Virus record (IMG/VR): IMGVR_UViG_3300020183_000013
Coordinates: 1 to 64,000 of that record
Length of the DNA: 64,000 nt
Reading direction: 5' to 3' (one strand)
Source: a virus
Of the stretch, positions 1 to 64,000 are shown in pieces. Each line of letters opens with the position of its first letter. The stretch's first letter is position 1. The notes beneath the pieces were generated by a model that saw only the letters and a program-made list of their open reading frames with translations, made no database searches and was not told the origin of the DNA. Made by a program: the position numbers and the translations under genes.

Positions 1-272
1 TTATTAGTATTGAAAACAGAGCACAACTAGTTGCAAGAGCACCATCAATTATTGAAAAACTTAAAGCAATTTCTGGTTATACTGATTATGAAATGCCTTA
101 TGGTGGCGAACCTCAGATTATAGAAGTATTTTTAGTTGGTGGTGGTGGGGGAGGAGGACTAAATGGCGGAGCAGGCGCAGCAAATGGCGGAGGTTCTTCT
201 ATGATTGCCGCTGGTGGCGGTGTAAATAGTACAAATGATATGTTTGAACAAACACTTGCTCAACTAGGATAA
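1..272 (+). CDS. C-terminal part of an unidentified tail/baseplate-region protein
   Basis: The reading frame is open from base 3 to the TAA at 270-272, giving the last 89 residues of a gene that begins before the window. The visible part runs from an ordinary mixed segment into a glycine run (FLVGGGGGGGLNGG) and ends FEQTLAQLG. The stop is immediately followed by the ATG of the hub gene, so the two are probably co-transcribed. Position suggests a tail or baseplate protein, but the visible part is not enough to name it. Confidence 0.75.
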   Translation, partial: ISIENRAQLVARAPSIIEKLKAISGYTDYEMPYGGEPQIIEVFLVGGGGGGGLNGGAGAANGGGSSMIAAGGGVNSTNDMFEQTLAQLG

Positions 273-273
273 T

Positions 274-1836
274 ATGACTCTAAATTCAAGTAATATACCT
301 GTATTTAAAATATTCTCAAATGCAACGGGTAAAGAACTCCCATTCAATGGTGGTGTTGCTGAGTTATATTATTATGAGAATCTTTTGTCGGAGACAGTAA
401 GAATGACCATCATTGTTGTGGATACTGGACAAGGAGATAATGGAACTACAGCATCTGAACAAATTAAACTTACAGGAACTGAAAAGGTTCACATTGAACT
501 TGAGGATTCTCAAGAACAAAAGATATCTTTCAAGACAACTGCAAATGAATTGCACATTACTGGAAGAGAACGAATAACTGATAAACTCAAAGATATTGAG
601 ATATTAGAATTAGTATCAAAAGAATATTTGAAAAATGAAAGTGTGAGAGTTGATAAACGTTACGATGGAAAAATTTCGGATTCTCTGAATAAGATTTTAA
701 AGGATGTTTTAAAAACTCAAAAGAAGTTAGATATTGAACCAACTAAGAACACACGTTCTTTTATTGGTACTATGAAAAAACCGTTTTGGTTTATTATGTG
801 GCTTGCTGGTCAATCTATTCGTGAAAATACAAGTGCCCTAGGATTAAGTTCTGGATACTTTTTCTTTGAGACAAAATCTGGTTATAAATTTAAATCAATT
901 GATACTCTGTTTGGACAGAATCCAGTTAAGAAATACATCTACAACAACACAACTTCCACTGTTATACCTACGGGATATGATGCAAAGATTTTAGAATATG
1001 ACTTTGTTGATAGTGCTGATATGAAAGACCAACTCACAATGGGAACTTTCAATACCTCAGTAAATCTATTCAATTCATTTGAAAGTTCTTTTAACTGCAA
1101 TCCTTTGGATATTACGACACAGGAGTCTGCAATTACTGCTGCTGGAACTGAGTATGGAAAAAATTTGTTCAAAGATTTTGTATCAAAACCATCAAGATTT
1201 TTTACTGGAAGTGAATCAATTGGTGGATTAAAACCGATTGATGAAGCAAAAGAATTGGATACTGATAAAGCGAAGTATCTTTCTTCAGCAACTGCAAGAT
1301 ATAATCAAGCATACACTGTAAAGGCCAACATCACAATCTTTGGTGATTATAGTTTGGAGGTTGGTCAACTTATCTTCTGTGATTTCCCTGAGCAATCAAC
1401 CAAAACAAATACAACAGCAAACCCAAGAATGAGTGGCATCTATATGATATCTGCACTTTGCCATCGTATTGACCCACAACAACAGTGCTTTACATCTTTA
1501 GAACTCATTCGTGATTCTTATGGTAGAAAACCAATGTTGTCTAAAAAGCAAGAACCTGCACCAACAGGAGTTGGACAAGGAGTTAATAATCAGGGACAAG
1601 GTATTTTCTCTGAAGGTCAAGGAGTCACTGGTAAAGGAGTCACTGATGCTGATGTTGCAGATGCATTAGAAGCAGAAGCGAACCTTGCAGAATCACAATA
1701 TTATGGAGCAACTGCGGATTACTGGGAGGCAGTTAGTGAAGGACTCCAATCTGGAGCAAGTTATAAAGAGTTAGGTCTCAATCAAGCAGAGATTGATTAT
1801 CTTGAAGGTAGGAGAGATCAACCTCCAGCACTATAA
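274..1836 (+). CDS. Baseplate hub protein, gp27-like
   Basis: A 520-residue protein. The first ~400 residues have the look of the T4 gp27 / tail-protein-D hub family: beta-rich segments around FNGGVAELYYYENLLSET and RMTIIVVDTG, then a block with KPFWFIMWLAGQSI. A low-complexity tail after about residue 425 is rich in Gly, Gln and Ala. In T4 the gp27 trimer forms the torus between tail tube and gp5 spike. The next large gene encodes a gp5-like OB-fold protein, the expected partner. It starts 1 nt after the previous stop, and its own stop lies inside a late promoter (1832-1839). The family assignment is inferred from fold-like patterns and gene order. Confidence 0.6.
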   Translation: MTLNSSNIPVFKIFSNATGKELPFNGGVAELYYYENLLSETVRMTIIVVDTGQGDNGTTASEQIKLTGTEKVHIELEDSQEQKISFKTTANELHITGRERITDKLKDIEILELVSKEYLKNESVRVDKRYDGKISDSLNKILKDVLKTQKKLDIEPTKNTRSFIGTMKKPFWFIMWLAGQSIRENTSALGLSSGYFFFETKSGYKFKSIDTLFGQNPVKKYIYNNTTSTVIPTGYDAKILEYDFVDSADMKDQLTMGTFNTSVNLFNSFESSFNCNPLDITTQESAITAAGTEYGKNLFKDFVSKPSRFFTGSESIGGLKPIDEAKELDTDKAKYLSSATARYNQAYTVKANITIFGDYSLEVGQLIFCDFPEQSTKTNTTANPRMSGIYMISALCHRIDPQQQCFTSLELIRDSYGRKPMLSKKQEPAPTGVGQGVNNQGQGIFSEGQGVTGKGVTDADVADALEAEANLAESQYYGATADYWEAVSEGLQSGASYKELGLNQAEIDYLEGRRDQPPAL

Positions 1837-1839
1837 ATA
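1832..1839 (+). promoter_or_regulatory. Late promoter TATAAATA
   Basis: A perfect T4-type late box that contains the TAA stop of the hub gene (1834-1836). It lies 25 bp upstream of the next ATG. Confidence 0.75.
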
Positions 1840-1863
1840 ATAACAACTAACTGTGTGTTCAAT

Positions 1864-2079
1864 ATGGATAGAACACTTTCCCAACACATCAATGATGATC
1901 GTGATGAACTGGATAATCCAGATACTAATTCACAACGTCGTCGTCATCTAGAAGATGAATTATATTCACTTGAAAAATATCAAGTGAATCATCCAGATGA
2001 TGAACACGATCCAACACCATTAGAACTTTATTGTGATCTAAACCCAACTGCACTTGAATGTAGAATATATGATGATTAA
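1864..2079 (+). CDS. Small acidic protein of the baseplate operon, unknown function
   Basis: Encodes 71 residues from the ATG at 1864; a GTG at 1855 in the same frame is less likely because the late box sits just upstream. The protein is rich in Asp, Glu and Arg (DDRDELDNPD, SQRRRHLEDEL) and looks helical and soluble. It lies between gp27-like and gp5-like hub genes, with 2 nt before the next start, so it may be a minor hub component or assembly factor. I do not recognise a family. Confidence 0.7.
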   Translation: MDRTLSQHINDDRDELDNPDTNSQRRRHLEDELYSLEKYQVNHPDDEHDPTPLELYCDLNPTALECRIYDD

Positions 2080-2081
2080 TT

Positions 2082-4094
2082 ATGTCTGATGTAACTACGG
2101 GAAGTGCCTTTAATCCACAATTTTTTGTAAATCCTCCTTGGTGGATTGGACGAGTAGAATCAAAAACTACTTGGGATGAAAATGTTCAGGCAGAAACTTT
2201 TGAAGGTTTAAACGCAATTAAAGGTTGGGGACACAGATATAATGTCCGTGTCTTCAACTGGCATACTGGAGATGTAGATAAACTAAAACCAGAAGAAACA
2301 GTTAAGGCTCAAGTGGTGATGCCAGTTACTGCAGGATCTGGTCACGGTGGGGCGTCAATCACTCCATCAATTGAATCTGGTTCTGTTGTCTTTGGATTCT
2401 TCAAGGATGGAATGGCAGGGCAAGAACCCTACATTGTGGGAGTGATTGGTAATTCAAATAACAATGTTCCTAAGAAGAGAGCAGAACCAGCTCCAAACCA
2501 ACCAGTAGCAACTCCATCTCCAACTGGTGGAAAACCTACAGTATCTAAACCACCAACACCTGTTCGTGGTCCAGGTAGTCTTGCAAATAAACCAGTACCT
2601 CCTAACGTTGATCAATTGAGTATTGATCAACTTAAGAAACTCTTAGATCCATCTAAGACTCCTTCATCTGCAGTTTTTAAGGCAGCATCTGAAGCAAGAC
2701 AAAAAGCAAAGGTAGAAGGAAAGGATTCAAAAGAAATTGAAAGGTTGGTTCTTGCCGCAACTGTAAAGGCATCAAGACAACCAGGTGCCTCTGCTTCCAG
2801 CGGAAACTGTAATAAAGGTTATCAGCAGTTTAATGATACTTATACTGAAGGATCTCCACAAACTGCAGCTAAAGTTCCTGATGATAGAATCTTAAATGGT
2901 TCTCCATTATCAACAACAGAAGCACAACACGTAGAAGTTCAGTCTAAAACCGATCAGGATAAGGATAGTAAAATAAAAGTTCCTTTACTTGATGTTTCCA
3001 AACAAGGAAACTCTAAGATGAAAGGGATTCAACGGACAATGAAAAATCTGTTGAATGTTGTTGAAGAATTAAAAAGAATTTATAATCAGGCATCTTCATT
3101 TGCAACAGGTGTTTTAGAATTCACTGAAAAAATAAAATCAACAGTTTCAAATGCTGCTTTTGAAATGGCAGGATTTGCAAAAGGAATGTTGAATGGAGTA
3201 AGAGGATATATCTCTAAAAAGATCTCTGATGGTGTCAAGTCTGTTGTTCCATATTTGTTCCCCACTGAAGTTCCTCAACTTCTAGAAATTAGTCAGAAAG
3301 GTTGTGACAAACTTTCTTGTGTAATGAACAAAATTATCAAAGGACTTCAAGGAACATTTACTGGTTTACTAGAAAATGTACTCGATCGTTTTATTAATGC
3401 TCCCCTTTGTGCTGCTGAATCAATAATGGGTGACTTTATTGATACAATTTTAGATCCTCTTATGAGCACACTGGATGGAATCTTTACTCCAATTAATGCT
3501 CTTCTAGGAACAATTACTGGAGGTCTTGCTGGAGGTATTGGAAGTTTGGTAGGAGGTCTTGTTGGTGGAGGTTTAGGCAAAGTTGCAGGAAACTTATTTA
3601 ATGCTCTTGACTATGTTCCTGGAATTCTTCAATTCTTCTCTTGCGAAGATACACAATCTGCTGTAAAATATCAAGAAATATCTCAAGATAGATCTGCACT
3701 TCCTGGTGGAGATGCTGCACCTACACCAACAGGTGATAATCAATCTGCAACTGGTAAAGGTGCAAATACCGCAAATCCTGTTATGTCCAATATTGTTTCT
3801 AATACTACATTTAATGGAGATTATCAAGTTTCTGGCGCAAGCACAGATGCATTTACTGGTCAGGTAAGTTCTCTGGTTGAAACTGCTAAGGAATATGAAA
3901 TTTATGTTGGTTCTGAAAGTAATACAAGCGGTATTGGACAACTAAGAACATCCGCAAAGAATAATCCAGAAGATCTTCAAAAGTTTGCTACATACGTTGA
4001 TAATCAAGTTAAGAATGAGACTCCAAAACTACGTGATGAAATTAACTCTGGAAAGAAAGATAGTGACCCAGATCCTTCGTTCACTTTATATTAA
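2082..4094 (+). CDS. Baseplate hub protein with gp5-like OB-fold domain, no lysozyme domain
   Basis: A 670-residue protein. Residues ~15-130 resemble the N-terminal OB-fold of T4 gp5: WWIGRVES, YNVRVFNWHTGD, VMPVTAGSGHGG, GSVVFGFFKDGMAGQEPYIVGVIGN follow the order and spacing of T4 gp5. Residues ~130-200 are a Pro-rich linker. Residues ~300-420 are helical. Around 470-505 comes a glycine-zipper-like stretch (LVGGLVGGGLGKVAG). No lysozyme catalytic motif and no C-terminal beta-helix is visible; the beta-helix appears to be a separate gene two positions downstream (5304). The protein should sit at the tip of the tail tube with the gp27-like product. Confidence 0.65.
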   Translation: MSDVTTGSAFNPQFFVNPPWWIGRVESKTTWDENVQAETFEGLNAIKGWGHRYNVRVFNWHTGDVDKLKPEETVKAQVVMPVTAGSGHGGASITPSIESGSVVFGFFKDGMAGQEPYIVGVIGNSNNNVPKKRAEPAPNQPVATPSPTGGKPTVSKPPTPVRGPGSLANKPVPPNVDQLSIDQLKKLLDPSKTPSSAVFKAASEARQKAKVEGKDSKEIERLVLAATVKASRQPGASASSGNCNKGYQQFNDTYTEGSPQTAAKVPDDRILNGSPLSTTEAQHVEVQSKTDQDKDSKIKVPLLDVSKQGNSKMKGIQRTMKNLLNVVEELKRIYNQASSFATGVLEFTEKIKSTVSNAAFEMAGFAKGMLNGVRGYISKKISDGVKSVVPYLFPTEVPQLLEISQKGCDKLSCVMNKIIKGLQGTFTGLLENVLDRFINAPLCAAESIMGDFIDTILDPLMSTLDGIFTPINALLGTITGGLAGGIGSLVGGLVGGGLGKVAGNLFNALDYVPGILQFFSCEDTQSAVKYQEISQDRSALPGGDAAPTPTGDNQSATGKGANTANPVMSNIVSNTTFNGDYQVSGASTDAFTGQVSSLVETAKEYEIYVGSESNTSGIGQLRTSAKNNPEDLQKFATYVDNQVKNETPKLRDEINSGKKDSDPDPSFTLY

Positions 4095-4104
4095 GGTATG
4101 AATT

Positions 4105-5304
4105 ATGAAATCTAAGTTTTTCTCAGGTATTCTACCAAAAAATGTAATCAAAGTAGCCTTTGTTGATAGTGAAGGCAAAAGAATTAATGGATTAACCGTT
4201 GATGATGCTCGTAAAGTTCATCAAGCTGACCCAACAAGAAAATTCTATTTTCAAAATGGTGATGGAGTTGAGAGTGTATTAACGTTTCAAGAAGTTGAAA
4301 GGTTAATTCCAGAAGATACTCTTCCAACAGCACCATCTTGCCCCACCGATCCTCAGTTTTGTGGACCACCATTAGTTCAATTTTTTGGTGGAGATGGATG
4401 GGGAGCAATGGCAAATGCTGTCATAAGTCCCATCTCATCATCAGTAATTGGTTTCGATATTGTAAATCCTGGTTATGGATATCAAAACGTTCCATTTGCT
4501 GAACTAATGGATGGTTGTGGTAAAGGATCTGGTGGAAAGTTAATAGTCAATATGGAACCAGAAACTGGTAACAATAGACCTAAAGCGGGAGATGGAATTG
4601 ATAGACTTGGAAAACAGATAAAAAATATTACAATTACTGCTCCAGGAGATGGTTATTTGCCATCTCCTGATGGAAGTTTAGGGGGTAATGAAAGAGTATG
4701 GAAAGATCCCGATGAAGGTTTTGTAACAACCGCAGACGGAAAGTATTACGTTGTTCAAATTGATAGACCAATTTTGGTAAAAAAGGGTGACAAATATTAT
4801 CCTCCTGATGGTCCTCCTAGAGAATTGGAAGAAGATGAAGTTATTACTCAACCATTAGTTCCTGTACCAACACCAAGACCAGAAGTATTTGGACCCCAAT
4901 ATCCAGTAATTTTGTGTATTGAAGAGATTGTTGTTCTGGATGGAGGATTTGGATATCGTCCTGGAGACAAACTTATTATTACACCAAACAATGGTACAGT
5001 AGCAGAACCTGTGATTAATGAGAGAGGGCAAATTGAAAGAATAAATATCCTCACAGGTGGTTGTGGGTATGAAGATCTTCCAGATATTCGCACAGATTCT
5101 CCAACTGGATTTAATGCTACATTTACAACTATCTTTAAAGTCACTAGAGTTGATCCAACGCTTCCTATTGAAGAGCAAGTTGTTCCTGCAAAACCACTTC
5201 CAACAACAGCAGCAACTGTTGAAGGTCAACTTTATAAACCATTCTCTGTTCCTGAAGGAGCAGCGGTTGTTCAAGTCATTGATTGTGTAGGTAAGGTATT
5301 TTAA
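4105..5304 (+). CDS. Baseplate/tail structural protein with repeated GxGY beta motifs
   Basis: A 399-residue protein. An N-terminal ~75-residue segment is followed by at least four copies of a short beta element containing an aromatic-glycine turn: VNPGYGYQNVPF, TAPGDGYLPSP, LDGGFGYRPGD, LTGGCGYEDLP. Such repeats suggest a beta-solenoid or repeated beta-sandwich scaffold. It lies between the OB-fold hub gene and the spike-like gene and overlaps the latter by 1 nt (TAATG), so it probably belongs to the hub/spike complex. The function is inferred from position only. Confidence 0.6.
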   Translation: MKSKFFSGILPKNVIKVAFVDSEGKRINGLTVDDARKVHQADPTRKFYFQNGDGVESVLTFQEVERLIPEDTLPTAPSCPTDPQFCGPPLVQFFGGDGWGAMANAVISPISSSVIGFDIVNPGYGYQNVPFAELMDGCGKGSGGKLIVNMEPETGNNRPKAGDGIDRLGKQIKNITITAPGDGYLPSPDGSLGGNERVWKDPDEGFVTTADGKYYVVQIDRPILVKKGDKYYPPDGPPRELEEDEVITQPLVPVPTPRPEVFGPQYPVILCIEEIVVLDGGFGYRPGDKLIITPNNGTVAEPVINERGQIERINILTGGCGYEDLPDIRTDSPTGFNATFTTIFKVTRVDPTLPIEEQVVPAKPLPTTAATVEGQLYKPFSVPEGAAVVQVIDCVGKVF

Positions 5305-5897
5305 TGAAATCAGTCAATAAAGAAATTAAAGACGTAAGAACAAAGGATGGAAATCTAAGATTTGGTCACATCCATAAGGATCAGGCCAAATCATCCATTA
5401 TGCTTCAAGGTCAAGGAGGTCTTGAATTTATTACGATTGATCAGACAAGTCCTAGAGAAGGATGGATTTGGTCAAGATGTAGAGGACGTTATCAAGTAAT
5501 TGCTGGAGATAATATTCAACCAGGTGATGTTGGAATTTATATCAGTTCTGCGGGCGGTAATGGACTTTCGAAAGGAAACATTGAAATTCTTACGAAAGGA
5601 ACTTTTAAAGTCAATGCTGAGAACATTCAGTTAATTGCAAGAGGAAGTGACAACAGTAATGGATATATTAACCTAGACGCAGATGAAGAGATTAAATTAA
5701 AAGCAAAGAGAATCAATATTGATGCTACCGAAACTTGCAGTATCTTTTCATCTGGAGAAATAAATACCACAGCGGAAAACATTATGAAAATGACCGCAGG
5801 ATCTTTTCAAAAATTAAGTGCCGCGAGCGCACTTAAAAAACCAGGATTCGCAATTAATCCAAGAGGTCTAGCATCAGTAAAACCAAGTTCAAAATAA
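5304..5897 (+). CDS. Probable tail spike (gp5 C-terminal-like beta-helix) encoded as its own gene
   Basis: A 197-residue protein. The middle and C-terminal parts have the short alternating beta pattern of the gp5/VgrG needle: GNIEILTKGTFKVNAENIQL, then YINLDADEEIKLKAKRINID and AENIMKMTAG. The N-terminal half (FITIDQTSPREGWIWSRCRG) probably folds separately. In T4 this needle is the C-terminus of gp5; here it is detached from the OB-fold protein at 2082. The start codon overlaps the previous stop, indicating coupling. A trimeric spike role is inferred from repeat pattern and context. Confidence 0.55.
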   Translation: MKSVNKEIKDVRTKDGNLRFGHIHKDQAKSSIMLQGQGGLEFITIDQTSPREGWIWSRCRGRYQVIAGDNIQPGDVGIYISSAGGNGLSKGNIEILTKGTFKVNAENIQLIARGSDNSNGYINLDADEEIKLKAKRINIDATETCSIFSSGEINTTAENIMKMTAGSFQKLSAASALKKPGFAINPRGLASVKPSSK

Positions 5898-5907
5898 GGA
5901 GTAATTT

Positions 5908-6660
5908 ATGTCATCATCAAGTGATGTTGAATTAATTCATGGTCAATTATTTGTTACAAACACAACATCAAAACCAGAAGCTCTTGGTAGAGGTGAGCAG
6001 AGGGTAGATGGTGCTGCATATCTTCAAGGACCAGTTCAGATTGGTAATGATGGTTCTTATTCAAGTATTGAAGCAACCTTAATGGTTGGTCCTTTGGAAA
6101 ATGATGATTGTGGTTCTGCACCACATGCTGTTTATATTAAAGGACCTAGAGGAAGAGAATATCCTCTATATGTCTCTGGTAATGCATTTTTTAACCATCC
6201 AAACATTGGTGATTTATCCGAGAGATTTAATGTAGCAGACTCAAGACCAAAACCTTTTGATATGGTTCACCCGTCAAATGGTGAAGGACATAGGCTTCGT
6301 TATGCGTGTATTGAGGGTCCAGAAGTTGGAGTATATTTTAGAGGTAGAGTAAGAAATAAAACCGAGATTGATTTGCCTTGGTATTGGAAAGACTTAGTAC
6401 ACATCGAAAGCATTAGTGTTCAACTTCAACCAATTGGATCCCATCAAGATGTGATTATAAAAAGATGGGATGATAGTAAAATATATCTTCAATCAAATGG
6501 AGGAATGCCAATTGATTGTTTTTATCACGTTTATGCTGAAAGAAAGGATGTAAATGCTCTTGTGGTTGAGTATCGTGGGGACAGTTGGAAGGATTATCCA
6601 GACCCACAATACAATGGTGAACAGTTCGCAGATAGAATCAACACTCAGACTAGCCCTTGA
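5908..6660 (+). CDS. Phage structural protein with EGPE-VYFRG motif
   Basis: A 250-residue protein with a good Shine-Dalgarno (AAGGAG) before the ATG. The C-terminal half contains MVHPSNGEGHRLRYACIEGP and, further on, VGVYFRGR and EIDLPWYW. From memory, this signature recurs in fibre or appendage proteins of cyanophages and other phages; I cannot assign a biochemical role. The N-terminal part (GAAYLQGPVQIGNDGSYSS) resembles fibre attachment segments. It is the last gene of the hub cluster, and its TGA stop is embedded in the -35 box of the following promoter. Confidence 0.6.
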   Translation: MSSSSDVELIHGQLFVTNTTSKPEALGRGEQRVDGAAYLQGPVQIGNDGSYSSIEATLMVGPLENDDCGSAPHAVYIKGPRGREYPLYVSGNAFFNHPNIGDLSERFNVADSRPKPFDMVHPSNGEGHRLRYACIEGPEVGVYFRGRVRNKTEIDLPWYWKDLVHIESISVQLQPIGSHQDVIIKRWDDSKIYLQSNGGMPIDCFYHVYAERKDVNALVVEYRGDSWKDYPDPQYNGEQFADRINTQTSP

Positions 6661-6685
6661 CACCCCTAGGGTCTTCCCCTATAAT
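6657..6685 (+). promoter_or_regulatory. Perfect sigma70-type promoter
   Basis: TTGACA (6657-6662), a 17 bp spacer and TATAAT (6680-6685): consensus at all twelve positions with ideal spacing. The -35 box overlaps the TGA stop of the preceding structural gene (6658-6660). The predicted start near 6692 gives a ~20 nt leader without Shine-Dalgarno. It would let host RNA polymerase transcribe the small genes, tRNAs and the Mom-like gene early. Confidence 0.85.
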
Positions 6686-6711
6686 AAGTGGGTAATCAAG
6701 AGACACCCCAA

Positions 6712-6894
6712 ATGAATGATGAGTATTTGACTCGGTGCGTGGTTGATACCAGTAAGCGTACCTTTAACCTTTACTCAAGTCTTGGTAATGAAAAGGTTGT
6801 AACTTGTGAAACTGTAGATCAGTTTATAAACGTTCTTGATGTGGTTCGTTCACAAGTCAATGAAGATTCTCTGTCATACGCAAATCAACTTTAA
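6712..6894 (+). CDS. Small early protein, unknown
   Basis: Encodes 60 residues starting MNDEYLTRCVVD. An in-frame GTG at 6688 is excluded because transcription should begin near 6692. The leader ends in AGACACCCCAAATG, close to the leader of the gene at 59756. There is no recognisable domain. Confidence 0.65.
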   Translation: MNDEYLTRCVVDTSKRTFNLYSSLGNEKVVTCETVDQFINVLDVVRSQVNEDSLSYANQL

Positions 6895-6955
6895 GTTCCA
6901 TTTTAGGTCCAAAAATTTTTCCGGCAAAAAATTGCTCTATTAGATTTTTTTAAGT

Positions 6956-7159
6956 ATGCCTTATAAGATTTCATACAAAGACCTCAAAGAGGAACCAATC
7001 AAAACCACTCCAGATAATGTAAAAGAGGCAAATGAAGCACTCTTTTGTGCCAAGTGGAATCTCCCTAAAGCAGCAAAGCACTGTGGAATGTCACAAAAAG
7101 AAATGAAGTTGACATTCTGGGAGTTTATCAAGTATAATCCTACTACTTACGAAGTGTAA
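6956..7159 (+). CDS. Small protein with helix-turn-helix-like segment
   Basis: Encodes 67 residues. The segment LPKAAKHCGMSQKEMKLTF has the spacing of a helix-turn-helix (Ala at the first-helix position, Gly at the turn), so it could bind DNA, but this is a visual impression only. It lies directly before tRNA-Leu; the 60 bp before it are AT-rich with no clear promoter. Confidence 0.6.
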   Translation: MPYKISYKDLKEEPIKTTPDNVKEANEALFCAKWNLPKAAKHCGMSQKEMKLTFWEFIKYNPTTYEV

Positions 7160-7166
7160 GTTTTTT

Positions 7167-7239
7167 GCCCGTGTAGTCCAGCGGCAGAGACAGGGAGCTT
7201 AAAACTCCTCCAGGGGCGGTTCGAATCCGCCCACGGGTA
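7167..7239 (+). tRNA. tRNA-Leu (anticodon UAA), class-I shape
   Basis: A 73 nt cloverleaf. Acceptor stem 7167-7173 pairs with 7232-7238. The D arm has GG in its loop. Anticodon stem GGGAG/CTCCT holds a 7-nt loop CTTAAAA, placing TAA at 7200-7202. T stem GGCGG/CCGCC encloses TTCGAAT. The discriminator is A; CCA is not encoded. The variable loop is only 5 nt (7210-7214), whereas leucine tRNAs normally have a long variable arm. The anticodon would decode UUA. Confidence 0.85.
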
Positions 7240-7252
7240 TGAGGTTCTACCT

Positions 7253-7259
7253 CTAAATA
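7253..7259 (+). promoter_or_regulatory. Late promoter CTAAATA
   Basis: A T4-type late box 14 bp after tRNA-Leu and 22 bp upstream of the ATG at 7282. Confidence 0.6.
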
Positions 7260-7281
7260 AACAAAAGTAAGGAACTATTCT

Positions 7282-7551
7282 ATGAAGTACAGAATAGATG
7301 CCAGATACGTTTGGTATAATCGCGGAACTCAAATAGTTCTGATGTATTTTATAAATTCAATTCCTTTTACTTTTGATGACCTTCCAGACGAATCAATATT
7401 CGATTTGGAATTAATCAAATTAGCAGATAACGAAAGACGTTTTGAACCAGAAGACCTTTATCAAGCATCATACTACTTAATGCTTGAAGAATGTCATCCA
7501 CTCTTATATGAGTTGGAACTGGAAAATCCAGAAATGTTACCTGCTGATTAA
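7282..7551 (+). CDS. Small acidic protein between two tRNA genes, unknown
   Basis: Encodes 89 residues, begins MKYRIDARYVWY and has an acidic C-terminal half (LMLEECHPLLYELELENPEM). A Shine-Dalgarno-like AAGGAA lies 9 bp upstream. The stop codon ends 3 nt before tRNA-Thr. I do not recognise a family. Confidence 0.7.
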   Translation: MKYRIDARYVWYNRGTQIVLMYFINSIPFTFDDLPDESIFDLELIKLADNERRFEPEDLYQASYYLMLEECHPLLYELELENPEMLPAD

Positions 7552-7554
7552 TTT

Positions 7555-7627
7555 GCCTCTAAAGCATTAAGTGGCGATGTACCGCTCTTGTAAAGCGGAG
7601 AGGACGGTTCAATTCCGTCTGGGGGCT
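7555..7627 (+). tRNA. tRNA-Thr (anticodon UGU)
   Basis: A 73 nt cloverleaf. Acceptor GCCTCTA pairs with TGGGGGC (with G-U pairs). D stem GCAT/ATGT. Anticodon stem CCGCT/AGCGG has loop CTTGTAA, so the anticodon is TGT. T stem GACGG/CCGTC has loop TTCAATT. CCA is not encoded. It would decode ACA, a common codon in this AT-rich genome. Confidence 0.9.
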
Positions 7628-7645
7628 TGAGTTCTATAAACTCCA

Positions 7646-7804
7646 ATGTCACTAATTTCACAAAGAGATAGACAACTCGCAATTGATGCACTTACCTGTT
7701 ATGCTAGAGTTAAAGATGCTCTCGAATGGTCCGAAGAAGACCGAATGGAAGTCAACGCACTTATCAACTGGATTCGACTGGAATATTTCAAGAATGAAAA
7801 TTAA
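7646..7804 (+). CDS. Small helical protein, unknown
   Basis: Encodes 52 residues: MSLISQRDRQLAIDALTCYA..., a predicted helical protein with charged residues. It overlaps the next gene by 11 bp. Amphipathic regularity and tight packing with the next gene favour this frame over the other open frame across the same DNA. Confidence 0.6.
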   Translation: MSLISQRDRQLAIDALTCYARVKDALEWSEEDRMEVNALINWIRLEYFKNEN

Positions 7805-7967
7805 TCTTTGGTATTGTAAGGATATGAAGCAGTGGCGTTGGGTTCTTACTGATGATTCACGTCCTATCCTTAAGCAAGAATCTGGTCAACAACCATTTCT
7901 TCGTGATGCAATGAATGATGTTGCAAACACTGTAGAATATATGTTAGAATGCAAACAAACTGAGTAA
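7794..7967 (+). CDS. Small protein, unknown
   Basis: Encodes 57 residues beginning MKINLWYCKDMKQWRWVLTD. The open frame extends upstream, but the upstream part is the shadow of the 7646 gene, so the ATG at 7794 is chosen. There are 10 nt before the Mom-like gene. Confidence 0.6.
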   Translation: MKINLWYCKDMKQWRWVLTDDSRPILKQESGQQPFLRDAMNDVANTVEYMLECKQTE

Positions 7968-7977
7968 AAATACTTAG

Positions 7978-8586
7978 ATGAAATCGGATTTTTACCTAGA
8001 TAAAGTGAGTAAAGAAGAAATCAAAGAACTTCTTTATACTTACCATTATCTTAAAGACGAATCAAAAGATTTCAAGAGTGGATATAATTACTCACTTTAC
8101 AGAAAGTCATTCACAGATGTCCTTAATATTGGTGGGTCTGTTGGCGTCTGCATTTTTACTGGTCTCCCAGTTCCAGAAATAGCAAAAGGAGCATTTGGTC
8201 TTGAAAGAAACGAACAACAAGGACTCTTTGAACTCTCAAGACTCTGCATCAGACCTGATATCCAGTCTTTGGAATATAACATCACTTCTTGGTTTGTTTC
8301 AAGAGCGATTAGACAACTTCGGAAAGATACTGAAGTTAAAGCAATCCTTTCTTATGCTGATTCAAATCACCATTCTGGTACAATTTATCGCGCTTGCAAC
8401 TTTAAGTACTACGGTCTCACGGATAGAAAAAAAGATTTCTACTATTCAGACGGAACTAAACACTCTCGTGGAAAAGTAAAAGGTTCTGAAGGTGAATGGA
8501 GAGATAGAAGTAGAAAGCATAGATACCTTATGGTATTTGATAAAGAACTACAAAAACGCTTGACTTGGAAAGAGGAAAAGTGGTAA
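7978..8586 (+). CDS. Mom-like DNA-modification protein (GNAT-fold family)
   Basis: A 202-residue protein. It shows the pattern of the Mom family, whose phage Mu member converts adenine to N6-methylcarbamoyl-adenine and protects phage DNA from restriction: an N-terminal YHYL (22-25), GVCIFTGLP, ELSRLCI (85-91), a helix with N101, then SYADSNHHSGTIYRACNFKY (125-144). This order (HYL, ELxRL, SYAD, GxxYxAxNF) is typical of Mom/GNAT-like proteins. The C-terminus is basic (HSRGKVKGSEGEWRDRSRKH), consistent with nucleic-acid binding. It follows the tRNA cluster and ends inside a sigma70-like promoter. The family assignment is by eye; the exact modification is unknown. Confidence 0.65.
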   Translation: MKSDFYLDKVSKEEIKELLYTYHYLKDESKDFKSGYNYSLYRKSFTDVLNIGGSVGVCIFTGLPVPEIAKGAFGLERNEQQGLFELSRLCIRPDIQSLEYNITSWFVSRAIRQLRKDTEVKAILSYADSNHHSGTIYRACNFKYYGLTDRKKDFYYSDGTKHSRGKVKGSEGEWRDRSRKHRYLMVFDKELQKRLTWKEEKW

Positions 8587-8589
8587 AAT
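8560..8589 (+). promoter_or_regulatory. Sigma70-like promoter at end of Mom-like gene
   Basis: TTGACT (8560-8565), an 18 bp spacer and TAAAAT (8584-8589). The -10 overlaps the TAA stop of the Mom-like gene. A terminator follows about 45 bp downstream, so the transcript would be short and non-coding. Confidence 0.45.
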
Positions 8590-8596
8590 ATACAAG

Positions 8597-8657
8597 CCCG
8601 TGTGAAGGAATTGCCTAAGTGCTAACTTGAAAACCTCCGAGCAATCGGGGGTTTTCT
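8597..8657 (+). ncRNA. Candidate small RNA between promoter and terminator
   Basis: From the predicted start near 8597 to the terminator U-tract is about 60 nt with no convincing reading frame. It could be a small RNA, or simply the 3' end of the Mom-like transcript with a chance promoter. Confidence 0.3.
8630..8657 (+). terminator. Rho-independent terminator
   Basis: Stem AAAACCTCCG / CGGGGGTTTT with loop AGCAAT, followed by TTTTC. It separates the early small-gene block from the large fibre genes. Confidence 0.8.
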
Positions 8658-8662
8658 TGTGT

Positions 8663-8669
8663 CTAAATA
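8663..8669 (+). promoter_or_regulatory. Late promoter CTAAATA for the giant fibre operon
   Basis: The box lies immediately after the terminator and 30 bp before the ATG at 8700. Confidence 0.75.
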
Positions 8670-8699
8670 AATCATAATAGAACTCAAAGTGCGAATAAG

Positions 8700-11600
8700 A
8701 TGCCACTCAGTCGCTTAGATAATTTCATCAAGAATGTTCGTGGAAATATTCTTTATGTTAATCCAAATGACCTTGATGCTACTGACAGTATTGAAAATCA
8801 AGGAAATTCTTTAACAAGACCGTTCAAAACGATTCAAAGAGCTTTAATTGAGTCTGCAAGATTTTCGTGGCAGGCAGGTTTAGATAATGATAGATTTGGA
8901 AAAACAACTATTCTTGTTTATCCTGGAGAGCATTTAATTGATAACCGTCCTGGTTGGATACCTGATGGTGTCTCTGGTGGCGTAACAAACTTCAGATTGA
9001 GAAACGGCACTACCTCTACAGATTTTTCTCAATTTGGTCTTAGTACAAACTTTGATTTAACAACTGATAATAATGCTCTCTATAAAATGAATAGTATTCA
9101 CGGGGGTGTAATTTTACCTCGTGGTACATCAATCGTTGGTATGGATCTAAGAAAAACCACGATCCGTCCAAAATACGTACCAAACCCAGAAAACGATAAT
9201 ATTGAGAGATCTGCAATTTTTAGATTGACAGGTTCTTGCTACTTGTGGCAATTTACCATTTTTGATGCAAGTCCAAATAGTTTCATTTATAAGGACTACA
9301 CTACTAATACATTTATTCCTAACTTTTCGCACCATAAACTCACTTGCTTTGAGTATGCTGATGGTATTAATAGTGTAAACATTGATGACGAGTTTCAGAC
9401 TTACTCTACAGATCGTACTGATCTTGATATGTATTATGAAAAGATTGGACTTGTATATGGTCCATCTTCTGGAAGAGAAATTCAACCAGATTATCCTTCA
9501 AATGCTATTGACATTCAACCAAAAGTTGATGAATATCGTATTGTTGGAGCAACTGGAGGAACAGTTGGAATCAGTAGCATCAAGGCAGGTAATGGTGTAA
9601 CACCCACCACAACAATTACTGTTACAACTACAGAAGAACTTGGTGGTCTTGATGTTGACACTCCAATTCGTGTTGAAGGTGTTCCAACAACTGGAGCAAC
9701 AAGTTATAATGGACAATTTGTAGTCAGTAATCGTGTTAGTGATACTCAATTCCAATACGAAGTATCAAATCCACCAGAAGTTGCTCTACCATCAACAGCA
9801 GGAGCTCTTGTAAATCTAGTTGTTGATACAGTTTCTTCTGCATCACCATACGTCTTCAATATTTCATTGAGATCTGTTTATGGTATGTGCGGTCTTCACG
9901 CAGATGGAAATAATGCAACAGGTTTCAAATCGATGGTTGTTGCCCAGTTTACTGGTATTGGTCTACAGAAAGATAGAAACGCATTTGTAAAATATAATTC
10001 AACAACAGGAATCTATCAAGGTGCAGAGGTTCCTGCAAACGCAAATATTAATACCGATTCTACAGCACTTTACAAACCTGATTATGAAAACTATCATATT
10101 AAGTGTTCGAATGGATCTATTCTTCAGTTAGTTTCAATCTTTGCAATTGGTTTTGCAGGTCACTTTGTCGCTGAAGGTGGTGGAGATCAATCCATTACAA
10201 ACTCTAACTCTAACTTCGGTGCTAAGTCACTTGTTGCATCGGGATATAGAAAAGATGTATTCCCAAGAGATGATGTTGGATATGTAACTCATATTGTTCC
10301 ACCTAAGGAACTTGAAACTGAGGAAGTTAGTGTTGAATTTACTGCAATTGATGTAGGAGTAACTACTTCAGTATCTGCAGGAGCTGCAACAACTTCACGT
10401 TTGTACTTATATGGTGAAACCAATCAGGATATATCACCAGAAAGTTCTGTAGAAGGATATCGAATTGGTGCAAAGTATGGGGATACTCTAAAGGTTCTTG
10501 TTTCTCAATCTGGAGTCACTACAGAATACTCATCACGTATTGTGATGCCTGATAATGGTGTAGGATTCTCTACATCAACTTCAGAAAAGAGCTTAATTGT
10601 TGGTAATATTTCTAACAACACTTTAGGATTTGCAACAGACCACTCATTTATTTCTGGCGAATCTATTCGTATCATCAGCAATACAGGACAACTACCAGAT
10701 GGTTTAGAAAGTAATAGAATTTATTATGCTGTTACAAGTGCAACTGGAATTGGATCAACACAAATAAAAGTAGCACAAACTCTGAACGATGCAATTAATA
10801 GTTCACCAACTACATTAACCTTCAACACTGCAGGGGGAACTCTAACAGTTATAAGTAGAGTAAGTGATAAACAATCTGGGGATATTGGCCACCCAATTCA
10901 GTATGATACAACACAAAATCAGTGGTATCTAAACGTATCTGCTGCATCAACAGAGAATGGAATCTATTCTCAAATTCGTTCATTGGGTGCAACAAATCTT
11001 GGTGATGCAACATCAAGAACTTATATTACTAGAAGAACTGATAATAGAGGCTTAGTAGATACTGTTTATAGATTGAGATATTGTATTCCAGCAGGATCTG
11101 GAATTACCACTGCTAGACCACCTATTGATGGATTTGTAATTCAAGAATCAACAAACTCCAGTGGATATACTGATGCAGAGAACGCTGCATATTTCAGTGT
11201 TTCTGGAGCAACTCTTACAAATGAAAATGAACTAAGAAATCCAAAATTCGTTGCAAATGCAACTTGGACTTCTGGAATTACCACGATAACATCAGAACTT
11301 CCTCACGGACTGAGAGTTGGTGATCGTGTTAAGATTGAAAAAGTAACACCCACTGGTTATAATGGAACATATACTGTAACTTCTGTTCCAAGTACAAAAG
11401 AGTTTAATTATTCACTGGAAACAAATCCAGGAACTTTCACGAATGATACTACTACTCGTGATGCAGATCTTCCAAGATTTGCACGTAAGAAATATAATGG
11501 AACTTATTACATCTACCGATCACAAGAAGTTCAAAAATATATTCCAGGAAAGCAAGATGGTATCTATCATCTGTTTGTCCTAAATTCATCCAATAGTCCA

Positions 11601-14600
11601 AATGTAACTCCATTTACTAATCTGAGATTCTCTCAACCAATTCAGAATTTCTATCCTCAGACAAATAGAGATAATCCAACATCAGATCCAAAACCATCTG
11701 TATCTTTTGCACTTCCAAATCCAATTGGTCAAGTTGCAATTGATGATCCTCAGCACAGTATTACAAAAGAAACTCTTAATGCTTCTCTTCTAGATTCTCG
11801 CTCTGGAATTGGTATTACAGATATTGTTTCCTTGTCTGGTGTTGGGCATACAATTCATACAGATTATAACCACGGTTTGAACCGTATTATTCAAGTTGGA
11901 ATTGCTAATAGTGGTGCTGGATATGGAAATGGATCCGCACAAACATTTTATAATGCAAAACTCGTAAGTATTGGTGCTTCAGTCACTGGATCTGATGCTA
12001 CTGCTAGAGTCACTGTTAATGCAAGTGGAAATATTACCGCTGTCAAGATTATGGACGGCGGCAGTGCTTACGGTATTGGTAATACACTATCTGTCGTAGG
12101 TATCGCAACTACTACTGGACATACAGTTGGTGTTGTAAATGTAACCAAAATATACAACAACATTGGAGATACTCTTGTAATTGATGCTATTAGATCGAAA
12201 ACTTATGATGGATATAATGAGATCTATAGAATTACTGATGTTCCAATCGGAAAACCAAAGCAGATTGTTGTTGAATCTACTAGAAGCATTGGAGCTGCTA
12301 CAACTCTTGGAATTGGATCTGTAGTTACTTCAAATTCAACTGCATATCTATCCGGAAGATCAGTAGTTGTCTCTGCATTTAGTTACAATCCAACAACAGG
12401 TCTTGGTATTGTAACAACCAGTGATTACCATGGACTTAAGGTTGATAATAAAGTTCGTCTAAGTGGTGCTTCCGAGAGTTTCTATAACGATGACTTTGTA
12501 GTTAAGAGAGTTGGTTCTTCAACATCATTCACCTTAAATGTAGGAATTAATACTTTTGCTCCTACAATTTCAGGAACTCTTTATATTCATCACCCAGGAT
12601 ATAGTTCAAGTGGTGGTAATATAGACTTTACTAATGATAGTGGTTCTGGAAGACTGTTTACAAAATATGCAGGAATTACTACTACTCTTGCGTCTCCAAT
12701 TTCTGATACTACAACTGACACTATCTCAATCACAAACATTGAAAATTATGACATTAATATTGGAGATTATTTGAGCATTGATAATGAGATTGTAAGGGTC
12801 AAGACAACCACAACTGGAACTAATCCAATTTCAGTTTTCCGTGGAGTTCTTGGAACAAGAGCAGCAGCACACGGAAGCAATAGTGTCGTAAGAAGAATCA
12901 AGTGTGATCCAATTGAGTTCCGTAGAAATTCAATTATCCGTGCATCTGGACATACTTTTGAATATGTTGGTTTTGGTCCTGGTAACTATTCTACTGCGCT
13001 ACCAGATCGTCAAGATAGACAGATTACTGGTCAGGAAGAACTTCTAGCTCAATCAACAAAGATTGATGGTGGTATTAACGTCTTCACTGGAATGAATAAT
13101 GATGGCGACTTCTACGTTGGTAATAAGAAAGTTAATTCAGCAACAGGACAAGAGGAAGTATTTGACTCACCAATTCCAACGGTAACTGGTGAAGATTTAG
13201 GTTCTACAGGACTCAACATTGGATTTGATGTTCTTACTCCTCTTGAAGTTTCCATCAGCCGTTCTATCCGTGTAGAAGGTGGTTCGGATCAGAATATTAT
13301 CTCCGAATTTGATGGACCAGTAATCTTTAACAATAAGATTACATCAAACTCATCAAAAGGTATTGAAGCGAATTCACTGTTCCTCCAAGGTGATACTAAA
13401 GTATCCAGAAAATATACTGTAGGAAATACTGAACCAACAATCTCAGGAAACCCTGGAGATGTTGTTTATAACTCAACTCCTGTTAAGGGAGGATCCATTG
13501 GTTGGGTTTACACTGCTGATAATGATTGGTACAAGTTCGGAGGAATTAGTCTTTCAAATACTTCGAATGTTCTCCTTGTTGATCAACTCGGTATTTCTAC
13601 AACCTCACCTGGTGATTGTAAACTCAGAGTTGGTTCTGGAACCACATTATTCTGTGTAGATGCAAATGGTGTTGGTATTGGAACAACTGCAAATCAGTTT
13701 AAGTTAAATGTAGTTGGAAGTGCAAGAGTATCTGGTGGTGCTACAATTACTGGAACCTTAAATGTTGGTTCTACTCTTACCGCAGGATTCCTTGTTGGTG
13801 ATGGTAGCGGAATCACTAATCTAAACGTTGCTTCTAGTGGTTGGTCTCAGGTTGCTTCTGGACTTGGCACTGGCATTTATAATACACAAGTATCTGATAA
13901 TGTTGGTGTAGGAACTTCAAGACCAAGATTTGTTCTTGAAGTTGGTGCTGTTGGAACTGGATTAACTGATCTTTATGTAAATAACAGATCAATCTTCAAT
14001 GGTCCAGTTACTGCAAATTCTGGAGCAGTTGTAAGTGGAATGCTTACGAGCACTTCATTCAGACTTGATAGTGCAACTGGAAACATTAGAGCAGGTATTG
14101 TTACAACAGGTGTTGGTGTAGTCAATACAAGTTTCTCTGTTGGATCCGCACTTACAGTAACTTCTGGAGGTAGAATTGGTCTAGGTGTTGCATCTCCAAG
14201 TGAACTTCTGGAAGTTAATGGACGTGCCAAGTTTAAGAGTTATTATGAAGGTGTCACAGCACTTTCTGTAGCATCCTTGAATGTGAATGTTAATCTTAAT
14301 GATGGACAAACATTTACACTCACACCATCTTCAAATATTAATAGATTTACTTTACTCAATCCACCATCTGGATCAAATTCAACATCTTTCACAATTTCAA
14401 TTACTCAAGGTTCAACTCCATTCTTAGTTTCTATTGATACATTCTTTAATGCATTTGGTGTTCAAATTCCTGTGTACTGGGCTTCAGGTATTGTTCCAAC
14501 GGTTACAAATATTGCTGGTGCAAGAGATGTTTACTCATTCACTACTTTTGATGGTGGAGCAACTCTCTATGGCGTTGTCGGAGGTCAGAACTTCTCATGA
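8700..14600 (+). CDS. Giant virion structural protein: beta-helix-like N-terminus, fibre-like C-terminus
   Basis: A 1966-residue protein. The first ~450 residues (YVNPNDLDATDSIENQGNSL, FKTIQRALIESARFSW, then TTILVYPGEHLI and GTSIVGMDLRKTTI) resemble a right-handed beta-helix of the pectate-lyase type as used in tail spikes. The middle contains repeated HGL motifs (LPHGLRVGDRV, YHGLKVDNKV, YNHGLNRI) in beta-rich units. The C-terminal ~350 residues carry the VGIGTT/LEVNG repeat (NGVGIGTT, NVVGSARVSG) seen in nearly all fibre genes of this window. It overlaps the next gene by 4 nt (ATGA). It is probably a baseplate-attached proximal fibre or tail pin; the exact T4 equivalent cannot be set by eye. 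Confidence 0.7.
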   Translation: MPLSRLDNFIKNVRGNILYVNPNDLDATDSIENQGNSLTRPFKTIQRALIESARFSWQAGLDNDRFGKTTILVYPGEHLIDNRPGWIPDGVSGGVTNFRLRNGTTSTDFSQFGLSTNFDLTTDNNALYKMNSIHGGVILPRGTSIVGMDLRKTTIRPKYVPNPENDNIERSAIFRLTGSCYLWQFTIFDASPNSFIYKDYTTNTFIPNFSHHKLTCFEYADGINSVNIDDEFQTYSTDRTDLDMYYEKIGLVYGPSSGREIQPDYPSNAIDIQPKVDEYRIVGATGGTVGISSIKAGNGVTPTTTITVTTTEELGGLDVDTPIRVEGVPTTGATSYNGQFVVSNRVSDTQFQYEVSNPPEVALPSTAGALVNLVVDTVSSASPYVFNISLRSVYGMCGLHADGNNATGFKSMVVAQFTGIGLQKDRNAFVKYNSTTGIYQGAEVPANANINTDSTALYKPDYENYHIKCSNGSILQLVSIFAIGFAGHFVAEGGGDQSITNSNSNFGAKSLVASGYRKDVFPRDDVGYVTHIVPPKELETEEVSVEFTAIDVGVTTSVSAGAATTSRLYLYGETNQDISPESSVEGYRIGAKYGDTLKVLVSQSGVTTEYSSRIVMPDNGVGFSTSTSEKSLIVGNISNNTLGFATDHSFISGESIRIISNTGQLPDGLESNRIYYAVTSATGIGSTQIKVAQTLNDAINSSPTTLTFNTAGGTLTVISRVSDKQSGDIGHPIQYDTTQNQWYLNVSAASTENGIYSQIRSLGATNLGDATSRTYITRRTDNRGLVDTVYRLRYCIPAGSGITTARPPIDGFVIQESTNSSGYTDAENAAYFSVSGATLTNENELRNPKFVANATWTSGITTITSELPHGLRVGDRVKIEKVTPTGYNGTYTVTSVPSTKEFNYSLETNPGTFTNDTTTRDADLPRFARKKYNGTYYIYRSQEVQKYIPGKQDGIYHLFVLNSSNSPNVTPFTNLRFSQPIQNFYPQTNRDNPTSDPKPSVSFALPNPIGQVAIDDPQHSITKETLNASLLDSRSGIGITDIVSLSGVGHTIHTDYNHGLNRIIQVGIANSGAGYGNGSAQTFYNAKLVSIGASVTGSDATARVTVNASGNITAVKIMDGGSAYGIGNTLSVVGIATTTGHTVGVVNVTKIYNNIGDTLVIDAIRSKTYDGYNEIYRITDVPIGKPKQIVVESTRSIGAATTLGIGSVVTSNSTAYLSGRSVVVSAFSYNPTTGLGIVTTSDYHGLKVDNKVRLSGASESFYNDDFVVKRVGSSTSFTLNVGINTFAPTISGTLYIHHPGYSSSGGNIDFTNDSGSGRLFTKYAGITTTLASPISDTTTDTISITNIENYDINIGDYLSIDNEIVRVKTTTTGTNPISVFRGVLGTRAAAHGSNSVVRRIKCDPIEFRRNSIIRASGHTFEYVGFGPGNYSTALPDRQDRQITGQEELLAQSTKIDGGINVFTGMNNDGDFYVGNKKVNSATGQEEVFDSPIPTVTGEDLGSTGLNIGFDVLTPLEVSISRSIRVEGGSDQNIISEFDGPVIFNNKITSNSSKGIEANSLFLQGDTKVSRKYTVGNTEPTISGNPGDVVYNSTPVKGGSIGWVYTADNDWYKFGGISLSNTSNVLLVDQLGISTTSPGDCKLRVGSGTTLFCVDANGVGIGTTANQFKLNVVGSARVSGGATITGTLNVGSTLTAGFLVGDGSGITNLNVASSGWSQVASGLGTGIYNTQVSDNVGVGTSRPRFVLEVGAVGTGLTDLYVNNRSIFNGPVTANSGAVVSGMLTSTSFRLDSATGNIRAGIVTTGVGVVNTSFSVGSALTVTSGGRIGLGVASPSELLEVNGRAKFKSYYEGVTALSVASLNVNVNLNDGQTFTLTPSSNINRFTLLNPPSGSNSTSFTISITQGSTPFLVSIDTFFNAFGVQIPVYWASGIVPTVTNIAGARDVYSFTTFDGGATLYGVVGGQNFS

Positions 14601-16960
14601 GATCAAATCACCAATTCTTCAGAAAAACTCCTAGTAATCTAGATATCAATCCACCTTCTATTACAATTGCAACTCAACCACAGAATGCAACAGCAACTCC
14701 TGCATATCAGGTAGTTACTGCTGGTCCTCCTGTCATTCCCATAATGACAATATCACCAGCAACTCCTAATGGGACTACATCAATCAATCTGAATAATATC
14801 ACAACCTTCCAAGATTTTGCTCCTGGTGTTGAGTATACACTTACACCTAATGTAAGTTTTACTGCAAGAACTTACCTTGTTGGTGCAATGGGTGGTTTTG
14901 GTCAAAGAGGTGGAGTTGACAGGCAAGTTGGAGGTTTAGGTGGTTATGTTCAGGGAACTTTAACCTTTAATGCTGGACAATCATATAAGGTAAGAGTTGG
15001 TGGTGCTGGTGCCAGTAGTAGAAGTTTTAATAATCTTGCAGCAACTTTTACTGGTGCGGGATTAAAAGCAGAAACTACGGGAGGATCATATCCTGGTGCT
15101 CAAGGCGGTGGATATACTGGTCTATTTTTACTATCTGCAACACAAGCAAATGCTCTTTTAATTGCATCGGGTGGTGGAGGTGCTTCTGAAGATCCTGCAA
15201 GTGGAGGCAATGGTGGACTTCCAAATGGATCAGATGGTTCAAATGGAAGCAGAGCGGGTAAAGGTGCCACACAAACTTCTGGAGGTCTTGGAGCTCGTGG
15301 TGGGCAGGCAGGTTCTGCATTAACAGGAGGAAATGGAAATGCTGAAGGTGCTGGAGGCGGTGGTGGATATTTTGGCGGTGGTGGTGGTGGATCTGAAGGT
15401 GCAGGGGCTGGCGGCGGCGGTTCTAGTTATTTTAATCCAACATTAGTAACTGGTGGTTCATATTCAACAACAGATTCTGCGGGTGGTGGCGTAATTACAA
15501 ATAGAAACGGTTCTTTTAAGTTTACTATTCTTTCTGTGGCTCCAGGACAAAATACAGATCCTATCGTTACAAATTTCCCAGAAACTCCTGGTACTTTTAC
15601 AATTAATTCTTCATTCACATCAGGAGCATCGGGCAGTTTATCCTATCAGTGGTATAGAGTTGGTTCTGGAGCAATTTCAGGTGCAACAGGAACAAGTCTC
15701 ACTGTCTCTGATGTTGGTGCATTAAACGGAGCACAATATTACTGTCAGGTTAATTTTAATCGTTCTGGAAATACTGCAAACGCTCTTAATTCTCCTTTAC
15801 TTTCCAACACTGTTACCTTAACCGTAAGACCTGTAATAACAATTACTCAACAACCAACGAGTCAATCTTCTTCAACAACAACTTCTACAATATTTGCTGT
15901 TGCCGCAAGTGTAAGTAATGGCACGAATAATCAATTATCTTATCGTTGGAAACTTAATGGAATTTCTCTGAATGGTGGGACAAATACTATCACAGGAGCA
16001 ACATTTACTGCTTCAGGAGTAACAACACCAAATCTTACGATTGGAGGTTCAAATGTTGGGCAATATGAAATTGCTGTAGATGTATCACATCCATCCGCAG
16101 TAAACTCACCATTACAATCAAATGAAATTAACTATACAGTAACTCCAGGAAGAAACTCTATTAACTACGAGTTTGCATCTGAGACAAGTGCAATTCTTGC
16201 AACCACTGGTCAGGTTGATTTGGCAGGTAGTCCACTTATTCTTAATTTTGATTCTACGAGACCTCTACAAATTCTTTATGCATCAGAAAGAGATATTAGA
16301 GTACGTGCAGAAATTTATGGTGGAAAAGGTAGCAATAATGGAGGACAAGGTGGTTACTCATTGATCGAATTTGTAATGCAAAGAAACGTTGAATATGTAG
16401 TAACTAGAGATGATACTGGAAGAGCAATCTTCATTTATAGAAAGGCAAGTTTAATGGCTGCAGTTGGTTCGGGATGTGACAGAGTTGCAAATGCTGCTGG
16501 TGGTGGAGTAGGAATTGCCGTTGGAAATAATGGAAATCCGATTCGCGGAGCAGCAGAAATTGTTCAAGGTGGTCTTAATAACTCATTGGGAAGATATGTT
16601 GATAGTATGTTCTCTGGTATTGGTGTTGCTTATCAATGTCCGATTGGAAGTTATTATAGAAATATTACACCTTGTTCAGACATACCAGGAAGCACTCAAT
16701 TTAGAGTCCGAGATGGACAATTAGTTACCAATACTGCATTAATTCAAAGAGGATATAAATCAAGTAATTCTCAAGAACATTTCAGAAACACTGGTAATCA
16801 AGGTAGTGGTTATGGTGTCATTGGTGGTACATACAGTGGTAATAATAATCCTACCAGTGGTGGTAGTGGATATACTGATAGATCTTTTACCATTATTAGT
16901 TCTACTATAGGTGGAAGTAATGAAACTTATGGTAAAGTTATAATTACTTTGGCACCATAA
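14597..16960 (+). CDS. Glycine-rich fibre/adhesin protein with two Ig-like domains
   Basis: A 787-residue protein. Residues ~90-290 are glycine-rich (GGGGGYFGGGGGGSEGAGAG) with the recurrent module (YLVGAMGGFGQRGG, YKVRVGGAGAS). Residues ~320-410 look Ig-like (LSYQWYRVG ... NGAQYYCQVNFN), and ~415-510 form a second Ig-like repeat (LSYRWKLNG ... GQYEIAV). The C-terminal ~270 residues return to a glycine-rich module (GSGYGVIGGTYSG). Ig-like domains in phage tails often bind surface carbohydrate, and polyglycine resembles T-even gp38-type adhesins. It is translationally coupled to the giant gene, and its stop lies in a late promoter. Confidence 0.65.
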   Translation: MRSNHQFFRKTPSNLDINPPSITIATQPQNATATPAYQVVTAGPPVIPIMTISPATPNGTTSINLNNITTFQDFAPGVEYTLTPNVSFTARTYLVGAMGGFGQRGGVDRQVGGLGGYVQGTLTFNAGQSYKVRVGGAGASSRSFNNLAATFTGAGLKAETTGGSYPGAQGGGYTGLFLLSATQANALLIASGGGGASEDPASGGNGGLPNGSDGSNGSRAGKGATQTSGGLGARGGQAGSALTGGNGNAEGAGGGGGYFGGGGGGSEGAGAGGGGSSYFNPTLVTGGSYSTTDSAGGGVITNRNGSFKFTILSVAPGQNTDPIVTNFPETPGTFTINSSFTSGASGSLSYQWYRVGSGAISGATGTSLTVSDVGALNGAQYYCQVNFNRSGNTANALNSPLLSNTVTLTVRPVITITQQPTSQSSSTTTSTIFAVAASVSNGTNNQLSYRWKLNGISLNGGTNTITGATFTASGVTTPNLTIGGSNVGQYEIAVDVSHPSAVNSPLQSNEINYTVTPGRNSINYEFASETSAILATTGQVDLAGSPLILNFDSTRPLQILYASERDIRVRAEIYGGKGSNNGGQGGYSLIEFVMQRNVEYVVTRDDTGRAIFIYRKASLMAAVGSGCDRVANAAGGGVGIAVGNNGNPIRGAAEIVQGGLNNSLGRYVDSMFSGIGVAYQCPIGSYYRNITPCSDIPGSTQFRVRDGQLVTNTALIQRGYKSSNSQEHFRNTGNQGSGYGVIGGTYSGNNNPTSGGSGYTDRSFTIISSTIGGSNETYGKVIITLAP

Positions 16961-16963
16961 ATA
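16957..16963 (+). promoter_or_regulatory. Late promoter ATAAATA
   Basis: Overlaps the TAA stop at 16958-16960. Leads to the gene at 16994, which also has a GGGGGAGAG Shine-Dalgarno-like stretch. Confidence 0.75.
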
Positions 16964-16993
16964 ATAAAAACACTTGGGGGAGAGTGAACCCAT

Positions 16994-19060
16994 ATGGCAG
17001 TTAATAAGAATTTTGTCATTAAGCACGGTGTTGAAGTTTCTGATAATCTAATCTATGCCAATCCTGACGTTGATAGAGTTGGTATTGGAACCACTGTTTT
17101 AAATTACACTCTAGAAGTTAATGGTGGTATTGGTGCCACTAACTTAAATGTAAGTGGAATTGCAACAATTACAACATTAGTTGCAACTGCTTTAACAGTA
17201 TCAAGTTTGAATATTGGAGCAATTTCAAATCCAACCGTAGCATTTTCTACAGTCACTGCTACAAATGCAATTCCAACAAATCTAGATTTAACTAGTTCTA
17301 CAATTAGTATCGGTGGGACTGTAGGTTCTAATGGTCAGTATTTAATTTCAACTGGTTCTGGTGTTAACTGGATCTCAACTCCAACTGCAAGAACCTCTAC
17401 AACAATTATTGCAGCTCCAGCACAAACAAGCATTTCATATACTTACACAGTTGGACTAGTAGATGTTTATATCAATGGTGTTAAGTTAGCACCAACAGAA
17501 TTCACTGCAAACGATGGTGTATCAATTACGCTCAATCAAGCGTGTTTCGGTGGTGAATCTATTGAGGTTATTGCTTATGCAGTTTCTTCTCTTGGAGCTG
17601 GTACAAGTGGTATTCAAGGTATTACAATTCAAAATCAAGGTATCACAACTGGAACTCCACTGAGTATTACGTCTCTTAACTTCGTTGGTGCCTCTGTAAC
17701 TGCGATCAATAGTGGAGTTGGTGTTACTGTCTATATCTCAGATAATAACAATACAACTTATTCATCAAGTGCTGGTATAGCAACAGTTGCTCAAGATCTT
17801 ACAGGAACTCCAAATATTACTGTTGGAACCATAGATGGTTCTAGTCTAAACATATCTGGTCTTTCAACTTTCGCTGGTATCACCACAGTCACTGGAACAA
17901 CATTATTCTCCAAGCAACTGAATATTTCTGGTATTGCTACCGTCAGACAACTTTCTGACTATAAGGCACTTGTAGGTGCTGCAAGTTCTACAACAGAGAC
18001 ATTTGTCGTCACCGTTGCTTCAAAAACAGCAAACCATCGTTACTTTGGAACTGGTTCTGCTAGTGGATACTATATTGATGATAAAGAGTCTCCATTTATT
18101 ACATTGTTACCTGGAAAAACATATCGTTTTGACCAGGCAAATGCATCTAACGCCACTCATCAACTTAGGTTTTATCTAGAGGCAGATAAAACAACACAAT
18201 ACACGACAAATGTAACTTTTAACGGAACCGCTGGAAGTGCTGGTGCTTATACAGAAATTATTGTTACTGACACAACACCGATTGTTTTACATTATCAGTG
18301 TGTCAATCACGGTTATATGGGTAATTCGGTTCAAACGAATTCAAACTTCATCAATACTCCATATAGTATCAACACTATTGGTGGACTTTCAGTTTCTGGT
18401 GTCACAACCTCAGGCACACTCAATATTGGAACTGGTGGAACAGTTATTACCACAACTAGTGCTGGATTGGTTGGAATAGGAACCACAAACCCTGGTGAAA
18501 AATTGCAAGTTGATGGAAATATTAGAGTTGGTATTTCAACAACTTCAAATTATATTACATTCTATGGAACTTACAAAGACGGTCCATTAAATGTTGGTAC
18601 AGAACTTCCATATCAACACACTTATATTGGTGAAAGAATTTATGATTATTCTGGACCTGAAGCAGAAAGATCTGAACTATTACTATTCAAAGGAAACGAT
18701 ACTGCGGGAGTAGCAGGTCCAGATAGAATAAGATTATTTGCAGGAGAACATAGATTTGATGTTCTAGGTTTTAACACTACAGGTACTTTTGAGCAAGTTG
18801 GAGTATCAACTGCAGCAGTTAATAAATTAACGATTACTTCTACTGGTGTTGGTATTGGAACTACCAATGCAACGAGTGCCCTTACAGTAAAAGGAAATAC
18901 GTCTCTTGAAACGTTAAATGTTTCTGGTATTTCTACTTTTAGTGGAAATGTAAGAGTTGGCGTAGATACTTCATCTGGTGTCATTCTTACATCACCAAAT
19001 GGAACACAGTATCGTCTTATTGTTGATGACTCTGGTACTCTCAGCACTGTTGCTGTTTAA
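16994..19060 (+). CDS. Tail fibre protein with cupredoxin-like domain
   Basis: A 688-residue protein. The N-terminal ~120 residues are VGIGTT and LEVNGGIGA fibre repeats. Residues ~135-200 are a small beta-sandwich (YTVGLVDVYINGVKLAP) also found at 29987 and 43902. Residues ~325-455 are a cupredoxin-like domain: TANHRYFGTGSASGYYID, LLPGKTYRFDQ, H389 in THQLRF, and YQCVNHGYMGN with C436, H439 and M442. H, C, H and M are the four type-1 copper ligands. The remainder contains more fibre repeats (VGIGTTNP) and a C-terminal LTSPNGTQYRLIVDDSG segment with no S74 motif. It probably forms a distal or side fibre; copper binding is inferred. Confidence 0.65.
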   Translation: MAVNKNFVIKHGVEVSDNLIYANPDVDRVGIGTTVLNYTLEVNGGIGATNLNVSGIATITTLVATALTVSSLNIGAISNPTVAFSTVTATNAIPTNLDLTSSTISIGGTVGSNGQYLISTGSGVNWISTPTARTSTTIIAAPAQTSISYTYTVGLVDVYINGVKLAPTEFTANDGVSITLNQACFGGESIEVIAYAVSSLGAGTSGIQGITIQNQGITTGTPLSITSLNFVGASVTAINSGVGVTVYISDNNNTTYSSSAGIATVAQDLTGTPNITVGTIDGSSLNISGLSTFAGITTVTGTTLFSKQLNISGIATVRQLSDYKALVGAASSTTETFVVTVASKTANHRYFGTGSASGYYIDDKESPFITLLPGKTYRFDQANASNATHQLRFYLEADKTTQYTTNVTFNGTAGSAGAYTEIIVTDTTPIVLHYQCVNHGYMGNSVQTNSNFINTPYSINTIGGLSVSGVTTSGTLNIGTGGTVITTTSAGLVGIGTTNPGEKLQVDGNIRVGISTTSNYITFYGTYKDGPLNVGTELPYQHTYIGERIYDYSGPEAERSELLLFKGNDTAGVAGPDRIRLFAGEHRFDVLGFNTTGTFEQVGVSTAAVNKLTITSTGVGIGTTNATSALTVKGNTSLETLNVSGISTFSGNVRVGVDTSSGVILTSPNGTQYRLIVDDSGTLSTVAV

Positions 19061-19066
19061 TAAATA
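19060..19066 (+). promoter_or_regulatory. Late promoter ATAAATA
   Basis: Overlaps the last base of the previous stop; 19 bp before the ATG at 19086, which also has an AAGGAG Shine-Dalgarno. Confidence 0.7.
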
Positions 19067-19085
19067 AAAATATAAGGAGAAAGCA

Positions 19086-20660
19086 ATGAGTATCAGAAAT
19101 AGAGAACTATCACAATTTGGTTCTTTTATACACATTGATGATGATTCTCAGAGTATTGGAATTACTACTGAGGCCACTCCAAATGTTGGAATAGGAACAA
19201 CAGTTGCTACTCATAAGTTTACGGTAGTTGGTGAAACAAACTTCAATGGAAATGTTGGAGTAACAGGTATCATTACTGCAACCAATTTCTACGGAAATGG
19301 AGCAACATTAAGTGGTATTGTAGGAATTGCAACAGATGGTTGGGTTGTTAATGGTGCTGGAATCACCACAACTAGAAACGTTGGAATTGGAACTACAAAT
19401 GCAACGAGTGCATTAACAGTCACTGGAAATGGTTCATTTAGTGGTATCATCACAGCATCTAGATTTGTATCAACTGTATCTTCTGGAACTGCTCCACTTA
19501 CAGTATCATCAACAACTCTTGTCAATAATCTAAACGCAGATTTATTCCAAGGAAGAACTCCTCCTTCTGGCGGATTAGTTGGCGATACTGACTCCCAGAC
19601 TCTTACCAATAAGATATTTACTTCACCAAGAATTAATGGTATTGGCGCAAGTTTTGTAGGTTCATCATCTGGAAATACTATTCTTACAGCATCAGCAACA
19701 GCATCAGGTACACTCACTCTTCCTGCAGAAACAGGAACTCTTATCAGTACAGGAAGTGTGGGAGTTGTTACTGCTGGTTTGATTGCTGATGGAGCGATTA
19801 CAAATATTGATATTGCCGCCGCCGCTGGAATTACTTATGGTAAGTTAAGTTTAACAAATTCAATTGTTAATGCTGATATTGCAACTGGTGCAGCAATAAC
19901 TTATGGAAAATTAAGTCTTTCCAATTCACTTGTCAATGCTGATATTGCAACTGGTGCTGCAATTGACATTACAAAACTTTCAGCATCTACAATTTCAGGT
20001 ATTTCTCTGGGAAGTAATCTGAATACATTGACTTTTGGTACTTATTTAACTGGAACTTCATATAATGGCTCAGCGGCAGTTACAATTGCAACAAATGCTA
20101 CTAGCGCAAATACTGCATCAACTTTAGTTGCTCGTGATGCAAGTGGAAACTTTAGTGCTGGTACAATCACTGCAACTCTAACTGGCAATGCTTCCTCTGC
20201 AACTTCAGCATCATCAGCAGACCAAATCAAAACAACTACAAGATCAACTGCGGCTACTCATTACCTAACATTTGTCGATTCTGATAATGGAAGTGCAACG
20301 GCAGAAACACTTTACACTGATGCTGGAATTACGTACAATCCTTCAACAAATGACCTAACTGCATCAGGAAACGTTACAGCATATTCTGATGTTTCTTTAA
20401 AAGAAAACATTGAGACTATTTCAAATGCTCTTGAAATGGTGAATTCACTTCGTGGTGTTAGATTCAATCGTAAGGACTTGGAAGGAAATCCACTGCAAAT
20501 TGGTGTGGTTGCACAAGAGGTTGAAAAGATTGTCCCTGAGGTTGTGAAGACTGCAGATGATGGATTAAAATCCGTTGCATATGGTAACCTGATTGGAGTT
20601 CTGATTGAGGCAATTAAAGAACTCTCAGATAAGGTTGATAAATTGAGTGAAAATAGATAA
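19086..20660 (+). CDS. Tail fibre protein with C-terminal S74 intramolecular chaperone
   Basis: A 524-residue protein. The bulk is VGIGTT / ALTVTGNGSFSG fibre repeats, then a repeat with ITYGKLSLTNS and ITYGKLSLSNS. The last ~93 residues are a peptidase S74 chaperone: S434 DVSLK439 ENI, FNRKDLEGNPLQIGVVAQEV, then a C-terminal helix rich in Lys and Glu. In this family the domain trimerises the fibre and cuts itself off using a Ser-Lys dyad. A Shine-Dalgarno (AAGGAG) precedes the ATG. Confidence 0.8.
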   Translation: MSIRNRELSQFGSFIHIDDDSQSIGITTEATPNVGIGTTVATHKFTVVGETNFNGNVGVTGIITATNFYGNGATLSGIVGIATDGWVVNGAGITTTRNVGIGTTNATSALTVTGNGSFSGIITASRFVSTVSSGTAPLTVSSTTLVNNLNADLFQGRTPPSGGLVGDTDSQTLTNKIFTSPRINGIGASFVGSSSGNTILTASATASGTLTLPAETGTLISTGSVGVVTAGLIADGAITNIDIAAAAGITYGKLSLTNSIVNADIATGAAITYGKLSLSNSLVNADIATGAAIDITKLSASTISGISLGSNLNTLTFGTYLTGTSYNGSAAVTIATNATSANTASTLVARDASGNFSAGTITATLTGNASSATSASSADQIKTTTRSTAATHYLTFVDSDNGSATAETLYTDAGITYNPSTNDLTASGNVTAYSDVSLKENIETISNALEMVNSLRGVRFNRKDLEGNPLQIGVVAQEVEKIVPEVVKTADDGLKSVAYGNLIGVLIEAIKELSDKVDKLSENR

Positions 20661-20663
20661 ATA
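20657..20663 (+). promoter_or_regulatory. Late promoter ATAAATA
   Basis: Contains the TAA stop at 20658-20660. Leader of about 40 nt before the ATG at 20704. Confidence 0.65.
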
Positions 20664-20703
20664 TATCATAATTTAAAGAATGTCTTTGCACGGAGAAATA
20701 TAG

Positions 20704-21075
20704 ATGGCGGCACCAAATATTGTAAGTGTTACTTCAATTTATGGAAGATCAGTTGCAGGAGCATTGACAACTTCAACTGTATCTTTGCTATCGAATGCAT
20801 CAAGTTCTGGCAAAGTTTTTAAAATTAATACCATCATTGTTTCTAATGTTGATGGTGCCTCAAGTGCTGACGCAACAATTTCTTTCAATACAGCAGCTGC
20901 AGGAGCAGGAACAAATTATAGAATTGTTTCTACAGTTGCAGTTGCTGCTGATGCAACATTAATTGCTTTAGGAAAAGACAGTCCAATTTATTTGGAAGAA
21001 AATACTTCAATTACCGGATCAGCAAGTGCAAATAGTGACTTAGAATATATTATTTCTTACGAAGAGATTGCATAA
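20704..21075 (+). CDS. Small beta-rich virion protein
   Basis: Encodes 123 residues: VFKINTIIVSNVDGASSADATISF, then YLEENTSITGSASANSDLEYIISYEEIA. It looks like a single jelly-roll or beta-sandwich domain. A similarly organised 135-residue gene lies at 30871 (IRSVIMHNTG ... YPLVLTGSDKIVVEI). Both precede a polyglycine gene, so they probably act with it, for example as an adapter. A GGAG Shine-Dalgarno precedes the ATG. Confidence 0.7.
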   Translation: MAAPNIVSVTSIYGRSVAGALTTSTVSLLSNASSSGKVFKINTIIVSNVDGASSADATISFNTAAAGAGTNYRIVSTVAVAADATLIALGKDSPIYLEENTSITGSASANSDLEYIISYEEIA

Positions 21076-21090
21076 TAGGAGAGTACAATA

Positions 21091-22140
21091 ATGGCATTTG
21101 GATTTGGACAATTTACAAAATTTGGTGTACAAAAAACTGGAGATAATCAAAAGTTCTTAGGAGCAACTCCAGCACCTTTTATTCCAATTCTTCAAGGACC
21201 AGGAGGTACTACTGCCACTCCTGGTAATGGTTATACTTACAGAACTTTTACATCAACAGGTACTCTTACCATTACAAGTCCCGTTACTGTTGATATTCTT
21301 TGTGTTGCTGGCGGTGGAGCAGGTGGTAATATTAATCCTGCCATAGATAATGATGGTGGTGGTGGAGGTGGTGGAGGTGGTGGTGTAGTTCGTGTTGCTG
21401 GATATGCACTGGCAGCAGGAACTTATACTGTTGGTGTAGGTGCGGGTGCTCCTGATCAAAACTCCGATGGCAATCCTTCTTATATTTTAAATCCAGGAGG
21501 ACCAACATTAATCGTTGCAAACGGTGGAGGTTCTGGTGGTATTGCTGGTGTTAGATCTGGAAGATCTGGAGGTTCTGGTGGAGGTGGTGTGAGAAGTGGA
21601 TTCCCCGCTGGCGGAACTGCAACACAACCAACACAACCACAAGGAATACCGGCAACACTTTATGGAAATGGAGGCGGCTCAGCGCCAAGCGGTGGCGGGT
21701 CTGGTGGTGGTGGTGCTGGTGCCGCGGGTGGGGGCCCCGCCCCTGGCGGCAGCGGCGGCGCTGGTGGAAATGGTTTTGATTTTACTCCTTTTGGGTTTTC
21801 TGGTCCTATTATTGGTGTTCCTGCATTAGCACCTACCTCCGGTTTCTTTGCTGGCGGTGGTGGTGGTGGTGGGACACACAGTGGTGGTTATGGTAACGTT
21901 AGTGGAAGAGGAGGTGCAGGTGGTGGTGGTGGTTCCCACCCCACAGGGCCAGGAGCGGCCGGAGGGGCTGCTCTTGATGGTGGTTCTCCTGGCAATCCCA
22001 ACGGCGGAGCTGGAGGAGCAGCAAGGGCAAACACTGGAGGAGGTGGAGGAGGTGCTGGAGGAAGACCACAAGTTGGAACTAATAACTCTGGTGCTGGTGG
22101 TTCCGGAATAGTAGTCGTAAGATACCAAGTCACACCATAA
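21091..22140 (+). CDS. Polyglycine adhesin-like tail protein
   Basis: A 349-residue protein. The N-terminal ~45 residues form an attachment segment (MAFGFGQFTKFGVQKTGDNQ). Then comes the module YTYRTFTSTGTLTI, VDILCVAGGGAGG and about 260 residues dominated by Gly runs with Ser and Ala. It ends GGSGIVVVRYQVTP, the signature ending of this group (compare 31291 and the remnant at 32597). Polyglycine runs resemble the receptor-binding loops of T-even gp38 adhesins; the role is inferred. GGAG precedes the ATG. Confidence 0.65.
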   Translation: MAFGFGQFTKFGVQKTGDNQKFLGATPAPFIPILQGPGGTTATPGNGYTYRTFTSTGTLTITSPVTVDILCVAGGGAGGNINPAIDNDGGGGGGGGGGVVRVAGYALAAGTYTVGVGAGAPDQNSDGNPSYILNPGGPTLIVANGGGSGGIAGVRSGRSGGSGGGGVRSGFPAGGTATQPTQPQGIPATLYGNGGGSAPSGGGSGGGGAGAAGGGPAPGGSGGAGGNGFDFTPFGFSGPIIGVPALAPTSGFFAGGGGGGGTHSGGYGNVSGRGGAGGGGGSHPTGPGAAGGAALDGGSPGNPNGGAGGAARANTGGGGGGAGGRPQVGTNNSGAGGSGIVVVRYQVTP

Positions 22141-22154
22141 GGAGGAAATCAATA

Positions 22155-22538
22155 ATGGCACACTTTGCACGTCTAGATGAAAATAACTTTGTAACGGAAG
22201 TTCTTGTTATTGGAAACGAAGATATTCTTGATGAAAATGGTCAGGAAAGTGAAGAGATTGGTATTCAGTTCTGTAAAAACTTGTTTGGACAGAGTACAAA
22301 ATGGGTTCAGACTTCATATAATAAAACTTTCCGTAAGAGATTTGCTGGTATTGGTAAAAAATACATTCCAGAAACTGATATCTTTACAGAAACTAAACTC
22401 CACGATTCTTGGACTTATAATGTGACAACTGATGAGTGGGAACCACCAATTCCAAAACCAGAAGATGGTGAAAACTATACTTGGGAATGGAATGAAGAAA
22501 ATCAAACCTGGACACCATATTACAGAAACCTACAATGA
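22155..22538 (+). CDS. Fibre-associated small protein, MAHFA family copy 1
   Basis: Encodes 127 residues: MAHFARLDENNFVTEVLVI, IQFCKNLFG, WVQTSYNKTFRKRFAGIG, WEPPIPKPEDG. Paralogues are at 32705 and 50183. The C-terminal W-PP-P-P-DG-Y-W module is also at the end of the next gene. It has a strong Shine-Dalgarno (AAGGAGG), follows a polyglycine adhesin like the other two copies, and overlaps the next gene by ATGA. Constant association with polyglycine genes suggests a fibre cap, chaperone or adapter role. Confidence 0.75.
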   Translation: MAHFARLDENNFVTEVLVIGNEDILDENGQESEEIGIQFCKNLFGQSTKWVQTSYNKTFRKRFAGIGKKYIPETDIFTETKLHDSWTYNVTTDEWEPPIPKPEDGENYTWEWNEENQTWTPYYRNLQ

Positions 22539-23224
22539 ACTTCTATTCTTACAAAGGTCAAGAACCTCAAGGACTTCCCGAACGCATTCGTTTAGATGAT
22601 GGAAGTTCAGTTACTGCTCTCAATGAATTAACTGATGAAGAATTACATTCTTATGGGTTTATTGGTCCTGTTACTAAACCATTGTTTGATGCTGAAACTC
22701 AGAAGTTAGTATGGAATGGTCTTGAATATGATATTGTAGATTTAACTGAACAAGAACTTTCTATTATTAAATATGATGCAGAAGAGAATATTCGCACAAG
22801 ATTTAAAATATCAGAGTTCTGGAATGAATTTAAAAGAACTTCATTCTCCCAAAGACTAAGAAAAGAAGCAGCAACTAGATTTGAGATTAATGTTCTTTAT
22901 TCTGAGTTTTTAAGTTTATCGCAAATGTACTCTGATATCAACAATTATATTGACAAGTTCTTTTTAACTATAGATTTTACTGGACAAGAAATATTATCAA
23001 TCTCCAAGGTTCTAGAATTATATCATTTAAGACCAGTTCCTAGTGAAGAATATCTTACAAATCACATTTATGACTTTGATACTGATTCTATTTTAGGGTT
23101 TAAAACCCGTTCATTTTCTTCTTGGGTTTGGAATGGAACTAAATGGGTTGCACCAGTTCCTTATCCTAATGATGGTGATGTTTATGTTTGGGACGAAAAT
23201 AATAAAGAGTGGAAAAAGATTTGA
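22535..23224 (+). CDS. Fibre-associated protein sharing the C-terminal W-rich module
   Basis: A 229-residue protein. The N-terminus is MNFYSYKGQEPQGLPERIRL with ELTDEELHSYGF. The centre is helical (ISEFWNEFKRTSFSQRLRKE). The last ~40 residues (WVWNGTKWVAPVPYPNDGD, YVWDENNKEW) repeat the module at the end of the 22155 product. Translation is coupled to the upstream gene. It may be a fibre assembly factor; there is no firm family. Confidence 0.65.
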   Translation: MNFYSYKGQEPQGLPERIRLDDGSSVTALNELTDEELHSYGFIGPVTKPLFDAETQKLVWNGLEYDIVDLTEQELSIIKYDAEENIRTRFKISEFWNEFKRTSFSQRLRKEAATRFEINVLYSEFLSLSQMYSDINNYIDKFFLTIDFTGQEILSISKVLELYHLRPVPSEEYLTNHIYDFDTDSILGFKTRSFSSWVWNGTKWVAPVPYPNDGDVYVWDENNKEWKKI

Positions 23225-23249
23225 CATAAAACCTTAAGTAATATATAAT
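23221..23249 (+). promoter_or_regulatory. Perfect sigma70-type promoter inside the fibre region
   Basis: TTGACA (23221-23226), a 17 bp spacer and TATAAT (23244-23249). The -35 box contains the TGA stop of the upstream gene (23222-23224), the same design as the promoter at 6657. It drives the two 2OG oxygenase genes independently of the late fibre genes. Confidence 0.85.
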
Positions 23250-23279
23250 ATCGTTGAATAGATTATAAGGAGATGACCT

Positions 23280-23915
23280 TTGGCCTATCAGTCAATTTGG
23301 TACTTCACAGACCTTCCAGAAAAAGTTATTGACTTAATTGAAGAAGACCTTGCAGAAACTTTTGATCCACAACTCCAAGATTCAAGAGTTGGTGGTGGTG
23401 ATTTTGGAACTGTAGATAAAGATAAAAGAAACGCAAAGAATGCCTGGGTTCCTACAACTCATTGGGTTTCTGGTTTCGTATGGCACTATGTTCAACGTGC
23501 AAACCGTGAGAACTTTCTGTATGACCTAACAAATATTGATGGCGAAAGTCTTCAATATACTGTATATGGAGAAGGTGAATATTATGGTTGGCACAATGAC
23601 TCTGGACTTGCAACACATTACAAACCAGTATCACAGGGAAATCGTGGCCACGGTGCAGAACAGTTTCAAGACTTTGTAAATGAAAACTGCGAGAAAGTAA
23701 GAAAGTTATCTTTCAGTTTGCTTCTTTCTGATCCTGATACTTATGAAGGTGGTAACTTACAATTCCTTGATGAGGCAGGTGGTTCTTATTTTGCTCCGAG
23801 AAAGCGTGGAACCATTATTCTGTTTGACTCACGAGCACAACACAGAGTTCAGAAAGTAACTAAAGGTATTCGTAAGAGTATCGTTGGATGGTGTGTGGGA
23901 AACCGGTGGCGTTGA
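23280..23915 (+). CDS. 2-oxoglutarate/Fe(II)-dependent oxygenase (PKHD/P4H-like)
   Basis: A 211-residue protein starting at TTG 23280, chosen because AAGGAG (23267-23272) lies 7 bp upstream. Iron ligands fit H105-x-D107 (YYGWHNDSG) and H188 (SRAQHRV), with R198 (GIRKSIVGW) placed to bind 2-oxoglutarate. GNLQFL and GTIILFDS strands complete the double-stranded beta-helix. Prolyl-4-hydroxylase-like members are common in cyanophages; the substrate is unknown. It overlaps the frame of the next oxygenase only if the latter's upstream start were used. Confidence 0.8.
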   Translation: MAYQSIWYFTDLPEKVIDLIEEDLAETFDPQLQDSRVGGGDFGTVDKDKRNAKNAWVPTTHWVSGFVWHYVQRANRENFLYDLTNIDGESLQYTVYGEGEYYGWHNDSGLATHYKPVSQGNRGHGAEQFQDFVNENCEKVRKLSFSLLLSDPDTYEGGNLQFLDEAGGSYFAPRKRGTIILFDSRAQHRVQKVTKGIRKSIVGWCVGNRWR

Positions 23916-23935
23916 ATCACGATGGAGGTAATAAA

Positions 23936-24649
23936 ATGGAAGGAATGACACAAGAGCAAATTGATTTTCAAGAAAGAGTCAATGCAGGAACTTCACCAAC
24001 AGGTAATGAACAATTTGACCGTGATGGTTATTTGGTCCTAAGAACTCTATGGGATCCACAAGACCTTTATTGTGAACCACCAGAAGTCAAAGGTCAGTAT
24101 AATTATTATGGTAAGATTGAAAAATTCAGTCATATACCAGTAGAAAATCAAGTAGAAGGTTCTACTTCCAGATACTATTGGCCTCCTTATAAGTATGCAC
24201 ACTCACAGATTCGTATGAAACTTGAGCAAGCAATTGGTAAGAGACTTTATAATACCTACTATTACGATAGGTTTTATAATCCAGGACAGGCACTTTCAAA
24301 TCACGCAGACCGTCCTGCTTGTGAAATCTCAGTGACTATTCACGTCGGTAGTAATATAAACAATCCTTGGCCTATTTGGATTAAGACACCAGATACTTAT
24401 AGTGATGATAAGAAAACTGAAATCATCAAGAAAGGTGAAAATCGTTCAGTGATTCTTGGTCCTGGTGATGGTATGATTTACAAAGGTTGTGAAAGACCTC
24501 ATTGGAGAGAGCCACTTCCAAGAGAATACAAAAGAACTTGGTATGGAGCAAAAGTGGAAAAAGAAGGATTATATTATCATCAAATCTTCTTTCATTATGT
24601 TCTTGCCGATGGTCAAAGGTCACACTTTGCCAATGACAGAGGTAACTAA
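23936..24649 (+). CDS. 2-oxoglutarate/Fe(II)-dependent oxygenase, second copy
   Basis: Encodes 237 residues from the ATG at 23936, preceded by GGAGG; an upstream in-frame ATG at 23888 would overlap the first oxygenase. Ligands fit H123-x-D125 (LSNHADRPACEIS) and H189 (CERPHWREPLP). The N-terminal part (FDRDGYLVLRTLWDPQDLY) resembles phytanoyl-dioxygenase-type proteins. It forms a two-gene unit with the 23280 gene under a sigma70-type promoter. The substrate is unknown; a late promoter begins in its last codons. Confidence 0.75.
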   Translation: MEGMTQEQIDFQERVNAGTSPTGNEQFDRDGYLVLRTLWDPQDLYCEPPEVKGQYNYYGKIEKFSHIPVENQVEGSTSRYYWPPYKYAHSQIRMKLEQAIGKRLYNTYYYDRFYNPGQALSNHADRPACEISVTIHVGSNINNPWPIWIKTPDTYSDDKKTEIIKKGENRSVILGPGDGMIYKGCERPHWREPLPREYKRTWYGAKVEKEGLYYHQIFFHYVLADGQRSHFANDRGN

Positions 24650-24652
24650 ATA
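24646..24652 (+). promoter_or_regulatory. Late promoter CTAAATA
   Basis: Overlaps the TAA stop of the second oxygenase; the ATG of the coiled-coil gene is 23 bp downstream. Confidence 0.65.
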
Positions 24653-24675
24653 AGACACTGAAGTACATAAAAACT

Positions 24676-24876
24676 ATGAACGAACAACAAGGACATCTAG
24701 CAAATCTTCTGGAACAACAGAAGACTCTCATTCAAGAAATTCAAGAACTTGATAGAGCGATTGTTTCAAAACGAGAAATGGCTCTTAAGATTCAAGGAGC
24801 ATTAGAATATCTCCAACAAGTTGGTGTTACACTTCCAGAACCAGAAAAAGAAGAAGTAGAAGAAACAGAAGAATGA
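24676..24876 (+). CDS. Small coiled-coil protein
   Basis: Encodes 66 residues: heptad-like HLANLLEQQKTLIQEIQEL to AIVSKREMALKIQG, then an acidic tail EKEEVEETEE. Compare the similar-sized coiled-coil gene at 43656. Both sit beside a terminator and a fibre gene, perhaps as fibre assembly or trimerisation helpers. Confidence 0.7.
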   Translation: MNEQQGHLANLLEQQKTLIQEIQELDRAIVSKREMALKIQGALEYLQQVGVTLPEPEKEEVEETEE

Positions 24877-24880
24877 TATG

Positions 24881-24907
24881 AAACTCCACCAATGCGTGGA
24901 GTTTTTT
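24881..24907 (+). terminator. Rho-independent terminator
   Basis: Stem ACTCCAC / GTGGAGT with loop CAATGC, followed by six T. A late promoter follows at once. Confidence 0.8.
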
Positions 24908-24908
24908 C

Positions 24909-24924
24909 ATAAATACCTAAAAAC
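24909..24924 (+). promoter_or_regulatory. Late promoter, extended form ATAAATACCTAAAAAC
   Basis: The box ends 16 bp before the ATG at 24931; no Shine-Dalgarno between. Confidence 0.8.
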
Positions 24925-24930
24925 ATCAGA

Positions 24931-25560
24931 ATGTCAAGAGCAAGAAACCTGTCCGATGTTGGTGGAATATCTTACATCACAGCAACAGGCAATAAAGTTG
25001 GTATAGGTTCTACGATTCCTCAGTATACATTAGATGTAAATGGGGATGTAAGTTTTAGTGGAACCTTATATCAAGGGGGTTCTGCATTTTCGAGTGGTGT
25101 TGGTATCCAATCAGCAGGAACTGTCATTGGAACTGGTATTACCACATTAAACTTCATTGGACTTGGTAATACTTTTGCTATTAATGGTAATGTAGTTGAT
25201 ATTAGTATTACTGGTGGTGGTGATGCATCTTATGCTTCTACTGCTGGTATTGCAACTCTTGCACAAGGACTTACTGGTATTCCTGACATTGAAGTTAATA
25301 ATGTTGTAGGTGCTGCTGCAACTTTTAGTGGTCTTGTAGGAATCAATACAGCATCAGTCACTGGTACTGCATCATCTGAAGGGGCTCTTCAAGTTGTTGG
25401 AACTATCTCAATCAGTGATGGTGTTTACATGATGGATGCAGATATTAATGCAAACGTTACTGTACCTGCAGGAAAGAATGCACTGATGATTGGACCGATT
25501 ACTGTTGGAACTGGATACACAGTAACGGTTCAAAGTGGTTCTACACTGGTTGTAGTCTAA
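24931..25560 (+). CDS. Short fibre protein
   Basis: A 209-residue protein: MSRARNLSDVGGISYITATG, NKVGIGSTIPQYTLDVNGDV, a polar middle, and a C-terminal beta unit NALMIGPITVGTGYTVTVQS ending TLVVV. The 33171 product has the same N-terminal design and a related ending (GIMAGPVTIEGTLTVDGNYVVV, split here: GIMAGPVTIEG and GNYVVV). Each precedes a fibre gene of the NGSM/NGDF carbohydrate-binding-like type, so the pair is probably a conserved two-gene module. Confidence 0.7.
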   Translation: MSRARNLSDVGGISYITATGNKVGIGSTIPQYTLDVNGDVSFSGTLYQGGSAFSSGVGIQSAGTVIGTGITTLNFIGLGNTFAINGNVVDISITGGGDASYASTAGIATLAQGLTGIPDIEVNNVVGAAATFSGLVGINTASVTGTASSEGALQVVGTISISDGVYMMDADINANVTVPAGKNALMIGPITVGTGYTVTVQSGSTLVVV

Positions 25561-25571
25561 ATACTCAAAAA
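25557..25571 (+). promoter_or_regulatory. Late promoter, extended form CTAAATACTCAAAAA
   Basis: Overlaps the previous stop codon; the box ends 19 bp before the ATG at 25582. Confidence 0.8.
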
Positions 25572-25581
25572 GTAATAAGAA

Positions 25582-26775
25582 ATGCCGATAAGATTAGACG
25601 GTTCTACTGGTATTACAGTTGGTACAGCAGTTACTATTGGTACAAGTGATATTAAGGTAGGTAATAACGTAGATATTGATACTACAAGTATTGTTGGTGT
25701 AAGTACTATTGGTGTTACGACTGCTTATGTAACTAGTATTAATGATGGTCAATTAGGTGGTTCTCGTAATGTCATCATCAACGGTTCTATGGTGGTCAAT
25801 CAGAGAGGATTTACTGGAACTGCTGGAACCACAACTAGTGGTGCTTATACGACTGATAGATTTGCAATAGGGCACAGTATGGATGGTGCTGTGTCTGCAG
25901 GTCAGACCACAATGAACTCCACTGTCGGTGGTAATGCTTATGCCGATGGATTTAGTAGTGCTCTTCATTACAGAGTCACCACTGCAGATGCATCATTAGC
26001 AGCAGGTCAATATGCGCTCATAACTCAACTCATAGAAGGTTTTAATGTTCAGGGATTTAAAAAAGGAACTGCAAATGCTCAACAATTTACACTATCCTTC
26101 TGGGTTCGTTCGAGTCTAACAGGAACTTATATTGCTGAACTTTATGATAATGATAATAATCGTCAGGTATCAAAATCTTATACAATTGATACCGCAAACA
26201 CCTGGGAAAAGAAGACATTAACATATCCTGCTGATACAACTGGTGTTTTTGATAATGATAATGGTGCTTCGCTTTATGTTGCTTGGTTTTTAGCAGCAGG
26301 TTCTACTTATTCTGGAGGAACACTAGGCACCACCTGGCATACTACATCCGCAAACAGAGCAGTCGGGCAAGTGAACTTTTTAGCAACTGCTGGTAATAAC
26401 TTCTTCCTGACTGGTGTTCAGTTAGAGGTTGGGCCTACTGCGACTGAGTTTGAGAGACGAAGTTTTGGAGATGAGTTGCGATTGTGTCAGAGGTATTATC
26501 AAACCAATTTTTCTTCTCAAGGTGCAATGAACGAACTAAATAATGCCTTTGTCGCACCAGTTGGATTTAGGCATCCATTGAGAACTGTTCCAAATGTAAG
26601 TTTAATAAATGGAACACAAAAAATACACCGACCAGCACTTGCTTTTTACAATATTACTTCTATCACTGAAGTAGTTTCTAATTCGTATGTGACTCTTACA
26701 ATATCAAATAACTATGGGGCAAATCTTGCAGGACAACTAATGCCAGATGCAATTGCTTATTCTGCAGAACTATAA
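25582..26775 (+). CDS. Tail fibre protein with jelly-roll (carbohydrate-binding-like) domain
   Basis: A 397-residue protein. The first ~55 residues (VSTIGVTTAYVTSINDG) are encoded by DNA partly identical to the 33618 gene. Then NVIINGSMVVNQRGF and TTDRFAIGHSMDG open a beta-sandwich with SFWVRSSLTGTYIAELYDN and FFLTGVQLEVGPTATEFERR, the pattern of phage appendage domains related to carbohydrate-binding modules. After FERRSFGDELRLCQRYY comes a different C-terminal ~100-residue tip. Receptor binding is inferred. Confidence 0.7.
   Translation: MPIRLDGSTGITVGTAVTIGTSDIKVGNNVDIDTTSIVGVSTIGVTTAYVTSINDGQLGGSRNVIINGSMVVNQRGFTGTAGTTTSGAYTTDRFAIGHSMDGAVSAGQTTMNSTVGGNAYADGFSSALHYRVTTADASLAAGQYALITQLIEGFNVQGFKKGTANAQQFTLSFWVRSSLTGTYIAELYDNDNNRQVSKSYTIDTANTWEKKTLTYPADTTGVFDNDNGASLYVAWFLAAGSTYSGGTLGTTWHTTSANRAVGQVNFLATAGNNFFLTGVQLEVGPTATEFERRSFGDELRLCQRYYQTNFSSQGAMNELNNAFVAPVGFRHPLRTVPNVSLINGTQKIHRPALAFYNITSITEVVSNSYVTLTISNNYGANLAGQLMPDAIAYSAEL
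25690..25748 (+). repeat. 59-bp exact repeat, copy A (pairs with 33783-33841)
   Basis: Encodes GVSTIGVTTAYVTSINDG at the boundary between the conserved N-terminus and the variable jelly-roll of the fibre gene. Base-for-base identical to the copy at 33783. Confidence 0.9.
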
Positions 26776-26783
26776 TGCTTATC

Positions 26784-26798
26784 ATAAATACCTAAAAA
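26784..26798 (+). promoter_or_regulatory. Late promoter, extended form ATAAATACCTAAAAA
   Basis: The box ends 23 bp before the GTG start at 26813. Confidence 0.8.
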
Positions 26799-26812
26799 GT
26801 AACTGAAATAAA

Positions 26813-28153
26813 GTGTCTAAATTACGTCTTAACGGTACTTCAAGTGGATATGTAGAAATCCAAGCAGCGGCAACGGCGGCAAATAATACAATCACTTTAC
26901 CATCAACAACTGGAAGTATTATTGTTCAGAGCACTACTGGTATTACAAGTTTTGCAAATGCTCCTGTAGTGATTGGTTCAGGTACTTCTACTGGTACTGC
27001 AAATCAGACATTACAGGTGACTGGTGGTGCTTATGTTAGTGGAAATCTTGGTGTAGGTCTTACAAATCCAGATTCCGAATTTAAATTAGATGTTGCCGGA
27101 AAAGCAAGATTTACTGATTATGGAAGTAATAGTGTTATTGAACTTGGAAGAGGTCAAACAACAAATGCATATGCATATATTGATTTTGTAGGAGATACTA
27201 CATATACAGATTATGGTTTAAGAATTATTAGAGATAACACTGGGGCAAATGCATTATCTAGATTAGCACATAGAGGAACTGGGGAACTTAGTTTACTTAC
27301 ATCAGAAGCAGCACCTATTACTTTTTATACTTCAAATTCTGAAAGAGCACGTATAGATGTAAGTGGTAACTTCGGTATTGGTGGTGCATCAGCAGGGCAA
27401 AAGTTTTTTGTCTATCAAACAAGCAATTCTAGAACGGCGGCTTTCCACGCAGATAGTGCCTCTTATCCAGAACTAATTGTTTTTTCACAAGCAAACAGAA
27501 GTGCATCTACTGCTTTCCATTATTTCTTCGCATTTAATGCAAGTACAGCAGATACTGAATTTAGAGTTGATGGTGCTGGAACTGTCTTTGGTGATAACAA
27601 CTATGTTACTGGTGCTGACTATGCTGAAATGTTCGAATGGGCAGATGGCAACCCTAATAATGAAGATAGGGTAGGTTATACTGTATCTCTCGTAGGAAAT
27701 AAGATTAAGATTGCTGAAGAAGGCGAAAATATTATTGGTGTAGTTTCTGGCAATCCTTCTGTTCTTGGTGATACTGCCTGGAACAAATGGTCACAAAAGT
27801 ATCTAAGGGATGATTTTAATCGGTATATTTACGAAGAACATAATGTCATAGAGTGGACTAATGAAGATGGTAAAGAACATTCTTATGAGGACTGGAACTT
27901 ACCTAATGATATTGTAGTTCCAGAAAATGCTTTAATAAAGACTCACGATGATAATGGTGTTCGTTTTACTCATCGAAAGTTAAATCCAGAATACAATCCA
28001 GACCAAGAATATATTTCAAGAGAGCAAAGACCTGAATGGGATGCTGTTGGTATGATGGGCAAACTTAGAGTTCGTAAAGGTCAACTTATAAAGTCAACTT
28101 GGGTTAAGATGCAGGATATTAGTGCAACTGTTGAAGAATGGTTGGTCAGATAA
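26813..28153 (+). CDS. Tail fibre protein with C-terminal G2-type self-cleaving domain, copy 1
   Basis: A 446-residue protein with GTG start. The N-terminus has LTLPS-like and LQVTGGAYVSGNLGVGLTNP repeats. Residues ~266-446 (ADYAEMFEWADGNPNNEDRV, GYTVSLVGNKIKIAEEGENI, IGVVSGNPSVLGDTAWNKW, WDAVGMMGKLRVRKGQ) have the pattern of the Peptidase_G2 chaperone domain of phi29-type appendages, which trimerises and releases itself by autocleavage. The next gene ends with a close copy. A distinct middle (residues ~100-260) probably carries host specificity. Confidence 0.75.
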   Translation: MSKLRLNGTSSGYVEIQAAATAANNTITLPSTTGSIIVQSTTGITSFANAPVVIGSGTSTGTANQTLQVTGGAYVSGNLGVGLTNPDSEFKLDVAGKARFTDYGSNSVIELGRGQTTNAYAYIDFVGDTTYTDYGLRIIRDNTGANALSRLAHRGTGELSLLTSEAAPITFYTSNSERARIDVSGNFGIGGASAGQKFFVYQTSNSRTAAFHADSASYPELIVFSQANRSASTAFHYFFAFNASTADTEFRVDGAGTVFGDNNYVTGADYAEMFEWADGNPNNEDRVGYTVSLVGNKIKIAEEGENIIGVVSGNPSVLGDTAWNKWSQKYLRDDFNRYIYEEHNVIEWTNEDGKEHSYEDWNLPNDIVVPENALIKTHDDNGVRFTHRKLNPEYNPDQEYISREQRPEWDAVGMMGKLRVRKGQLIKSTWVKMQDISATVEEWLVR

Positions 28154-28164
28154 ATACCTAAAAA
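28150..28164 (+). promoter_or_regulatory. Late promoter, extended form ATAAATACCTAAAAA
   Basis: Overlaps the TAA stop at 28151-28153; the box ends 22 bp before the GTG at 28178. Confidence 0.8.
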
Positions 28165-28177
28165 ATAAGAGATAATC

Positions 28178-29965
28178 GTGAGTACTTTAAAGACAATTAA
28201 ACTTCAAAATCCATCAGGTACAAGTTCTAACATTGATTTAGGAACTGGTGGAGAAGTTCTGATTGGAAGTGCATCAACCACAGGAACCGCAAGTCAGACA
28301 TTACAAGTGACTGGTGGTGCTTATGTGAGTGGTAGTATTGGTATAGGAACCACAAATCCAGCATATACACTTGATGTATTTGGAGTTTTTCGTACAGGAG
28401 GACTTGCTGGAGATGCATACCTTGCACTTTATGCAGACAATTCTGGTAATACTTTTTCAATTGAATCTGCAAATAAAGCAAATACTGTTAAAAAAGATAT
28501 AACATTAAATGCTTATGGTGGTAATACTCTTGTAGGTACATCAGCAGCAACAGGAACTTCCAATCAAAAACTTCAAGTAGGTGGTGGTGCTTATGTGAGT
28601 GGTAGTTTGGGTGTTGGAGTTACTAATCCTTCATATAAAACTCATATTGTTAGTTCTGGAGATATTCTTGCCCTTGAATCTACTACAAATACTGACCGAA
28701 CAACTTTAAAATTCCTAACAAATGGAAGTGATTGGGAAGTTGGTGCAAGAGGTTCGGCAGAAACTATTTCACCTAATAGTTTTTATCTTTTTGATAATGG
28801 AACGAATTATTTCAGGATGGTTCTTAATTCTTCAGGTAATATTGGTATTGGTTCAATTTCATCCGTAAATATAAAGGGAGGTCTAAATTTAGATAAATCT
28901 TCAAGTGCAGGAACAGTCGCAGCAGTACCAAGTATTGTTTTTTCGAATAGAAATCAAACAGATGCTATTTTTGTACATTCGGGAATATTTGCAGATTGTT
29001 ATAGAGACGTTGCAAATCCTTCTTATGCTGCCGGTATTTGGTTCCAAAGAGTTCCTGAGATTAACAATCTTAGTAGTGGGGCAAATATAATTTTTGGTGC
29101 CACTTTTAATTCAAATGAAAACTCCTTGCCAACAGAGAAAGCAAGAATTACATATGGTGGATATTTCAAAGCATCAAATATTGGAGGTTATCAAGATACA
29201 GCAGGTGCTTTTCATGAGTTTTATCAAACTCAAAACGATAACACGATGTGGTTAAGGTCTACAAATGCAAGTCTTGCCACAAGAGTTATAGCAGCAAATG
29301 TAGACCGTGCTGCAAATATTGCATATTCGTTTTTTGTTGGTTGGTCGGGAAATCTTGGAGACGTGGAGTTCAACCTTCGTGGTGATGGTCAAGCATATGC
29401 AGACGGCTCTTGGAACGGCGGTGGCGCTGACTATGCAGAAATGTTCGAATGGGCAGATGGAAACGCCAACAATGAGGACCGTGTAGGTTATACAGTATCC
29501 TTAGTTGGAAATAAGATTAAGATTGCTGAAGAAGGTGAAGATATCATCGGAGTAATCTCAGGTAATCCATCAGTCGTTGGTGATACTTCTTGGAATAAGT
29601 GGGCAGAGAAATACTTAAAAGATTCATTCAATCGTTATATCTTCGAAGAACATAATGTTGTAGAGTGGACTGATGAAGATGGTAAAGAGCATTCTTATGA
29701 GGACTGGAACTTACCAGAAGACATTACAGTTCCTACTGAGACAACAATTAAAACTCACGATGACAAAGGTAATCGTTTCACTCATCGTAAGTTAAATCCA
29801 GAATACGATCCGGACCAAGAATATGTTTCAAGAGAAGATAGGCAAGAATGGGATGCTGTAGGTCTTGTTGGAAAACTTAGAGTTCGTAAAGGTCAAGTCA
29901 TCGGAAATCGTTGGATTAAGATGCAAGACATTGATGAAAATGTAGAGGAGTGGTTAGTCAGATAA
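28178..29965 (+). CDS. Tail fibre protein with C-terminal G2-type self-cleaving domain, copy 2
   Basis: A 595-residue protein with GTG start. It has two LQVTGGAYVSG / LQVGGGAYVSG repeat units, then a long unique middle (residues ~150-410). The last ~180 residues nearly repeat the G2-like domain of the 26813 gene (ADYAEMFEWADGNANNEDRV, WNLPEDITVPTETT, WDAVGLVGKLRVRKGQ). Conserved ends with different middles suggest alternative tips on the same scaffold. The 45 bp at 28310-28354 recur exactly at 36854. Confidence 0.75.
   Translation: MSTLKTIKLQNPSGTSSNIDLGTGGEVLIGSASTTGTASQTLQVTGGAYVSGSIGIGTTNPAYTLDVFGVFRTGGLAGDAYLALYADNSGNTFSIESANKANTVKKDITLNAYGGNTLVGTSAATGTSNQKLQVGGGAYVSGSLGVGVTNPSYKTHIVSSGDILALESTTNTDRTTLKFLTNGSDWEVGARGSAETISPNSFYLFDNGTNYFRMVLNSSGNIGIGSISSVNIKGGLNLDKSSSAGTVAAVPSIVFSNRNQTDAIFVHSGIFADCYRDVANPSYAAGIWFQRVPEINNLSSGANIIFGATFNSNENSLPTEKARITYGGYFKASNIGGYQDTAGAFHEFYQTQNDNTMWLRSTNASLATRVIAANVDRAANIAYSFFVGWSGNLGDVEFNLRGDGQAYADGSWNGGGADYAEMFEWADGNANNEDRVGYTVSLVGNKIKIAEEGEDIIGVISGNPSVVGDTSWNKWAEKYLKDSFNRYIFEEHNVVEWTDEDGKEHSYEDWNLPEDITVPTETTIKTHDDKGNRFTHRKLNPEYDPDQEYVSREDRQEWDAVGLVGKLRVRKGQVIGNRWIKMQDIDENVEEWLVR
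28310..28354 (+). repeat. 45-bp exact repeat, copy A (pairs with 36854-36898)
   Basis: Encodes the TGGAYVSGSIGIGTT fibre motif. Identical at 36854; the copy at 46599 differs at one base over the same length. Confidence 0.9.
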
Positions 29966-29976
29966 ATACCTAAAAA
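29962..29976 (+). promoter_or_regulatory. Late promoter, extended form ATAAATACCTAAAAA
   Basis: Overlaps the previous TAA; the box ends 19 bp before the ATG at 29987. Confidence 0.8.
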
Positions 29977-29986
29977 CTAAGATATA

Positions 29987-30850
29987 ATGTCTCTTACAAA
30001 GTTACAATCACAATCAGTTGATACTAATATCACAGTTGCTGGTGTTGTAACTGCTACTGCCTTTTATGGAGACGGAAGTAACCTAACAGGATTACCACAA
30101 TCTGGTATTGGTATTGGAACCACTGGTGGTGTTGTTGGTTATGGTGTTACTTTTATTGACCTAAAAGGTGCTGGGGTTTCTACAACTTTTTATGATTCTA
30201 ATGTTGGTATCGTAACCATCTTCTTTGAAGGAGGCGGAGGAAGTTCTGGTGCAATTGGAATTGGAACACAGTTTCCTGCATCTCCATCAAATGGTGATTT
30301 GTTCTATCATATTGATTATGCAAGAACCTTTGTTTACTATAATGAGGTTACTTTAGGTATTGGTTCAACTGCAGTATGGGTTGACTCTGCACCATTTAAT
30401 GAAGGTGGTGGATTAGTTGCTGCTAAGAATGAAACAGCATTTACAGCAACTGCAGGACAGACAACATTTACCACTCCTTATACTGTTGGATTTATCGATG
30501 TATATCTTAATGGTGTCAGATTAAGTCCAACGGAATTTACAGCTACTAGTGGAACTTCCGTTGTATTAACTGAAGCAGCATCACTAGGAGACATCATTGA
30601 TATTGTTGAATACACGATGGGTAGAGGTGTTGCTGGTGATGATAGATGGAGTTATACTATTGTAGGTATTCATACACTTTCTAATGTTGGTATTGGAACC
30701 ACAAATCCAACATCAAAACTTACAGTTACTGGAGATGTAAAAGTAACTGGAATAGTCACTGCAAGTTCTTTCAGTGGTTCTGGAGCAAATCTAACGAATC
30801 TAAATATACCTACGGGGTTTAATGAACTCGATGCTGCATTATTTTCCTAA
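29987..30850 (+). CDS. Tail fibre protein
   Basis: A 287-residue protein: VVTATAFYGDGSNLTGL, VTFIDLKGAGVSTTFYD (also in the 40079 product), a segment FPASPSNGDLFYHIDYARTF, the beta-sandwich YTVGFIDVYLNGVRLSPTEF shared with 16994 and 43902, and HTLSNVGIGTTNPTSKLTVT repeats. The end FNELDAALFS is short, with no chaperone domain, so it may assemble with neighbours or be trimmed. Confidence 0.65.
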   Translation: MSLTKLQSQSVDTNITVAGVVTATAFYGDGSNLTGLPQSGIGIGTTGGVVGYGVTFIDLKGAGVSTTFYDSNVGIVTIFFEGGGGSSGAIGIGTQFPASPSNGDLFYHIDYARTFVYYNEVTLGIGSTAVWVDSAPFNEGGGLVAAKNETAFTATAGQTTFTTPYTVGFIDVYLNGVRLSPTEFTATSGTSVVLTEAASLGDIIDIVEYTMGRGVAGDDRWSYTIVGIHTLSNVGIGTTNPTSKLTVTGDVKVTGIVTASSFSGSGANLTNLNIPTGFNELDAALFS

Positions 30851-30863
30851 ATAACTTAAAAAG
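30847..30863 (+). promoter_or_regulatory. Late promoter CTAAATAACTTAAAAAG
   Basis: Overlaps the TAA at 30848-30850; the box ends 18 bp before the ATG at 30871. Confidence 0.75.
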
Positions 30864-30870
30864 CAATAAG

Positions 30871-31278
30871 ATGGCACTTAAAAGAACTGAACTTTTGAAT
30901 ATACAATCAGTAACTGGTATTGCCACTGTTGGTATTTTTACTGTTGGAGTTACTTCAACTGCTGGTGGAGTTGGTATTGCATCCACGACTTATATCCGTA
31001 GTGTTATTATGCATAACACCGGTCTTGGAACTGCCACTTCTTCTCTCTACATTTATCCTACAGGTACATCAACTCCAGTAACTGGTTTGGCTGTCACTGC
31101 ATATAGATTGGCAAGAGTAGACCTTGCTTCTAATGAAACATTCTTCTTTGAGACCAATTATCCATTGGTTTTAACTGGTTCTGATAAGATTGTTGTTGAA
31201 ATTACAGCACCAACATCAGGTGGAACTGGTATTGGCAGCATTGTAAATTATCAAATCATTGGCGATACTGATATTTGA
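30871..31278 (+). CDS. Small beta-rich virion protein
   Basis: A 135-residue protein: TTYIRSVIMHNTGLGTATSS, FFFETNYPLVLTGSDKIVVE. It has the layout of the 20704 product (surface strand, then a strand pair ending in an acidic edge). It precedes a polyglycine gene, as does 20704, which supports a shared adapter role. Confidence 0.65.
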   Translation: MALKRTELLNIQSVTGIATVGIFTVGVTSTAGGVGIASTTYIRSVIMHNTGLGTATSSLYIYPTGTSTPVTGLAVTAYRLARVDLASNETFFFETNYPLVLTGSDKIVVEITAPTSGGTGIGSIVNYQIIGDTDI

Positions 31279-31290
31279 GGTTGAAAAACA

Positions 31291-32592
31291 ATGGGTTCAA
31301 GAAGTTCGAATAATAATAAGGGATTTAATAACCGAAGTGACGGACACTTACTGAGTTATTTTAGAAATACTTTTTTTCGTGGTGGAGGTGCAATACCATT
31401 AACATATAGAACATACTCAGTATCACCTTCAACATCTTCAGTAAACGAAGGTTCAACAGTTACATTTACAATAACAACTAATTATGTCGATGATGGCACT
31501 ACGTTATATTGGACACTGAATACTGTTTCGGGAACTATTAACGCCTCTGATTTTAGCGGAGGTGCTACTAGTGGTTCTTTTAATGTTACTGGCGGAACTG
31601 GTTCAGTTGCATTAACATTAGCAAATGACTTAACAACCGAAGGTTCAGAATCATTTCAGTTACAAGTTAGAATTGATAGTACAAGTGGAACTATTGTTGC
31701 TACGAGTTCTACAGTTACTATTGGAGATACCTCTTTATCATTTACCGCATCTGGTGGAAATCCATCAACTCCTGGTGATGGATACATCTATCACGTTTTT
31801 ACTACACCCGGAACTTTTACTGTTGTGGGCTCTAAATCAGTTGAAATCCTTTCTATTGGAGGAGGAGGTGGAGGTGGGGGATGGGATGTTCCTCCTGGAG
31901 GTGGTGGAGGAGGTGGTGGTGCATCTTTAGCAACATTTACTCTAAGTTCTGGTTCCTTTACCGCAGCAGTCGGTGGAGGCGGCGGTGGTGGTTTAAGTGC
32001 CGTTGCTAATACTGGTGGAGGTACTGCGGGATCAAATGGTGGTGGAACTGGTGGAAATGCAGGACCTGGTGGTACTTCTGGTGGCGGTGGTGGTGGAGGA
32101 GGTTGGTCCGGAGTTTATGCTGGATCAACATATTATGTTGCTGGCGGTGGTGGTGCGGGTGGTGGTGGATCAAATGAAGGTAACGCCAATGAAACTCCAT
32201 CTAGAGGTGGTGGTGCTGCAGGAAATGTTTATAGAGCAGATAGTTCAACTGGTACTTCGGGATTAAACTTTCCCGGAGATGGAGGAGGATGGGGAGGTTG
32301 TGGGGGTGGAATAAGTGTGTCAAATGGAACTCAGGGAGGAGGGTCTGGAAACCAGACTCAATATGGTGGCAGTAATTTTGCAAATCCAATAGCATCAACA
32401 TCTGCAACTTATGCAGGTGGTAATGGTGCTGCACCAAATAATCCGACAGCGGGGGGAAGGGCACCTGGACCATACAATCCATGGCCAGTTTTACCAGCAA
32501 CTGTAGGAAATGGTGGATCTGGATCTGCATCACAACCATCTAGTGGATCGTCTGGACAAAGTGGAATTGTTATTTTTAGATATTTGGTATAA
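31291..32592 (+). CDS. Polyglycine adhesin-like protein with Calx-beta-like domain
   Basis: A 433-residue protein. Residues ~1-35 form an attachment segment. Residues ~40-150 have the Calx-beta pattern (SSVNEGSTVTFTITTNYVDD, DLTTEGSESFQLQV, VTIGDTS). Then GDGYIYHVFTTPGTFTV, VEILSIGGGGGGGGW begin ~250 residues of polyglycine. It ends GQSGIVIFRYLV, the group signature. Calx-beta domains commonly bind calcium or mediate adhesion; here this is inferred. A tiny remnant of another polyglycine gene follows directly. Confidence 0.65.
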   Translation: MGSRSSNNNKGFNNRSDGHLLSYFRNTFFRGGGAIPLTYRTYSVSPSTSSVNEGSTVTFTITTNYVDDGTTLYWTLNTVSGTINASDFSGGATSGSFNVTGGTGSVALTLANDLTTEGSESFQLQVRIDSTSGTIVATSSTVTIGDTSLSFTASGGNPSTPGDGYIYHVFTTPGTFTVVGSKSVEILSIGGGGGGGGWDVPPGGGGGGGGASLATFTLSSGSFTAAVGGGGGGGLSAVANTGGGTAGSNGGGTGGNAGPGGTSGGGGGGGGWSGVYAGSTYYVAGGGGAGGGGSNEGNANETPSRGGGAAGNVYRADSSTGTSGLNFPGDGGGWGGCGGGISVSNGTQGGGSGNQTQYGGSNFANPIASTSATYAGGNGAAPNNPTAGGRAPGPYNPWPVLPATVGNGGSGSASQPSSGSSGQSGIVIFRYLV

Positions 32593-32596
32593 AAAA

Positions 32597-32683
32597 ATGG
32601 GTATAAAATCATATACAAATTCCACTACAGTCGTAGGCAAAGGTGGTTTCGGTATCGTTGCAATCAGATATCCATACGTTTAA
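32597..32683 (+). pseudogene. Remnant 3' end of a lost polyglycine adhesin gene
   Basis: A 28-codon frame starting 5 bp after the previous stop ends GKGGFGIVAIRYPYV, closely matching the last residues of the polyglycine proteins (GGSGIVVVRYQVTP, GQSGIVIFRYLV). The rest of such a gene is absent. I read it as the leftover tail of a previous adhesin replaced by recombination. Confidence 0.6.
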
Positions 32684-32689
32684 TAAATA
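32683..32689 (+). promoter_or_regulatory. Late promoter ATAAATA
   Basis: Follows the remnant's stop, with A/T-rich ATCATAAAAAATC downstream; the box ends 16 bp before the ATG at 32705. Confidence 0.75.
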
Positions 32690-32704
32690 ATCATAAAAAA
32701 TCTT

Positions 32705-33148
32705 ATGGCACACTACGCAGAACTTAATGAAAATAATGAGGTAATCTATGTTGTCTATATGGACAATGAGATTATCACCGATGAGAATGGTAATGAAGTA
32801 GAAGAACTTGGTGTAAACCATCTTCATACTCACCACGGTGCAGACCGTAGATGGGTAAGAACCTCATATCGCGGAAACTTTAGGGGTAAGTATGCTGGAC
32901 AAGGTGATACTTACAACGAAGACCTTGATATGTTTATAGGTCCTAGTCCATATCCTTCTTGGATTTTGAATGAAACTACTGGTCAATGGGAAGCACCAAC
33001 TCCTAAACCAGAAGGTGATTACTATTATTGGGATGAAGATACCACGTCTTGGATGCTACCAGAAGGTTATAATCCAAATGCACGAGATGGTGATGGTGAT
33101 GGAATTGTTCAGGAAGGAACTCCATTTGAGAGACCTGTAGGAACCTAA
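32705..33148 (+). CDS. Fibre-associated small protein, MAHFA family copy 2, with EF-hand-like tail
   Basis: A 147-residue protein: MAHYAELNENNEVIYVVYM, WVRTSYRGNFRGKYAGQGDT, PSWILNETTGQWEAPTPKPE. Unlike copies 1 and 3 it ends with ARDGDGDGIVQEGTPFERP, a DxDxDG calcium-loop pattern. It follows a polyglycine gene and its remnant. Calcium binding is inferred from the loop motif only. Confidence 0.75.
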   Translation: MAHYAELNENNEVIYVVYMDNEIITDENGNEVEELGVNHLHTHHGADRRWVRTSYRGNFRGKYAGQGDTYNEDLDMFIGPSPYPSWILNETTGQWEAPTPKPEGDYYYWDEDTTSWMLPEGYNPNARDGDGDGIVQEGTPFERPVGT

Positions 33149-33158
33149 ATACCTAAAA
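33145..33158 (+). promoter_or_regulatory. Late promoter CTAAATACCTAAAA
   Basis: Overlaps the previous TAA; the box ends 19 bp before the ATG at 33171. Confidence 0.75.
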
Positions 33159-33170
33159 CTATAATATCCA

Positions 33171-33605
33171 ATGGGAAAGACCCGCCAGACTTCGAATTTA
33201 GTTTCTGATAATAATATCTTTGTAGATATTGCCAATGACCGTGTTGGAATTGGTACGACTGTTCCTGGTTATAAGTTAGATATTGTAGGTAATGTCAACT
33301 TTTCCGGAAACTTAACACAAAACGGAGTTGTTTTTTCTTCTGGTGCTGGCGGAACTTGGACATCATATACTGCTGGTATTGCAACAAGTAAATCAGTTGG
33401 TGTTAATACTACAAATCTAGATAATTCAAACTTAACAGGTGCTGGCAATTCATTTAAGGGACTTTATGTTTCAAATGGAATGATTGTTGTTGATAATGTT
33501 CTTTCAGGAAATCATTATATTGGTACGAACTTTAACGGCATAATGGCAGGTCCAGTAACAATCGAAGGGACTTTGACTGTTGATGGTAATTATGTTGTCG
33601 TATAA
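33171..33605 (+). CDS. Short fibre protein
   Basis: A 144-residue protein: MGKTRQTSNLVSDNNIFVDI, RVGIGTTVPGYKLDIVGNV, then a C-terminal beta unit ending GNYVVV. It has the same architecture as the 24931 product but shorter, and is again followed by a jelly-roll fibre gene. It may form the proximal half of a two-protein fibre. Confidence 0.7.
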   Translation: MGKTRQTSNLVSDNNIFVDIANDRVGIGTTVPGYKLDIVGNVNFSGNLTQNGVVFSSGAGGTWTSYTAGIATSKSVGVNTTNLDNSNLTGAGNSFKGLYVSNGMIVVDNVLSGNHYIGTNFNGIMAGPVTIEGTLTVDGNYVVV

Positions 33606-33617
33606 GGAGAAAGAACA

Positions 33618-34850
33618 ATGACAGTAATTAGACCCAACAGTATCGCAGGTATCACAAGTCTAACGGCTCTTGGAACTGCTATTGACTTTTATAATGTAAA
33701 TGGAACGGGTATAGCATTTAATAATGTCAATCTGAATAACACCAGTGGTATTAGTACTTTTAATAGTATTAATGTAACATCCATTGTTGGTGTAAGTACT
33801 ATTGGTGTTACGACTGCTTATGTAACTAGTATTAATGATGGACCTATTTCTGGATCAAAAAACCGGATCATAAATGGAGATTTTGAAATTTGGCAAAGAG
33901 GAACTTCTGTTACTTTTCTTGATGGGTCAACTAACTTTTATCTAGCAGATCGTTGGTCTGGAACAGCAGAATACCAAAAAGCTCGCCATCAGAGAGTTTC
34001 TATTGCTGATACCTATTCTGGAATGGTCACTCGTTATGCTTTAAGAGCAAGTTCAAGCACAACAGCACAAGCAGCAAGCGGAACCAGAATTACTCTGGGG
34101 CAAAAAATTGAAAACGTGAATATGTATGACTTACGTGGAAAAACTGTTACGGCATCATTCTGGGTCAAGTTTAGTGCGGCAACAGTAAGTAGTAGCACCG
34201 CCACCGCATACGGAAACTGGAGTGCATATTTTGGGTTTCCAACTAGTGTTGATGCGACTTTTGCTACAACAAGTCCGATTACTGGTGTTGGAACTTTACA
34301 ACTTGCTAATGGTGCCTTACCAACTACTTGGACAAAATACAGTATAACTGCTACTGTGCCGTCAAATGCTGGAAATATTGACCTTCGTTTTCTGTTTGCT
34401 AATCTAGGTAATACCGCATCGGCAGATACAGTTTGGTATGATATCACACAAGTTCAGTTAGAAGAAGGTCCAGTAGCTTCTGTTTTTGAGCGGCGCAGCT
34501 TTGGGCAGGAGCTGGCGTTGTGTCAGAGGTATTACTACCGTTTGAAAGCTGGCTCAAGTTATGCCAACGCTGGGGTTGGTCGAGCCTATTCAACGACAAA
34601 CGGGCAATCAATCGTTTCACTTCCTGTATCAATGAGAGCGTTACCAGTAGGCGGTTACTCAGCCTTGGCGGACTGGAACGCTTCACAATCATCAGGAAAC
34701 ATCACAGCGTTGGCTCCAGTGTCTCAGTATTCACTTGATTACAAACAGATGACAATCGACATAACAGCGACGATGGTAAGTGGTCAAGCAGTTATCCTGA
34801 ACGCAAACAACACAACAAACGCTTGGATTGACTGGAGTGCGGAACTATGA
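33618..34850 (+). CDS. Tail fibre protein with jelly-roll domain and GC-rich 3' end
   Basis: A 410-residue protein with AAGGAG Shine-Dalgarno. It is co-linear with the 25582 product: VSTIGVTTAYVTSINDG, KNRIINGDFEIWQRGTSVTF, TVTASFWVKFSA, ITQVQLEEGPVASVFERRSF, ELALCQRYYYRL. From about 34486 the DNA becomes clearly richer in G and C, starting exactly in the conserved FERRSFG motif and running to the end and into the next gene. This suggests that the distal tip came from another phage by recombination at the conserved motif. Confidence 0.75.
   Translation: MTVIRPNSIAGITSLTALGTAIDFYNVNGTGIAFNNVNLNNTSGISTFNSINVTSIVGVSTIGVTTAYVTSINDGPISGSKNRIINGDFEIWQRGTSVTFLDGSTNFYLADRWSGTAEYQKARHQRVSIADTYSGMVTRYALRASSSTTAQAASGTRITLGQKIENVNMYDLRGKTVTASFWVKFSAATVSSSTATAYGNWSAYFGFPTSVDATFATTSPITGVGTLQLANGALPTTWTKYSITATVPSNAGNIDLRFLFANLGNTASADTVWYDITQVQLEEGPVASVFERRSFGQELALCQRYYYRLKAGSSYANAGVGRAYSTTNGQSIVSLPVSMRALPVGGYSALADWNASQSSGNITALAPVSQYSLDYKQMTIDITATMVSGQAVILNANNTTNAWIDWSAEL
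33783..33841 (+). repeat. 59-bp exact repeat, copy B (pairs with 25690-25748)
   Basis: Same relative position in the second jelly-roll fibre gene. Identity ends one codon into the variable domain. Confidence 0.9.
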
Positions 34851-35060
34851 CATACAAACTTTCACGGGACGGGTTTGGTCAGCAGTACGTTTTGAGTATT
34901 ACTGAGCAAGGCACAAAAGTCATCCCCTTCGACCCTGCCAACACCGACTATCAGGCATACCTGCGCTGGCTGGAAGACGGCAACAGCCCGCTCCCGGCGG
35001 ATGAACCAGACCCCATTCCCGAACCAGAACCTCTAACTGCTCAACAGAAACTAGAGGCAT
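34486..35060 (+). other. GC-rich mosaic block, likely horizontally acquired
   Basis: Base composition changes sharply at the FERRSFG codons and returns to normal near 35040-35060. The block covers the tip of one fibre gene and most of its accessory gene. Confidence 0.65.
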
Positions 35061-35107
35061 CAGGACTTACAGTACAAGAACTCAAAGATCTTCTTGGGTT
35101 ATCATAA
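34847..35107 (+). CDS. Small fibre-accessory protein, probably transferred with its GC-rich block
   Basis: An 86-residue protein overlapping the fibre gene by ATGA. MTYKLSRDGFGQQYVLSITE, then a conserved-looking core FDPANTDYQAYLRWLEDGN, an acidic-proline stretch DEPDPIPEPEP, and a C-terminal helix LEASGLTVQELKDLLGL. The first two thirds use many GC-ending codons (CTGCGCTGGCTGG), unlike neighbouring genes; the last ~60 bp return to the AT-rich style. Small proteins of this form sit next to fibre genes in many phages, possibly as assembly helpers. Confidence 0.7.
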   Translation: MTYKLSRDGFGQQYVLSITEQGTKVIPFDPANTDYQAYLRWLEDGNSPLPADEPDPIPEPEPLTAQQKLEASGLTVQELKDLLGLS

Positions 35108-35118
35108 ATACCTAAAAA
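35104..35118 (+). promoter_or_regulatory. Late promoter, extended form ATAAATACCTAAAAA
   Basis: Overlaps the TAA at 35105-35107; the box ends 15 bp before the ATG at 35125. Confidence 0.8.
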
Positions 35119-35124
35119 ACCACA

Positions 35125-36369
35125 ATGGGAATTCAGATAAACGGACAAACTGATACTATCTCTGCATCTGATGGTGGTTTGTCCATCAGTGGAATGGATT
35201 TATCAGGTGTTACGAGTATTAATGCCTCAGGTATTGGTACTTTTACTAATGGTCCTGTTCTTATAGGTTCTGCTACTTCTACTGGTACTGCATCTCAAAG
35301 ACTTCAGGTTACTGGTGGTGGATACTTTAGTGGTAATGTCGGCATAGGAATCACAAATCCATCCACTAAACTTGATGTTTTTGTAACAAGTGGAAATGCA
35401 ATTAGAGCAATTTCAAATCCAACTTATTCACCTTATCCACTGTCAATTGGAGTAATTGCAGGACTTTCTACAAATGCAGCATCTTCCAATGCTTCTCAAT
35501 TTGCAGCAGCTGGTATTGGTGTAACAAGTGGAGAAATAGGTGTTTATTCTTTTTATCCAACATTTGCAAACTTTCCATCAGATAGAGGTCCAAGAAGAGC
35601 AGTTGATTTAGTTGGTGGATTTGCAGGAGTTTGGGGAACTGAATACTTTGCGATTAATGTTGGTAGAGATGGTTTTTCTAATGATAGTGCTGTTTTAACT
35701 AATGAAAGATTAAGAGTTACTGGAAGTGGTAATCTTGGTATAGGAACCACAAATCCGAGTGTAGTTTTAGATATAGCAACTTCCAATGATGCTATTATAA
35801 AGGCAACCACGACAGGTTCTATTCAATCATCTATGGTTACTTTGATAGGTAAACAAGCAGGAGTAAGTAATGAATGGAGTATAGTATCAACAGGTAATGG
35901 TTTATCTGGTCCTCAACTTCGTTTCGTGAATGGTGGTTGGACCAGTTCTCCGTATATGCAAATAGATTCTTCCGGTAGAGTTTTGAAAGCATCTCAACCA
36001 TATTTTTATGCAAGAGGAGCAAATAGTAACTATACGCTTACAAATGGAGCAGATTTACCATTCAATGATGCTATAACGAATATTGGAAATCATTTCAACA
36101 CAACAAACTATAGATTTACTGCTCCAATCGCAGGAAGATATTTGATTACATGGTCTGTTTTCGTTAACATCGTGGCCGGTAGATGTGTTATTAAAGTAAA
36201 TGGGTTAAATTATAACAATCTTCAGATGGATTCTGGTGCTGCAATGTCACAATCTGCAATACTCTCATTAAGTGCTAATGACTATGTTACGGTTGGTGAT
36301 TGGCAAAGTTTTTCGGGTATGCAAGTTTATATGGGACACTGCCACTTTAGTGGTATTCTTCTATCATAA
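35125..36369 (+). CDS. Tail fibre protein with C1q-like C-terminal domain
   Basis: A 414-residue protein. The N-terminus has GIQINGQTDTIS, LQVTGGGYFSGNVGIGITNP. The middle is unique. The last ~110 residues look like a C1q/TNF jelly roll: FTAPIAGRYLITWSVFVNI, AILSLSANDYVTVGDW, HCHFSGILLS. C1q domains trimerise and bind surface ligands, so this is a plausible receptor-binding tip. No chaperone domain is visible. Confidence 0.7.
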   Translation: MGIQINGQTDTISASDGGLSISGMDLSGVTSINASGIGTFTNGPVLIGSATSTGTASQRLQVTGGGYFSGNVGIGITNPSTKLDVFVTSGNAIRAISNPTYSPYPLSIGVIAGLSTNAASSNASQFAAAGIGVTSGEIGVYSFYPTFANFPSDRGPRRAVDLVGGFAGVWGTEYFAINVGRDGFSNDSAVLTNERLRVTGSGNLGIGTTNPSVVLDIATSNDAIIKATTTGSIQSSMVTLIGKQAGVSNEWSIVSTGNGLSGPQLRFVNGGWTSSPYMQIDSSGRVLKASQPYFYARGANSNYTLTNGADLPFNDAITNIGNHFNTTNYRFTAPIAGRYLITWSVFVNIVAGRCVIKVNGLNYNNLQMDSGAAMSQSAILSLSANDYVTVGDWQSFSGMQVYMGHCHFSGILLS

Positions 36370-36383
36370 TAAATACTCAAAAA
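36369..36383 (+). promoter_or_regulatory. Late promoter, extended form ATAAATACTCAAAAA
   Basis: The box ends 15 bp before the ATG at 36390. Confidence 0.8.
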
Positions 36384-36389
36384 AGACTT

Positions 36390-36662
36390 ATGGATTATAC
36401 TATTACTTTAACCGAAGCAGAAAATAAAGCATTAGAATATGTTACTGCATCTCCACAAGAATGGATTGATAATGCAGCAACCAACAGAGCACGTATTGCT
36501 ATCGATGAAATCTGTGATATCTATGTTAAGCATAAACTAGATAACAATCTTCCTATCACAGTTACAAACAAACCAGATATGGTTCTAGCGGCTTTTGAAG
36601 AGGGATTAGTCACTACAGCAGTACAAAGAAATCAAGAAGCAGCATCTAATACTGTTTCATAA
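36390..36662 (+). CDS. Fibre-accessory protein, copy 1 (MDYTITLTEAE family)
   Basis: A 90-residue helical protein: TLTEAENKALEYVTASPQEW, NRARIAIDEICDIYVKHKLD. Near-identical in length and sequence to the 38093 product. Each follows a C1q-type fibre gene and has its own late promoter. Small proteins of this pattern lie beside fibre genes in many phages; an assembly or chaperone role is plausible but unproven. Confidence 0.75.
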   Translation: MDYTITLTEAENKALEYVTASPQEWIDNAATNRARIAIDEICDIYVKHKLDNNLPITVTNKPDMVLAAFEEGLVTTAVQRNQEAASNTVS

Positions 36663-36685
36663 ATACCTAAAAAACTATAATGGCA
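36629..36685 (+). repeat. 57-bp exact repeat, copy A (pairs with 38332-38388)
   Basis: Spans the last 11 codons of the accessory gene, its stop, the late promoter and the first two codons of the next fibre gene. Identical to the second copy. Confidence 0.9.
36659..36673 (+). promoter_or_regulatory. Late promoter, extended form ATAAATACCTAAAAA
   Basis: The box ends 15 bp before the ATG at 36680; it lies inside the 57-bp repeat. Confidence 0.8.
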
Positions 36686-38068
36686 TCTGAACTTAGAGTA
36701 AACAATATCAAGAACAGAAGTGGACTCGGAACAGTCACCTTTGCTGATGAAGGACTGGTTATTTCTGGCATCACAAGTTTAAGTTTAGGTGACACGAGTT
36801 TAATCGTTGGTTCTGCTACTTCTACAGGTACTGCAAGTCAGAGATTACAGGTAACTGGTGGTGCTTATGTGAGTGGTAGTATTGGTATAGGAACCACAGT
36901 ACCGGCACAGAAATTACACATTCAAGATGGTTCGGATGGACTAAGAATAAGTGCAACTGCTGTAGAACAAACTTCATCATCAGGACTTACATTAAATGGT
37001 TCTAATGCTTCTGGTTTTATTGCTTTTAGGGCAGCAGGTAATGAAAGAGCCCGTATAGATTCAAGTGGTAATGTCGGCATAGGCACCGATAATCCACTGG
37101 CAAAACTTCACATCCGTACTACATCCTATACAACTCCGTGTTTAGTTTTTCCAGATGCAACAAATCCAAGATATTCTGTTGGATTTGGAAATGCTAATAT
37201 ATTTGGTGTTGGACAAAGATTAGATTTTTATGCTGGTGATAGTGGTTCTAATACTTCTAATCTTAGCAGTGCTCATTTAAGAATGAGTTTGACTGCCGAT
37301 GGTAATCTGGGCATAGGAACCACAAATCCAAGTTCTTCTCTCCACGTTGCAGGTTCAAGAAACAATTATCCAACGCAACCAGGAGTTCATATTGGTGAAG
37401 GTGGGACAAATGATTTTGCTTTAGACATTTGCTGTCGCAACAGTAGTGCCAGTTCATACATCGACTTTACTCATCCAGGTCAAGACTATAAAGGTCGTGT
37501 TATAAAAACTATGGGAGGTGTTTTCTCTATTCAAAATACAGAAGCAACTCCAATGACTTTATATAATAATGGTGATAATAGAATAATCATTGATAGTTCT
37601 GGTAGGGTGACGATGCCTTATCAACCTGGTTTTTTCGCTTCTAGTGATAATGCTGGTGCTGCTAACCAACCAGCAACTGGTGATACTGCTATGCTTGGAA
37701 CTTTATTCAATATAACTTCTCAAACAGGTGGATTTAACACAGGAAATCATTACAACACTGGAACAGGCATCTTCACAGCACCAGTTGCTGGAAAATACTA
37801 TACATTTTTTAATATGAGATGGGAAACTGCAAACTTTGTTCAAAATAGTTACATTAGAATTTTTATATCAAAAAATAATACTCATACAGTGTTTATTCAC
37901 CAAATTAATGGTACTAATGAAGCTTGGTCTAATTATATGGCGATGTCTTGTTCTGGTATTATGGACCTTGCTGCTGGTGATACATTAAGACCAAAGGGAG
38001 GTCTGAATGGTGGAACTGCACAGGCCTGGTGGAGTGAATCATCTTGGGGCGCTTGGTTATTAGGATAA
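36680..38068 (+). CDS. Tail fibre protein with C1q-like C-terminal domain
   Basis: A 462-residue protein: LRVNNIKNRSGLGTVTF, LQVTGGAYVSGSIGIGTT, repeated ARIDSSGNVGIGT and DGNLGIGTTNP units. The last ~110 residues are C1q-like (GIFTAPVAGKYYTFFNMRWE, CSGIMDLAAGDTLRP, SSWGAWLLG). It is followed by the second copy of the 90-residue accessory gene, so 35125-36662 and 36680-38365 form a duplicated fibre-plus-accessory unit with diverged tips. Confidence 0.75.
   Translation: MASELRVNNIKNRSGLGTVTFADEGLVISGITSLSLGDTSLIVGSATSTGTASQRLQVTGGAYVSGSIGIGTTVPAQKLHIQDGSDGLRISATAVEQTSSSGLTLNGSNASGFIAFRAAGNERARIDSSGNVGIGTDNPLAKLHIRTTSYTTPCLVFPDATNPRYSVGFGNANIFGVGQRLDFYAGDSGSNTSNLSSAHLRMSLTADGNLGIGTTNPSSSLHVAGSRNNYPTQPGVHIGEGGTNDFALDICCRNSSASSYIDFTHPGQDYKGRVIKTMGGVFSIQNTEATPMTLYNNGDNRIIIDSSGRVTMPYQPGFFASSDNAGAANQPATGDTAMLGTLFNITSQTGGFNTGNHYNTGTGIFTAPVAGKYYTFFNMRWETANFVQNSYIRIFISKNNTHTVFIHQINGTNEAWSNYMAMSCSGIMDLAAGDTLRPKGGLNGGTAQAWWSESSWGAWLLG
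36854..36898 (+). repeat. 45-bp exact repeat, copy B (pairs with 28310-28354)
   Basis: Identical DNA in two otherwise different fibre genes, coding for TGGAYVSGSIGIGTT. Confidence 0.9.
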
Positions 38069-38082
38069 TAAATACTCAAAAA
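38068..38082 (+). promoter_or_regulatory. Late promoter, extended form ATAAATACTCAAAAA
   Basis: The box ends 19 bp before the ATG at 38093. Confidence 0.8.
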
Positions 38083-38092
38083 AGAACTTAAT

Positions 38093-38365
38093 ATGGATTA
38101 CACCGTTACTCTAACTGAAGCAGAAACCAAAGCAATGGAATATGTCGCTGCTGATCCACAAGATTGGATTGATAACGCAGCACACAACCGTGCTCGTATT
38201 GCAATTGATGAGATTTGTGACTTATATGTAAAGCATAAGTTAGATAATAATCAACCCATCACGGCAACCAACAAACCAGATATGGTTTTAGCTGCATATG
38301 AAGAGGGTCTAGTGAAAACAGTAGAAGAAAAAAATCAAGAAGCAGCATCTAATACTGTTTCATAA
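38093..38365 (+). CDS. Fibre-accessory protein, copy 2 (MDYTITLTEAE family)
   Basis: A 90-residue paralogue of 36390: MDYTVTLTEAETKAMEYVAA, NRARIAIDEICDLYVKHKLD, ending EAASNTVS like copy 1. Substitutions are spread through the centre, but the last 11 codons are identical in DNA, suggesting recent homogenisation at the 3' end. Confidence 0.75.
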   Translation: MDYTVTLTEAETKAMEYVAADPQDWIDNAAHNRARIAIDEICDLYVKHKLDNNQPITATNKPDMVLAAYEEGLVKTVEEKNQEAASNTVS

Positions 38366-38388
38366 ATACCTAAAAAACTATAATGGCA
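38332..38388 (+). repeat. 57-bp exact repeat, copy B (pairs with 36629-36685)
   Basis: Again covers accessory-gene end, late promoter and first codons of the following fibre gene. Confidence 0.9.
38362..38376 (+). promoter_or_regulatory. Late promoter, extended form ATAAATACCTAAAAA
   Basis: The box ends 15 bp before the ATG at 38383; inside the 57-bp repeat. Confidence 0.8.
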
Positions 38389-40005
38389 CTTAACTTTCCA
38401 GACGCACCTACTGTAAATGAAGTTTATACAGATAACACTTCTGGGTTTTCTTTCAAGTGGGATGGATATGTCTGGCAAAGTTTTACTCCACAATCAACAA
38501 AAGAAATTGTAATTCTTGATGATATTTCTGGTTCTTTTAATGATTCAACTGTAACATTCGCACTTACAGAATCCGGAATACCATTCTATCCTGCGAATGC
38601 ACAACAACTTAGAATTGTTCTTGGTGGTGTAGTTCAAGCGCCAATTACTGATTATACAATTTCATCATCAAATATTACTTTCACAACCGCACCAAGTTCT
38701 GGATTAACATTCTCCGGAGTTTCACTAGGCCCTGCTGTACCGATTGGAACTGCAATTGTTGCTGATGGTTCTATAACACCAATTAAGTTATCGACTGGAG
38801 GGCCTTCTTGGAATACCTCTGGAGATTTATATGTTTCCGGAATTTCAACAGTTACCAATGCTCTTGGTACTGTCAAGATTGGAACTGGAAACACAACGTT
38901 AATTGTAGAAGGAAACACAAGAGTTACTGGTATTCTTACAATTGGAACAAGTTCAGTTACTCTTAATGGAACAACTGATCAGGTTAATGTAGGTTCTGCT
39001 ACAACCATTCATACTAGTGGATTTAGAATCGGAAGTTCTGATTTACACTCAACTGGATTAAGTATTGTCAATTTAAATTCTTCTGGTATTGGTACTTTTA
39101 ATGATATTAACTTCACGGGAACTTTAAATCAAAACGGAAGTCCTTTTGTTGCATCTAGATGGACTGCAGGAACTGGTAATGATATCTACAGGTTAACTGG
39201 TAATATCGGCATAGGAACCACAAATCCACAAGCAAAACTTGATGTGAATGGAACTGCTAGAGCAAATAGATTTACAGTTCCTTATGGAACAGTTTTAACA
39301 ACATATAAAACTAATAATCCTTCTACCAATGTTGCAATTGAAGGATCACCCAATGATAGAGATTTTTGGATATTCAGAGATCCAGCAGACTCTAATTCGA
39401 ACTGGGGAATATATCATAGAAATATTGACTCATCTTTATCAGAGTCTGGTGAATATACTGTTCCAGCAAACAGTATTTCTTTTGTTGGTGGTGGAACTAA
39501 TAGTCCAGGTGTGACAATTGATCTTGCATATGGAGATTTACAAGTTAAGAGAAATATTAAAATAGGAAATGATAATATTATTCAATGGGTGGAAGTAACA
39601 CCAGGAGTAACAGAATGGTCTTTTACTGGTGGTGTAACTTCACAAGCAATTACACTAAATCCATCCACCATACCCTCAACTGCTCGTTATGTTCTTGCTG
39701 ATGTTTTTGCAACTGCTAATTCCAGCGATCACCAGAATTTTGTTTTGGGTAGAAACGTTTTAACAAATCAAACAAACTGGGTTGGATCAAGGGGACAGCA
39801 ACCATCAGGACAATTTGGAACACTAACTCGTCAGGCAATTACTCTTACTTATAATGGTGAAACAGATGGATACAGCCCATTCTTTGGTGTATGGTATTCC
39901 AGTCAACACATACCAACCAGTGGAAGGACAATTTATTTTAATAACTTTGGAAACTCTGGGAGTAATGGGTGGCTTTATGTTCTTGTAAAAGCATATTCTC
40001 TATAA
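38383..40005 (+). CDS. Tail fibre protein
   Basis: A 540-residue protein. The N-terminus ALNFPDAPTVNEVYTDNTSG and FSFKWDGYVWQSF is a fibre-base pattern common in cyanophages. Then follow a beta unit (LRIVLGGVVQAPITDYTI), a block FRIGSSDLHSTGLSIVNLNS shared with the 40079 gene, and NIGIGTTNPQAKLDVNGTAR. The last ~150 residues (WVEVTPGVTEWSFTGGVTSQ to GWLYVLVKAYSL) form a distinct beta-rich tip. No chaperone domain is seen. Confidence 0.7.
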   Translation: MALNFPDAPTVNEVYTDNTSGFSFKWDGYVWQSFTPQSTKEIVILDDISGSFNDSTVTFALTESGIPFYPANAQQLRIVLGGVVQAPITDYTISSSNITFTTAPSSGLTFSGVSLGPAVPIGTAIVADGSITPIKLSTGGPSWNTSGDLYVSGISTVTNALGTVKIGTGNTTLIVEGNTRVTGILTIGTSSVTLNGTTDQVNVGSATTIHTSGFRIGSSDLHSTGLSIVNLNSSGIGTFNDINFTGTLNQNGSPFVASRWTAGTGNDIYRLTGNIGIGTTNPQAKLDVNGTARANRFTVPYGTVLTTYKTNNPSTNVAIEGSPNDRDFWIFRDPADSNSNWGIYHRNIDSSLSESGEYTVPANSISFVGGGTNSPGVTIDLAYGDLQVKRNIKIGNDNIIQWVEVTPGVTEWSFTGGVTSQAITLNPSTIPSTARYVLADVFATANSSDHQNFVLGRNVLTNQTNWVGSRGQQPSGQFGTLTRQAITLTYNGETDGYSPFFGVWYSSQHIPTSGRTIYFNNFGNSGSNGWLYVLVKAYSL

Positions 40006-40019
40006 TAAATACTCAAAAA
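40005..40019 (+). promoter_or_regulatory. Late promoter, extended form ATAAATACTCAAAAA
   Basis: The box ends 16 bp before a stranded ATG at 40027, the same geometry as intact cassettes. Confidence 0.75.
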
Positions 40020-40026
40020 GATTATA

Positions 40027-40086
40027 ATGAAGGTGGTATCCAAACTAGAATTAACTCATAAATACCTAAAAAACCATAATGTCTAG
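40027..40086 (+). pseudogene. Ghost cassette: 19-codon frame between two late promoters
   Basis: A start codon placed at the usual distance from a late promoter opens only 19 codons (MKVVSKLELTHKYLKNHNV), running through the next late promoter into the following gene. Probably the scar of a deleted accessory or fibre gene. Confidence 0.4.
40058..40072 (+). promoter_or_regulatory. Late promoter, extended form ATAAATACCTAAAAA
   Basis: The box ends 15 bp before the ATG at 40079. Confidence 0.8.
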
Positions 40087-40525
40087 AACAAAAGTACAAC
40101 TTGTCGGTGATGCTCAAGGTGGAGCAAACTTTGCTGGTATTGTAACTGCGACATCAGCAAATGTTGGTTCTGGAATTACTCTAAGTGGAACTCAGATTAA
40201 TGTAGGTTCAGCAACGACCATTCATAGTAATGGTTTTAGAATCGGAAGTTCAGACTTGCATTCTTCTGGGGTTACGTTACAAAATGCCAATATTCTTGGT
40301 GTAGTTACCGCAACATCAATTCGACTAAATGGTCAAACTTTATTCAATGGTGTTGGTATTGGAACATTTGGAGTAACAGTAGGAACTGGTGTAACTTTTA
40401 TTGATTTGAGAGGTGCAGGTATTTCCACAGTAACAGTATCATCAGGTATCGCTACAATAAATGTAACTGGTGGCGGCGGAGGAGGAGGAGGAGGATTTAG
40501 TCCAATAAACTTCATCCTTTCATAA
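40079..40525 (+). CDS. Short, possibly truncated fibre protein
   Basis: A 148-residue protein: ANVGSGITLSGTQINVGSAT, FRIGSSDLHSSGVTLQNANI (shared with 38383), GVTFIDLRGAGISTVTVSSG (shared with 29987), then a nine-Gly run and FSPINFILS. It looks like the proximal part of a fibre that has lost its tip. Confidence 0.6.
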   Translation: MSRTKVQLVGDAQGGANFAGIVTATSANVGSGITLSGTQINVGSATTIHSNGFRIGSSDLHSSGVTLQNANILGVVTATSIRLNGQTLFNGVGIGTFGVTVGTGVTFIDLRGAGISTVTVSSGIATINVTGGGGGGGGGFSPINFILS

Positions 40526-40530
40526 AATTA

Positions 40531-40544
40531 ATAAATACTTAAAA
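40531..40544 (+). promoter_or_regulatory. Late promoter ATAAATACTTAAAA
   Basis: The box ends 21 bp before the ATG at 40558. Confidence 0.75.
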
Positions 40545-40557
40545 CACCAGAAGTAAA

Positions 40558-40893
40558 ATGGCTGTCGCTGAAATTACCAATATAATTATTGAAAAGGGCA
40601 CAGATTTTGAGGTGACTTTCAATCTTTTTGAATCAGACAGTTCTGCTGCTGTTTTGAGTCAACTTGGAACGACTTATGCATCAATTCGTAAGCATCCAAC
40701 AGCAACTAGTTCCGTAGAGTTTTCAAAAACAATCACTGCAGGAACAGGAACAATTAAATTAACCTTAACCGCCGAACAAACTGCAACTTTAAAAGCGGGA
40801 AGAAATTACTTTGATGTTGTATTAACGGTTGCAACTAAGAAGACAAAAGTCATTAAAGGAACAGCAATGGTAGAGGAGAGTGTTTCTGTATGA
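40558..40893 (+). CDS. Small beta-sandwich virion protein
   Basis: A 111-residue protein: ITNIIIEKGTDFEVTFNLFE, ATLKAGRNYFDVVLTVATKK. A single Ig-like or baseplate-adapter-type domain is likely. It overlaps the next gene by ATGA; the two and the following large fibre gene probably form a fibre-attachment set. Confidence 0.65.
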   Translation: MAVAEITNIIIEKGTDFEVTFNLFESDSSAAVLSQLGTTYASIRKHPTATSSVEFSKTITAGTGTIKLTLTAEQTATLKAGRNYFDVVLTVATKKTKVIKGTAMVEESVSV

Positions 40894-41228
40894 CATATAA
40901 AGTAACACTGTCTTCAGGAAATAATTTTTCAGCAAAAATTTCTCAACCCCTTAACCGAAAAGCAAATCTCTCATACAAACTTGAGATTACTCCAATGAAC
41001 CTAGACGAACTTACAGACGTAGAAATCAGTGGAGCGAATGATAAGTATGTCTTAATGTACGATGCATCATCTGGAAAATGGAAAGATGTCAATCCAGATG
41101 TAGTTCTGAATGCCGCAGCTGCAACTGAAACAACACAACCAGGACTTGTTGGTTACGCAACAGCATTCCTAGATCGTGTCGATATCGATCTCGATGACCG
41201 CATTGATCTTGATGCAGGCAGTTTTTAA
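40890..41228 (+). CDS. Small virion protein ending in a DAGSF tail
   Basis: A 112-residue protein: VTLSSGNNFSAKISQPLNRK, LDELTDVEISGANDKYVLMY, then IDLDDRIDLDAGSF. The last residues resemble the end of the next gene product (ITIDAGTF), hinting at a shared terminal docking or processing signal. Translation is coupled to 40558. Confidence 0.65.
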   Translation: MTYKVTLSSGNNFSAKISQPLNRKANLSYKLEITPMNLDELTDVEISGANDKYVLMYDASSGKWKDVNPDVVLNAAAATETTQPGLVGYATAFLDRVDIDLDDRIDLDAGSF

Positions 41229-41233
41229 GTTTT

Positions 41234-41240
41234 CTAAATA
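41234..41240 (+). promoter_or_regulatory. Late promoter CTAAATA
   Basis: 31 bp upstream of the ATG at 41272, which also has a GAGAAAGGG Shine-Dalgarno-like stretch. Confidence 0.7.
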
Positions 41241-41271
41241 ATACTAAGGGAAAAACTAGTGGAGAAAGGGA

Positions 41272-43608
41272 ATGGCTGCTCCAGTACTGCAGTTTAAAAG
41301 AGGTAACGCAGGTGTAGGAGGAACTATACCAGCATTACGTCCAGGGGAACCTGGATTTTCTTTAAATAATTTTGACTTGTTTGTAGGTTTTGATACCTCA
41401 GTTTCTGGTAATAAATTCTTTGGTTCTCATCGTTATTGGTTAAGAGAAGATGGAACAACTTCCCTTCGCTTTAAGTTAGTTGATAAAGACGGTTCAAACT
41501 ACGTAGCACTTAAGTCACCTGATACTCTTGCAGGAAACGTAACTTATGTTCTGCCAGGTACACAAGGTAGTAGTCAAACTGTCCTGACTAACGACGGTAG
41601 TGGTAATCTTTCTTGGTCTAGTGGTTCCCTAAACGCAGTATTCTCTGGAATTACCACAATTGGTGGTTCTTATCTAGATGTAAATACTAACGCAGACTTT
41701 TCTGGTATTACCACATTTAGCAATACAACTGATAACACCTTAGGAGATGCTAACACAGGTGCGGTTCAGATTGATGGTGGTTTAGGAGTCAATAAGAACG
41801 TAACAGTTGGAGGAAACTTAAACGTTCAGGGATACTCTGAGTTTGTTGGTGTTGCAACATTTAAGGGTGGTACTATCAATCTTGGTGATAGTGATACTGA
41901 TGATATCAACGTCGCTGGCGAGTTTGTTTCAAACTTAATTCCAAACGCCGATAATACTTATGATATTGGTGCCAACTCAACTCCAAAGAGATGGAGACAC
42001 GCAGCATTCTCTGGAGTTGGTACATTTGCAACTGGTTTAGTTGCTGATGATGTAAGACTTGGAATTGGTGGAAATGGAGTTGTTGATACCACAACAGGAA
42101 GTCTTTATCTAGATTCTGCTGCAGGAACTACTGTAATCAATGACCACGTTGATATCATCGGTGACCTGGATGTAACTGGAAATATTTCTCTTGGTGGAAC
42201 CACTGTTACTTTACGTGGTTCTGATGTTTTCATTGAGAACAAAGATATTGTTCTTGGATATACTACATCGATTACTCCAAATGATACCACTGCAAATCAC
42301 GGTGGTGTTGCAATTGCATCTACCGAAGGGACTCCATTAGCAGACTTTAATGCTTCTGGAATCAATACACTTCCAAGCACTTATAAGCAATTAATGTGGT
42401 TCAAGAGTGGAACTCTTGGATTTGGGACTGATGCATTTGGTTTCAACTATGGCGTTGCAATCGGAACCACAACAATGGCGAATGGAGTTCGCCTTGCTGT
42501 CGGAACTGGTGTAACTGTTGGTGATACTTCTGTCAGTGCATCAACTTTCTATGGTTCATTAGTTGGTAACGTATCTTCTGCCGACCAAGTTAAGACTGTT
42601 ACTGCAAGTAATAATGCAGCAAACTATTATATAACCTTTGTTGATAGTCACAATGGCTCTGCAACCAATGAGACTGTCTATACTGATGATGGTATTTACT
42701 ACAATCCCGGTGCTAATAAACTTACTACACAACACGCAGAATTCACTGGTGATGTTTTAGTCAGTGGTATCAGCACTCTTGCTGGAAATGTAAATCTTGG
42801 AGATAGTGGTGGAGATTTAATTACGGTTGTCGGCGTAACTACCTTTACCACTTCTAATGTTTATATTGATAATAATCTTTATGTTGGTGGACTTCAAGTA
42901 ACTGGTGGTGCTTCTATTGGTGTTGATGTAACTACAAGACACATCAGTGCTAGTGGTATCGCTACAGTTTCTGGATTAATAGATGGTAATGGTGGTGCAG
43001 ATATTAGTGGTGGTGAAACGACATTATCATCTGCAACAGTTTCAGACCTAACTTCAGGTAGAGTTGTTCTTGCAGGAACTTCTGGTTCTCTTCAAGATAG
43101 CGCAAACCTAACTTTTGGTGCAAATGGACTCACTGTTGGTGCAGGTGGTGTTAACGTAACTGGCGTTTCCACTTTTGCATCCAATGTCATTACAAGTTCT
43201 GACCTTACTGTTGGTGGAAATCTTTATGTTAACGGTTCCACAACACAGGTTAACACTGCTTCACTCACAGTCGAAGATCGTACTATTGAACTTGGTGTTG
43301 TAAATGGAAGTGCTCCTGGCTCTTCAACTACTTGGGACCTTGGAGTTATCTTCAACTATAACTCATCAGGTGCTAAGAAATCTGGTGTTGTCTGGGAACA
43401 CGCAGATGGTAGATTTAAGTTTGGTTCAGAAGTCACTGCTGGTGATGGAAATGACAATAATACTCCACAAATTACATTCACTACATATGCACCAATTGAA
43501 ATCAGTTCTCTTTGGGTAACTGATTGTGCTGGAACTTCACAAGTAATTTCCTGCACAGGAACTGAGAGATTCTTGGAAAATATCACGATTGACGCAGGAA
43601 CCTTCTAA
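41272..43608 (+). CDS. Large tail fibre protein (proximal type)
   Basis: A 778-residue protein. The N-terminus VLQFKRGNAGVGGTIPALRP, GEPGFSLNNFDLFVGFD matches the fibre-base pattern (KRG ... PGEPGF ... LFVG) also seen in Mtd-type receptor-binding proteins. A long series of beta repeats follows (VNKNVTVGGNLNVQG, DLDVTGNISLGGTTVTLRG, NLYVNGSTTQVNTASLTVED). The C-terminal ~70 residues are WDLGVIFNYNSSGAKKSGVV ... RFLENITIDAGTF. No S74 motif. It probably forms the constitutive fibre shaft. Confidence 0.7.
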   Translation: MAAPVLQFKRGNAGVGGTIPALRPGEPGFSLNNFDLFVGFDTSVSGNKFFGSHRYWLREDGTTSLRFKLVDKDGSNYVALKSPDTLAGNVTYVLPGTQGSSQTVLTNDGSGNLSWSSGSLNAVFSGITTIGGSYLDVNTNADFSGITTFSNTTDNTLGDANTGAVQIDGGLGVNKNVTVGGNLNVQGYSEFVGVATFKGGTINLGDSDTDDINVAGEFVSNLIPNADNTYDIGANSTPKRWRHAAFSGVGTFATGLVADDVRLGIGGNGVVDTTTGSLYLDSAAGTTVINDHVDIIGDLDVTGNISLGGTTVTLRGSDVFIENKDIVLGYTTSITPNDTTANHGGVAIASTEGTPLADFNASGINTLPSTYKQLMWFKSGTLGFGTDAFGFNYGVAIGTTTMANGVRLAVGTGVTVGDTSVSASTFYGSLVGNVSSADQVKTVTASNNAANYYITFVDSHNGSATNETVYTDDGIYYNPGANKLTTQHAEFTGDVLVSGISTLAGNVNLGDSGGDLITVVGVTTFTTSNVYIDNNLYVGGLQVTGGASIGVDVTTRHISASGIATVSGLIDGNGGADISGGETTLSSATVSDLTSGRVVLAGTSGSLQDSANLTFGANGLTVGAGGVNVTGVSTFASNVITSSDLTVGGNLYVNGSTTQVNTASLTVEDRTIELGVVNGSAPGSSTTWDLGVIFNYNSSGAKKSGVVWEHADGRFKFGSEVTAGDGNDNNTPQITFTTYAPIEISSLWVTDCAGTSQVISCTGTERFLENITIDAGTF

Positions 43609-43623
43609 GTTTCGTATTAATTT

Positions 43624-43630
43624 CTAAATA
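43624..43630 (+). promoter_or_regulatory. Late promoter CTAAATA fused to a terminator
   Basis: The box abuts the 5' arm of the hairpin at 43631. Confidence 0.65.
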
Positions 43631-43655
43631 GGAGGAGTTATCTCCTCCTTTTTTT
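43631..43655 (+). terminator. Rho-independent terminator ending at a start codon
   Basis: Stem GGAGGAG / CTCCTCC, loop TTAT, then seven T directly followed by the ATG at 43656. The 5' arm is also the only Shine-Dalgarno-like sequence for the next gene. Confidence 0.8.
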
Positions 43656-43847
43656 ATGTCTGAAGACGATTTGAAATCTGTTCTTGCAAAATATCAACAG
43701 AAAGCATTTGAACTATACAATACAAATATTGTACTAGAAACACAGGTTGAAAAATTAAGTTCAACTGTAAAATCTTTAAGTGATGAATTGGAAAAATTAA
43801 AGACAAAATCTAAAAGACCTGAAAAACCTGAAGAAGATTTCCAATAA
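43656..43847 (+). CDS. Small coiled-coil protein
   Basis: A 63-residue protein: LETQVEKLSSTVKSLSDELE heptads and a charged tail KTKSKRPEKPEEDFQ. Its ATG touches the terminator's T-run. Similar in size and form to the 24676 product; both precede a fibre gene, suggesting an assembly role. Confidence 0.7.
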   Translation: MSEDDLKSVLAKYQQKAFELYNTNIVLETQVEKLSSTVKSLSDELEKLKTKSKRPEKPEEDFQ

Positions 43848-43850
43848 ATA
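43844..43850 (+). promoter_or_regulatory. Late promoter ATAAATA
   Basis: Overlaps the TAA at 43845-43847; it precedes a perfect palindrome and the 1185-residue fibre gene. Confidence 0.75.
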
Positions 43851-43855
43851 ATAAA

Positions 43856-43873
43856 AACTCTTATATAAGAGTT
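43856..43873 (+). repeat. 18-bp perfect palindrome in a late leader
   Basis: AACTCTTATATAAGAGTT, centred about 15 bp after the late box. It could be a leader RNA hairpin or a protein-binding site. Confidence 0.8.
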
Positions 43874-43901
43874 CTACGGTATATACCAAAGATGAGGTTG
43901 A

Positions 43902-46900
43902 ATGTCTGATCCAAAAGTACGGTTTAAAAGGTCATCTGTACCTGGCAAAATTCCCAATGAGACGCAAGTTCCTCTTGGGGAAATAGCTTTAAACACATAT
44001 GACGGAAAGGTATTTGCCTCTAAAAACGTTGGTATAGGAACTACAGTTTTTACCGTTAACCCTTGGAACGTAGGGACGGGAACGGATTCTTATGATATTA
44101 ACTTTACTGCTGGAAATGTAGGTGTTGGTTCCACAATTCCAACATCAAAACTTTCTGTTGTCGGTGATGGACATTTTAGTGGAGTTGTAACTGCATCTAG
44201 TTTTAATGGATATCAAACACTTTTAGGAACGGCAAGTTCTGCTACAAAAACTTTTACGGTCACAGTCGCAAATAAAACAGCGAATCATCGTTACTTTGGA
44301 TCTGGATCTTCTCAAGGATACTTTATTGACGGGGCAGAATCTCCCTTTATAACATTACTTCCAGGAAAAACCTATCGCTTTGATCAAGCAGACGGTAGTA
44401 ATAGTTCTCATCCACTTCGTTTTTACCTGGAAGCAAATAGAACAACTCAATACACTACTAATGTAACAACAAACGGAACTGCTGGTAGTGCTGGTGCATA
44501 TACTGAAATCACTATTGTAGATACCACACCGATTGTTCTACATTATCAGTGCTCTAATCATGCTGGTATGGGTAATGCAGTATCCAACGCTGCTAATTTT
44601 ATTGACACTCCCTACCAAATCACTGCTCGTAGTGGAATTAATGCAACAGGTGTTGTTACTGCAACTACATTTGTTGGTGCTCTCACTGGTAACGTTACAG
44701 GAACTGCAACCACTGCGACTAATCTTGCAGATGCTGCAAATATCACTACAGGGACCATTAATTCTGCAAGATTATCTGGAACTTATGATATTAATGTAAG
44801 TTTTGCATCAACTGCTGGTATTGCAACTGTTGCACAAGGATTAACAGGAACACCTAATATAGTTGTTGGTGTTGTCACGGCTACTTCTTTTGTTAAATCT
44901 GGTGGAACTTCAAGTCAGTTTTTAAAGGCTGATGGTTCAGTTGATACAAGCACATATTTAACATCATATTCAGAAACTGATACTTTAAACTCAGTAACAG
45001 GTAGAGGCAATAGCACCACAAATGGTATTTCTGTTGGTGTGCTCACTGCAACATCAGGTAATTTTAGTGGCATTATCACTTCATCTGGTGCTAATGTTTC
45101 TGGTGTCGTCACAGCATCTTCATTCTCTGGATCTGGTTCCCAATTAACAGGCATTGTAACTTCATTAACTGCCGGAACTGGTATTTCAATCAACCAATCT
45201 ACAGGTAATGTAACCATCACTGCAACTGGTGGTGGTGGAAGTGGTGAAGGATTTTTTGTACAAAATTCTGCTGGTATTCATACACTCTCTAATGTTGGCA
45301 TTGGAACTACAAATCCAACATCAAAACTAGATGTTACTGGTAACGTAAAAGTTTCTGGTATTGTCACGGCAACCTCATTCTCTGGTTCTGGGACTAATCT
45401 GACAGGTATTGTTACTTCCATTACTGCTGGTTCTGGTATTTCAATTGACCAATCCACAGGTAATGTAACAATTATATCAACGGGTGGTGCAGGTGCTGGA
45501 GTTTCTGCTCTAACATCAGCGGATAATTATATTATTACTCTGACTCCATCATTTAATGGAATTACAACTGCATTTACGATGCAGTACAATGGTAATAATT
45601 ACTTCCCACTGAATGAACAACAACTTTTAGTTTCTCTTGGTGGTGTTATTCAAGAACCCACAACTGCATATACAGTTAGTTCTTCAACGATTAGATTTGC
45701 AAGTGCTCCAAATACTGAAACTGATTACTTCATTACAGCACTGAATACTGCTCCACTATCGAGAAATGCACAATCTTATAATGTCACTGGAGTTCAAACA
45801 AACTTTACATTAACCAATGGATATACAATTGGATATGTTGATGTTTATTTAAATGGTGCTCGTCTAGTTTCTGGTGATGACTATACTGCAACTAACGGTA
45901 CAACAGTTGGTCTTACAAGTGCTGCACAAAATGGAGATGTTGTAGAAGTTGTTGGATATAAGGCTGTTAGTCTATCTACAGATGACTTGGTAATTAATGG
46001 AAATCTAAAAGTCACTGGTATTACCACTCTTGGGAATTATGTTCAGGTTGGAGTTGGCTCTACTGCTCTTATTGTTAATGGTGACGCAAGAGTTACTGGT
46101 ATTCTAACTGTTGGTTCTTCATCAGTTACGATTGATGGTATCAACAATAAAATTAATGTTGGCACTGGACTTACCATAACTAATGGTATTGTTGCAACTG
46201 GTGTTATCACTGCAACAAGTTTTGTTGGTGATGGCTCTGGATTAACTGGAGCAGGTTCTACAGTTGTTGATGACACAAGCACTAATCAAACTTTGTATCC
46301 AGTATTAACTGCACAAACTTCAGGAACAATTACAGCATCGAAAGTTTCGACTACTAAGTTATCGTTCAATCCTTCTACTGGTGTTATATCTGCAACAACA
46401 TTTAATGGAAATATTACTGGTACTGCAGCAACATTTACTGGAAATGTTTCTATTGCAGGAACCTTAACTTATGAAGACGTAACCAATGTTGATTCTATTG
46501 GTATTGTAACAGCTCGTTCTGGTGTTCAAGTTACTGGTGGCAATCTCTTAGTCGGTTCTACAAGTGCTACAGGAACAGCATCACAACCACTTCAAGTCAC
46601 TGGTGGTGCTTATGTGAGTGGTAGTATTGGTGTAGGAACCACAAATCCAACAGCAAAATTAGATGTATCAGGTTCCATAAGAGCATCATCACAATTAATT
46701 TCTACAGTAGCAACAGGAACTGCACCACTTACAGTTTCTTCAACGACTGTAGTAAGCAACTTAAATGCTGACTTGCTTGATGGGTATAATGTGGGAACAT
46801 CAGGCGCAACTATTCCTCTTATGAATGGTTCTAATACTTGGAGTGCTGCTCAAACTTTTACTGCAAATTTATCATTCAACACAACAGCAGCAGAAAGAGT

Positions 46901-47459
46901 TATAATTTTTAATAATGGAACAACTAATGTCTATTTTTATGGACAAACAGTTGCTGCTGGCGGAAATCAAGGTATGTATGATGGCACCAATGGGAGAGGT
47001 GTTTGGTATTATTCTCCTTCTGGAGCATCTTTTAATCCACAAATTGATACTAATGTTACTGGTGCAATTACAGCAACATCAAACATCACTGCATATTCAT
47101 CAGACCGTAGATTAAAAGAAAACTTCAAACATATTGAAACTCCATTAGATAAAATACAGAAACTGAATGGATATACTTTTGATTGGAATGAGAAATCAAA
47201 AGAACTAGGATTCACTCCAAAACACGAAACAAATGACATTGGTTTGATTGCACAAGAAGTTCAAGAAGTTCTTCCTCAAGCGGTAGCACCAGCACCATTT
47301 GACCAAGATTGGAATGGAGAACAAAATATATCAAAATCAGGAGAAAACTACCTTACTATTCAATATGAAAGATTAGTTCCACTTCTTGTCGAAGCAATCA
47401 AAGAGCAGCAAGAGCAAATAAATACACTTAAAGAAGAAATTAATAACTTGAAAAAATGA
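43902..47459 (+). CDS. Long tail fibre protein with cupredoxin-like domain and S74 chaperone
   Basis: A 1185-residue protein. The N-terminus VRFKRSSVPGKIPNETQVPL, GEIALNTYDGKVF is a fibre-base motif. Residues ~105-235 are cupredoxin-like: TANHRYFGSGSSQGYFIDG, LLPGKTYRFDQ, H170 (SSHPLRFYL), C217, H220, M223 (YQCSNHAGMGN). Many VGIGTTNPTSKLDVTG / GIVTATSFSGSG repeats follow, with two beta-sandwich units (LLVSLGGVIQEP; YTIGYVDVYLNGARLV). The C-terminal ~120 residues are an S74 domain: S1067 DRRLK1072 ENF, NDIGLIAQEVQEVLPQAV, then a coiled coil. It overlaps the next gene by ATGA. Probable full-length receptor-binding fibre. Confidence 0.75.
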   Translation: MSDPKVRFKRSSVPGKIPNETQVPLGEIALNTYDGKVFASKNVGIGTTVFTVNPWNVGTGTDSYDINFTAGNVGVGSTIPTSKLSVVGDGHFSGVVTASSFNGYQTLLGTASSATKTFTVTVANKTANHRYFGSGSSQGYFIDGAESPFITLLPGKTYRFDQADGSNSSHPLRFYLEANRTTQYTTNVTTNGTAGSAGAYTEITIVDTTPIVLHYQCSNHAGMGNAVSNAANFIDTPYQITARSGINATGVVTATTFVGALTGNVTGTATTATNLADAANITTGTINSARLSGTYDINVSFASTAGIATVAQGLTGTPNIVVGVVTATSFVKSGGTSSQFLKADGSVDTSTYLTSYSETDTLNSVTGRGNSTTNGISVGVLTATSGNFSGIITSSGANVSGVVTASSFSGSGSQLTGIVTSLTAGTGISINQSTGNVTITATGGGGSGEGFFVQNSAGIHTLSNVGIGTTNPTSKLDVTGNVKVSGIVTATSFSGSGTNLTGIVTSITAGSGISIDQSTGNVTIISTGGAGAGVSALTSADNYIITLTPSFNGITTAFTMQYNGNNYFPLNEQQLLVSLGGVIQEPTTAYTVSSSTIRFASAPNTETDYFITALNTAPLSRNAQSYNVTGVQTNFTLTNGYTIGYVDVYLNGARLVSGDDYTATNGTTVGLTSAAQNGDVVEVVGYKAVSLSTDDLVINGNLKVTGITTLGNYVQVGVGSTALIVNGDARVTGILTVGSSSVTIDGINNKINVGTGLTITNGIVATGVITATSFVGDGSGLTGAGSTVVDDTSTNQTLYPVLTAQTSGTITASKVSTTKLSFNPSTGVISATTFNGNITGTAATFTGNVSIAGTLTYEDVTNVDSIGIVTARSGVQVTGGNLLVGSTSATGTASQPLQVTGGAYVSGSIGVGTTNPTAKLDVSGSIRASSQLISTVATGTAPLTVSSTTVVSNLNADLLDGYNVGTSGATIPLMNGSNTWSAAQTFTANLSFNTTAAERVIIFNNGTTNVYFYGQTVAAGGNQGMYDGTNGRGVWYYSPSGASFNPQIDTNVTGAITATSNITAYSSDRRLKENFKHIETPLDKIQKLNGYTFDWNEKSKELGFTPKHETNDIGLIAQEVQEVLPQAVAPAPFDQDWNGEQNISKSGENYLTIQYERLVPLLVEAIKEQQEQINTLKEEINNLKK

Positions 47460-47794
47460 TAAACTATACTTGGAAAATACATTCGCTTACAAAGAGAACT
47501 ATAAATACTATTGATAGTGTAGTATTCACGGTTGTATGGGAAAAATTTGGTATTGATGAGGATGGTTATACTGGTTCCGTAAAGGCAGCAGCAAACTTTA
47601 ATATCGAAGATATTGATGAGAGCTCTTTTGTACCTTATGAGCAATTAACGGAAGAAATTCTGATTAATTGGGTGAAAGATTTTATTAATGAAGATTCAGT
47701 AAATCAAGGTATTGAAGCAGAAATAGAGAAAGCAAAGTCTAATTGGATTCAAATAAATGATGGCGAGTTTCCTTGGAATGTAGTGGAGGAATAA
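47456..47794 (+). CDS. Fibre-accessory protein, TWKIHSL family copy 1
   Basis: A 112-residue protein: YTWKIHSLTKRTINTIDSVV, FVPYEQLTEEILINWVKDFI. A paralogue is at 48822. The pattern (W near the N-terminus, GSV edge strand, F-PY-L helix, terminal PW) recurs in cyanophage proteins. Each copy directly precedes a polyglycine gene with the MVLP...ISMSQVNTEL start. Translation is coupled to the long fibre. Confidence 0.7.
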   Translation: MINYTWKIHSLTKRTINTIDSVVFTVVWEKFGIDEDGYTGSVKAAANFNIEDIDESSFVPYEQLTEEILINWVKDFINEDSVNQGIEAEIEKAKSNWIQINDGEFPWNVVEE

Positions 47795-47797
47795 TAG

Positions 47798-48775
47798 ATG
47801 GTACTTCCAACAGGTACTATTTCAATGAGCCAAGTCAATACAGAACTTGGCATCAGTCCATCAGCAACTACTATCTCGCTTAATCAAGCAAACGTAAGAG
47901 CACTGGCGGGTGTTCCTAGTGGTACTATCTCAATGGATAACTTGAGAGGTAAGAGTGCTGTACAAATATCGTACTATCCAACAGCAAACCAAGGAAATGT
48001 AACTACTGTACCTAAATCTAGTGGATTTAGTGTCAGCACTGCTGGGCAATACGTTATGACAGTTAATGCTCCATTTAGTGCCCCATTTATTATGTGGGGA
48101 GCTGGTGGATCTAGAGGTAATGATAATGTGTCTGGTGGTGGTGGAGCTGGAGGATCATCTTCAGGAACTTTAACTTTATCTCCAGGAACAAATTATGTAT
48201 TTGTTGTTGGAGGAAGTGCTGCACAAACTCAATTTGCATCACCATTTGGTTCTGGTGGTCCCGGTGGAGGTCCAGATGCCTTTGGTGGTGCTGGTGGTGG
48301 ATATACGGGATTATTTGTATCTTCAATTTCACAACCAAATGCAAGAATAATGGCAGGTGGTGGTGGGGGTGGAAACGGAACTGATGCCGGTAACCAACCA
48401 CCAACACATATCGGCGGTGCTGGAGGAGGAACTTCGGGACAATCTGCGCCTGGAAGTGGTGGTGGTGGGGGTGGACAATCAATACCAGGTTCGTTTACCG
48501 GAGGAACTGGTGTAACTAGAGGTATTAATCAAGGTTCTGGAGGCGGCGGAGGAGGAGGATTTAATGGTGGTGGCGGCGGCAACAAGGGGGGAAATGGTAC
48601 TGCAGGTCAATCTGGACGTGCCGGCGGTGGAGGTTCTGGATATATTCATCCAAGTGTTACTGGAGGCTCGACAACTGGTGGAACCGGAACAACTGCAGGA
48701 AATCCTACATCGCCATACAGAGGAACTTCTGGAAATCCCGGTACTTCGGGACTATTTGTTCTTATTGGTTCTTAA
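47798..48775 (+). CDS. Polyglycine adhesin-like protein, ISMSQVNTEL type
   Basis: A 325-residue protein. Residues 1-52 are two short motifs (GTISMSQVNTELGISP; GTISMDNLRGKS), a tail-attachment N-terminus common in phage fibres. Then come a beta unit (YVMTVNAPFSAPFIMWGAGG) and ~230 glycine-rich residues. It ends GTSGLFVLIGS. It forms a two-gene unit with the 112-residue protein upstream; the same unit is repeated at 48822-50177. Confidence 0.7.
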   Translation: MVLPTGTISMSQVNTELGISPSATTISLNQANVRALAGVPSGTISMDNLRGKSAVQISYYPTANQGNVTTVPKSSGFSVSTAGQYVMTVNAPFSAPFIMWGAGGSRGNDNVSGGGGAGGSSSGTLTLSPGTNYVFVVGGSAAQTQFASPFGSGGPGGGPDAFGGAGGGYTGLFVSSISQPNARIMAGGGGGGNGTDAGNQPPTHIGGAGGGTSGQSAPGSGGGGGGQSIPGSFTGGTGVTRGINQGSGGGGGGGFNGGGGGNKGGNGTAGQSGRAGGGGSGYIHPSVTGGSTTGGTGTTAGNPTSPYRGTSGNPGTSGLFVLIGS

Positions 48776-48802
48776 AAAATATTATATATTTCATTAAAAA
48801 AC

Positions 48803-48817
48803 ATAAATACCTAAAAA
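48803..48817 (+). promoter_or_regulatory. Late promoter, extended form ATAAATACCTAAAAA
   Basis: The box ends 13 bp before the ATG at 48822, the tightest spacing in the window. Confidence 0.8.
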
Positions 48818-48821
48818 CATT

Positions 48822-49160
48822 ATGAAATATACTTGGAGAATACATTCTTTAACAAAAGAAACTAGAAATTCAATTGATGACGTAGTTGTTGAAGTTCTCT
48901 GGGAAAAAATTGGTGTTGATTCAATAGACTATCATAAAGGCTCGGTAAAAAGAAAAACAGAATTTACCGAAGAACAACTTAAACCAAATTCTTTTATTCC
49001 ATATTCTGATCTAAAAAAGCAGGACATAATTAATTGGATTAAATCTGTAGTAAATGAAGAGCAAATAAATAATCAAATCGAGATTGAAATTAATAAATCA
49101 AGAGTGAACCGAGTGTTGGTCAAAGAAGAAGATTTTCCCTGGAACAAGAAGGAGAAATAA
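48822..49160 (+). CDS. Fibre-accessory protein, TWKIHSL family copy 2
   Basis: A 112-residue protein: YTWRIHSLTKETRNSIDDVV, FIPYSDLKKQDIINWIKSVV, ending FPWNKKEK. Same length as copy 1 but well diverged, so the duplication is not recent. It is followed after 3 bp by a polyglycine gene. Confidence 0.7.
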   Translation: MKYTWRIHSLTKETRNSIDDVVVEVLWEKIGVDSIDYHKGSVKRKTEFTEEQLKPNSFIPYSDLKKQDIINWIKSVVNEEQINNQIEIEINKSRVNRVLVKEEDFPWNKKEK

Positions 49161-49163
49161 CAT

Positions 49164-50177
49164 ATGGTTTTACCATCAGCACCTGCTTCAATTTCAATGA
49201 GCCAGGTAAACACTGAACTTAGTAATCCTTCAACATCCACTATTTCATTAAATGATAGTGGAGTAAGAAACTTAGCAGGTTCTCCTTTTTCAACACCAGC
49301 AACGACAATCTCAATGAATGATTTGAGAGGTAAAAGTGCTGGATTAACTGCAACAGGAGGTACAACATCTACTCCTGGTGATGGCTATAGATATCATATT
49401 TTTGATACAACAGATACTTTCAGTGTTAGTTCAGCACCACCAACTCGTAATACAGTTGAGTATTTTGTGGTTGCAGGCGGTGGTGGTGGAGCAGCTGCTC
49501 CTGGTGTTGCTGCAGGTGGTGGTGGAGGTGCTGGTGGATTTAGAACTGGAACTGGATTCCCAATCACAGCAACAAACTATCCAATTACAGTAGGACCTGG
49601 TGGTGGTTCTAGTGGAAATGGAAGTCCATCAATATTCTCTACAATTACATCAACTGGTGGGGGTGCTGGTGGTTCTCCTGGTGGTTCTGGTGGTGGTGGA
49701 TTTTCCCCTGGTGGTAGTGTAGGTTCCGGAACTCCTGGACAAGGAAACGCTGGTGGAGCTCAATCAGTTCCAAACCCAAATGTAAGAAGTGGTGGAGGTG
49801 GCGGAGGTTCTGGATCTACTGGAGGTGCTGCAGGAACTACTGCTGGTAATGGAGGACCTGGCTCACCAGTAGGATGGACTGTCGGTGGAGGAACTTATTC
49901 TGGCGGTGGTGGTGGAGGTTCAATGGTGTACTTCCCATACCCACCGGGAACTTATGGGCCTGGTGGTGGTGGTCCTGGTGGTGGTGGTCCTGGAGGAAGA
50001 TATTCGTTTGCATTTCCAGGCGTTCCAGTCACAAGAACTCTTGCCGGTAATGGTACAATAAATACTGGCGGTGCTGGTGGTGGTGGAGCAAACAACCCAG
50101 GACAGGGTGGATTTACTACTATGGATGGAGGTTCTGGTGGTAGAGGAAGAGTTGGTATTCGTTACTTATACCCATAA
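49164..50177 (+). CDS. Polyglycine adhesin-like protein, ISMSQVNTEL type
   Basis: A 337-residue protein. The attachment N-terminus SISMSQVNTELSNPSTST and TISMNDLRGKS is followed by GDGYRYHIFDTTDTFSV and VEYFVVAGGGGGAAAPG, the same TFxV/VVAGGG module as 21091 and 31291. About 230 polyglycine residues follow, ending GGSGGRGRVGIRYLYP. Receptor binding is inferred from similarity in style to gp38-type adhesins. Confidence 0.7.
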   Translation: MVLPSAPASISMSQVNTELSNPSTSTISLNDSGVRNLAGSPFSTPATTISMNDLRGKSAGLTATGGTTSTPGDGYRYHIFDTTDTFSVSSAPPTRNTVEYFVVAGGGGGAAAPGVAAGGGGGAGGFRTGTGFPITATNYPITVGPGGGSSGNGSPSIFSTITSTGGGAGGSPGGSGGGGFSPGGSVGSGTPGQGNAGGAQSVPNPNVRSGGGGGGSGSTGGAAGTTAGNGGPGSPVGWTVGGGTYSGGGGGGSMVYFPYPPGTYGPGGGGPGGGGPGGRYSFAFPGVPVTRTLAGNGTINTGGAGGGGANNPGQGGFTTMDGGSGGRGRVGIRYLYP

Positions 50178-50182
50178 AAACA

Positions 50183-50650
50183 ATGGCAAATTTCGCAAAG
50201 ATAATCAACAATAATATAGTTGAAAGATTAGTTGCAGTATCTGACGACGAACTAATTGATGAAAATGGACAAGAGAATGAAGTTCTTGGTATTGCATTTT
50301 TGAAAGAACTTTTTGGGTATGATACTGAATGGGTTCAAACTTCTTATAATAATAATTTTAGAAGCAAGTTTGCTTGTATTGGAGATACTTATGATAGAAC
50401 TAGAGATGCATTTATATCACCAAAACCAGAAACTAATCCTTCATGGGTGTTAAATGAACAATCCCTAAGATGGGAACCACCCATTCCTATTCCAGTTGAA
50501 GAAGGATTCTATTTCTTATGGAATGAAGAAACTCAAACATGGAATAAATATTCAATTCCAGAACCAGGTCCAATAACACAAACTTTTGAATGGGATGAAG
50601 TAAATCAAGTATTAATTGTGAGAGATATCGATGAAGAAACTACTACGTAA
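50183..50650 (+). CDS. Fibre-associated small protein, MAHFA family copy 3
   Basis: A 155-residue protein: MANFAKIINNNIVERLVAVS, IAFLKELFG, WVQTSYNNNFRSKFACIGDT, PSWVLNEQSLRWEPPIPIP, then an added tail with a second W unit (FEWDEVNQVLIVRDI). It follows a polyglycine gene like the other two copies and overlaps the next gene by 20 bp. Confidence 0.75.
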   Translation: MANFAKIINNNIVERLVAVSDDELIDENGQENEVLGIAFLKELFGYDTEWVQTSYNNNFRSKFACIGDTYDRTRDAFISPKPETNPSWVLNEQSLRWEPPIPIPVEEGFYFLWNEETQTWNKYSIPEPGPITQTFEWDEVNQVLIVRDIDEETTT

Positions 50651-50972
50651 ACTATTTTCAAAACCATATACTTGCTGTCTAGAAATGCATAATGAACTAG
50701 GATGCTATTGTTCTGTGGAGCATCCATGCCCACCAGCAGGAGAAGATGGAGCTGTAGAATTTTTTGACAAGTATCATTTCATGATTGTTCATCAAATTGC
50801 TCATAAGGCAAACGAAGAAATTATTCAGGATTTGATTTCAATTCTTGGACCAAGAAAAGCAAGAGTTCAATTTGCCGGAAAAAGAATTTACTTCAATGAC
50901 CGCAGGTATATTGATTTACCTCATGATGGTATCTTTGTTTACGACGAAAACAAAATCGATATGACAGTCTAA
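50631..50972 (+). CDS. Cysteine-rich small protein, unknown
   Basis: A 113-residue protein. The N-terminus is basic (MKKLLRKLFSK), followed by a cluster CCLEMHNELGCYCSVEHPC with five Cys and two His that could bind metal. The rest is mixed alpha/beta (VHQIAHKANEEIIQDLISIL; RVQFAGKRIYFNDRRYIDL). Last gene of the late array; a terminator-promoter fusion follows. Confidence 0.65.
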   Translation: MKKLLRKLFSKPYTCCLEMHNELGCYCSVEHPCPPAGEDGAVEFFDKYHFMIVHQIAHKANEEIIQDLISILGPRKARVQFAGKRIYFNDRRYIDLPHDGIFVYDENKIDMTV

Positions 50973-50976
50973 AAAC

Positions 50977-51019
50977 TGTCCTAGACCCCTCCAGAATCGC
51001 CTGTGAGGGGTCTTATAGT
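50977..51019 (+). promoter_or_regulatory. Early-type promoter with TGGCACA-like element
   Basis: -10 TATAGT at 51014-51019; upstream element TGTCCTA at 50977, 37 bp before it. No good -35. The element lies in the dyad GACAGTCTAAAAACTGTC (50964-50980). The -10 falls in the T-tract of a hairpin. Confidence 0.6.
50984..51013 (+). terminator. Terminator-like hairpin overlapping the promoter
   Basis: GACCCCTC / GAGGGGTC, 8-bp stem and 13-nt loop, followed by TTAT that begins the -10 box. Confidence 0.6.
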
Positions 51020-51041
51020 GTCTGAGCAACCACAGACACCT

Positions 51042-51146
51042 ATGAAGTATTCAAGTCTAGATCGTCTGATTTTTGTTGGTTCCTTTGTGTGGTTCATTCA
51101 CTGGACAACAAAAGTTTCTGCAGCTCTTTTGAACTTTGTATTCTGA
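51042..51146 (+). CDS. 34-residue membrane peptide
   Basis: MKYSSLDRLIFVGSFVWFIH... has one hydrophobic segment suited to span a membrane. Its TGA overlaps the ATG of the metalloprotein (TGATG), suggesting coupled translation. The leader ends in CAGACACCT before the ATG, a motif shared with other early genes. Confidence 0.5.
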   Translation: MKYSSLDRLIFVGSFVWFIHWTTKVSAALLNFVF

Positions 51147-51583
51147 TGCTTTCATTATACACTAGTGGATACAATTACAGCAAGAAACGCTGTGAAAAAA
51201 TTGTAAATTGGTTTATTCAAAAAGAACTTCCGCGTTACAAATTGGAAGTCTCTGTCAATCATCGCGGAATGTTGCGTGATGGAGTTTATGGATGGGTTGG
51301 TGTGACTGATTGTGACCATAGACCTCGGGCATTTGAGATCGAGATGCATAATCGATTGTCACTAGAACACTATACAATTGTATTACTTCACGAGTTGTGG
51401 CACATTAATCAGCACGTTAAGGGTGCTCTTCGAGATAAGTATGGTAAGAGACATTGGAGGGGTATTGATCATTCTCATCTGGACTATTCTGATCAACCGT
51501 GGGAACAACAATCTTTCATAATGGAAAAAGTGCTCTACGAGGAATATCTAAACTACTTGACAGATACCCAACAATCCCTCTAG
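51146..51583 (+). CDS. HExxH zinc-metalloprotein (SprT/zincin-like)
   Basis: Encodes 145 residues from the ATG at 51146, chosen because it overlaps the small upstream gene; the open frame extends to a GTG at 51089. The motif LLHELWHINQHVKG gives H82-E83-x-x-H86, the zincin signature. RHWRGIDHSHLDYSDQPWEQ downstream may supply the third ligand (His or Glu). Residues 1-60 include YKLEVSVNHRGMLRDGVYGW, a beta-sheet edge as in SprT-like proteins. Phage role unknown; DNA-protein processing or lysis are possibilities. Confidence 0.65.
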   Translation: MLSLYTSGYNYSKKRCEKIVNWFIQKELPRYKLEVSVNHRGMLRDGVYGWVGVTDCDHRPRAFEIEMHNRLSLEHYTIVLLHELWHINQHVKGALRDKYGKRHWRGIDHSHLDYSDQPWEQQSFIMEKVLYEEYLNYLTDTQQSL

Positions 51584-51586
51584 AAT
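51557..51586 (+). promoter_or_regulatory. Sigma70-like promoter
   Basis: TTGACA (51557-51562), an 18 bp spacer, TAGAAT (51581-51586); the -10 overlaps the TAG stop of the metalloprotein gene. Confidence 0.5.
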
Positions 51587-51614
51587 ACCTTTGTTGGGTT
51601 TGAAGACAAGTTGG

Positions 51615-51621
51615 CTAAATA
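51615..51621 (+). promoter_or_regulatory. Late promoter CTAAATA (candidate)
   Basis: 17 bp before the ATG at 51638; isolated from the main late array. Confidence 0.45.
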
Positions 51622-51637
51622 TTTCTTTAAGAATCTT

Positions 51638-52120
51638 ATGAAAACTGTTGAACGTCATCGATACAATAGAAAGGATATTATAGAGACTCGTAGATTATCC
51701 TTTGAACCTTATCGATACTCTGAAAACAACCTAAGTCTGGTGATGGGGTTGATTAAACGCAATCTCACACCAGATCTTTTGACACCTAGGTATCGTCCAG
51801 AAAATAAAACAAATCCAATGTATGGATATTGCTATCCATCTACACAAGCATTGTTCTACTTGATGGATACTGATTTATTAGTTCCAATGGTTGGAACTGA
51901 TTATCGTAATGAGTATCATTGGTGGTTACAAGATGGTAAGAAAATTTATGATTTAACTGCTGAACAATACTATTCAGTCGGTAAAATTCCACCTTATCAT
52001 AATGGAAAGAAAGGTAAATGGTATGGATGGGGACAGAGACCACAACAAAGATCATTGGATTTGATTGTACGAGTTCTTGGAAGTAATGTGACGGATGAAC
52101 AAGTGGCACATACAGGTTGA
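51638..52120 (+). CDS. Putative Cys-His-Asp (papain/transglutaminase-like) protein
   Basis: Encodes 160 residues from the ATG at 51638; a TTG at 51611 in frame would lie before the late box. Key residues: C65 in YGYCYPSTQALFYL, H94 in RNEYHWWLQDGKKIYDLTAE, D105 in the same block. Cys at a helix start, then His-Trp, then Asp-Leu-Thr on adjacent strands is the arrangement of transglutaminase/NlpC-like folds. It could be an amidase or protease. No signal peptide. The stop overlaps the next -35 box. Confidence 0.55.
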   Translation: MKTVERHRYNRKDIIETRRLSFEPYRYSENNLSLVMGLIKRNLTPDLLTPRYRPENKTNPMYGYCYPSTQALFYLMDTDLLVPMVGTDYRNEYHWWLQDGKKIYDLTAEQYYSVGKIPPYHNGKKGKWYGWGQRPQQRSLDLIVRVLGSNVTDEQVAHTG

Positions 52121-52145
52121 CATTCCCACTCAGATGTCTTATATT
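52104..52145 (+). promoter_or_regulatory. Sigma70 promoter with TGGCACA element
   Basis: TGGCACA (52104-52110), TTGACA (52117-52122), a 17 bp spacer, TATATT (52140-52145). The -35 overlaps the TGA stop of the upstream gene. The element starts 36 bp before the -10. Confidence 0.8.
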
Positions 52146-52151
52146 ACTTGA

Positions 52152-52230
52152 GTCGGTGAGGGAGGGAAACCAACCAATCTGACGGTTCCGCTGCCTTAAA
52201 GCGTGTTTACCTTACTTTCATTTTGTCATT
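52152..52230 (+). other. Unusually long leader (~79 nt)
   Basis: Leader of the 52231 gene. Other early leaders here are 11-20 nt. It contains a purine block GGTGAGGGAGGGAAACC and then a pyrimidine-rich stretch; a folded regulatory leader is possible but not demonstrated. Confidence 0.35.
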
Positions 52231-53442
52231 ATGACTACCGTTTCTTTTGCCGACAATCAAGTCGGTTCTTATTCTCAGAAAGTTTCTGGTCTCAAACTTC
52301 TTGAAGATCCTAAATTTTCTAAACTTTTTAAAATGGTCGAAGATAATAAAGACCAAGTTGCAGTAATCTATCCCGAAGGAGAATGTGCTCTTTCTGTAGA
52401 AGATTTTGTTCAGAAACAAAAAGAACAGACTGAAGAAAAGAAAACTTTCTCTGTTGCAGTTCCTGCCAACCTTATTGAGTATGCACAGGGACAGATTCGT
52501 TTGATTCAACCTGATTTTTGTGAAGAAAACTTCAAAAACTATAAGTTTAAAGTTAATTTTCAAGAATCCGAAACTCCTGTTTTTATCTTTGACGAAAGAA
52601 CTGGTAAGTTTCAAGTAACCAAAAAGCAGCACACTACGATGCAGGCATTGGCTATTGCCGCTTCAACTGACCTTACTATGACTATTAGAGGTCGTGTGGT
52701 TGCTTTTAACTCGAACGTTCCTAAAAAAACTCGTGAACTGGAAGCTTCTAATATTTTCTATCGGGAAGTTAAGTCGATTAACACTACCAAAGATTGGGAA
52801 AAGTTGGAGCACCGTTGTCAACTTGGTGAGCAAAGTGCTCTGAATACTCGTGCTTTCTATCTGAGTATTCCTTATCTTACTTGGCAACCCGTTTCGCACG
52901 AATTTCCTCTTGTTTCTGGTGCAAAATGCTGCATCACGAAGGTTCGTGAGATCGAACGCCTTGTAGGATGGGCAAACAACGACGATCGTCCGAATGTTCT
53001 TACGAAGATTGTAAAAACTCTTTCCGAAGAAATCAATTGGGATAAAGAGTCTGATTCTAAAGAAATCTCTGCATACCTGATCAAGGCACTTTACAACTTT
53101 GATAAGGTCGTTGTACCTATCTATGAGGAAAAGACTGGTAAAACCTTTGATACTTGTGACTTTATCGTAGGTTACTTCAAGAACAAGGTTCGTAAACAGT
53201 CTATGGTGATTGGCAGCACTAAAGATACTAAGGGTGCTTGGCTTCAAGTTCTTCAAGTATGCAATCGTGTCAACAATTATATGACTTGTGAAGGAATTGT
53301 TGAGGAAGCTTTCTTTACTTCCAAAAACAAGGACTTTGTGAATGCAATCACTAATCTTTGCAATTCTAATCGTAAAAAAGGTAATCTGACTCCTGAAAAG
53401 GAAATCAAAGGTCAAATTGTCGCTCGCTGCGATTCTTTCTGA
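52231..53442 (+). CDS. Large early protein, unknown
   Basis: A 403-residue soluble protein beginning MTTVSFADNQVGSYSQKVSG. The N-terminal half carries SVAVPANLIEYAQGQIRLIQ, the centre FREVKSI-like and LSIPYLTWQPVSHEFPLVSG, and the C-terminal third is helical (FDTCDFIVGYFKNKVRKQSM; WLQVLQVCNRVNNY). I do not recognise a catalytic motif. It has its own strong promoter and terminator and lies next to a helicase, so a DNA-metabolism role is possible but unproven. Confidence 0.75.
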   Translation: MTTVSFADNQVGSYSQKVSGLKLLEDPKFSKLFKMVEDNKDQVAVIYPEGECALSVEDFVQKQKEQTEEKKTFSVAVPANLIEYAQGQIRLIQPDFCEENFKNYKFKVNFQESETPVFIFDERTGKFQVTKKQHTTMQALAIAASTDLTMTIRGRVVAFNSNVPKKTRELEASNIFYREVKSINTTKDWEKLEHRCQLGEQSALNTRAFYLSIPYLTWQPVSHEFPLVSGAKCCITKVREIERLVGWANNDDRPNVLTKIVKTLSEEINWDKESDSKEISAYLIKALYNFDKVVVPIYEEKTGKTFDTCDFIVGYFKNKVRKQSMVIGSTKDTKGAWLQVLQVCNRVNNYMTCEGIVEEAFFTSKNKDFVNAITNLCNSNRKKGNLTPEKEIKGQIVARCDSF

Positions 53443-53456
53443 ACCAGTTTCTAAAC

Positions 53457-53498
53457 TGTCACACTGGACTCCTGCGGGGGTCCTTTTTCCGTTATAAT
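53457..53498 (+). promoter_or_regulatory. Early-type promoter with TGGCACA-like element
   Basis: TGTCACA at 53457 and TATAAT at 53493-53498 (36 bp apart). A dyad CAGTTTCTAAACTG (53445-53458) overlaps the element. No -35 match; a terminator hairpin lies between. Confidence 0.6.
53466..53488 (+). terminator. Terminator inside promoter spacer
   Basis: GGACTCC / GGGGTCC stem with a short TGC loop, followed by TTTTT. It ends the 52231 transcript just before the -10 of the helicase promoter. Confidence 0.75.
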
Positions 53499-53515
53499 AT
53501 TCCCATATTCAACTG

Positions 53516-54775
53516 ATGAGACCTGTGTTCCAACTGCGTCCTCACCAACAAAAAGCACTTGACGCTCTTGCTAAGTATCTGAAAGGTATCTGTGTGTTTC
53601 CCACTGGTGGTGGTAAGACCAATGTGGGTATCTTTGATGCAATGCGTGTGTTTCAATCTGAAACTCCTAAGACTGTTGTAGTTGTTGCTCCTCGCATTCT
53701 GCTTGCTGAGCAGCTGTCTTCTGAGTACCTTGAGTTTATCACTAACGTTGCTGTTCTGCACGTTCACAGTGGTGAGACTCATCACTTCAGCACCACGAAA
53801 CCCTCTGAGATTCAGCACTGGAATCAAATTGTGACTTGTGCATTCAATCCTGATGCTCCCAAACACAAACTGATCTTCACCACTTACAACTCTCTTGGTC
53901 AACTTGCCAAGGCAGGAATTGATGTAGATACGATTTACTTCGATGAGGCACACAACAGCGTTCAACGCCACTTCTTTCCTGCTGTTGAGTATTTCAGTCA
54001 GGAAGCAAAGCGTTGCTACTTCTTCACTGCAACTCCTAAGTATTCTGCCACCATCTCCAAGCCTGGTATGAATCTGACCGAAGTCTATGGTCAGATCATT
54101 GCCAAAGTTCCTGCTCCTGAACTTGTGAATGGTGGTTACATCATTCCTCCTAAGGTTGTTGCTAAGCAACTGCAGATGGTTCAGAAAGGTGACAACATCG
54201 CTCAGCGTGACCGTGACAATCTTCTGGAAGTTCTGGAGGAGAATCCTGTCAACAAGATTCTGATTTGTGCCAAGGCAACCAAGCACATCATCAATCTGCT
54301 GTCTGAGACTGACTTTGCTCACGTTCTTGCTCTGCAAGGTTATTCTGTGATGCACATTACTTCTAAGCACGGTGCATTCATCGACGGTAACAAAGTGAAC
54401 CGTGAGGTGTTCTTTGACACTCTGAATGCCTGGGGTCGCAATCCTGACAAGAAGTTTGTGGTTCTTCATCACAGCATTCTTGCTGAGGGTATCAACATCG
54501 CTGCACTGGAGGCAGTGGTCTTTATGCGCGATATGGACATTGTTGGTATCGGTCAGACTGTTGGCCGTACTCTTCGTCTGCATCCTGATGATGCTGCTGG
54601 TATTAGTAACGGTCAGATTGCTGCTGGTAACCTGCAGGAATACACCAAATCTTATGGTCTGGTGATCTGCCCTGTGTTCTCCAAGTCTACTGCCAACGCT
54701 GCAAAGAAGATCCAGAATGTTGTGGACATTATCTTTGAGCAGGGCGATGTTGCTGTTTCTACCATTCGGAGGTGA
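53516..54775 (+). CDS. SF2 DEAH-box helicase
   Basis: A 419-residue protein. Motif I FPTGGGKT (28-35), Ia VVVAPRILLAEQL, motif II D143-E-A-H146, motif III FFTATPK, motif V LAEGINIAALEAVVF, motif VI QTVGRTLR (347-354). The N-terminal LRPHQQKALDALAKYL is the usual Q-like region of phage SF2 helicases (UvsW and relatives). It should unwind or remodel branched DNA or RNA during replication or repair. G+C appears higher than in the fibre genes. There is a short leader without Shine-Dalgarno; the next gene starts just past its end. Confidence 0.85.
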   Translation: MRPVFQLRPHQQKALDALAKYLKGICVFPTGGGKTNVGIFDAMRVFQSETPKTVVVVAPRILLAEQLSSEYLEFITNVAVLHVHSGETHHFSTTKPSEIQHWNQIVTCAFNPDAPKHKLIFTTYNSLGQLAKAGIDVDTIYFDEAHNSVQRHFFPAVEYFSQEAKRCYFFTATPKYSATISKPGMNLTEVYGQIIAKVPAPELVNGGYIIPPKVVAKQLQMVQKGDNIAQRDRDNLLEVLEENPVNKILICAKATKHIINLLSETDFAHVLALQGYSVMHITSKHGAFIDGNKVNREVFFDTLNAWGRNPDKKFVVLHHSILAEGINIAALEAVVFMRDMDIVGIGQTVGRTLRLHPDDAAGISNGQIAAGNLQEYTKSYGLVICPVFSKSTANAAKKIQNVVDIIFEQGDVAVSTIRR

Positions 54776-54777
54776 TT

Positions 54778-55341
54778 ATGAGGGGTGAATGGTGTTGCTT
54801 TGAGAATCACTTCAGTGCATCTGATTGTCAGATTATTCTAGAAAGGTCTAAAAATCTACCCCTGAGTGACGGTGCTCTGGGAGTAGATGGCATTCCTGCA
54901 AACGAAAAGATCAGAAAAAGCAAAGTTAAATGGTTGGAGGTCGAACAATTTCAAGATGTATTCGCTGAAATGTGGAAAATTGCGAAGAAGGCCAATGATT
55001 ACTGGTTTGGATTTGACCTTAAGGTTCTCAAACTGATGCAACTTGCAGAGTACAACTCCGAATATAAAGGTAAGTACAGTAAGCATCAAGATGTATTCTG
55101 GGTCAATCCAACGCCCTACCATCGTAAACTGACGTGTGTGCTACAATTGACAGATCCCACCCAATACACTGGAGGAGAGTTGGAACTCTTTGACTGTGAT
55201 GTGATTCCTGATCAGAACGCTCTACGTTCTCAGGGAACTGTTATCTGCTTTCCGTCGTTCAAGTATCATCAGGTGAATCCAGTTACCTCTGGTGTTCGCC
55301 ATAGTCTAACCTGCTGGTTTGAGGGACCTAAGTGGCAATGA
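54778..55341 (+). CDS. 2-oxoglutarate/Fe(II)-dependent oxygenase, third copy
   Basis: Encodes 187 residues from the ATG at 54778 (GGAGG 5 bp upstream); a GTG at 54772 is the alternative. Iron ligands H103-x-D105 (YSKHQDVFW) and H164 (FKYHQVNPV), with R174 (SGVRHSLTCWFEGPKW) for 2-oxoglutarate. GGELELFDCD and GTVICFPSF strands fit the fold. Prolyl-hydroxylase-like; substrate unknown. It is probably co-transcribed with the helicase. Confidence 0.8.
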   Translation: MRGEWCCFENHFSASDCQIILERSKNLPLSDGALGVDGIPANEKIRKSKVKWLEVEQFQDVFAEMWKIAKKANDYWFGFDLKVLKLMQLAEYNSEYKGKYSKHQDVFWVNPTPYHRKLTCVLQLTDPTQYTGGELELFDCDVIPDQNALRSQGTVICFPSFKYHQVNPVTSGVRHSLTCWFEGPKWQ

Positions 55342-55877
55342 AAGATTGGAAACCCTACTGTGAGACTGCCTATCACGGTCTCCGCTGCAACCTGGGGAAC
55401 TGGGGGAAACCCGAGTTCGCCCGACCCATCACCCGCATCTACTATTTTGGCGTTTTTGACGCGGGGAACCCGAATCCAACGGGGTTTATCACGGAGAATG
55501 CACTTAAAAACAAAGAAAAAAGGGGGAAAACGGTCTTAGATCACTGCTTATCACCCCAATTTATCTGCAGAATGATACTGGACAACCCAGAAACCCATCT
55601 TTCTTCGCTTGAGGCATTCCAGAGGGTCTACTGGTACTCCACCCGCACCATCGTGGTCACTCAGGAGGAAAATGAAGCTCTTTCGGCACTAACTTCCAAT
55701 GATGGTAACACTTATCAGGTCAAAGTTCCCACTAATTTGAAGTACAATTATTTGGGAATCAAATTGTATCAGAGACCTGAAGGTAAAACACGTTGGAACC
55801 TTGCAGAAGAAGTCCAGTCTAATATACTGGACGTACCACAAGAACTATTGAATTATGAGGAGAAATTCCTAGTATGA
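55338..55877 (+). CDS. Unknown protein with GC-rich 5' end
   Basis: A 179-residue protein overlapping the oxygenase by ATGA. It has YHGLRCNLGNWGKPEFARPI, then TVLDHCLSPQFICRMILDNP and RTIVVTQEENEALS. The last pattern suggests a compact DNA-associated fold, but I do not recognise it. The first ~170 bp are markedly GC-rich (CCTGGGGAACTGGGGG), the rest AT-rich. Confidence 0.65.
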   Translation: MKDWKPYCETAYHGLRCNLGNWGKPEFARPITRIYYFGVFDAGNPNPTGFITENALKNKEKRGKTVLDHCLSPQFICRMILDNPETHLSSLEAFQRVYWYSTRTIVVTQEENEALSALTSNDGNTYQVKVPTNLKYNYLGIKLYQRPEGKTRWNLAEEVQSNILDVPQELLNYEEKFLV

Positions 55878-56047
55878 AAGAAGGATTTGAAACCAAAGAT
55901 GGATACGCTGCTGTACCCTGGGGGAAACGGTTGGTTATTATCTACAACGGAGAACAATTGACTGATGTGAGCACCGTAAATCAAGCACAGAAGTTTATTA
56001 AAATACATAGATCCAGTCCTCAAACTGGTACAGTGTTTGTCAATTGA
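55874..56047 (+). CDS. Small protein, unknown
   Basis: Encodes 57 residues: MKEGFETKDGYAAVPWGKRL..., coupled by ATGA to the previous gene. Its 3' end contains the upstream element and -35 region of the next promoter. Confidence 0.6.
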   Translation: MKEGFETKDGYAAVPWGKRLVIIYNGEQLTDVSTVNQAQKFIKIHRSSPQTGTVFVN

Positions 56048-56066
56048 CCCCTTTATCACTTATAAT
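56026..56066 (+). promoter_or_regulatory. Sigma70-like promoter with TGGCACA-like element
   Basis: TGGTACA at 56026, TTGTCA (56037-56042), an 18 bp spacer, TATAAT (56061-56066). The element is 35 bp before the -10 and lies in coding sequence. Confidence 0.65.
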
Positions 56067-56086
56067 ACAGTTTCAATCAAATCACA

Positions 56087-56290
56087 ATGATTAAAACCAA
56101 ACAAAAATTTGTAAATGTAATTCCTAAGAGTTCTAAGGCAAAGAATCGCTTTGTGAACATTATGAATTCATTTCACGCTTGCCTTGTAGAGCAAGAAATT
56201 GACGATATGATGTTTCTTGTTTCTCTGAATAGGCAGTATTGCTTTTGGGTTCAAAAAACTGGTAACGAACATTGGAGTATTGTAAAATGA
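56087..56290 (+). CDS. Small protein, unknown
   Basis: Encodes 67 residues: basic N-terminus MIKTKQKFVNVIPKSSKAKN, then IDDMMFLVSLNRQYCFWVQK. The predicted leader is ~14 nt without Shine-Dalgarno. ATGA overlap with the secreted-protein gene. Confidence 0.65.
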   Translation: MIKTKQKFVNVIPKSSKAKNRFVNIMNSFHACLVEQEIDDMMFLVSLNRQYCFWVQKTGNEHWSIVK

Positions 56291-56658
56291 AAAAACTGAT
56301 TCTTCTTACTGCACTTTTGTTCTCTTCTCCTGTATTTGCACAGGAAGTTAAAACATATCGTCCATTTCGTTATGAAACTCCTTGTATTCTAGAGCAAGGT
56401 ATTCAAACTTATCCTGATACTTGTGTAGTAGTTGAAACCCGTGAAAAAGGTGGAGCACTTCGAACTCGTAACATTTATTCCAATAAACATCGACTAACAA
56501 TCAAAGGACGATTTGATAAAGAGAAAGGTTATATGACTTGGGATAGTCATAATCAATTTGAATATAAGTGGGATTATAAAGTTGGTGGTGTTCAGGAACT
56601 TGGTGTCTGGACATATGTAATGCCTGGATTCCTAGTACAAAATGTAAGTTGGGACTAA
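56287..56658 (+). CDS. Secreted/periplasmic protein with signal peptide
   Basis: Encodes 123 residues from ATG 56287. A classical Sec signal MKKLILLTALLFSSPVFAQ has a likely AxA-type cut before Q or E. The mature part has a Cys pair (ETPCILEQ; PDTCVVVET) and beta strands (HRLTIKGRFDKEKGYMTWDS). It would act in the host periplasm. Exported phage proteins are uncommon; superinfection exclusion or envelope change are guesses. Confidence 0.7.
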   Translation: MKKLILLTALLFSSPVFAQEVKTYRPFRYETPCILEQGIQTYPDTCVVVETREKGGALRTRNIYSNKHRLTIKGRFDKEKGYMTWDSHNQFEYKWDYKVGGVQELGVWTYVMPGFLVQNVSWD

Positions 56659-56709
56659 TTATTAAAATTTTATAAACTGTATTAAATAGTAATAGAATAA
56701 AGGAAAGTT

Positions 56710-56880
56710 ATGGTTGTTTTACTTTCAACCGTGATTTCTTGTTCGCAAGCCTTTGCGATAATAAACAAAATACATAGGGTTATTGGACTGACTGAGGTTC
56801 AAAAAACCGAAATCGTACAAGAAATTCGCAATGTTATCCCTAGATGTCCAGTAATTGTTGTTCAGGAGAAAAAGAAATGA
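56710..56880 (+). CDS. Small exported or membrane peptide
   Basis: Encodes 56 residues; AAAGGAAAG lies ahead of the ATG. MVVLLSTVISCSQAFA looks like a short signal sequence with a Cys, followed by a helix (LTEVQKTEIVQEIRNVI). It overlaps the next gene by ATGA. Confidence 0.55.
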   Translation: MVVLLSTVISCSQAFAIINKIHRVIGLTEVQKTEIVQEIRNVIPRCPVIVVQEKKK

Positions 56881-57038
56881 GTGTATATAGATCAGCAATC
56901 GATTTAATGCTGGAAGATCTCCAAAAACATCACAGCGACATTAGAGAATTGGCAAAACATCTTGGATGTGAAAAAGAACTTGATGAGATCAAACTTGATC
57001 TTATAGAATACCTATACACTAAGAGGCCTATTCAATGA
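56877..57038 (+). CDS. Small helical protein, unknown
   Basis: Encodes 53 residues: MSVYRSAIDLMLEDLQKHHS, then IRELAKHLGCEKELDEIKLD, amphipathic helices. ATGA overlaps at both ends. Confidence 0.6.
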   Translation: MSVYRSAIDLMLEDLQKHHSDIRELAKHLGCEKELDEIKLDLIEYLYTKRPIQ

Positions 57039-57271
57039 CCTCATATTATACATATCTGACTATATTTTGTATTCTTGCATATTTTATTGTTACTGATCAA
57101 AGTTTCGCCAAGTACATTATAATTCTTGGTAAACAGTTGCAGATCAAGTGGGCAATTTTTTATTGGTGGTTAAAAAATAATCCTGCAAATCCAATCGTAG
57201 CATATCGAATGAAAAGAAAATCTATGAGGATGGCAGAAGAACTGATGAAAGAACTAAAAGACAAAAAGTAA
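57035..57271 (+). CDS. Small membrane protein
   Basis: A 78-residue protein. One N-terminal membrane helix (YLTIFCILAYFIVTD), a second hydrophobic stretch with W (IKWAIFYWWLKNNP), then a basic C-terminal helix (MKRKSMRMAEELMKELKDKK). Possibly an inner-membrane early protein. Confidence 0.6.
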   Translation: MTSYYTYLTIFCILAYFIVTDQSFAKYIIILGKQLQIKWAIFYWWLKNNPANPIVAYRMKRKSMRMAEELMKELKDKK

Positions 57272-57273
57272 AC

Positions 57274-57315
57274 TGTCCACTACCTCTTGACTTTGTAGTC
57301 AGGAGGTTTTATAGT
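57274..57315 (+). promoter_or_regulatory. Sigma70 promoter fused to terminator, with TGGCACA-like element
   Basis: TGTCCAC at 57274, TTGACT (57287-57292), a 17 bp spacer, TATAGT (57310-57315). The -35 is in the 5' arm of a 10-bp hairpin and the -10 follows its T-run. Confidence 0.8.
57283..57312 (+). terminator. Terminator hairpin overlapping promoter
   Basis: CCTCTTGACT / AGTCAGGAGG with loop TTGT (one G-U pair), followed by TTTTAT. Confidence 0.75.
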
Positions 57316-57337
57316 AGGTACATATAAATTCATACCA

Positions 57338-57793
57338 ATGACCTACAAAGCACGACTCAAAGTTTCTTTTGACACCGAATGGACCTCTAATGGGTATGGT
57401 GTTTATGATGATGAGACACTTCCGGAAGAGCATTATACCTTTGAAATTCCTACTGAAGACCTCAACAGTATTCAATTGTTCCGCTTCTTTGGAACGATTG
57501 CTCGCACGATGGGACATTGTGAGCAAGGTATTATGAAAGGTGCTTGTGCTCTTGCATTTAATGATATGCGTAGTTTTGAGGATATGAAGAAAGTTGCTGA
57601 TGAGTATGACTTGTTTCTTGCAGAAGAATATAGAAGCAAAGTCATTCCTCTGGAGAATAAGAATTATGAACTGGAAAAGCAAGTTCGTGACCTGAAAGCA
57701 AAACTTGCACGATGTGAGAATCCTGATGCTGAACAGTATCTTGATGAAGAGATTGAAGCAATGACTGCGGAGGAAGAAAATCTGAATGAGTGA
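57338..57793 (+). CDS. Protein with C-terminal coiled coil, unknown
   Basis: A 151-residue protein. The N-terminal ~85 residues are globular (LKVSFDTEWTSNGYGVYDDE; FGTIARTMGHCEQGIMKGAC). The rest is a coiled coil (VIPLENKNYELEKQVRDLKA) and an acidic tail. Short leader without Shine-Dalgarno. It overlaps the next gene by 8 bp. Confidence 0.7.
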   Translation: MTYKARLKVSFDTEWTSNGYGVYDDETLPEEHYTFEIPTEDLNSIQLFRFFGTIARTMGHCEQGIMKGACALAFNDMRSFEDMKKVADEYDLFLAEEYRSKVIPLENKNYELEKQVRDLKAKLARCENPDAEQYLDEEIEAMTAEEENLNE

Positions 57794-57935
57794 CACTGAT
57801 CCTACAGCACCTCGGTATGAATTTATCTCATACATAAGGTGCTGTGAAAGCCTTGAGGTTAAACCATCACTTCAAAGATTTATGGCGTATCAAAGATATT
57901 TTAGGGAGATTATGGATGAAAAAATGGTTGGATAG
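57786..57935 (+). CDS. Small protein, unknown
   Basis: Encodes 49 residues: MSDTDPTAPRYEFISYIRCC..., overlapping neighbours by 8 and 20 bp. The continuous chain of overlaps supports it as real. Confidence 0.5.
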   Translation: MSDTDPTAPRYEFISYIRCCESLEVKPSLQRFMAYQRYFREIMDEKMVG

Positions 57936-58149
57936 TATCTTTAACTTTAGTTCTACAATTACTTGCTTTGATGATAACTGGGTGACTAAATCTGTTGCTG
58001 AAAAAATTGAAGAACTTGAAGAAAGAATACTTAAACTTGAGGATGAAAATATTTCATTAACTAATGAACTTTATCGTCTCGAAAACTCTTTAGATGCTCG
58101 TGTTGATATGCTTGTAATAGAGAATCATATCAATAAAACTATTGACTAA
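57916..58149 (+). CDS. Small coiled-coil protein
   Basis: Encodes 77 residues from ATG 57916 (TAGGGAG upstream); an earlier frame start is likely a shadow. MKKWLDSIFNFSSTITCFDD is followed by a long coiled coil (VAEKIEELEERILKLEDENI). Confidence 0.6.
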   Translation: MKKWLDSIFNFSSTITCFDDNWVTKSVAEKIEELEERILKLEDENISLTNELYRLENSLDARVDMLVIENHINKTID

Positions 58150-58170
58150 TTGAAATTTCATTGGTAAAAT
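58142..58170 (+). promoter_or_regulatory. Sigma70-like promoter
   Basis: TTGACT (58142-58147), a 17 bp spacer, TAAAAT (58165-58170). The -35 overlaps the preceding TAA stop. Confidence 0.65.
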
Positions 58171-58193
58171 TAAAAAAAAATTCATCAACATCA

Positions 58194-58688
58194 ATGGACT
58201 ACAAAAAATATTCGCTTGAAAATCTTGAGAATTGGCTAAACGATGCAATGTCTGCGAGTGGAGCAACACCGCAGGAGATTTATGATGTAATTGTTGGTGT
58301 GGTAAAAGAAAGTTATTATTATCATAAAGATCAAGCAAGTCGTGCAAATGAACTTCTTGGACTTTTGAATAGTGGTGTTGACAATAACAAGTATGATGAT
58401 TATTTAAATAAAATCTTGAGTTGTGATGCGAATAATTCTTCACCCGAATGCCAAGATGCTTGGAGTGACTTTTGGGAATCAAGTCACGAAGAATATTTGA
58501 GAGTTAACAATGACAAAGTTGTAAAGTGGCAACTTTCTACTCAAGTTGATGGATTGACTGGAGATTGTTATATTGAGTTGCCTGATGATTTACTTCAAAT
58601 TGCCGGACTTAAAGAGGGTGATACTGTAGAATGGATTGATCGCAATGATGGTAGTTTTGAAATGAGGAAAGTAAATGGCTCTAAGTAA
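58194..58688 (+). CDS. Protein with AbrB-like C-terminal domain
   Basis: Encodes 164 residues from ATG 58194; starts further upstream are excluded by the promoter. The N-terminal ~110 residues are helical (YSLENLENWLNDAMSASGAT; YKVS-like absent). Residues ~120-162 (GDCYIELPDDLLQIAGLKEG, DTVEWIDRNDGSFEMRKV) have the swapped-hairpin AbrB/MazE DNA-binding pattern. It could be a phage transcription regulator or an antitoxin-like protein. It overlaps the next gene by 14 bp. Confidence 0.6.
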   Translation: MDYKKYSLENLENWLNDAMSASGATPQEIYDVIVGVVKESYYYHKDQASRANELLGLLNSGVDNNKYDDYLNKILSCDANNSSPECQDAWSDFWESSHEEYLRVNNDKVVKWQLSTQVDGLTGDCYIELPDDLLQIAGLKEGDTVEWIDRNDGSFEMRKVNGSK

Positions 58689-58899
58689 ATCTGTAGAAGA
58701 AAGTCTAAAGGAAGCAGAACAAAGTCTAAGAAATGCTTTGGCATTCGCAGCTCGTCAAGAACGACCAGTAGTTTGCACAACAATTTCTAAAGTCATTCAA
58801 GAGATCGAAGCACTTCAAAGTCTCGATAGTTTAATGGATAAACTTGAGAATCGTATTCACGGTGATTCTGGTGGATTTGATACATTTTTTAATTCATAA
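58675..58899 (+). CDS. Small helical protein, unknown
   Basis: Encodes 74 residues: SVEESLKEAEQSLRNALAFA, VVCTTISKVIQEIEALQSLD, predicted helical hairpin. Coupled to the AbrB-like gene, possibly its partner. Confidence 0.65.
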   Translation: MALSKSVEESLKEAEQSLRNALAFAARQERPVVCTTISKVIQEIEALQSLDSLMDKLENRIHGDSGGFDTFFNS

Positions 58900-58960
58900 A
58901 GAACTGTAACAACACTCCGAAAACAATGTTAAGGAACCATCACATAGGTATACATAGTGG

Positions 58961-58966
58961 TATAAT
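58961..58966 (+). promoter_or_regulatory. -10 box without recognisable -35
   Basis: TATAAT, 24 bp before the ATG at 58991. No TGGCACA element at the usual distance. Confidence 0.5.
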
Positions 58967-58990
58967 TAACTTATATTCAATGAGAAATCT

Positions 58991-59170
58991 ATGACACAAG
59001 CAAGATCAGGCGGTCCTAATCTAACACAAGAAGAATGGGATGAACTGATTGCCCTCAAAGAAGCAATTAAATATGATCCAGCATCAGTTCATTTTGAAAA
59101 GATGGAAAGGTTTACTGATCTTATGGTAAGATCTCTTGAAGGTAAAGGAGATCCTACTCCAGTTAAATAA
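58991..59170 (+). CDS. Small acidic helical protein
   Basis: Encodes 59 residues: MTQARSGGPNLTQEEWDELI, EKMERFTDLMVRSLEGKGD. Looks like a small early phage protein; its function is not apparent. Confidence 0.6.
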   Translation: MTQARSGGPNLTQEEWDELIALKEAIKYDPASVHFEKMERFTDLMVRSLEGKGDPTPVK

Positions 59171-59171
59171 G

Positions 59172-59214
59172 TGGCACAGGAGAAGTTGCACAGATTTCTC
59201 CTTTTTGCTATATT
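59172..59214 (+). promoter_or_regulatory. Sigma70-like promoter with TGGCACA element
   Basis: TGGCACA (59172-59178), TTGCAC (59186-59191), a 17 bp spacer, TATATT (59209-59214). Element 37 bp before the -10; overlaps a terminator. Confidence 0.7.
59179..59206 (+). terminator. Terminator overlapping promoter
   Basis: GGAGAA / TTCTCC stem (AGGAGAA with TTCTCCT when the preceding A is included), 13-nt loop, followed by TTTTT. Confidence 0.7.
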
Positions 59215-59235
59215 ATAAAAATAGTCTCACACAAA

Positions 59236-59673
59236 ATGAAAGCAGTCATCACCGCTATAATTGCTGCAGGAATTCTTGTTCCTACTTCAGCAGTTGCACA
59301 GCAAACAAATTACTATCAAGTTTGTAAGACATATCAAGAAAATTACGTTCCTGGTTATTATGACCAGTATGGAAATTATATTCCTGGTTATGTAAATCGT
59401 GTTAGTTATACTACCTCTTGTGGTTCTGGAGGTCCTGTAACATATCAACAACCAACTTATAATCGTAGGATTTGTAATCCTGCCGCTGGTGCAGCTATGG
59501 GTGCTGGTCTTGCAAGTGCTCTATCTGGTGGTTCTGGATGGCAAAATAGTGGCAGTTGGAATCGTAAATATAACCGAAACAGTTCATCTGGAAGTTGGTC
59601 TAACTCTTATAAAAATACTAGCGGTTGGACTTTATTTGGTGCTGGGCTCGGAGCACTTATGTATAGTTGCTGA
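59236..59673 (+). CDS. Secreted Gly/Tyr/Ser-rich protein
   Basis: A 145-residue protein with Sec signal MKAVITAIIAAGILVPTSAV-AQ. The mature region has YVPGYYDQYGNYIPGYVNRV repeats, four Cys and a C-terminal glycine/serine part with AAMGAGLASALSGG, resembling glycine-zipper outer-surface proteins. It would be exported by the infected host; function unknown. Confidence 0.65.
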   Translation: MKAVITAIIAAGILVPTSAVAQQTNYYQVCKTYQENYVPGYYDQYGNYIPGYVNRVSYTTSCGSGGPVTYQQPTYNRRICNPAAGAAMGAGLASALSGGSGWQNSGSWNRKYNRNSSSGSWSNSYKNTSGWTLFGAGLGALMYSC

Positions 59674-59687
59674 GACAGTTCTCAAAC

Positions 59688-59730
59688 TGGCACACGGGGG
59701 GATCTCAGGGCACTGGGGACCCCTTATAAT
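59688..59730 (+). promoter_or_regulatory. Early-type promoter with TGGCACA element
   Basis: TGGCACA (59688-59694) starts 37 bp before TATAAT (59725-59730). The element lies in a dyad CAGTT...AACTG (59677-59689). No -35 match. Confidence 0.7.
59697..59726 (+). terminator. Terminator-like hairpin inside promoter
   Basis: GGGG-A-TCTC pairs with GGGA-CCCC around a GC-rich loop, followed by TTAT of the -10 box. Confidence 0.5.
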
Positions 59731-59755
59731 ATATGAGTAATCGACAGACGCCCCA

Positions 59756-60169
59756 ATGGCAACTCGTGCTCGCATCGGTCTTGAACTCAAAGATGGTTCT
59801 ATTCTGTCTGTCTATCACCACTGGGACGGTTATCCTGAGTGGTTGGGTCGCATCCTGAAGACTCATTACAATGCACGTTCTCTTGCTGAAGAACTGATTG
59901 ATGGTGGCGATATGAGTTCTTGCTGGACTGATTCTCGCTGGGATGATAGTGCAGTTAAGGGTGTTTATGGACCTGAGTATTATTCTCAGCGTGGTGAAGA
60001 TTGTCCTCCGCGTCTTGATGCTGACCTTTGTGAGTATCTGCTTTCCATCAATGCCGAAGAGTATCACTATCTCTTCCGTAATGGTAAGTGGGTTTGCTAT
60101 GAAATCAATTCACTTGGTCTCGAACTTCCCAAAATTGTTGAAATTCCCTCTGGAGCACTTGCAGTATGA
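59756..60169 (+). CDS. Early protein, unknown
   Basis: A 137-residue protein: MATRARIGLELKDGSILSVY, HHWDGYPEWLGRILKTHYNA. The HHWDGYPEWLG pattern is, from memory, a recurring small phage family, but no activity is known to me. The leader GTAATCGACAGACGCCCCA-ATG resembles that at 6712. ATGA overlap with the next gene. Confidence 0.7.
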   Translation: MATRARIGLELKDGSILSVYHHWDGYPEWLGRILKTHYNARSLAEELIDGGDMSSCWTDSRWDDSAVKGVYGPEYYSQRGEDCPPRLDADLCEYLLSINAEEYHYLFRNGKWVCYEINSLGLELPKIVEIPSGALAV

Positions 60170-60321
60170 CAGAAGATCTTTACACAATTGAAGAATTTTG
60201 CACCGTTGGATGGACTCCTATTGCATCTAAACTGACAAAGCCGCAAGCAACTGAGCGTATTGAATCTCTTATCAATGAAGGTTACAATCCAAATCGCCTG
60301 AGGGTAATCCGTGAACAGTAG
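60166..60321 (+). CDS. Small protein, unknown
   Basis: Encodes 51 residues: MTEDLYTIEEFCTVGWTPIA..., with a C-terminal NPNRLRVIREQ. Coupled at both ends (4 and 11 bp overlaps). Confidence 0.6.
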   Translation: MTEDLYTIEEFCTVGWTPIASKLTKPQATERIESLINEGYNPNRLRVIREQ

Positions 60322-60469
60322 GCACATTTCTTACATCTTTTTCGCTCTTATTGCAATTCTTGGATGGAATGTCTTTCTAATCCAGCGTGATGATGCAATG
60401 TATAAAGCACACTATCGTCAACAAGCAATGGAGAACCTAAAGAAACCTCCAAGTATTGAAATCAAATGA
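60311..60469 (+). CDS. Single-span membrane peptide
   Basis: Encodes 52 residues with GTG start. Membrane helix ISYIFFALIAILGWNVFLIQ followed by a basic polar tail. Confidence 0.55.
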   Translation: MNSRHISYIFFALIAILGWNVFLIQRDDAMYKAHYRQQAMENLKKPPSIEIK

Positions 60470-60591
60470 CATTAGCAGTCGGAATCTTTATCTACCTTAT
60501 GTTGGTAGCACTTGTTTCTCTGCTACTTACATATTATTACAAAGTTATTCATCCAAGAGATGAGGCAAAATGGACCAACAAACCAAACTAA
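60466..60591 (+). CDS. Single-span membrane peptide
   Basis: Encodes 41 residues: TLAVGIFIYLMLVALVSLLL membrane helix, then a charged tail. ATGA-coupled to the previous membrane peptide; the two may work together. Confidence 0.55.
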   Translation: MTLAVGIFIYLMLVALVSLLLTYYYKVIHPRDEAKWTNKPN

Positions 60592-60740
60592 TCTTTGCAC
60601 TGATGCAAGTTGACAACCTTACCAACTTGTTGGAGGACAATGAGTATCAAAAGTTTCTTTATGGACGCCTCATTTCAGTTCGTTGCGAACTTCAAAGACA
60701 GTTGACCAATTTCCAATACACTGCTAAAATCAAGGAGTAA
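60570..60740 (+). CDS. Small helical protein, unknown
   Basis: Encodes 56 residues: MDQQTKLIFALMQVDNLTNL, QKFLYGRLISVRCELQRQL. Overlaps the previous gene by 22 bp. Confidence 0.55.
   Translation: MDQQTKLIFALMQVDNLTNLLEDNEYQKFLYGRLISVRCELQRQLTNFQYTAKIKE
60702..60730 (+). promoter_or_regulatory. Sigma70-like promoter
   Basis: TTGACC (60702-60707), a 17 bp spacer, TAAAAT (60725-60730), inside the end of the preceding gene. Confidence 0.5.
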
Positions 60741-60753
60741 TTTACAAAAACAA

Positions 60754-60984
60754 ATGAAATATCTGTACATCGTTGACTACTGGGTTCCTTTTCCCTCTTC
60801 TGAGTATGGTGGCGTAATCAATGTCATTTCTGAAAATGATGTTGAGTGTCACGATATTTTGAGAGACTCAGATGACTATGATGACCGATATGAGAGTAAA
60901 ATTATGGAGCGCGTAGTTGCTGCCCCTCGCTTTGCTCTTGTGGATGAAGAAGAATCCCGTATTGTTGAATCTTTTACGACCTGA
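60754..60984 (+). CDS. Small acidic protein, unknown
   Basis: Encodes 76 residues: MKYLYIVDYWVPFPSSEYGG, DVECHDILRDSDDYDDRYES. Leader ~18 nt from the promoter at 60702. Confidence 0.65.
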   Translation: MKYLYIVDYWVPFPSSEYGGVINVISENDVECHDILRDSDDYDDRYESKIMERVVAAPRFALVDEEESRIVESFTT

Positions 60985-60986
60985 TT

Positions 60987-61145
60987 ATGAGTTCTCAACC
61001 TAACGTTCAACACGCTGGCAATATGCTGACAAATCTCAAAAAAATGCATCAAGATAAAATTGAAGAATTGTATCGAATGATTGAGTCTCTCCAAGAAGAG
61101 ATTAGAATTATTAAAGAATTCGATGAACGCCTTGACGACCTTTGA
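60987..61145 (+). CDS. Small coiled-coil protein
   Basis: Encodes 52 residues: MLTNLKKMHQDKIEELYRMI, ESLQEEIRIIKEFDERL. Overlaps the next gene by 23 bp. Confidence 0.55.
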   Translation: MSSQPNVQHAGNMLTNLKKMHQDKIEELYRMIESLQEEIRIIKEFDERLDDL

Positions 61146-61416
61146 GTTTCCTCACACTGCTCCTAAAGGATACAGTTATGAATTTGAAGAATTCAAACGG
61201 AATGTTGTTGGAATATGGATCCGCAATCATTACCGTTTTGATTATAACAACGGGTCTCCTGTACGTTCTATCTGGGGATTCTGGAATACAAAAACAAAAT
61301 CCTACCACGCTCCAATCAATGCAAAGACAGTTGGTAGTGTAGTAGACATTAGAGACACTACACCATACTCATCAATGAAACCCAAATTGACACCACTTGA
61401 GGCTTGTTTCCAATGA
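61123..61416 (+). CDS. Small beta-rich protein, unknown
   Basis: Encodes 97 residues from ATG 61123. TFEFPHTAPKGYSYEFEEFK, IWGFWNTKTKSYHAPINAKT. No family recognised; ATGA overlap with the next gene. Confidence 0.65.
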   Translation: MNALTTFEFPHTAPKGYSYEFEEFKRNVVGIWIRNHYRFDYNNGSPVRSIWGFWNTKTKSYHAPINAKTVGSVVDIRDTTPYSSMKPKLTPLEACFQ

Positions 61417-61604
61417 ATGACTTTATTAACGAAATCCGAGAGCAATCACTTGATGAGCTTGATGCTTATTGGAGTGAGAGAATGTGTGTTTTAGTGTCTG
61501 ATGATCGTATTGACGACTCTGATGCGCTATATCTTGAGTTTGTTGTAGATGGTGAAGAACCTGAAGAATACATTTTTATGGAGGATCTGAGTGGTATTTG
61601 TTGA
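61413..61604 (+). CDS. Small acidic protein
   Basis: Encodes 63 residues, very acidic (DDRIDDSDALYLEFVVDGEE), a style seen in phage proteins that mimic DNA or bind basic partners. Overlaps the next gene by 14 bp. Confidence 0.6.
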   Translation: MNDFINEIREQSLDELDAYWSERMCVLVSDDRIDDSDALYLEFVVDGEEPEEYIFMEDLSGIC

Positions 61605-61767
61605 AGGAACTACAGTGTCTTACAAGCACGTTACTGGCGCAATTGCCTTTGTAAGTGAACAATCAATTTCAATTCTTGTGCATAAAGGTAAACACAGATC
61701 AAAAGATGTACGTGTTGTTGTTCCTACCTTTGAGTTTCATCTGATCACATCGCTTGAAGAAAAATGA
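61591..61767 (+). CDS. Small SH3-like protein
   Basis: Encodes 58 residues with GTG start and GGAGG upstream. GTTVSYKHVTGAIAFVSEQS, then VVVPTFEFHLITS reads as a small beta-barrel. Confidence 0.55.
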   Translation: MVFVEGTTVSYKHVTGAIAFVSEQSISILVHKGKHRSKDVRVVVPTFEFHLITSLEEK

Positions 61768-61910
61768 AATATGAAGTATCATATCTAAAGCCAAAGCAAA
61801 GAGGTTATGCTAAACAGTCTGCGGTCTTTTTCAAACTTGATGATGCATTTGCCTGGCAGTCTTATGTCAAGAGTGTTGGGGCAAAAGAAATCATTGTCAC
61901 GCCCAAGTGA
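61764..61910 (+). CDS. Small protein, unknown
   Basis: Encodes 48 residues: MKYEVSYLKPKQRGYAKQSA, FAWQSYVKSVGAKEIIVTPK, a beta-alpha-beta pattern. ATGA-coupled. Confidence 0.55.
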   Translation: MKYEVSYLKPKQRGYAKQSAVFFKLDDAFAWQSYVKSVGAKEIIVTPK

Positions 61911-62049
61911 ATACCAGTGCCAAGCGTGTGATGAAGTAAAACCTTTGACTTCTGAGTATTTTCAAGCAGTCAAGAACTTCAAATACGGATACTCTACATA
62001 TTGTAATGAATGCGACAAAAAAGTCTTCAAGAAAAAGGATGAAGAATAA
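61894..62049 (+). CDS. Small zinc-ribbon protein
   Basis: Encodes about 51 residues: YQCQACDEVKPLTSEYFQAV ... YGYSTYCNECDKKVF, two CxxC knuckles as in small zinc ribbons. The start is uncertain (TTG 61894 chosen for modest overlap; ATG 61864 or 61807 possible). Confidence 0.55.
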   Translation: MSRPSEYQCQACDEVKPLTSEYFQAVKNFKYGYSTYCNECDKKVFKKKDEE

Positions 62050-62248
62050 AAAACACAGGACAATATGGAGACTCTGGTCTTATTCGCTTGGTGAAAAACA
62101 CGGGAAGAATGATAAAGAAGCAGACATCATTTCAATTGTAAGAACTATCATCTTTGCAACCTATCTGATTACAAACTGTTTTATTGTTGCGGGTGTAATT
62201 AGACATTGGAATGACATAGACTACTCAAATGTTGAAAGAGTCAAATGA
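62039..62248 (+). CDS. Small membrane protein
   Basis: Encodes 69 residues from ATG 62039. Basic N-terminus (MKNKKHRTIWRLWSYSLGEK) then a membrane helix (IIFATYLITNCFIVAGVIRH). Confidence 0.65.
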   Translation: MKNKKHRTIWRLWSYSLGEKHGKNDKEADIISIVRTIIFATYLITNCFIVAGVIRHWNDIDYSNVERVK

Positions 62249-62460
62249 TTTCAAAAAGAATTGATCCACAACCAGAAGTACAACCATTTCATAAAGTATT
62301 TCCTTTTGCATTAGAATGGTTCGTAAAGGATGGTAAAAGAAAACTACAGCATAATGCATACTTTCCATATGATGATTACAGAGAAAACTATGTCAAAAAA
62401 CTTAAAGGAACAACAGCAATTGGAATCAAAAAATACAAAACAAAACCGAGAAATGATTGA
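62245..62460 (+). CDS. Small basic protein, unknown
   Basis: Encodes 71 residues: MISKRIDPQPEVQPFHKVFP, KGTTAIGIKKYKTKPRND. ATGA-coupled; overlaps the next gene by 8 bp. Confidence 0.6.
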   Translation: MISKRIDPQPEVQPFHKVFPFALEWFVKDGKRKLQHNAYFPYDDYRENYVKKLKGTTAIGIKKYKTKPRND

Positions 62461-62647
62461 CGATTGTTTCTATGTTGAAGAGAAAAAGTATGGGTTGTGG
62501 GATTCATACGATAAAGATGGTAAGTGCATCATTACAGCACTGAATGAGGAAGAATGTGTACGAGCAACAAGGTTCTATTTGAAAGGACAGCAGGAAGGAT
62601 GGCCTGACTCTAAAACTTATTCTACAAAGGATAACTATAAACTCTAA
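62453..62647 (+). CDS. Small protein, unknown
   Basis: Encodes 64 residues from ATG 62453 (ATG 62390 is an alternative). CFYVEEKKYGLWDSYDKDGK, then EEECVRATRFYLKGQQEGWP, a beta hairpin and helix. Confidence 0.6.
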   Translation: MIDDCFYVEEKKYGLWDSYDKDGKCIITALNEEECVRATRFYLKGQQEGWPDSKTYSTKDNYKL

Positions 62648-62661
62648 CTAATTTAAAAAAA

Positions 62662-62874
62662 ATGGAACGTTTTAGAGTAGGAGATACTGTTGCATACATT
62701 GGTGCAATAGATGAACAAGTTCACTGGGGTGCTGGTAACAACGATCCTAGGGACATTCTTACTTTAAACACTCATTACATTGTAGAACGTGTCGATGTGC
62801 ATACCTGGCATACAAAGTTGACACTTCAAGGTATATCTGGTAGATTTAATTCTGTACATTTTGAAAAAGTATGA
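62662..62874 (+). CDS. Small beta-barrel-like protein
   Basis: Encodes 70 residues: MERFRVGDTVAYIGAIDEQV, HYIVERVDVHTWHTKLTLQG, an SH3-like pattern (RVGDTVxYxG). ATGA-coupled to the next gene. Confidence 0.65.
   Translation: MERFRVGDTVAYIGAIDEQVHWGAGNNDPRDILTLNTHYIVERVDVHTWHTKLTLQGISGRFNSVHFEKV
62806..62846 (+). promoter_or_regulatory. Possible internal promoter for the deformylase pair
   Basis: TGGCATA at 62806, TTGACA (62818-62823), a 17 bp spacer, TAGATT (62841-62846), all inside the 62662 gene. The -10 is weak. Confidence 0.35.
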
Positions 62875-63023
62875 CTGTAAGAACTTACACACAAAAAGAT
62901 GGTACAATTTGGGAATGGGATGAAACTCAACAAATTGCCAACTATATAAAGAATCTGCACAACTCCTATGGAAATACTGACGGAGGGACACAAAGCTCTA
63001 AGAGTAAAGAGCAAGCGGATTGA
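62871..63023 (+). CDS. Small protein, unknown
   Basis: Encodes 50 residues: MTVRTYTQKDGTIWEWDETQ, then a polar tail. It overlaps peptide deformylase by 56 bp, an unusually long overlap. Confidence 0.55.
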   Translation: MTVRTYTQKDGTIWEWDETQQIANYIKNLHNSYGNTDGGTQSSKSKEQAD

Positions 63024-63399
63024 TAAAATAGACGATACTGTTCGTACCACTTGTGCAGCACTTGTTGACCTAATGGTTAAAAACAATGGTGTAGGACTTT
63101 CTGCTCCACAATGTGGTATTAACAAGCGTATCATTGTAATCACCGATAATCAATCAATCAAAGTTCTTATCAATCCAGAAATTATATTTCATTCTGAAGA
63201 AACTGAAATGGATGAAGAGGGATGTTTGAGTATCCCTGAGACATTCATCAAAAAGAATAGGTATAGTTCAATCACAATTAAATATCGCAACCTTGCTGGA
63301 CATCCACATTTAGAGACACACAGAGGCTTGACCGCAAGGATTATACAACACGAAATTGATCATCTTGATGGGATATTAATGACTGATGAAACAACTTGA
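62968..63399 (+). CDS. def: Peptide deformylase
   Basis: A 143-residue protein. All three motifs are present: GVGLSAPQ (41-48), EGCLS (84-88, C86 binds metal), QHEIDH (127-132, H128/E129/H132). It removes the formyl group from N-terminal methionine of new proteins. Phage enzymes are shorter than bacterial ones, as here. Cyanophage deformylases are thought to help maintain photosystem proteins during infection, from general knowledge. It overlaps the genes on both sides. Confidence 0.92.
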   Translation: MEILTEGHKALRVKSKRIDKIDDTVRTTCAALVDLMVKNNGVGLSAPQCGINKRIIVITDNQSIKVLINPEIIFHSEETEMDEEGCLSIPETFIKKNRYSSITIKYRNLAGHPHLETHRGLTARIIQHEIDHLDGILMTDETT

Positions 63400-63958
63400 T
63401 AGTGGAAAACTGATGTTTTCTGAGGGTAACAATGACGAATGTTACACTCCGTTTTACGGTGTAACTCCAATTCTCAAATACATCCCTAAAGATGCAGTTG
63501 TTTGGTGTCCATTTGATACGATTGATAGTGAGTTTGTCAAACAGATTAGTAAGCAGAATGAGGTAGTCTTTACTCATATCAATTATAATCAAGACTTTCT
63601 CACCTATGAACCTGACAACTGGGATGTAATCGTATCTAATCCACCATTTACAAACAAGCGCAAGTTCTTCGAGCGAGCATTATCATTTGAGAAACCATTT
63701 GCTCTCATTATGACTAACACTTGGTTGAATGATAGTGCTCCTAAGCAGTTGTTCAAGGATAAGGATCTGCAACTACTAATGTTTGATAAGCGGATGAAGT
63801 TTCATAGCCCTGATGGTAGACCAAACGACAAGATTACATTCAGCAGCAGTTACTATTGCTGGAACTTTCTACCAAAACAAATCATTATGGAGGAGTTGAG
63901 TGTGCCACCTTCCAAACTGGCACAACGGACCCGTAGCGAGGCAGTGCTTCCCCTATAA
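63386..63958 (+). CDS. N6-adenine methyltransferase-like protein
   Basis: A 190-residue protein. Motif IV NPPF (85-88) in NWDVIVSNPPFTNKRKFFER, preceded by ECYTPFYGVTPILKYIPKDA and VVWCPFDTIDSEFV, where a SAM-binding motif I would sit but without the usual GxG. The end of the fold is KITFSSSYYCWNFL. It resembles small Dam-like phage enzymes; activity is uncertain given the unusual motif I. Its TAA stop lies inside the next -10 box. Confidence 0.6.
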   Translation: MKQLDSGKLMFSEGNNDECYTPFYGVTPILKYIPKDAVVWCPFDTIDSEFVKQISKQNEVVFTHINYNQDFLTYEPDNWDVIVSNPPFTNKRKFFERALSFEKPFALIMTNTWLNDSAPKQLFKDKDLQLLMFDKRMKFHSPDGRPNDKITFSSSYYCWNFLPKQIIMEELSVPPSKLAQRTRSEAVLPL

Positions 63959-63959
63959 T
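63918..63959 (+). promoter_or_regulatory. Early-type promoter with TGGCACA element
   Basis: TGGCACA (63918-63924) starts 36 bp before TATAAT (63954-63959). The element lies in the dyad GTGCCA...TGGCAC. The -10 includes the TAA stop of the methyltransferase gene. Confidence 0.7.
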
Positions 63960-63982
63960 ACTTACATACGCAACAGATGCCG

Positions 63983-64000
63983 ATGAGCACTCCTACCATG
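63983..64000 (+). CDS. Start of a gene running out of the window
   Basis: ATG at 63983 begins MSTPTM. It follows a strong promoter with a ~17 nt leader containing CAGATGCC, like the other early leaders. Confidence 0.55.

Follow-up and report, generated by a model that had tools for sequence, protein, structure and literature searches.

A predicted cupredoxin domain with a complete type-1 ligand set in phage tail-fibre proteins

Cupredoxins are familiar as electron carriers and as domains of enzymes, and in their common arrangement one ligand histidine lies before one strand, the cysteine ends another, and a histidine and a methionine follow in the loop before the last. The loop of amicyanin has the spacing C-x2-H-x2-M, which puts the ligand methionine at C+6, while the ligand methionine of pseudoazurin is at C+8. 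Plastocyanin, the petE product, carries photosynthetic electrons as a free protein in the infected cell. In published work, petE is listed for cyanophages as an auxiliary metabolic gene (PMC3037559), a viral NirK is described (PMC8115048), and a metal in phage tail fibres is discussed for T4 gp37, with iron, HxH motifs and a "Trojan Horse" hypothesis (PMC11705849). This iron was the nearest idea in print that we found: a search of the open-licence literature with the spelling "tail fiber" returned no report of a cupredoxin or copper-type domain in phage tails. The fold and the type of site considered here are already known, and what that literature did not yield is their placement in phage tail proteins. 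The domain resembles petE in being a phage-encoded cupredoxin and differs from it in being a putative virion domain rather than a free carrier (PMC3037559); with gp37 it shares a metal site, here a predicted one, in a phage tail fibre, and this site would be of the cupredoxin copper type and not an octahedral HxH iron site (PMC11705849).

The stretch of DNA analysed, hereafter the window, comprises positions 1 to 64,000 of the IMG/VR virus record IMGVR_UViG_3300020183_000013, which has 137,575 bases in all. An ORF on the plus strand (16994..19060) encodes a 688-residue protein that matches the tail fiber family phrog_30742 (E 3.4e-75). Residues 325-455 of this product form a cupredoxin-like domain, copy 1, according to an AlphaFold2 model, structure matches in the PDB and the alignment of homologues. 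An earlier note, made from the letters alone, had put it at 17976-18345; the location was right, and the homologous domain is slightly wider, about 17966-18358 (plus strand). Translation of the ORF placed all four residues singled out in that note where it had them: the predicted first histidine ligand H389 (18158..18160), the predicted cysteine ligand C436 (18299..18301), the predicted second histidine ligand H439 (18308..18310) and the predicted axial methionine ligand M442 (18317..18319), all on the plus strand. The first histidine is thus followed, 47 residues on, by C-x2-H-x2-M.

Five C-x2-H-x2-M motifs occur in the six-frame translation of the window, and only two of them lie inside an open domain of this kind. 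The second belongs to copy 2 (44217..44609, plus strand), which is 75% identical to copy 1, has its ligand set intact (CSNHAGM) and occupies about residues 106-236 of a second fibre protein (43902..47459, plus strand, 1185 residues); neither copy is C-terminal in its protein. This second protein ends in a Peptidase_S74 chaperone domain (PF13884, E 5.9e-18). An S74 domain serves a trimeric fibre as its intramolecular chaperone, and three sites per fibre would therefore be expected for the product of 43902-47459. The fibre ORF next to that of copy 1 (19086..20660, plus strand) also has a Peptidase_S74 domain (PF13884, E 4.7e-15); domain-profile searches found no cupredoxin-like domain in it.

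The AlphaFold2 model of the copy 1 domain was built from 49 sequences that are 47-91% identical to copy 1 and has a pLDDT of 92, a pTM of 0.86 and nine strands of at least three residues. Its best matches in the PDB are copper proteins of the cupredoxin fold, which bears out the fold that the earlier note had proposed for residues ~325-455. Foldseek gave three matches at E<=0.001, rusticyanin every one, and among the best 50 of its 1293 matches (E<=10) ranks 1-38 are all blue-copper or multicopper proteins: after rusticyanin come multicopper oxidases, Cu nitrite reductase, two-domain laccases, a Nitrosopumilus purple cupredoxin (TM 0.64 by target length) and pseudoazurin. The query-length TM-scores of ranks 1-38 against these solved structures are moderate (0.39-0.54). 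Three rows among the same best 50 are unrelated (one aspartic peptidase, two entries of the SrpA adhesin), and one further row is factor Va, whose A domains are cupredoxin-like. The best VIA match (Z 8.7, 100 residues, rmsd 2.9 A) is a Cu nitrite reductase over its residues 26-137, a Z barely above the value of 8 under which, by VIA's own remark, a match may reflect a common arrangement; all of its best 50 rows are nitrite reductases or two-domain/small laccases. In the model H65 (=H389) comes directly before strand 67-70, C112 (=C436) closes strand 107-112, and H115 (=H439) and M118 (=M442) lie in the loop ahead of the last strand, 120-124. The modelled strand order of copy 1 thus places the ligands as in cupredoxins, and the domain is, as predicted and with moderate scores, a member of the cupredoxin fold superfamily (Greek-key beta-sandwich, 7-8 strands). 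The domain model also has matches in BFVD (query-length TM 0.69-0.71) among predicted "beta-sandwich proteins" from Pithovirus- and Marseillevirus-like records.

A profile comparison gave the correspondence of the ligands themselves. When 66 homologues were aligned by hhalign with 12 pseudoazurin/amicyanin-type PF00127 proteins, the histidine, cysteine and second histidine fell on the cupredoxin ligands and M118 paired with the loop methionine at C+6; the pair has E 4.8e-4 with a probability of only 32%, and the reversed-profile control gave E 0.35. The 12 proteins are pseudoazurins, one amicyanin-type protein (CTPHPMM) and two others; of the 32 PF00127 loci from which they come (L177-L208), 16 lack the loop by regular expression and the rest are these 12 and four azurin-type proteins. 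C+6 is not the place of the pseudoazurins' ligand methionine but lies two residues earlier, which counts against the copper-site pairing of M118. A profile of the four azurins had no match to the domain profile in hhalign. In a tiled control covering 36 of the 74 window ORFs, on the plus strand and with two of the 191 tiles deliberately placed on the domain, the seven best tiles against the pseudoazurin/amicyanin-type profile all overlap copies 1 and 2; copy 2 stands out clearly (4.2e-4) and copy 1 narrowly (0.0053 vs 0.0090 for the best unrelated tile). The homologues rule out a chance motif, and so does this control, though for copy 1 only narrowly.

When PDB sequences were searched with a profile, the only match up to E 10 was a pseudoazurin (E 0.28), aligned on the C-x2-H loop. 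Searching PDB sequences directly with copy 1 gave three matches, none a cupredoxin, and no cupredoxin was found with the cellular protein L217; with the cellular relative L095, plastocyanins make up 8 of 13 PDB matches (best E 0.053). The earlier note had read the short C-x2-H-x2-M loop as a sign that the copper site could be unusual or absent. That reading does not hold, since the PF00127 protein L186 has CTPHPMM and amicyanin shares the spacing, which is hence a natural type-1 one. By sequence, copy 1 is predicted to have both the amicyanin-type loop and the pattern of a type-1 site, a histidine on one loop and Cys-His-Met/Gln between the last two strands. A disulphide in place of a metal is ruled out, the domain having a single cysteine. 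An Ig-like or carbohydrate-binding sandwich was also considered: weak Pfam matches to CBM_4_9 (best E 0.00038) and to an Ig family (best E 0.00089), each in 6 of the 49 members, are unsupported by the fold matches.

The four ligand positions are strongly conserved. In 66 unique homologues, obtained from 85 of 86 tblastn pieces, the first histidine, which hhalign puts on the cupredoxin ligand histidine, is kept in 66/66, the cysteine in 59/65 (serine in 6), the second histidine in 61/65 (aspartate in 4) and the methionine in 63/65 (isoleucine in 2). A wider set was drawn from 174 loci (145 from IMG/VR, 16 from cellular assemblies, 11 from phage records and two from the window's own record); five of its 156 unique rows, with fewer than 80 filled columns, were dropped and three of the remaining 151 are without the loop columns. 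H-C-H-M is kept in 142 of the 148 unique related sequences with all four columns filled, as against the lack of conservation that the earlier note had named as refuting; this sample leans towards ligand keepers, since the seed patterns included the loop in two of nine (viral scans) and the first histidine in one of two (genome scan). The other six have serine for cysteine plus a lost histidine (4) or methionine (2), and all six keep the first histidine. Modelled by themselves, these six gave a poor structure (pLDDT 56). A further histidine, H348 (18035..18037, plus strand), is invariant in the subfamily (65 of the 65 homologues having a letter there) and dispensable for the family, being absent from L095, L097, L166 and L168; many gammaproteobacterial relatives have HPFYG or similar at this place. 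Contigs binned as Euryarchaeota, Planctomycetaceae and Flavobacterium (L084, L086, L087, L089) encode relatives 51-63% identical, which are probably phage sequence inside those assemblies.

Compared with the type-1 cupredoxins of PF00127 (amicyanin, pseudoazurin, plastocyanin, rusticyanin), copy 1 shares the predicted fold, the histidine before a strand and Cys-His-Met on the last loop. It differs in that its sequence is too far for PF00127 and in being embedded in a fibre instead of forming a small secreted electron carrier; the phage domain also has Pro, Gln or Arg after the first histidine in 66/66 homologues. Neither the window domain nor the phage members tested score above the cut-off of any Pfam copper family. 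PF00127 (Copper-bind) does not list the window domain and is absent from the 18 families matched by 49 members. PF25489 (At5g54830-like), named from a plant protein, gave no match with the window domain and 13.1 bits for the phage member L036, against a cut-off of 27; 10 of 49 phage members match it weakly at E<=1 (best 0.0062), and of four longer gammaproteobacterial relatives tested, L211 and L223 exceed the cut-off (33.1 and 30.7 bits) and L217 (26.1) and L219 do not. The domain is a cupredoxin by its predicted fold and ligand set, and outside PF00127 and PF25489 by their cut-offs.

Cellular relatives were found in 23 of 274 genomes of one class, that of the genome of L097, titled Gammaproteobacteria. 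All 20 loci read have a frame with Y-x-C-x2-H-x2-M, by which motif the frames were chosen, and 17 of these frames are 457-546 residues long; shorter cadherin-like cellular proteins also carry the domain. These proteins (L211-L228 and the cadherin-like L095 and L097) have the same four ligands as the phage domain, with the motif around them, and differ from it in being cellular rather than phage structural proteins and, to judge from their sequences, probably secreted and lipoprotein-like. L211-L228 consist of the domain plus a further part. NCBIfam searches gave no lead, four of L211-L228 having no match below E 0.2, and a viral scan with the cellular domain L095 returned no relative.

The window domain belongs to a family of tail modules in marine phages. 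Among 50,697 phage records, tblastn found matches in 42 when copy 1 was the query (E<=1e-5) and in 262 when it was the S-TIM5 copy (1e-4), both counts including GenBank and RefSeq doubles. Most of the matched records belong to phages of Synechococcus and Prochlorococcus, and some to phages of Pelagibacter and Methylophilales; annotations of the proteins that carry the domain include tail fibres, a gp9 baseplate wedge-tail fibre connector (S-ShM2), the gp7 baseplate wedge initiator (P-HM2) and virion structural proteins. Sullivan 2010 reports 41 proteins in S-SM1 virions (PMC3037559). Five gene-cluster names were looked for and none occurs in the main text of that paper, so that virion presence of the domain rests on annotation.

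The whole records of 20 phages (the window's own and 19 named phages, all picked as matching) were searched, giving 59 places and 61 aligned copies; 55 copies could be scored and six end before the loop, two of these being out-of-frame noise. The full set (His + C-x2-H-x2/3-[MQ]) is present in 36 of the 55, none of the ligands in 16, the first histidine only in 3, and the loop without the histidine in 0. Copies with the full set reach down to 21% identity with copy 1. They include natural variants: L264 (Cyanophage P-RSM6, 87718-88122) has C-x2-H-x2-Q, with glutamine in the axial place as in stellacyanin, and L258 and L271 have C-x2-H-x3-M, a loop one residue longer. Both an axial glutamine and a loop lengthened by one residue are kinds known in copper proteins. 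The Fisher p for joint presence of histidine and loop is 3e-11, which is overstated as the copies are related. On a tree from which the ligand columns had been left out, 5 changes suffice for the histidine and 6 for the loop, and the association is therefore suggestive, not significant: an independent-pairs test found two pairs on well supported branches (five on all), which puts 0.05 out of reach, and the loop follows the histidine in 1.8 of the 2 on average, the opposite never occurring. Since the six sequences without the cysteine keep the first histidine and 3 of 55 copies have this histidine only, loss is not strictly all-or-none.

The record of the window has a copy without a site as well. 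This third, weak copy lies outside the window (G000:88661-88924, L267) in a 4102-residue frame, has none of the four ligands, and was found at E 0.0095 with profile A2 and not listed with profile A1; similar site-less copies stand in frames of 4070-5195 residues in Bellamy, P-TIM68 and P-SSM2. The 16 ligand-free copies keep F55 (16/16), D59 (14/16), S61 (13/16) and F69 (14/16), fold residues which therefore do not need the ligands. They are more diverged in the core (231/469 kept vs 863/1370 in full copies), and proline after the first histidine is found in 0/16 of them vs 30/36 full copies. In Synechococcus phage S-H35 (L231/L272) a site-bearing copy is followed by a DGYPIYGPYGY stretch, which resembles the YHYH domain motif, and then by a site-less copy.

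The ligand set, its conservation and its natural variants fit a type-1 copper site. With moderate confidence we favour a fibre domain of predicted cupredoxin fold and complete type-1 ligand set that would most likely hold one copper per chain as a metal-stabilised knob. Fold prediction, ligand correspondence, conservation and the joint presence or absence of the ligands are the computed part of this explanation, from which we infer metal binding, the identity of the metal, presence in the virion and a stabilising role. The domain, built into the tail fibre, would take up one copper ion per chain and, once loaded, would act as a compact and rigid knob on the fibre; holo-cupredoxins are more stable than apo forms, which makes this the simplest role. 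The domain is one of a large family of modules that marine phages have in fibres, a gp9 connector, gp7 wedge proteins and further structural proteins; some copies, perhaps in less exposed or differently stabilised places, no longer have the metal site and would be structural modules only.

The ligand-free copies in the same genomes, the one at G000:88661-88924 included, speak for a rival reading, in which the fold would be purely structural or receptor-binding, its four residues inherited from a copper protein and kept by packing or recent descent, with no metal in the virion. The persistence of several fold residues in such copies and the six related sequences that lost the cysteine plus a histidine or the methionine point the same way. 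We nevertheless regard this as unlikely: the full set survives down to 21% identity, in quite different proteins and in cellular secreted relatives, and packing alone would hardly account for a lone conserved cysteine that shares one loop with histidine and methionine. It seems very improbable that another metal such as zinc occupies the site within the virion, the methionine place and the C-x2-H-x2-M loop being typical of copper sites and the variants seen, glutamine and the longer loop, being known in copper proteins too, although bacterially expressed cupredoxins can carry zinc in the site and intracellular assembly leaves little free copper. As a further alternative, copper could act in infection, either as a lure for a receptor by which the host takes up copper or as the redox switch behind irreversible attachment; the site sits in fibres and baseplate parts, and iron in tail fibres has been proposed to work likewise (PMC11705849). 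The domains of the window, however, lie away from the C-terminal end, which is probably the usual host-facing one, and the domain also occurs in gp7 wedge proteins; we consider such an action very unlikely.

If the favoured copper-loaded knob is real, copper would join the metals of virions, with a marker for redox-active virus particles and a bearing on dissolved copper speciation at sea. A broader proposal, which we consider decidedly unlikely, is that the virions of many marine T4-like phages are copper-loaded, each with numerous type-1 copper sites in fibres and baseplate, that they use the copper in attachment or triggering, as a copper counterpart of the iron "Trojan Horse", and that they add to the ocean's copper-binding ligands. 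The family gives natural pairs of site-bearing and site-less copies within one genome, for asking what the metal does.

In the window, baseplate hub and tail lysozyme genes adjoin a long run of fibre genes; as these genes and the relatives of the phage point that way, the phage is probably T4-like. The glycine-rich region of a fibre-like ORF at 14597-16960 matches Pfam ALK_LTK_GRD (E 1.2e-14). Two ORFs, at 26813-28153 and 28178-29965, match the "pre-neck appendage protein" family phrog_4775, and the tblastn matches of the latter are mostly to Staphylococcus and Bacillus phages. The window also contains a tRNA-Leu (taa) at 7166-7240 and a tRNA-Thr (tgt) at 7555-7627.
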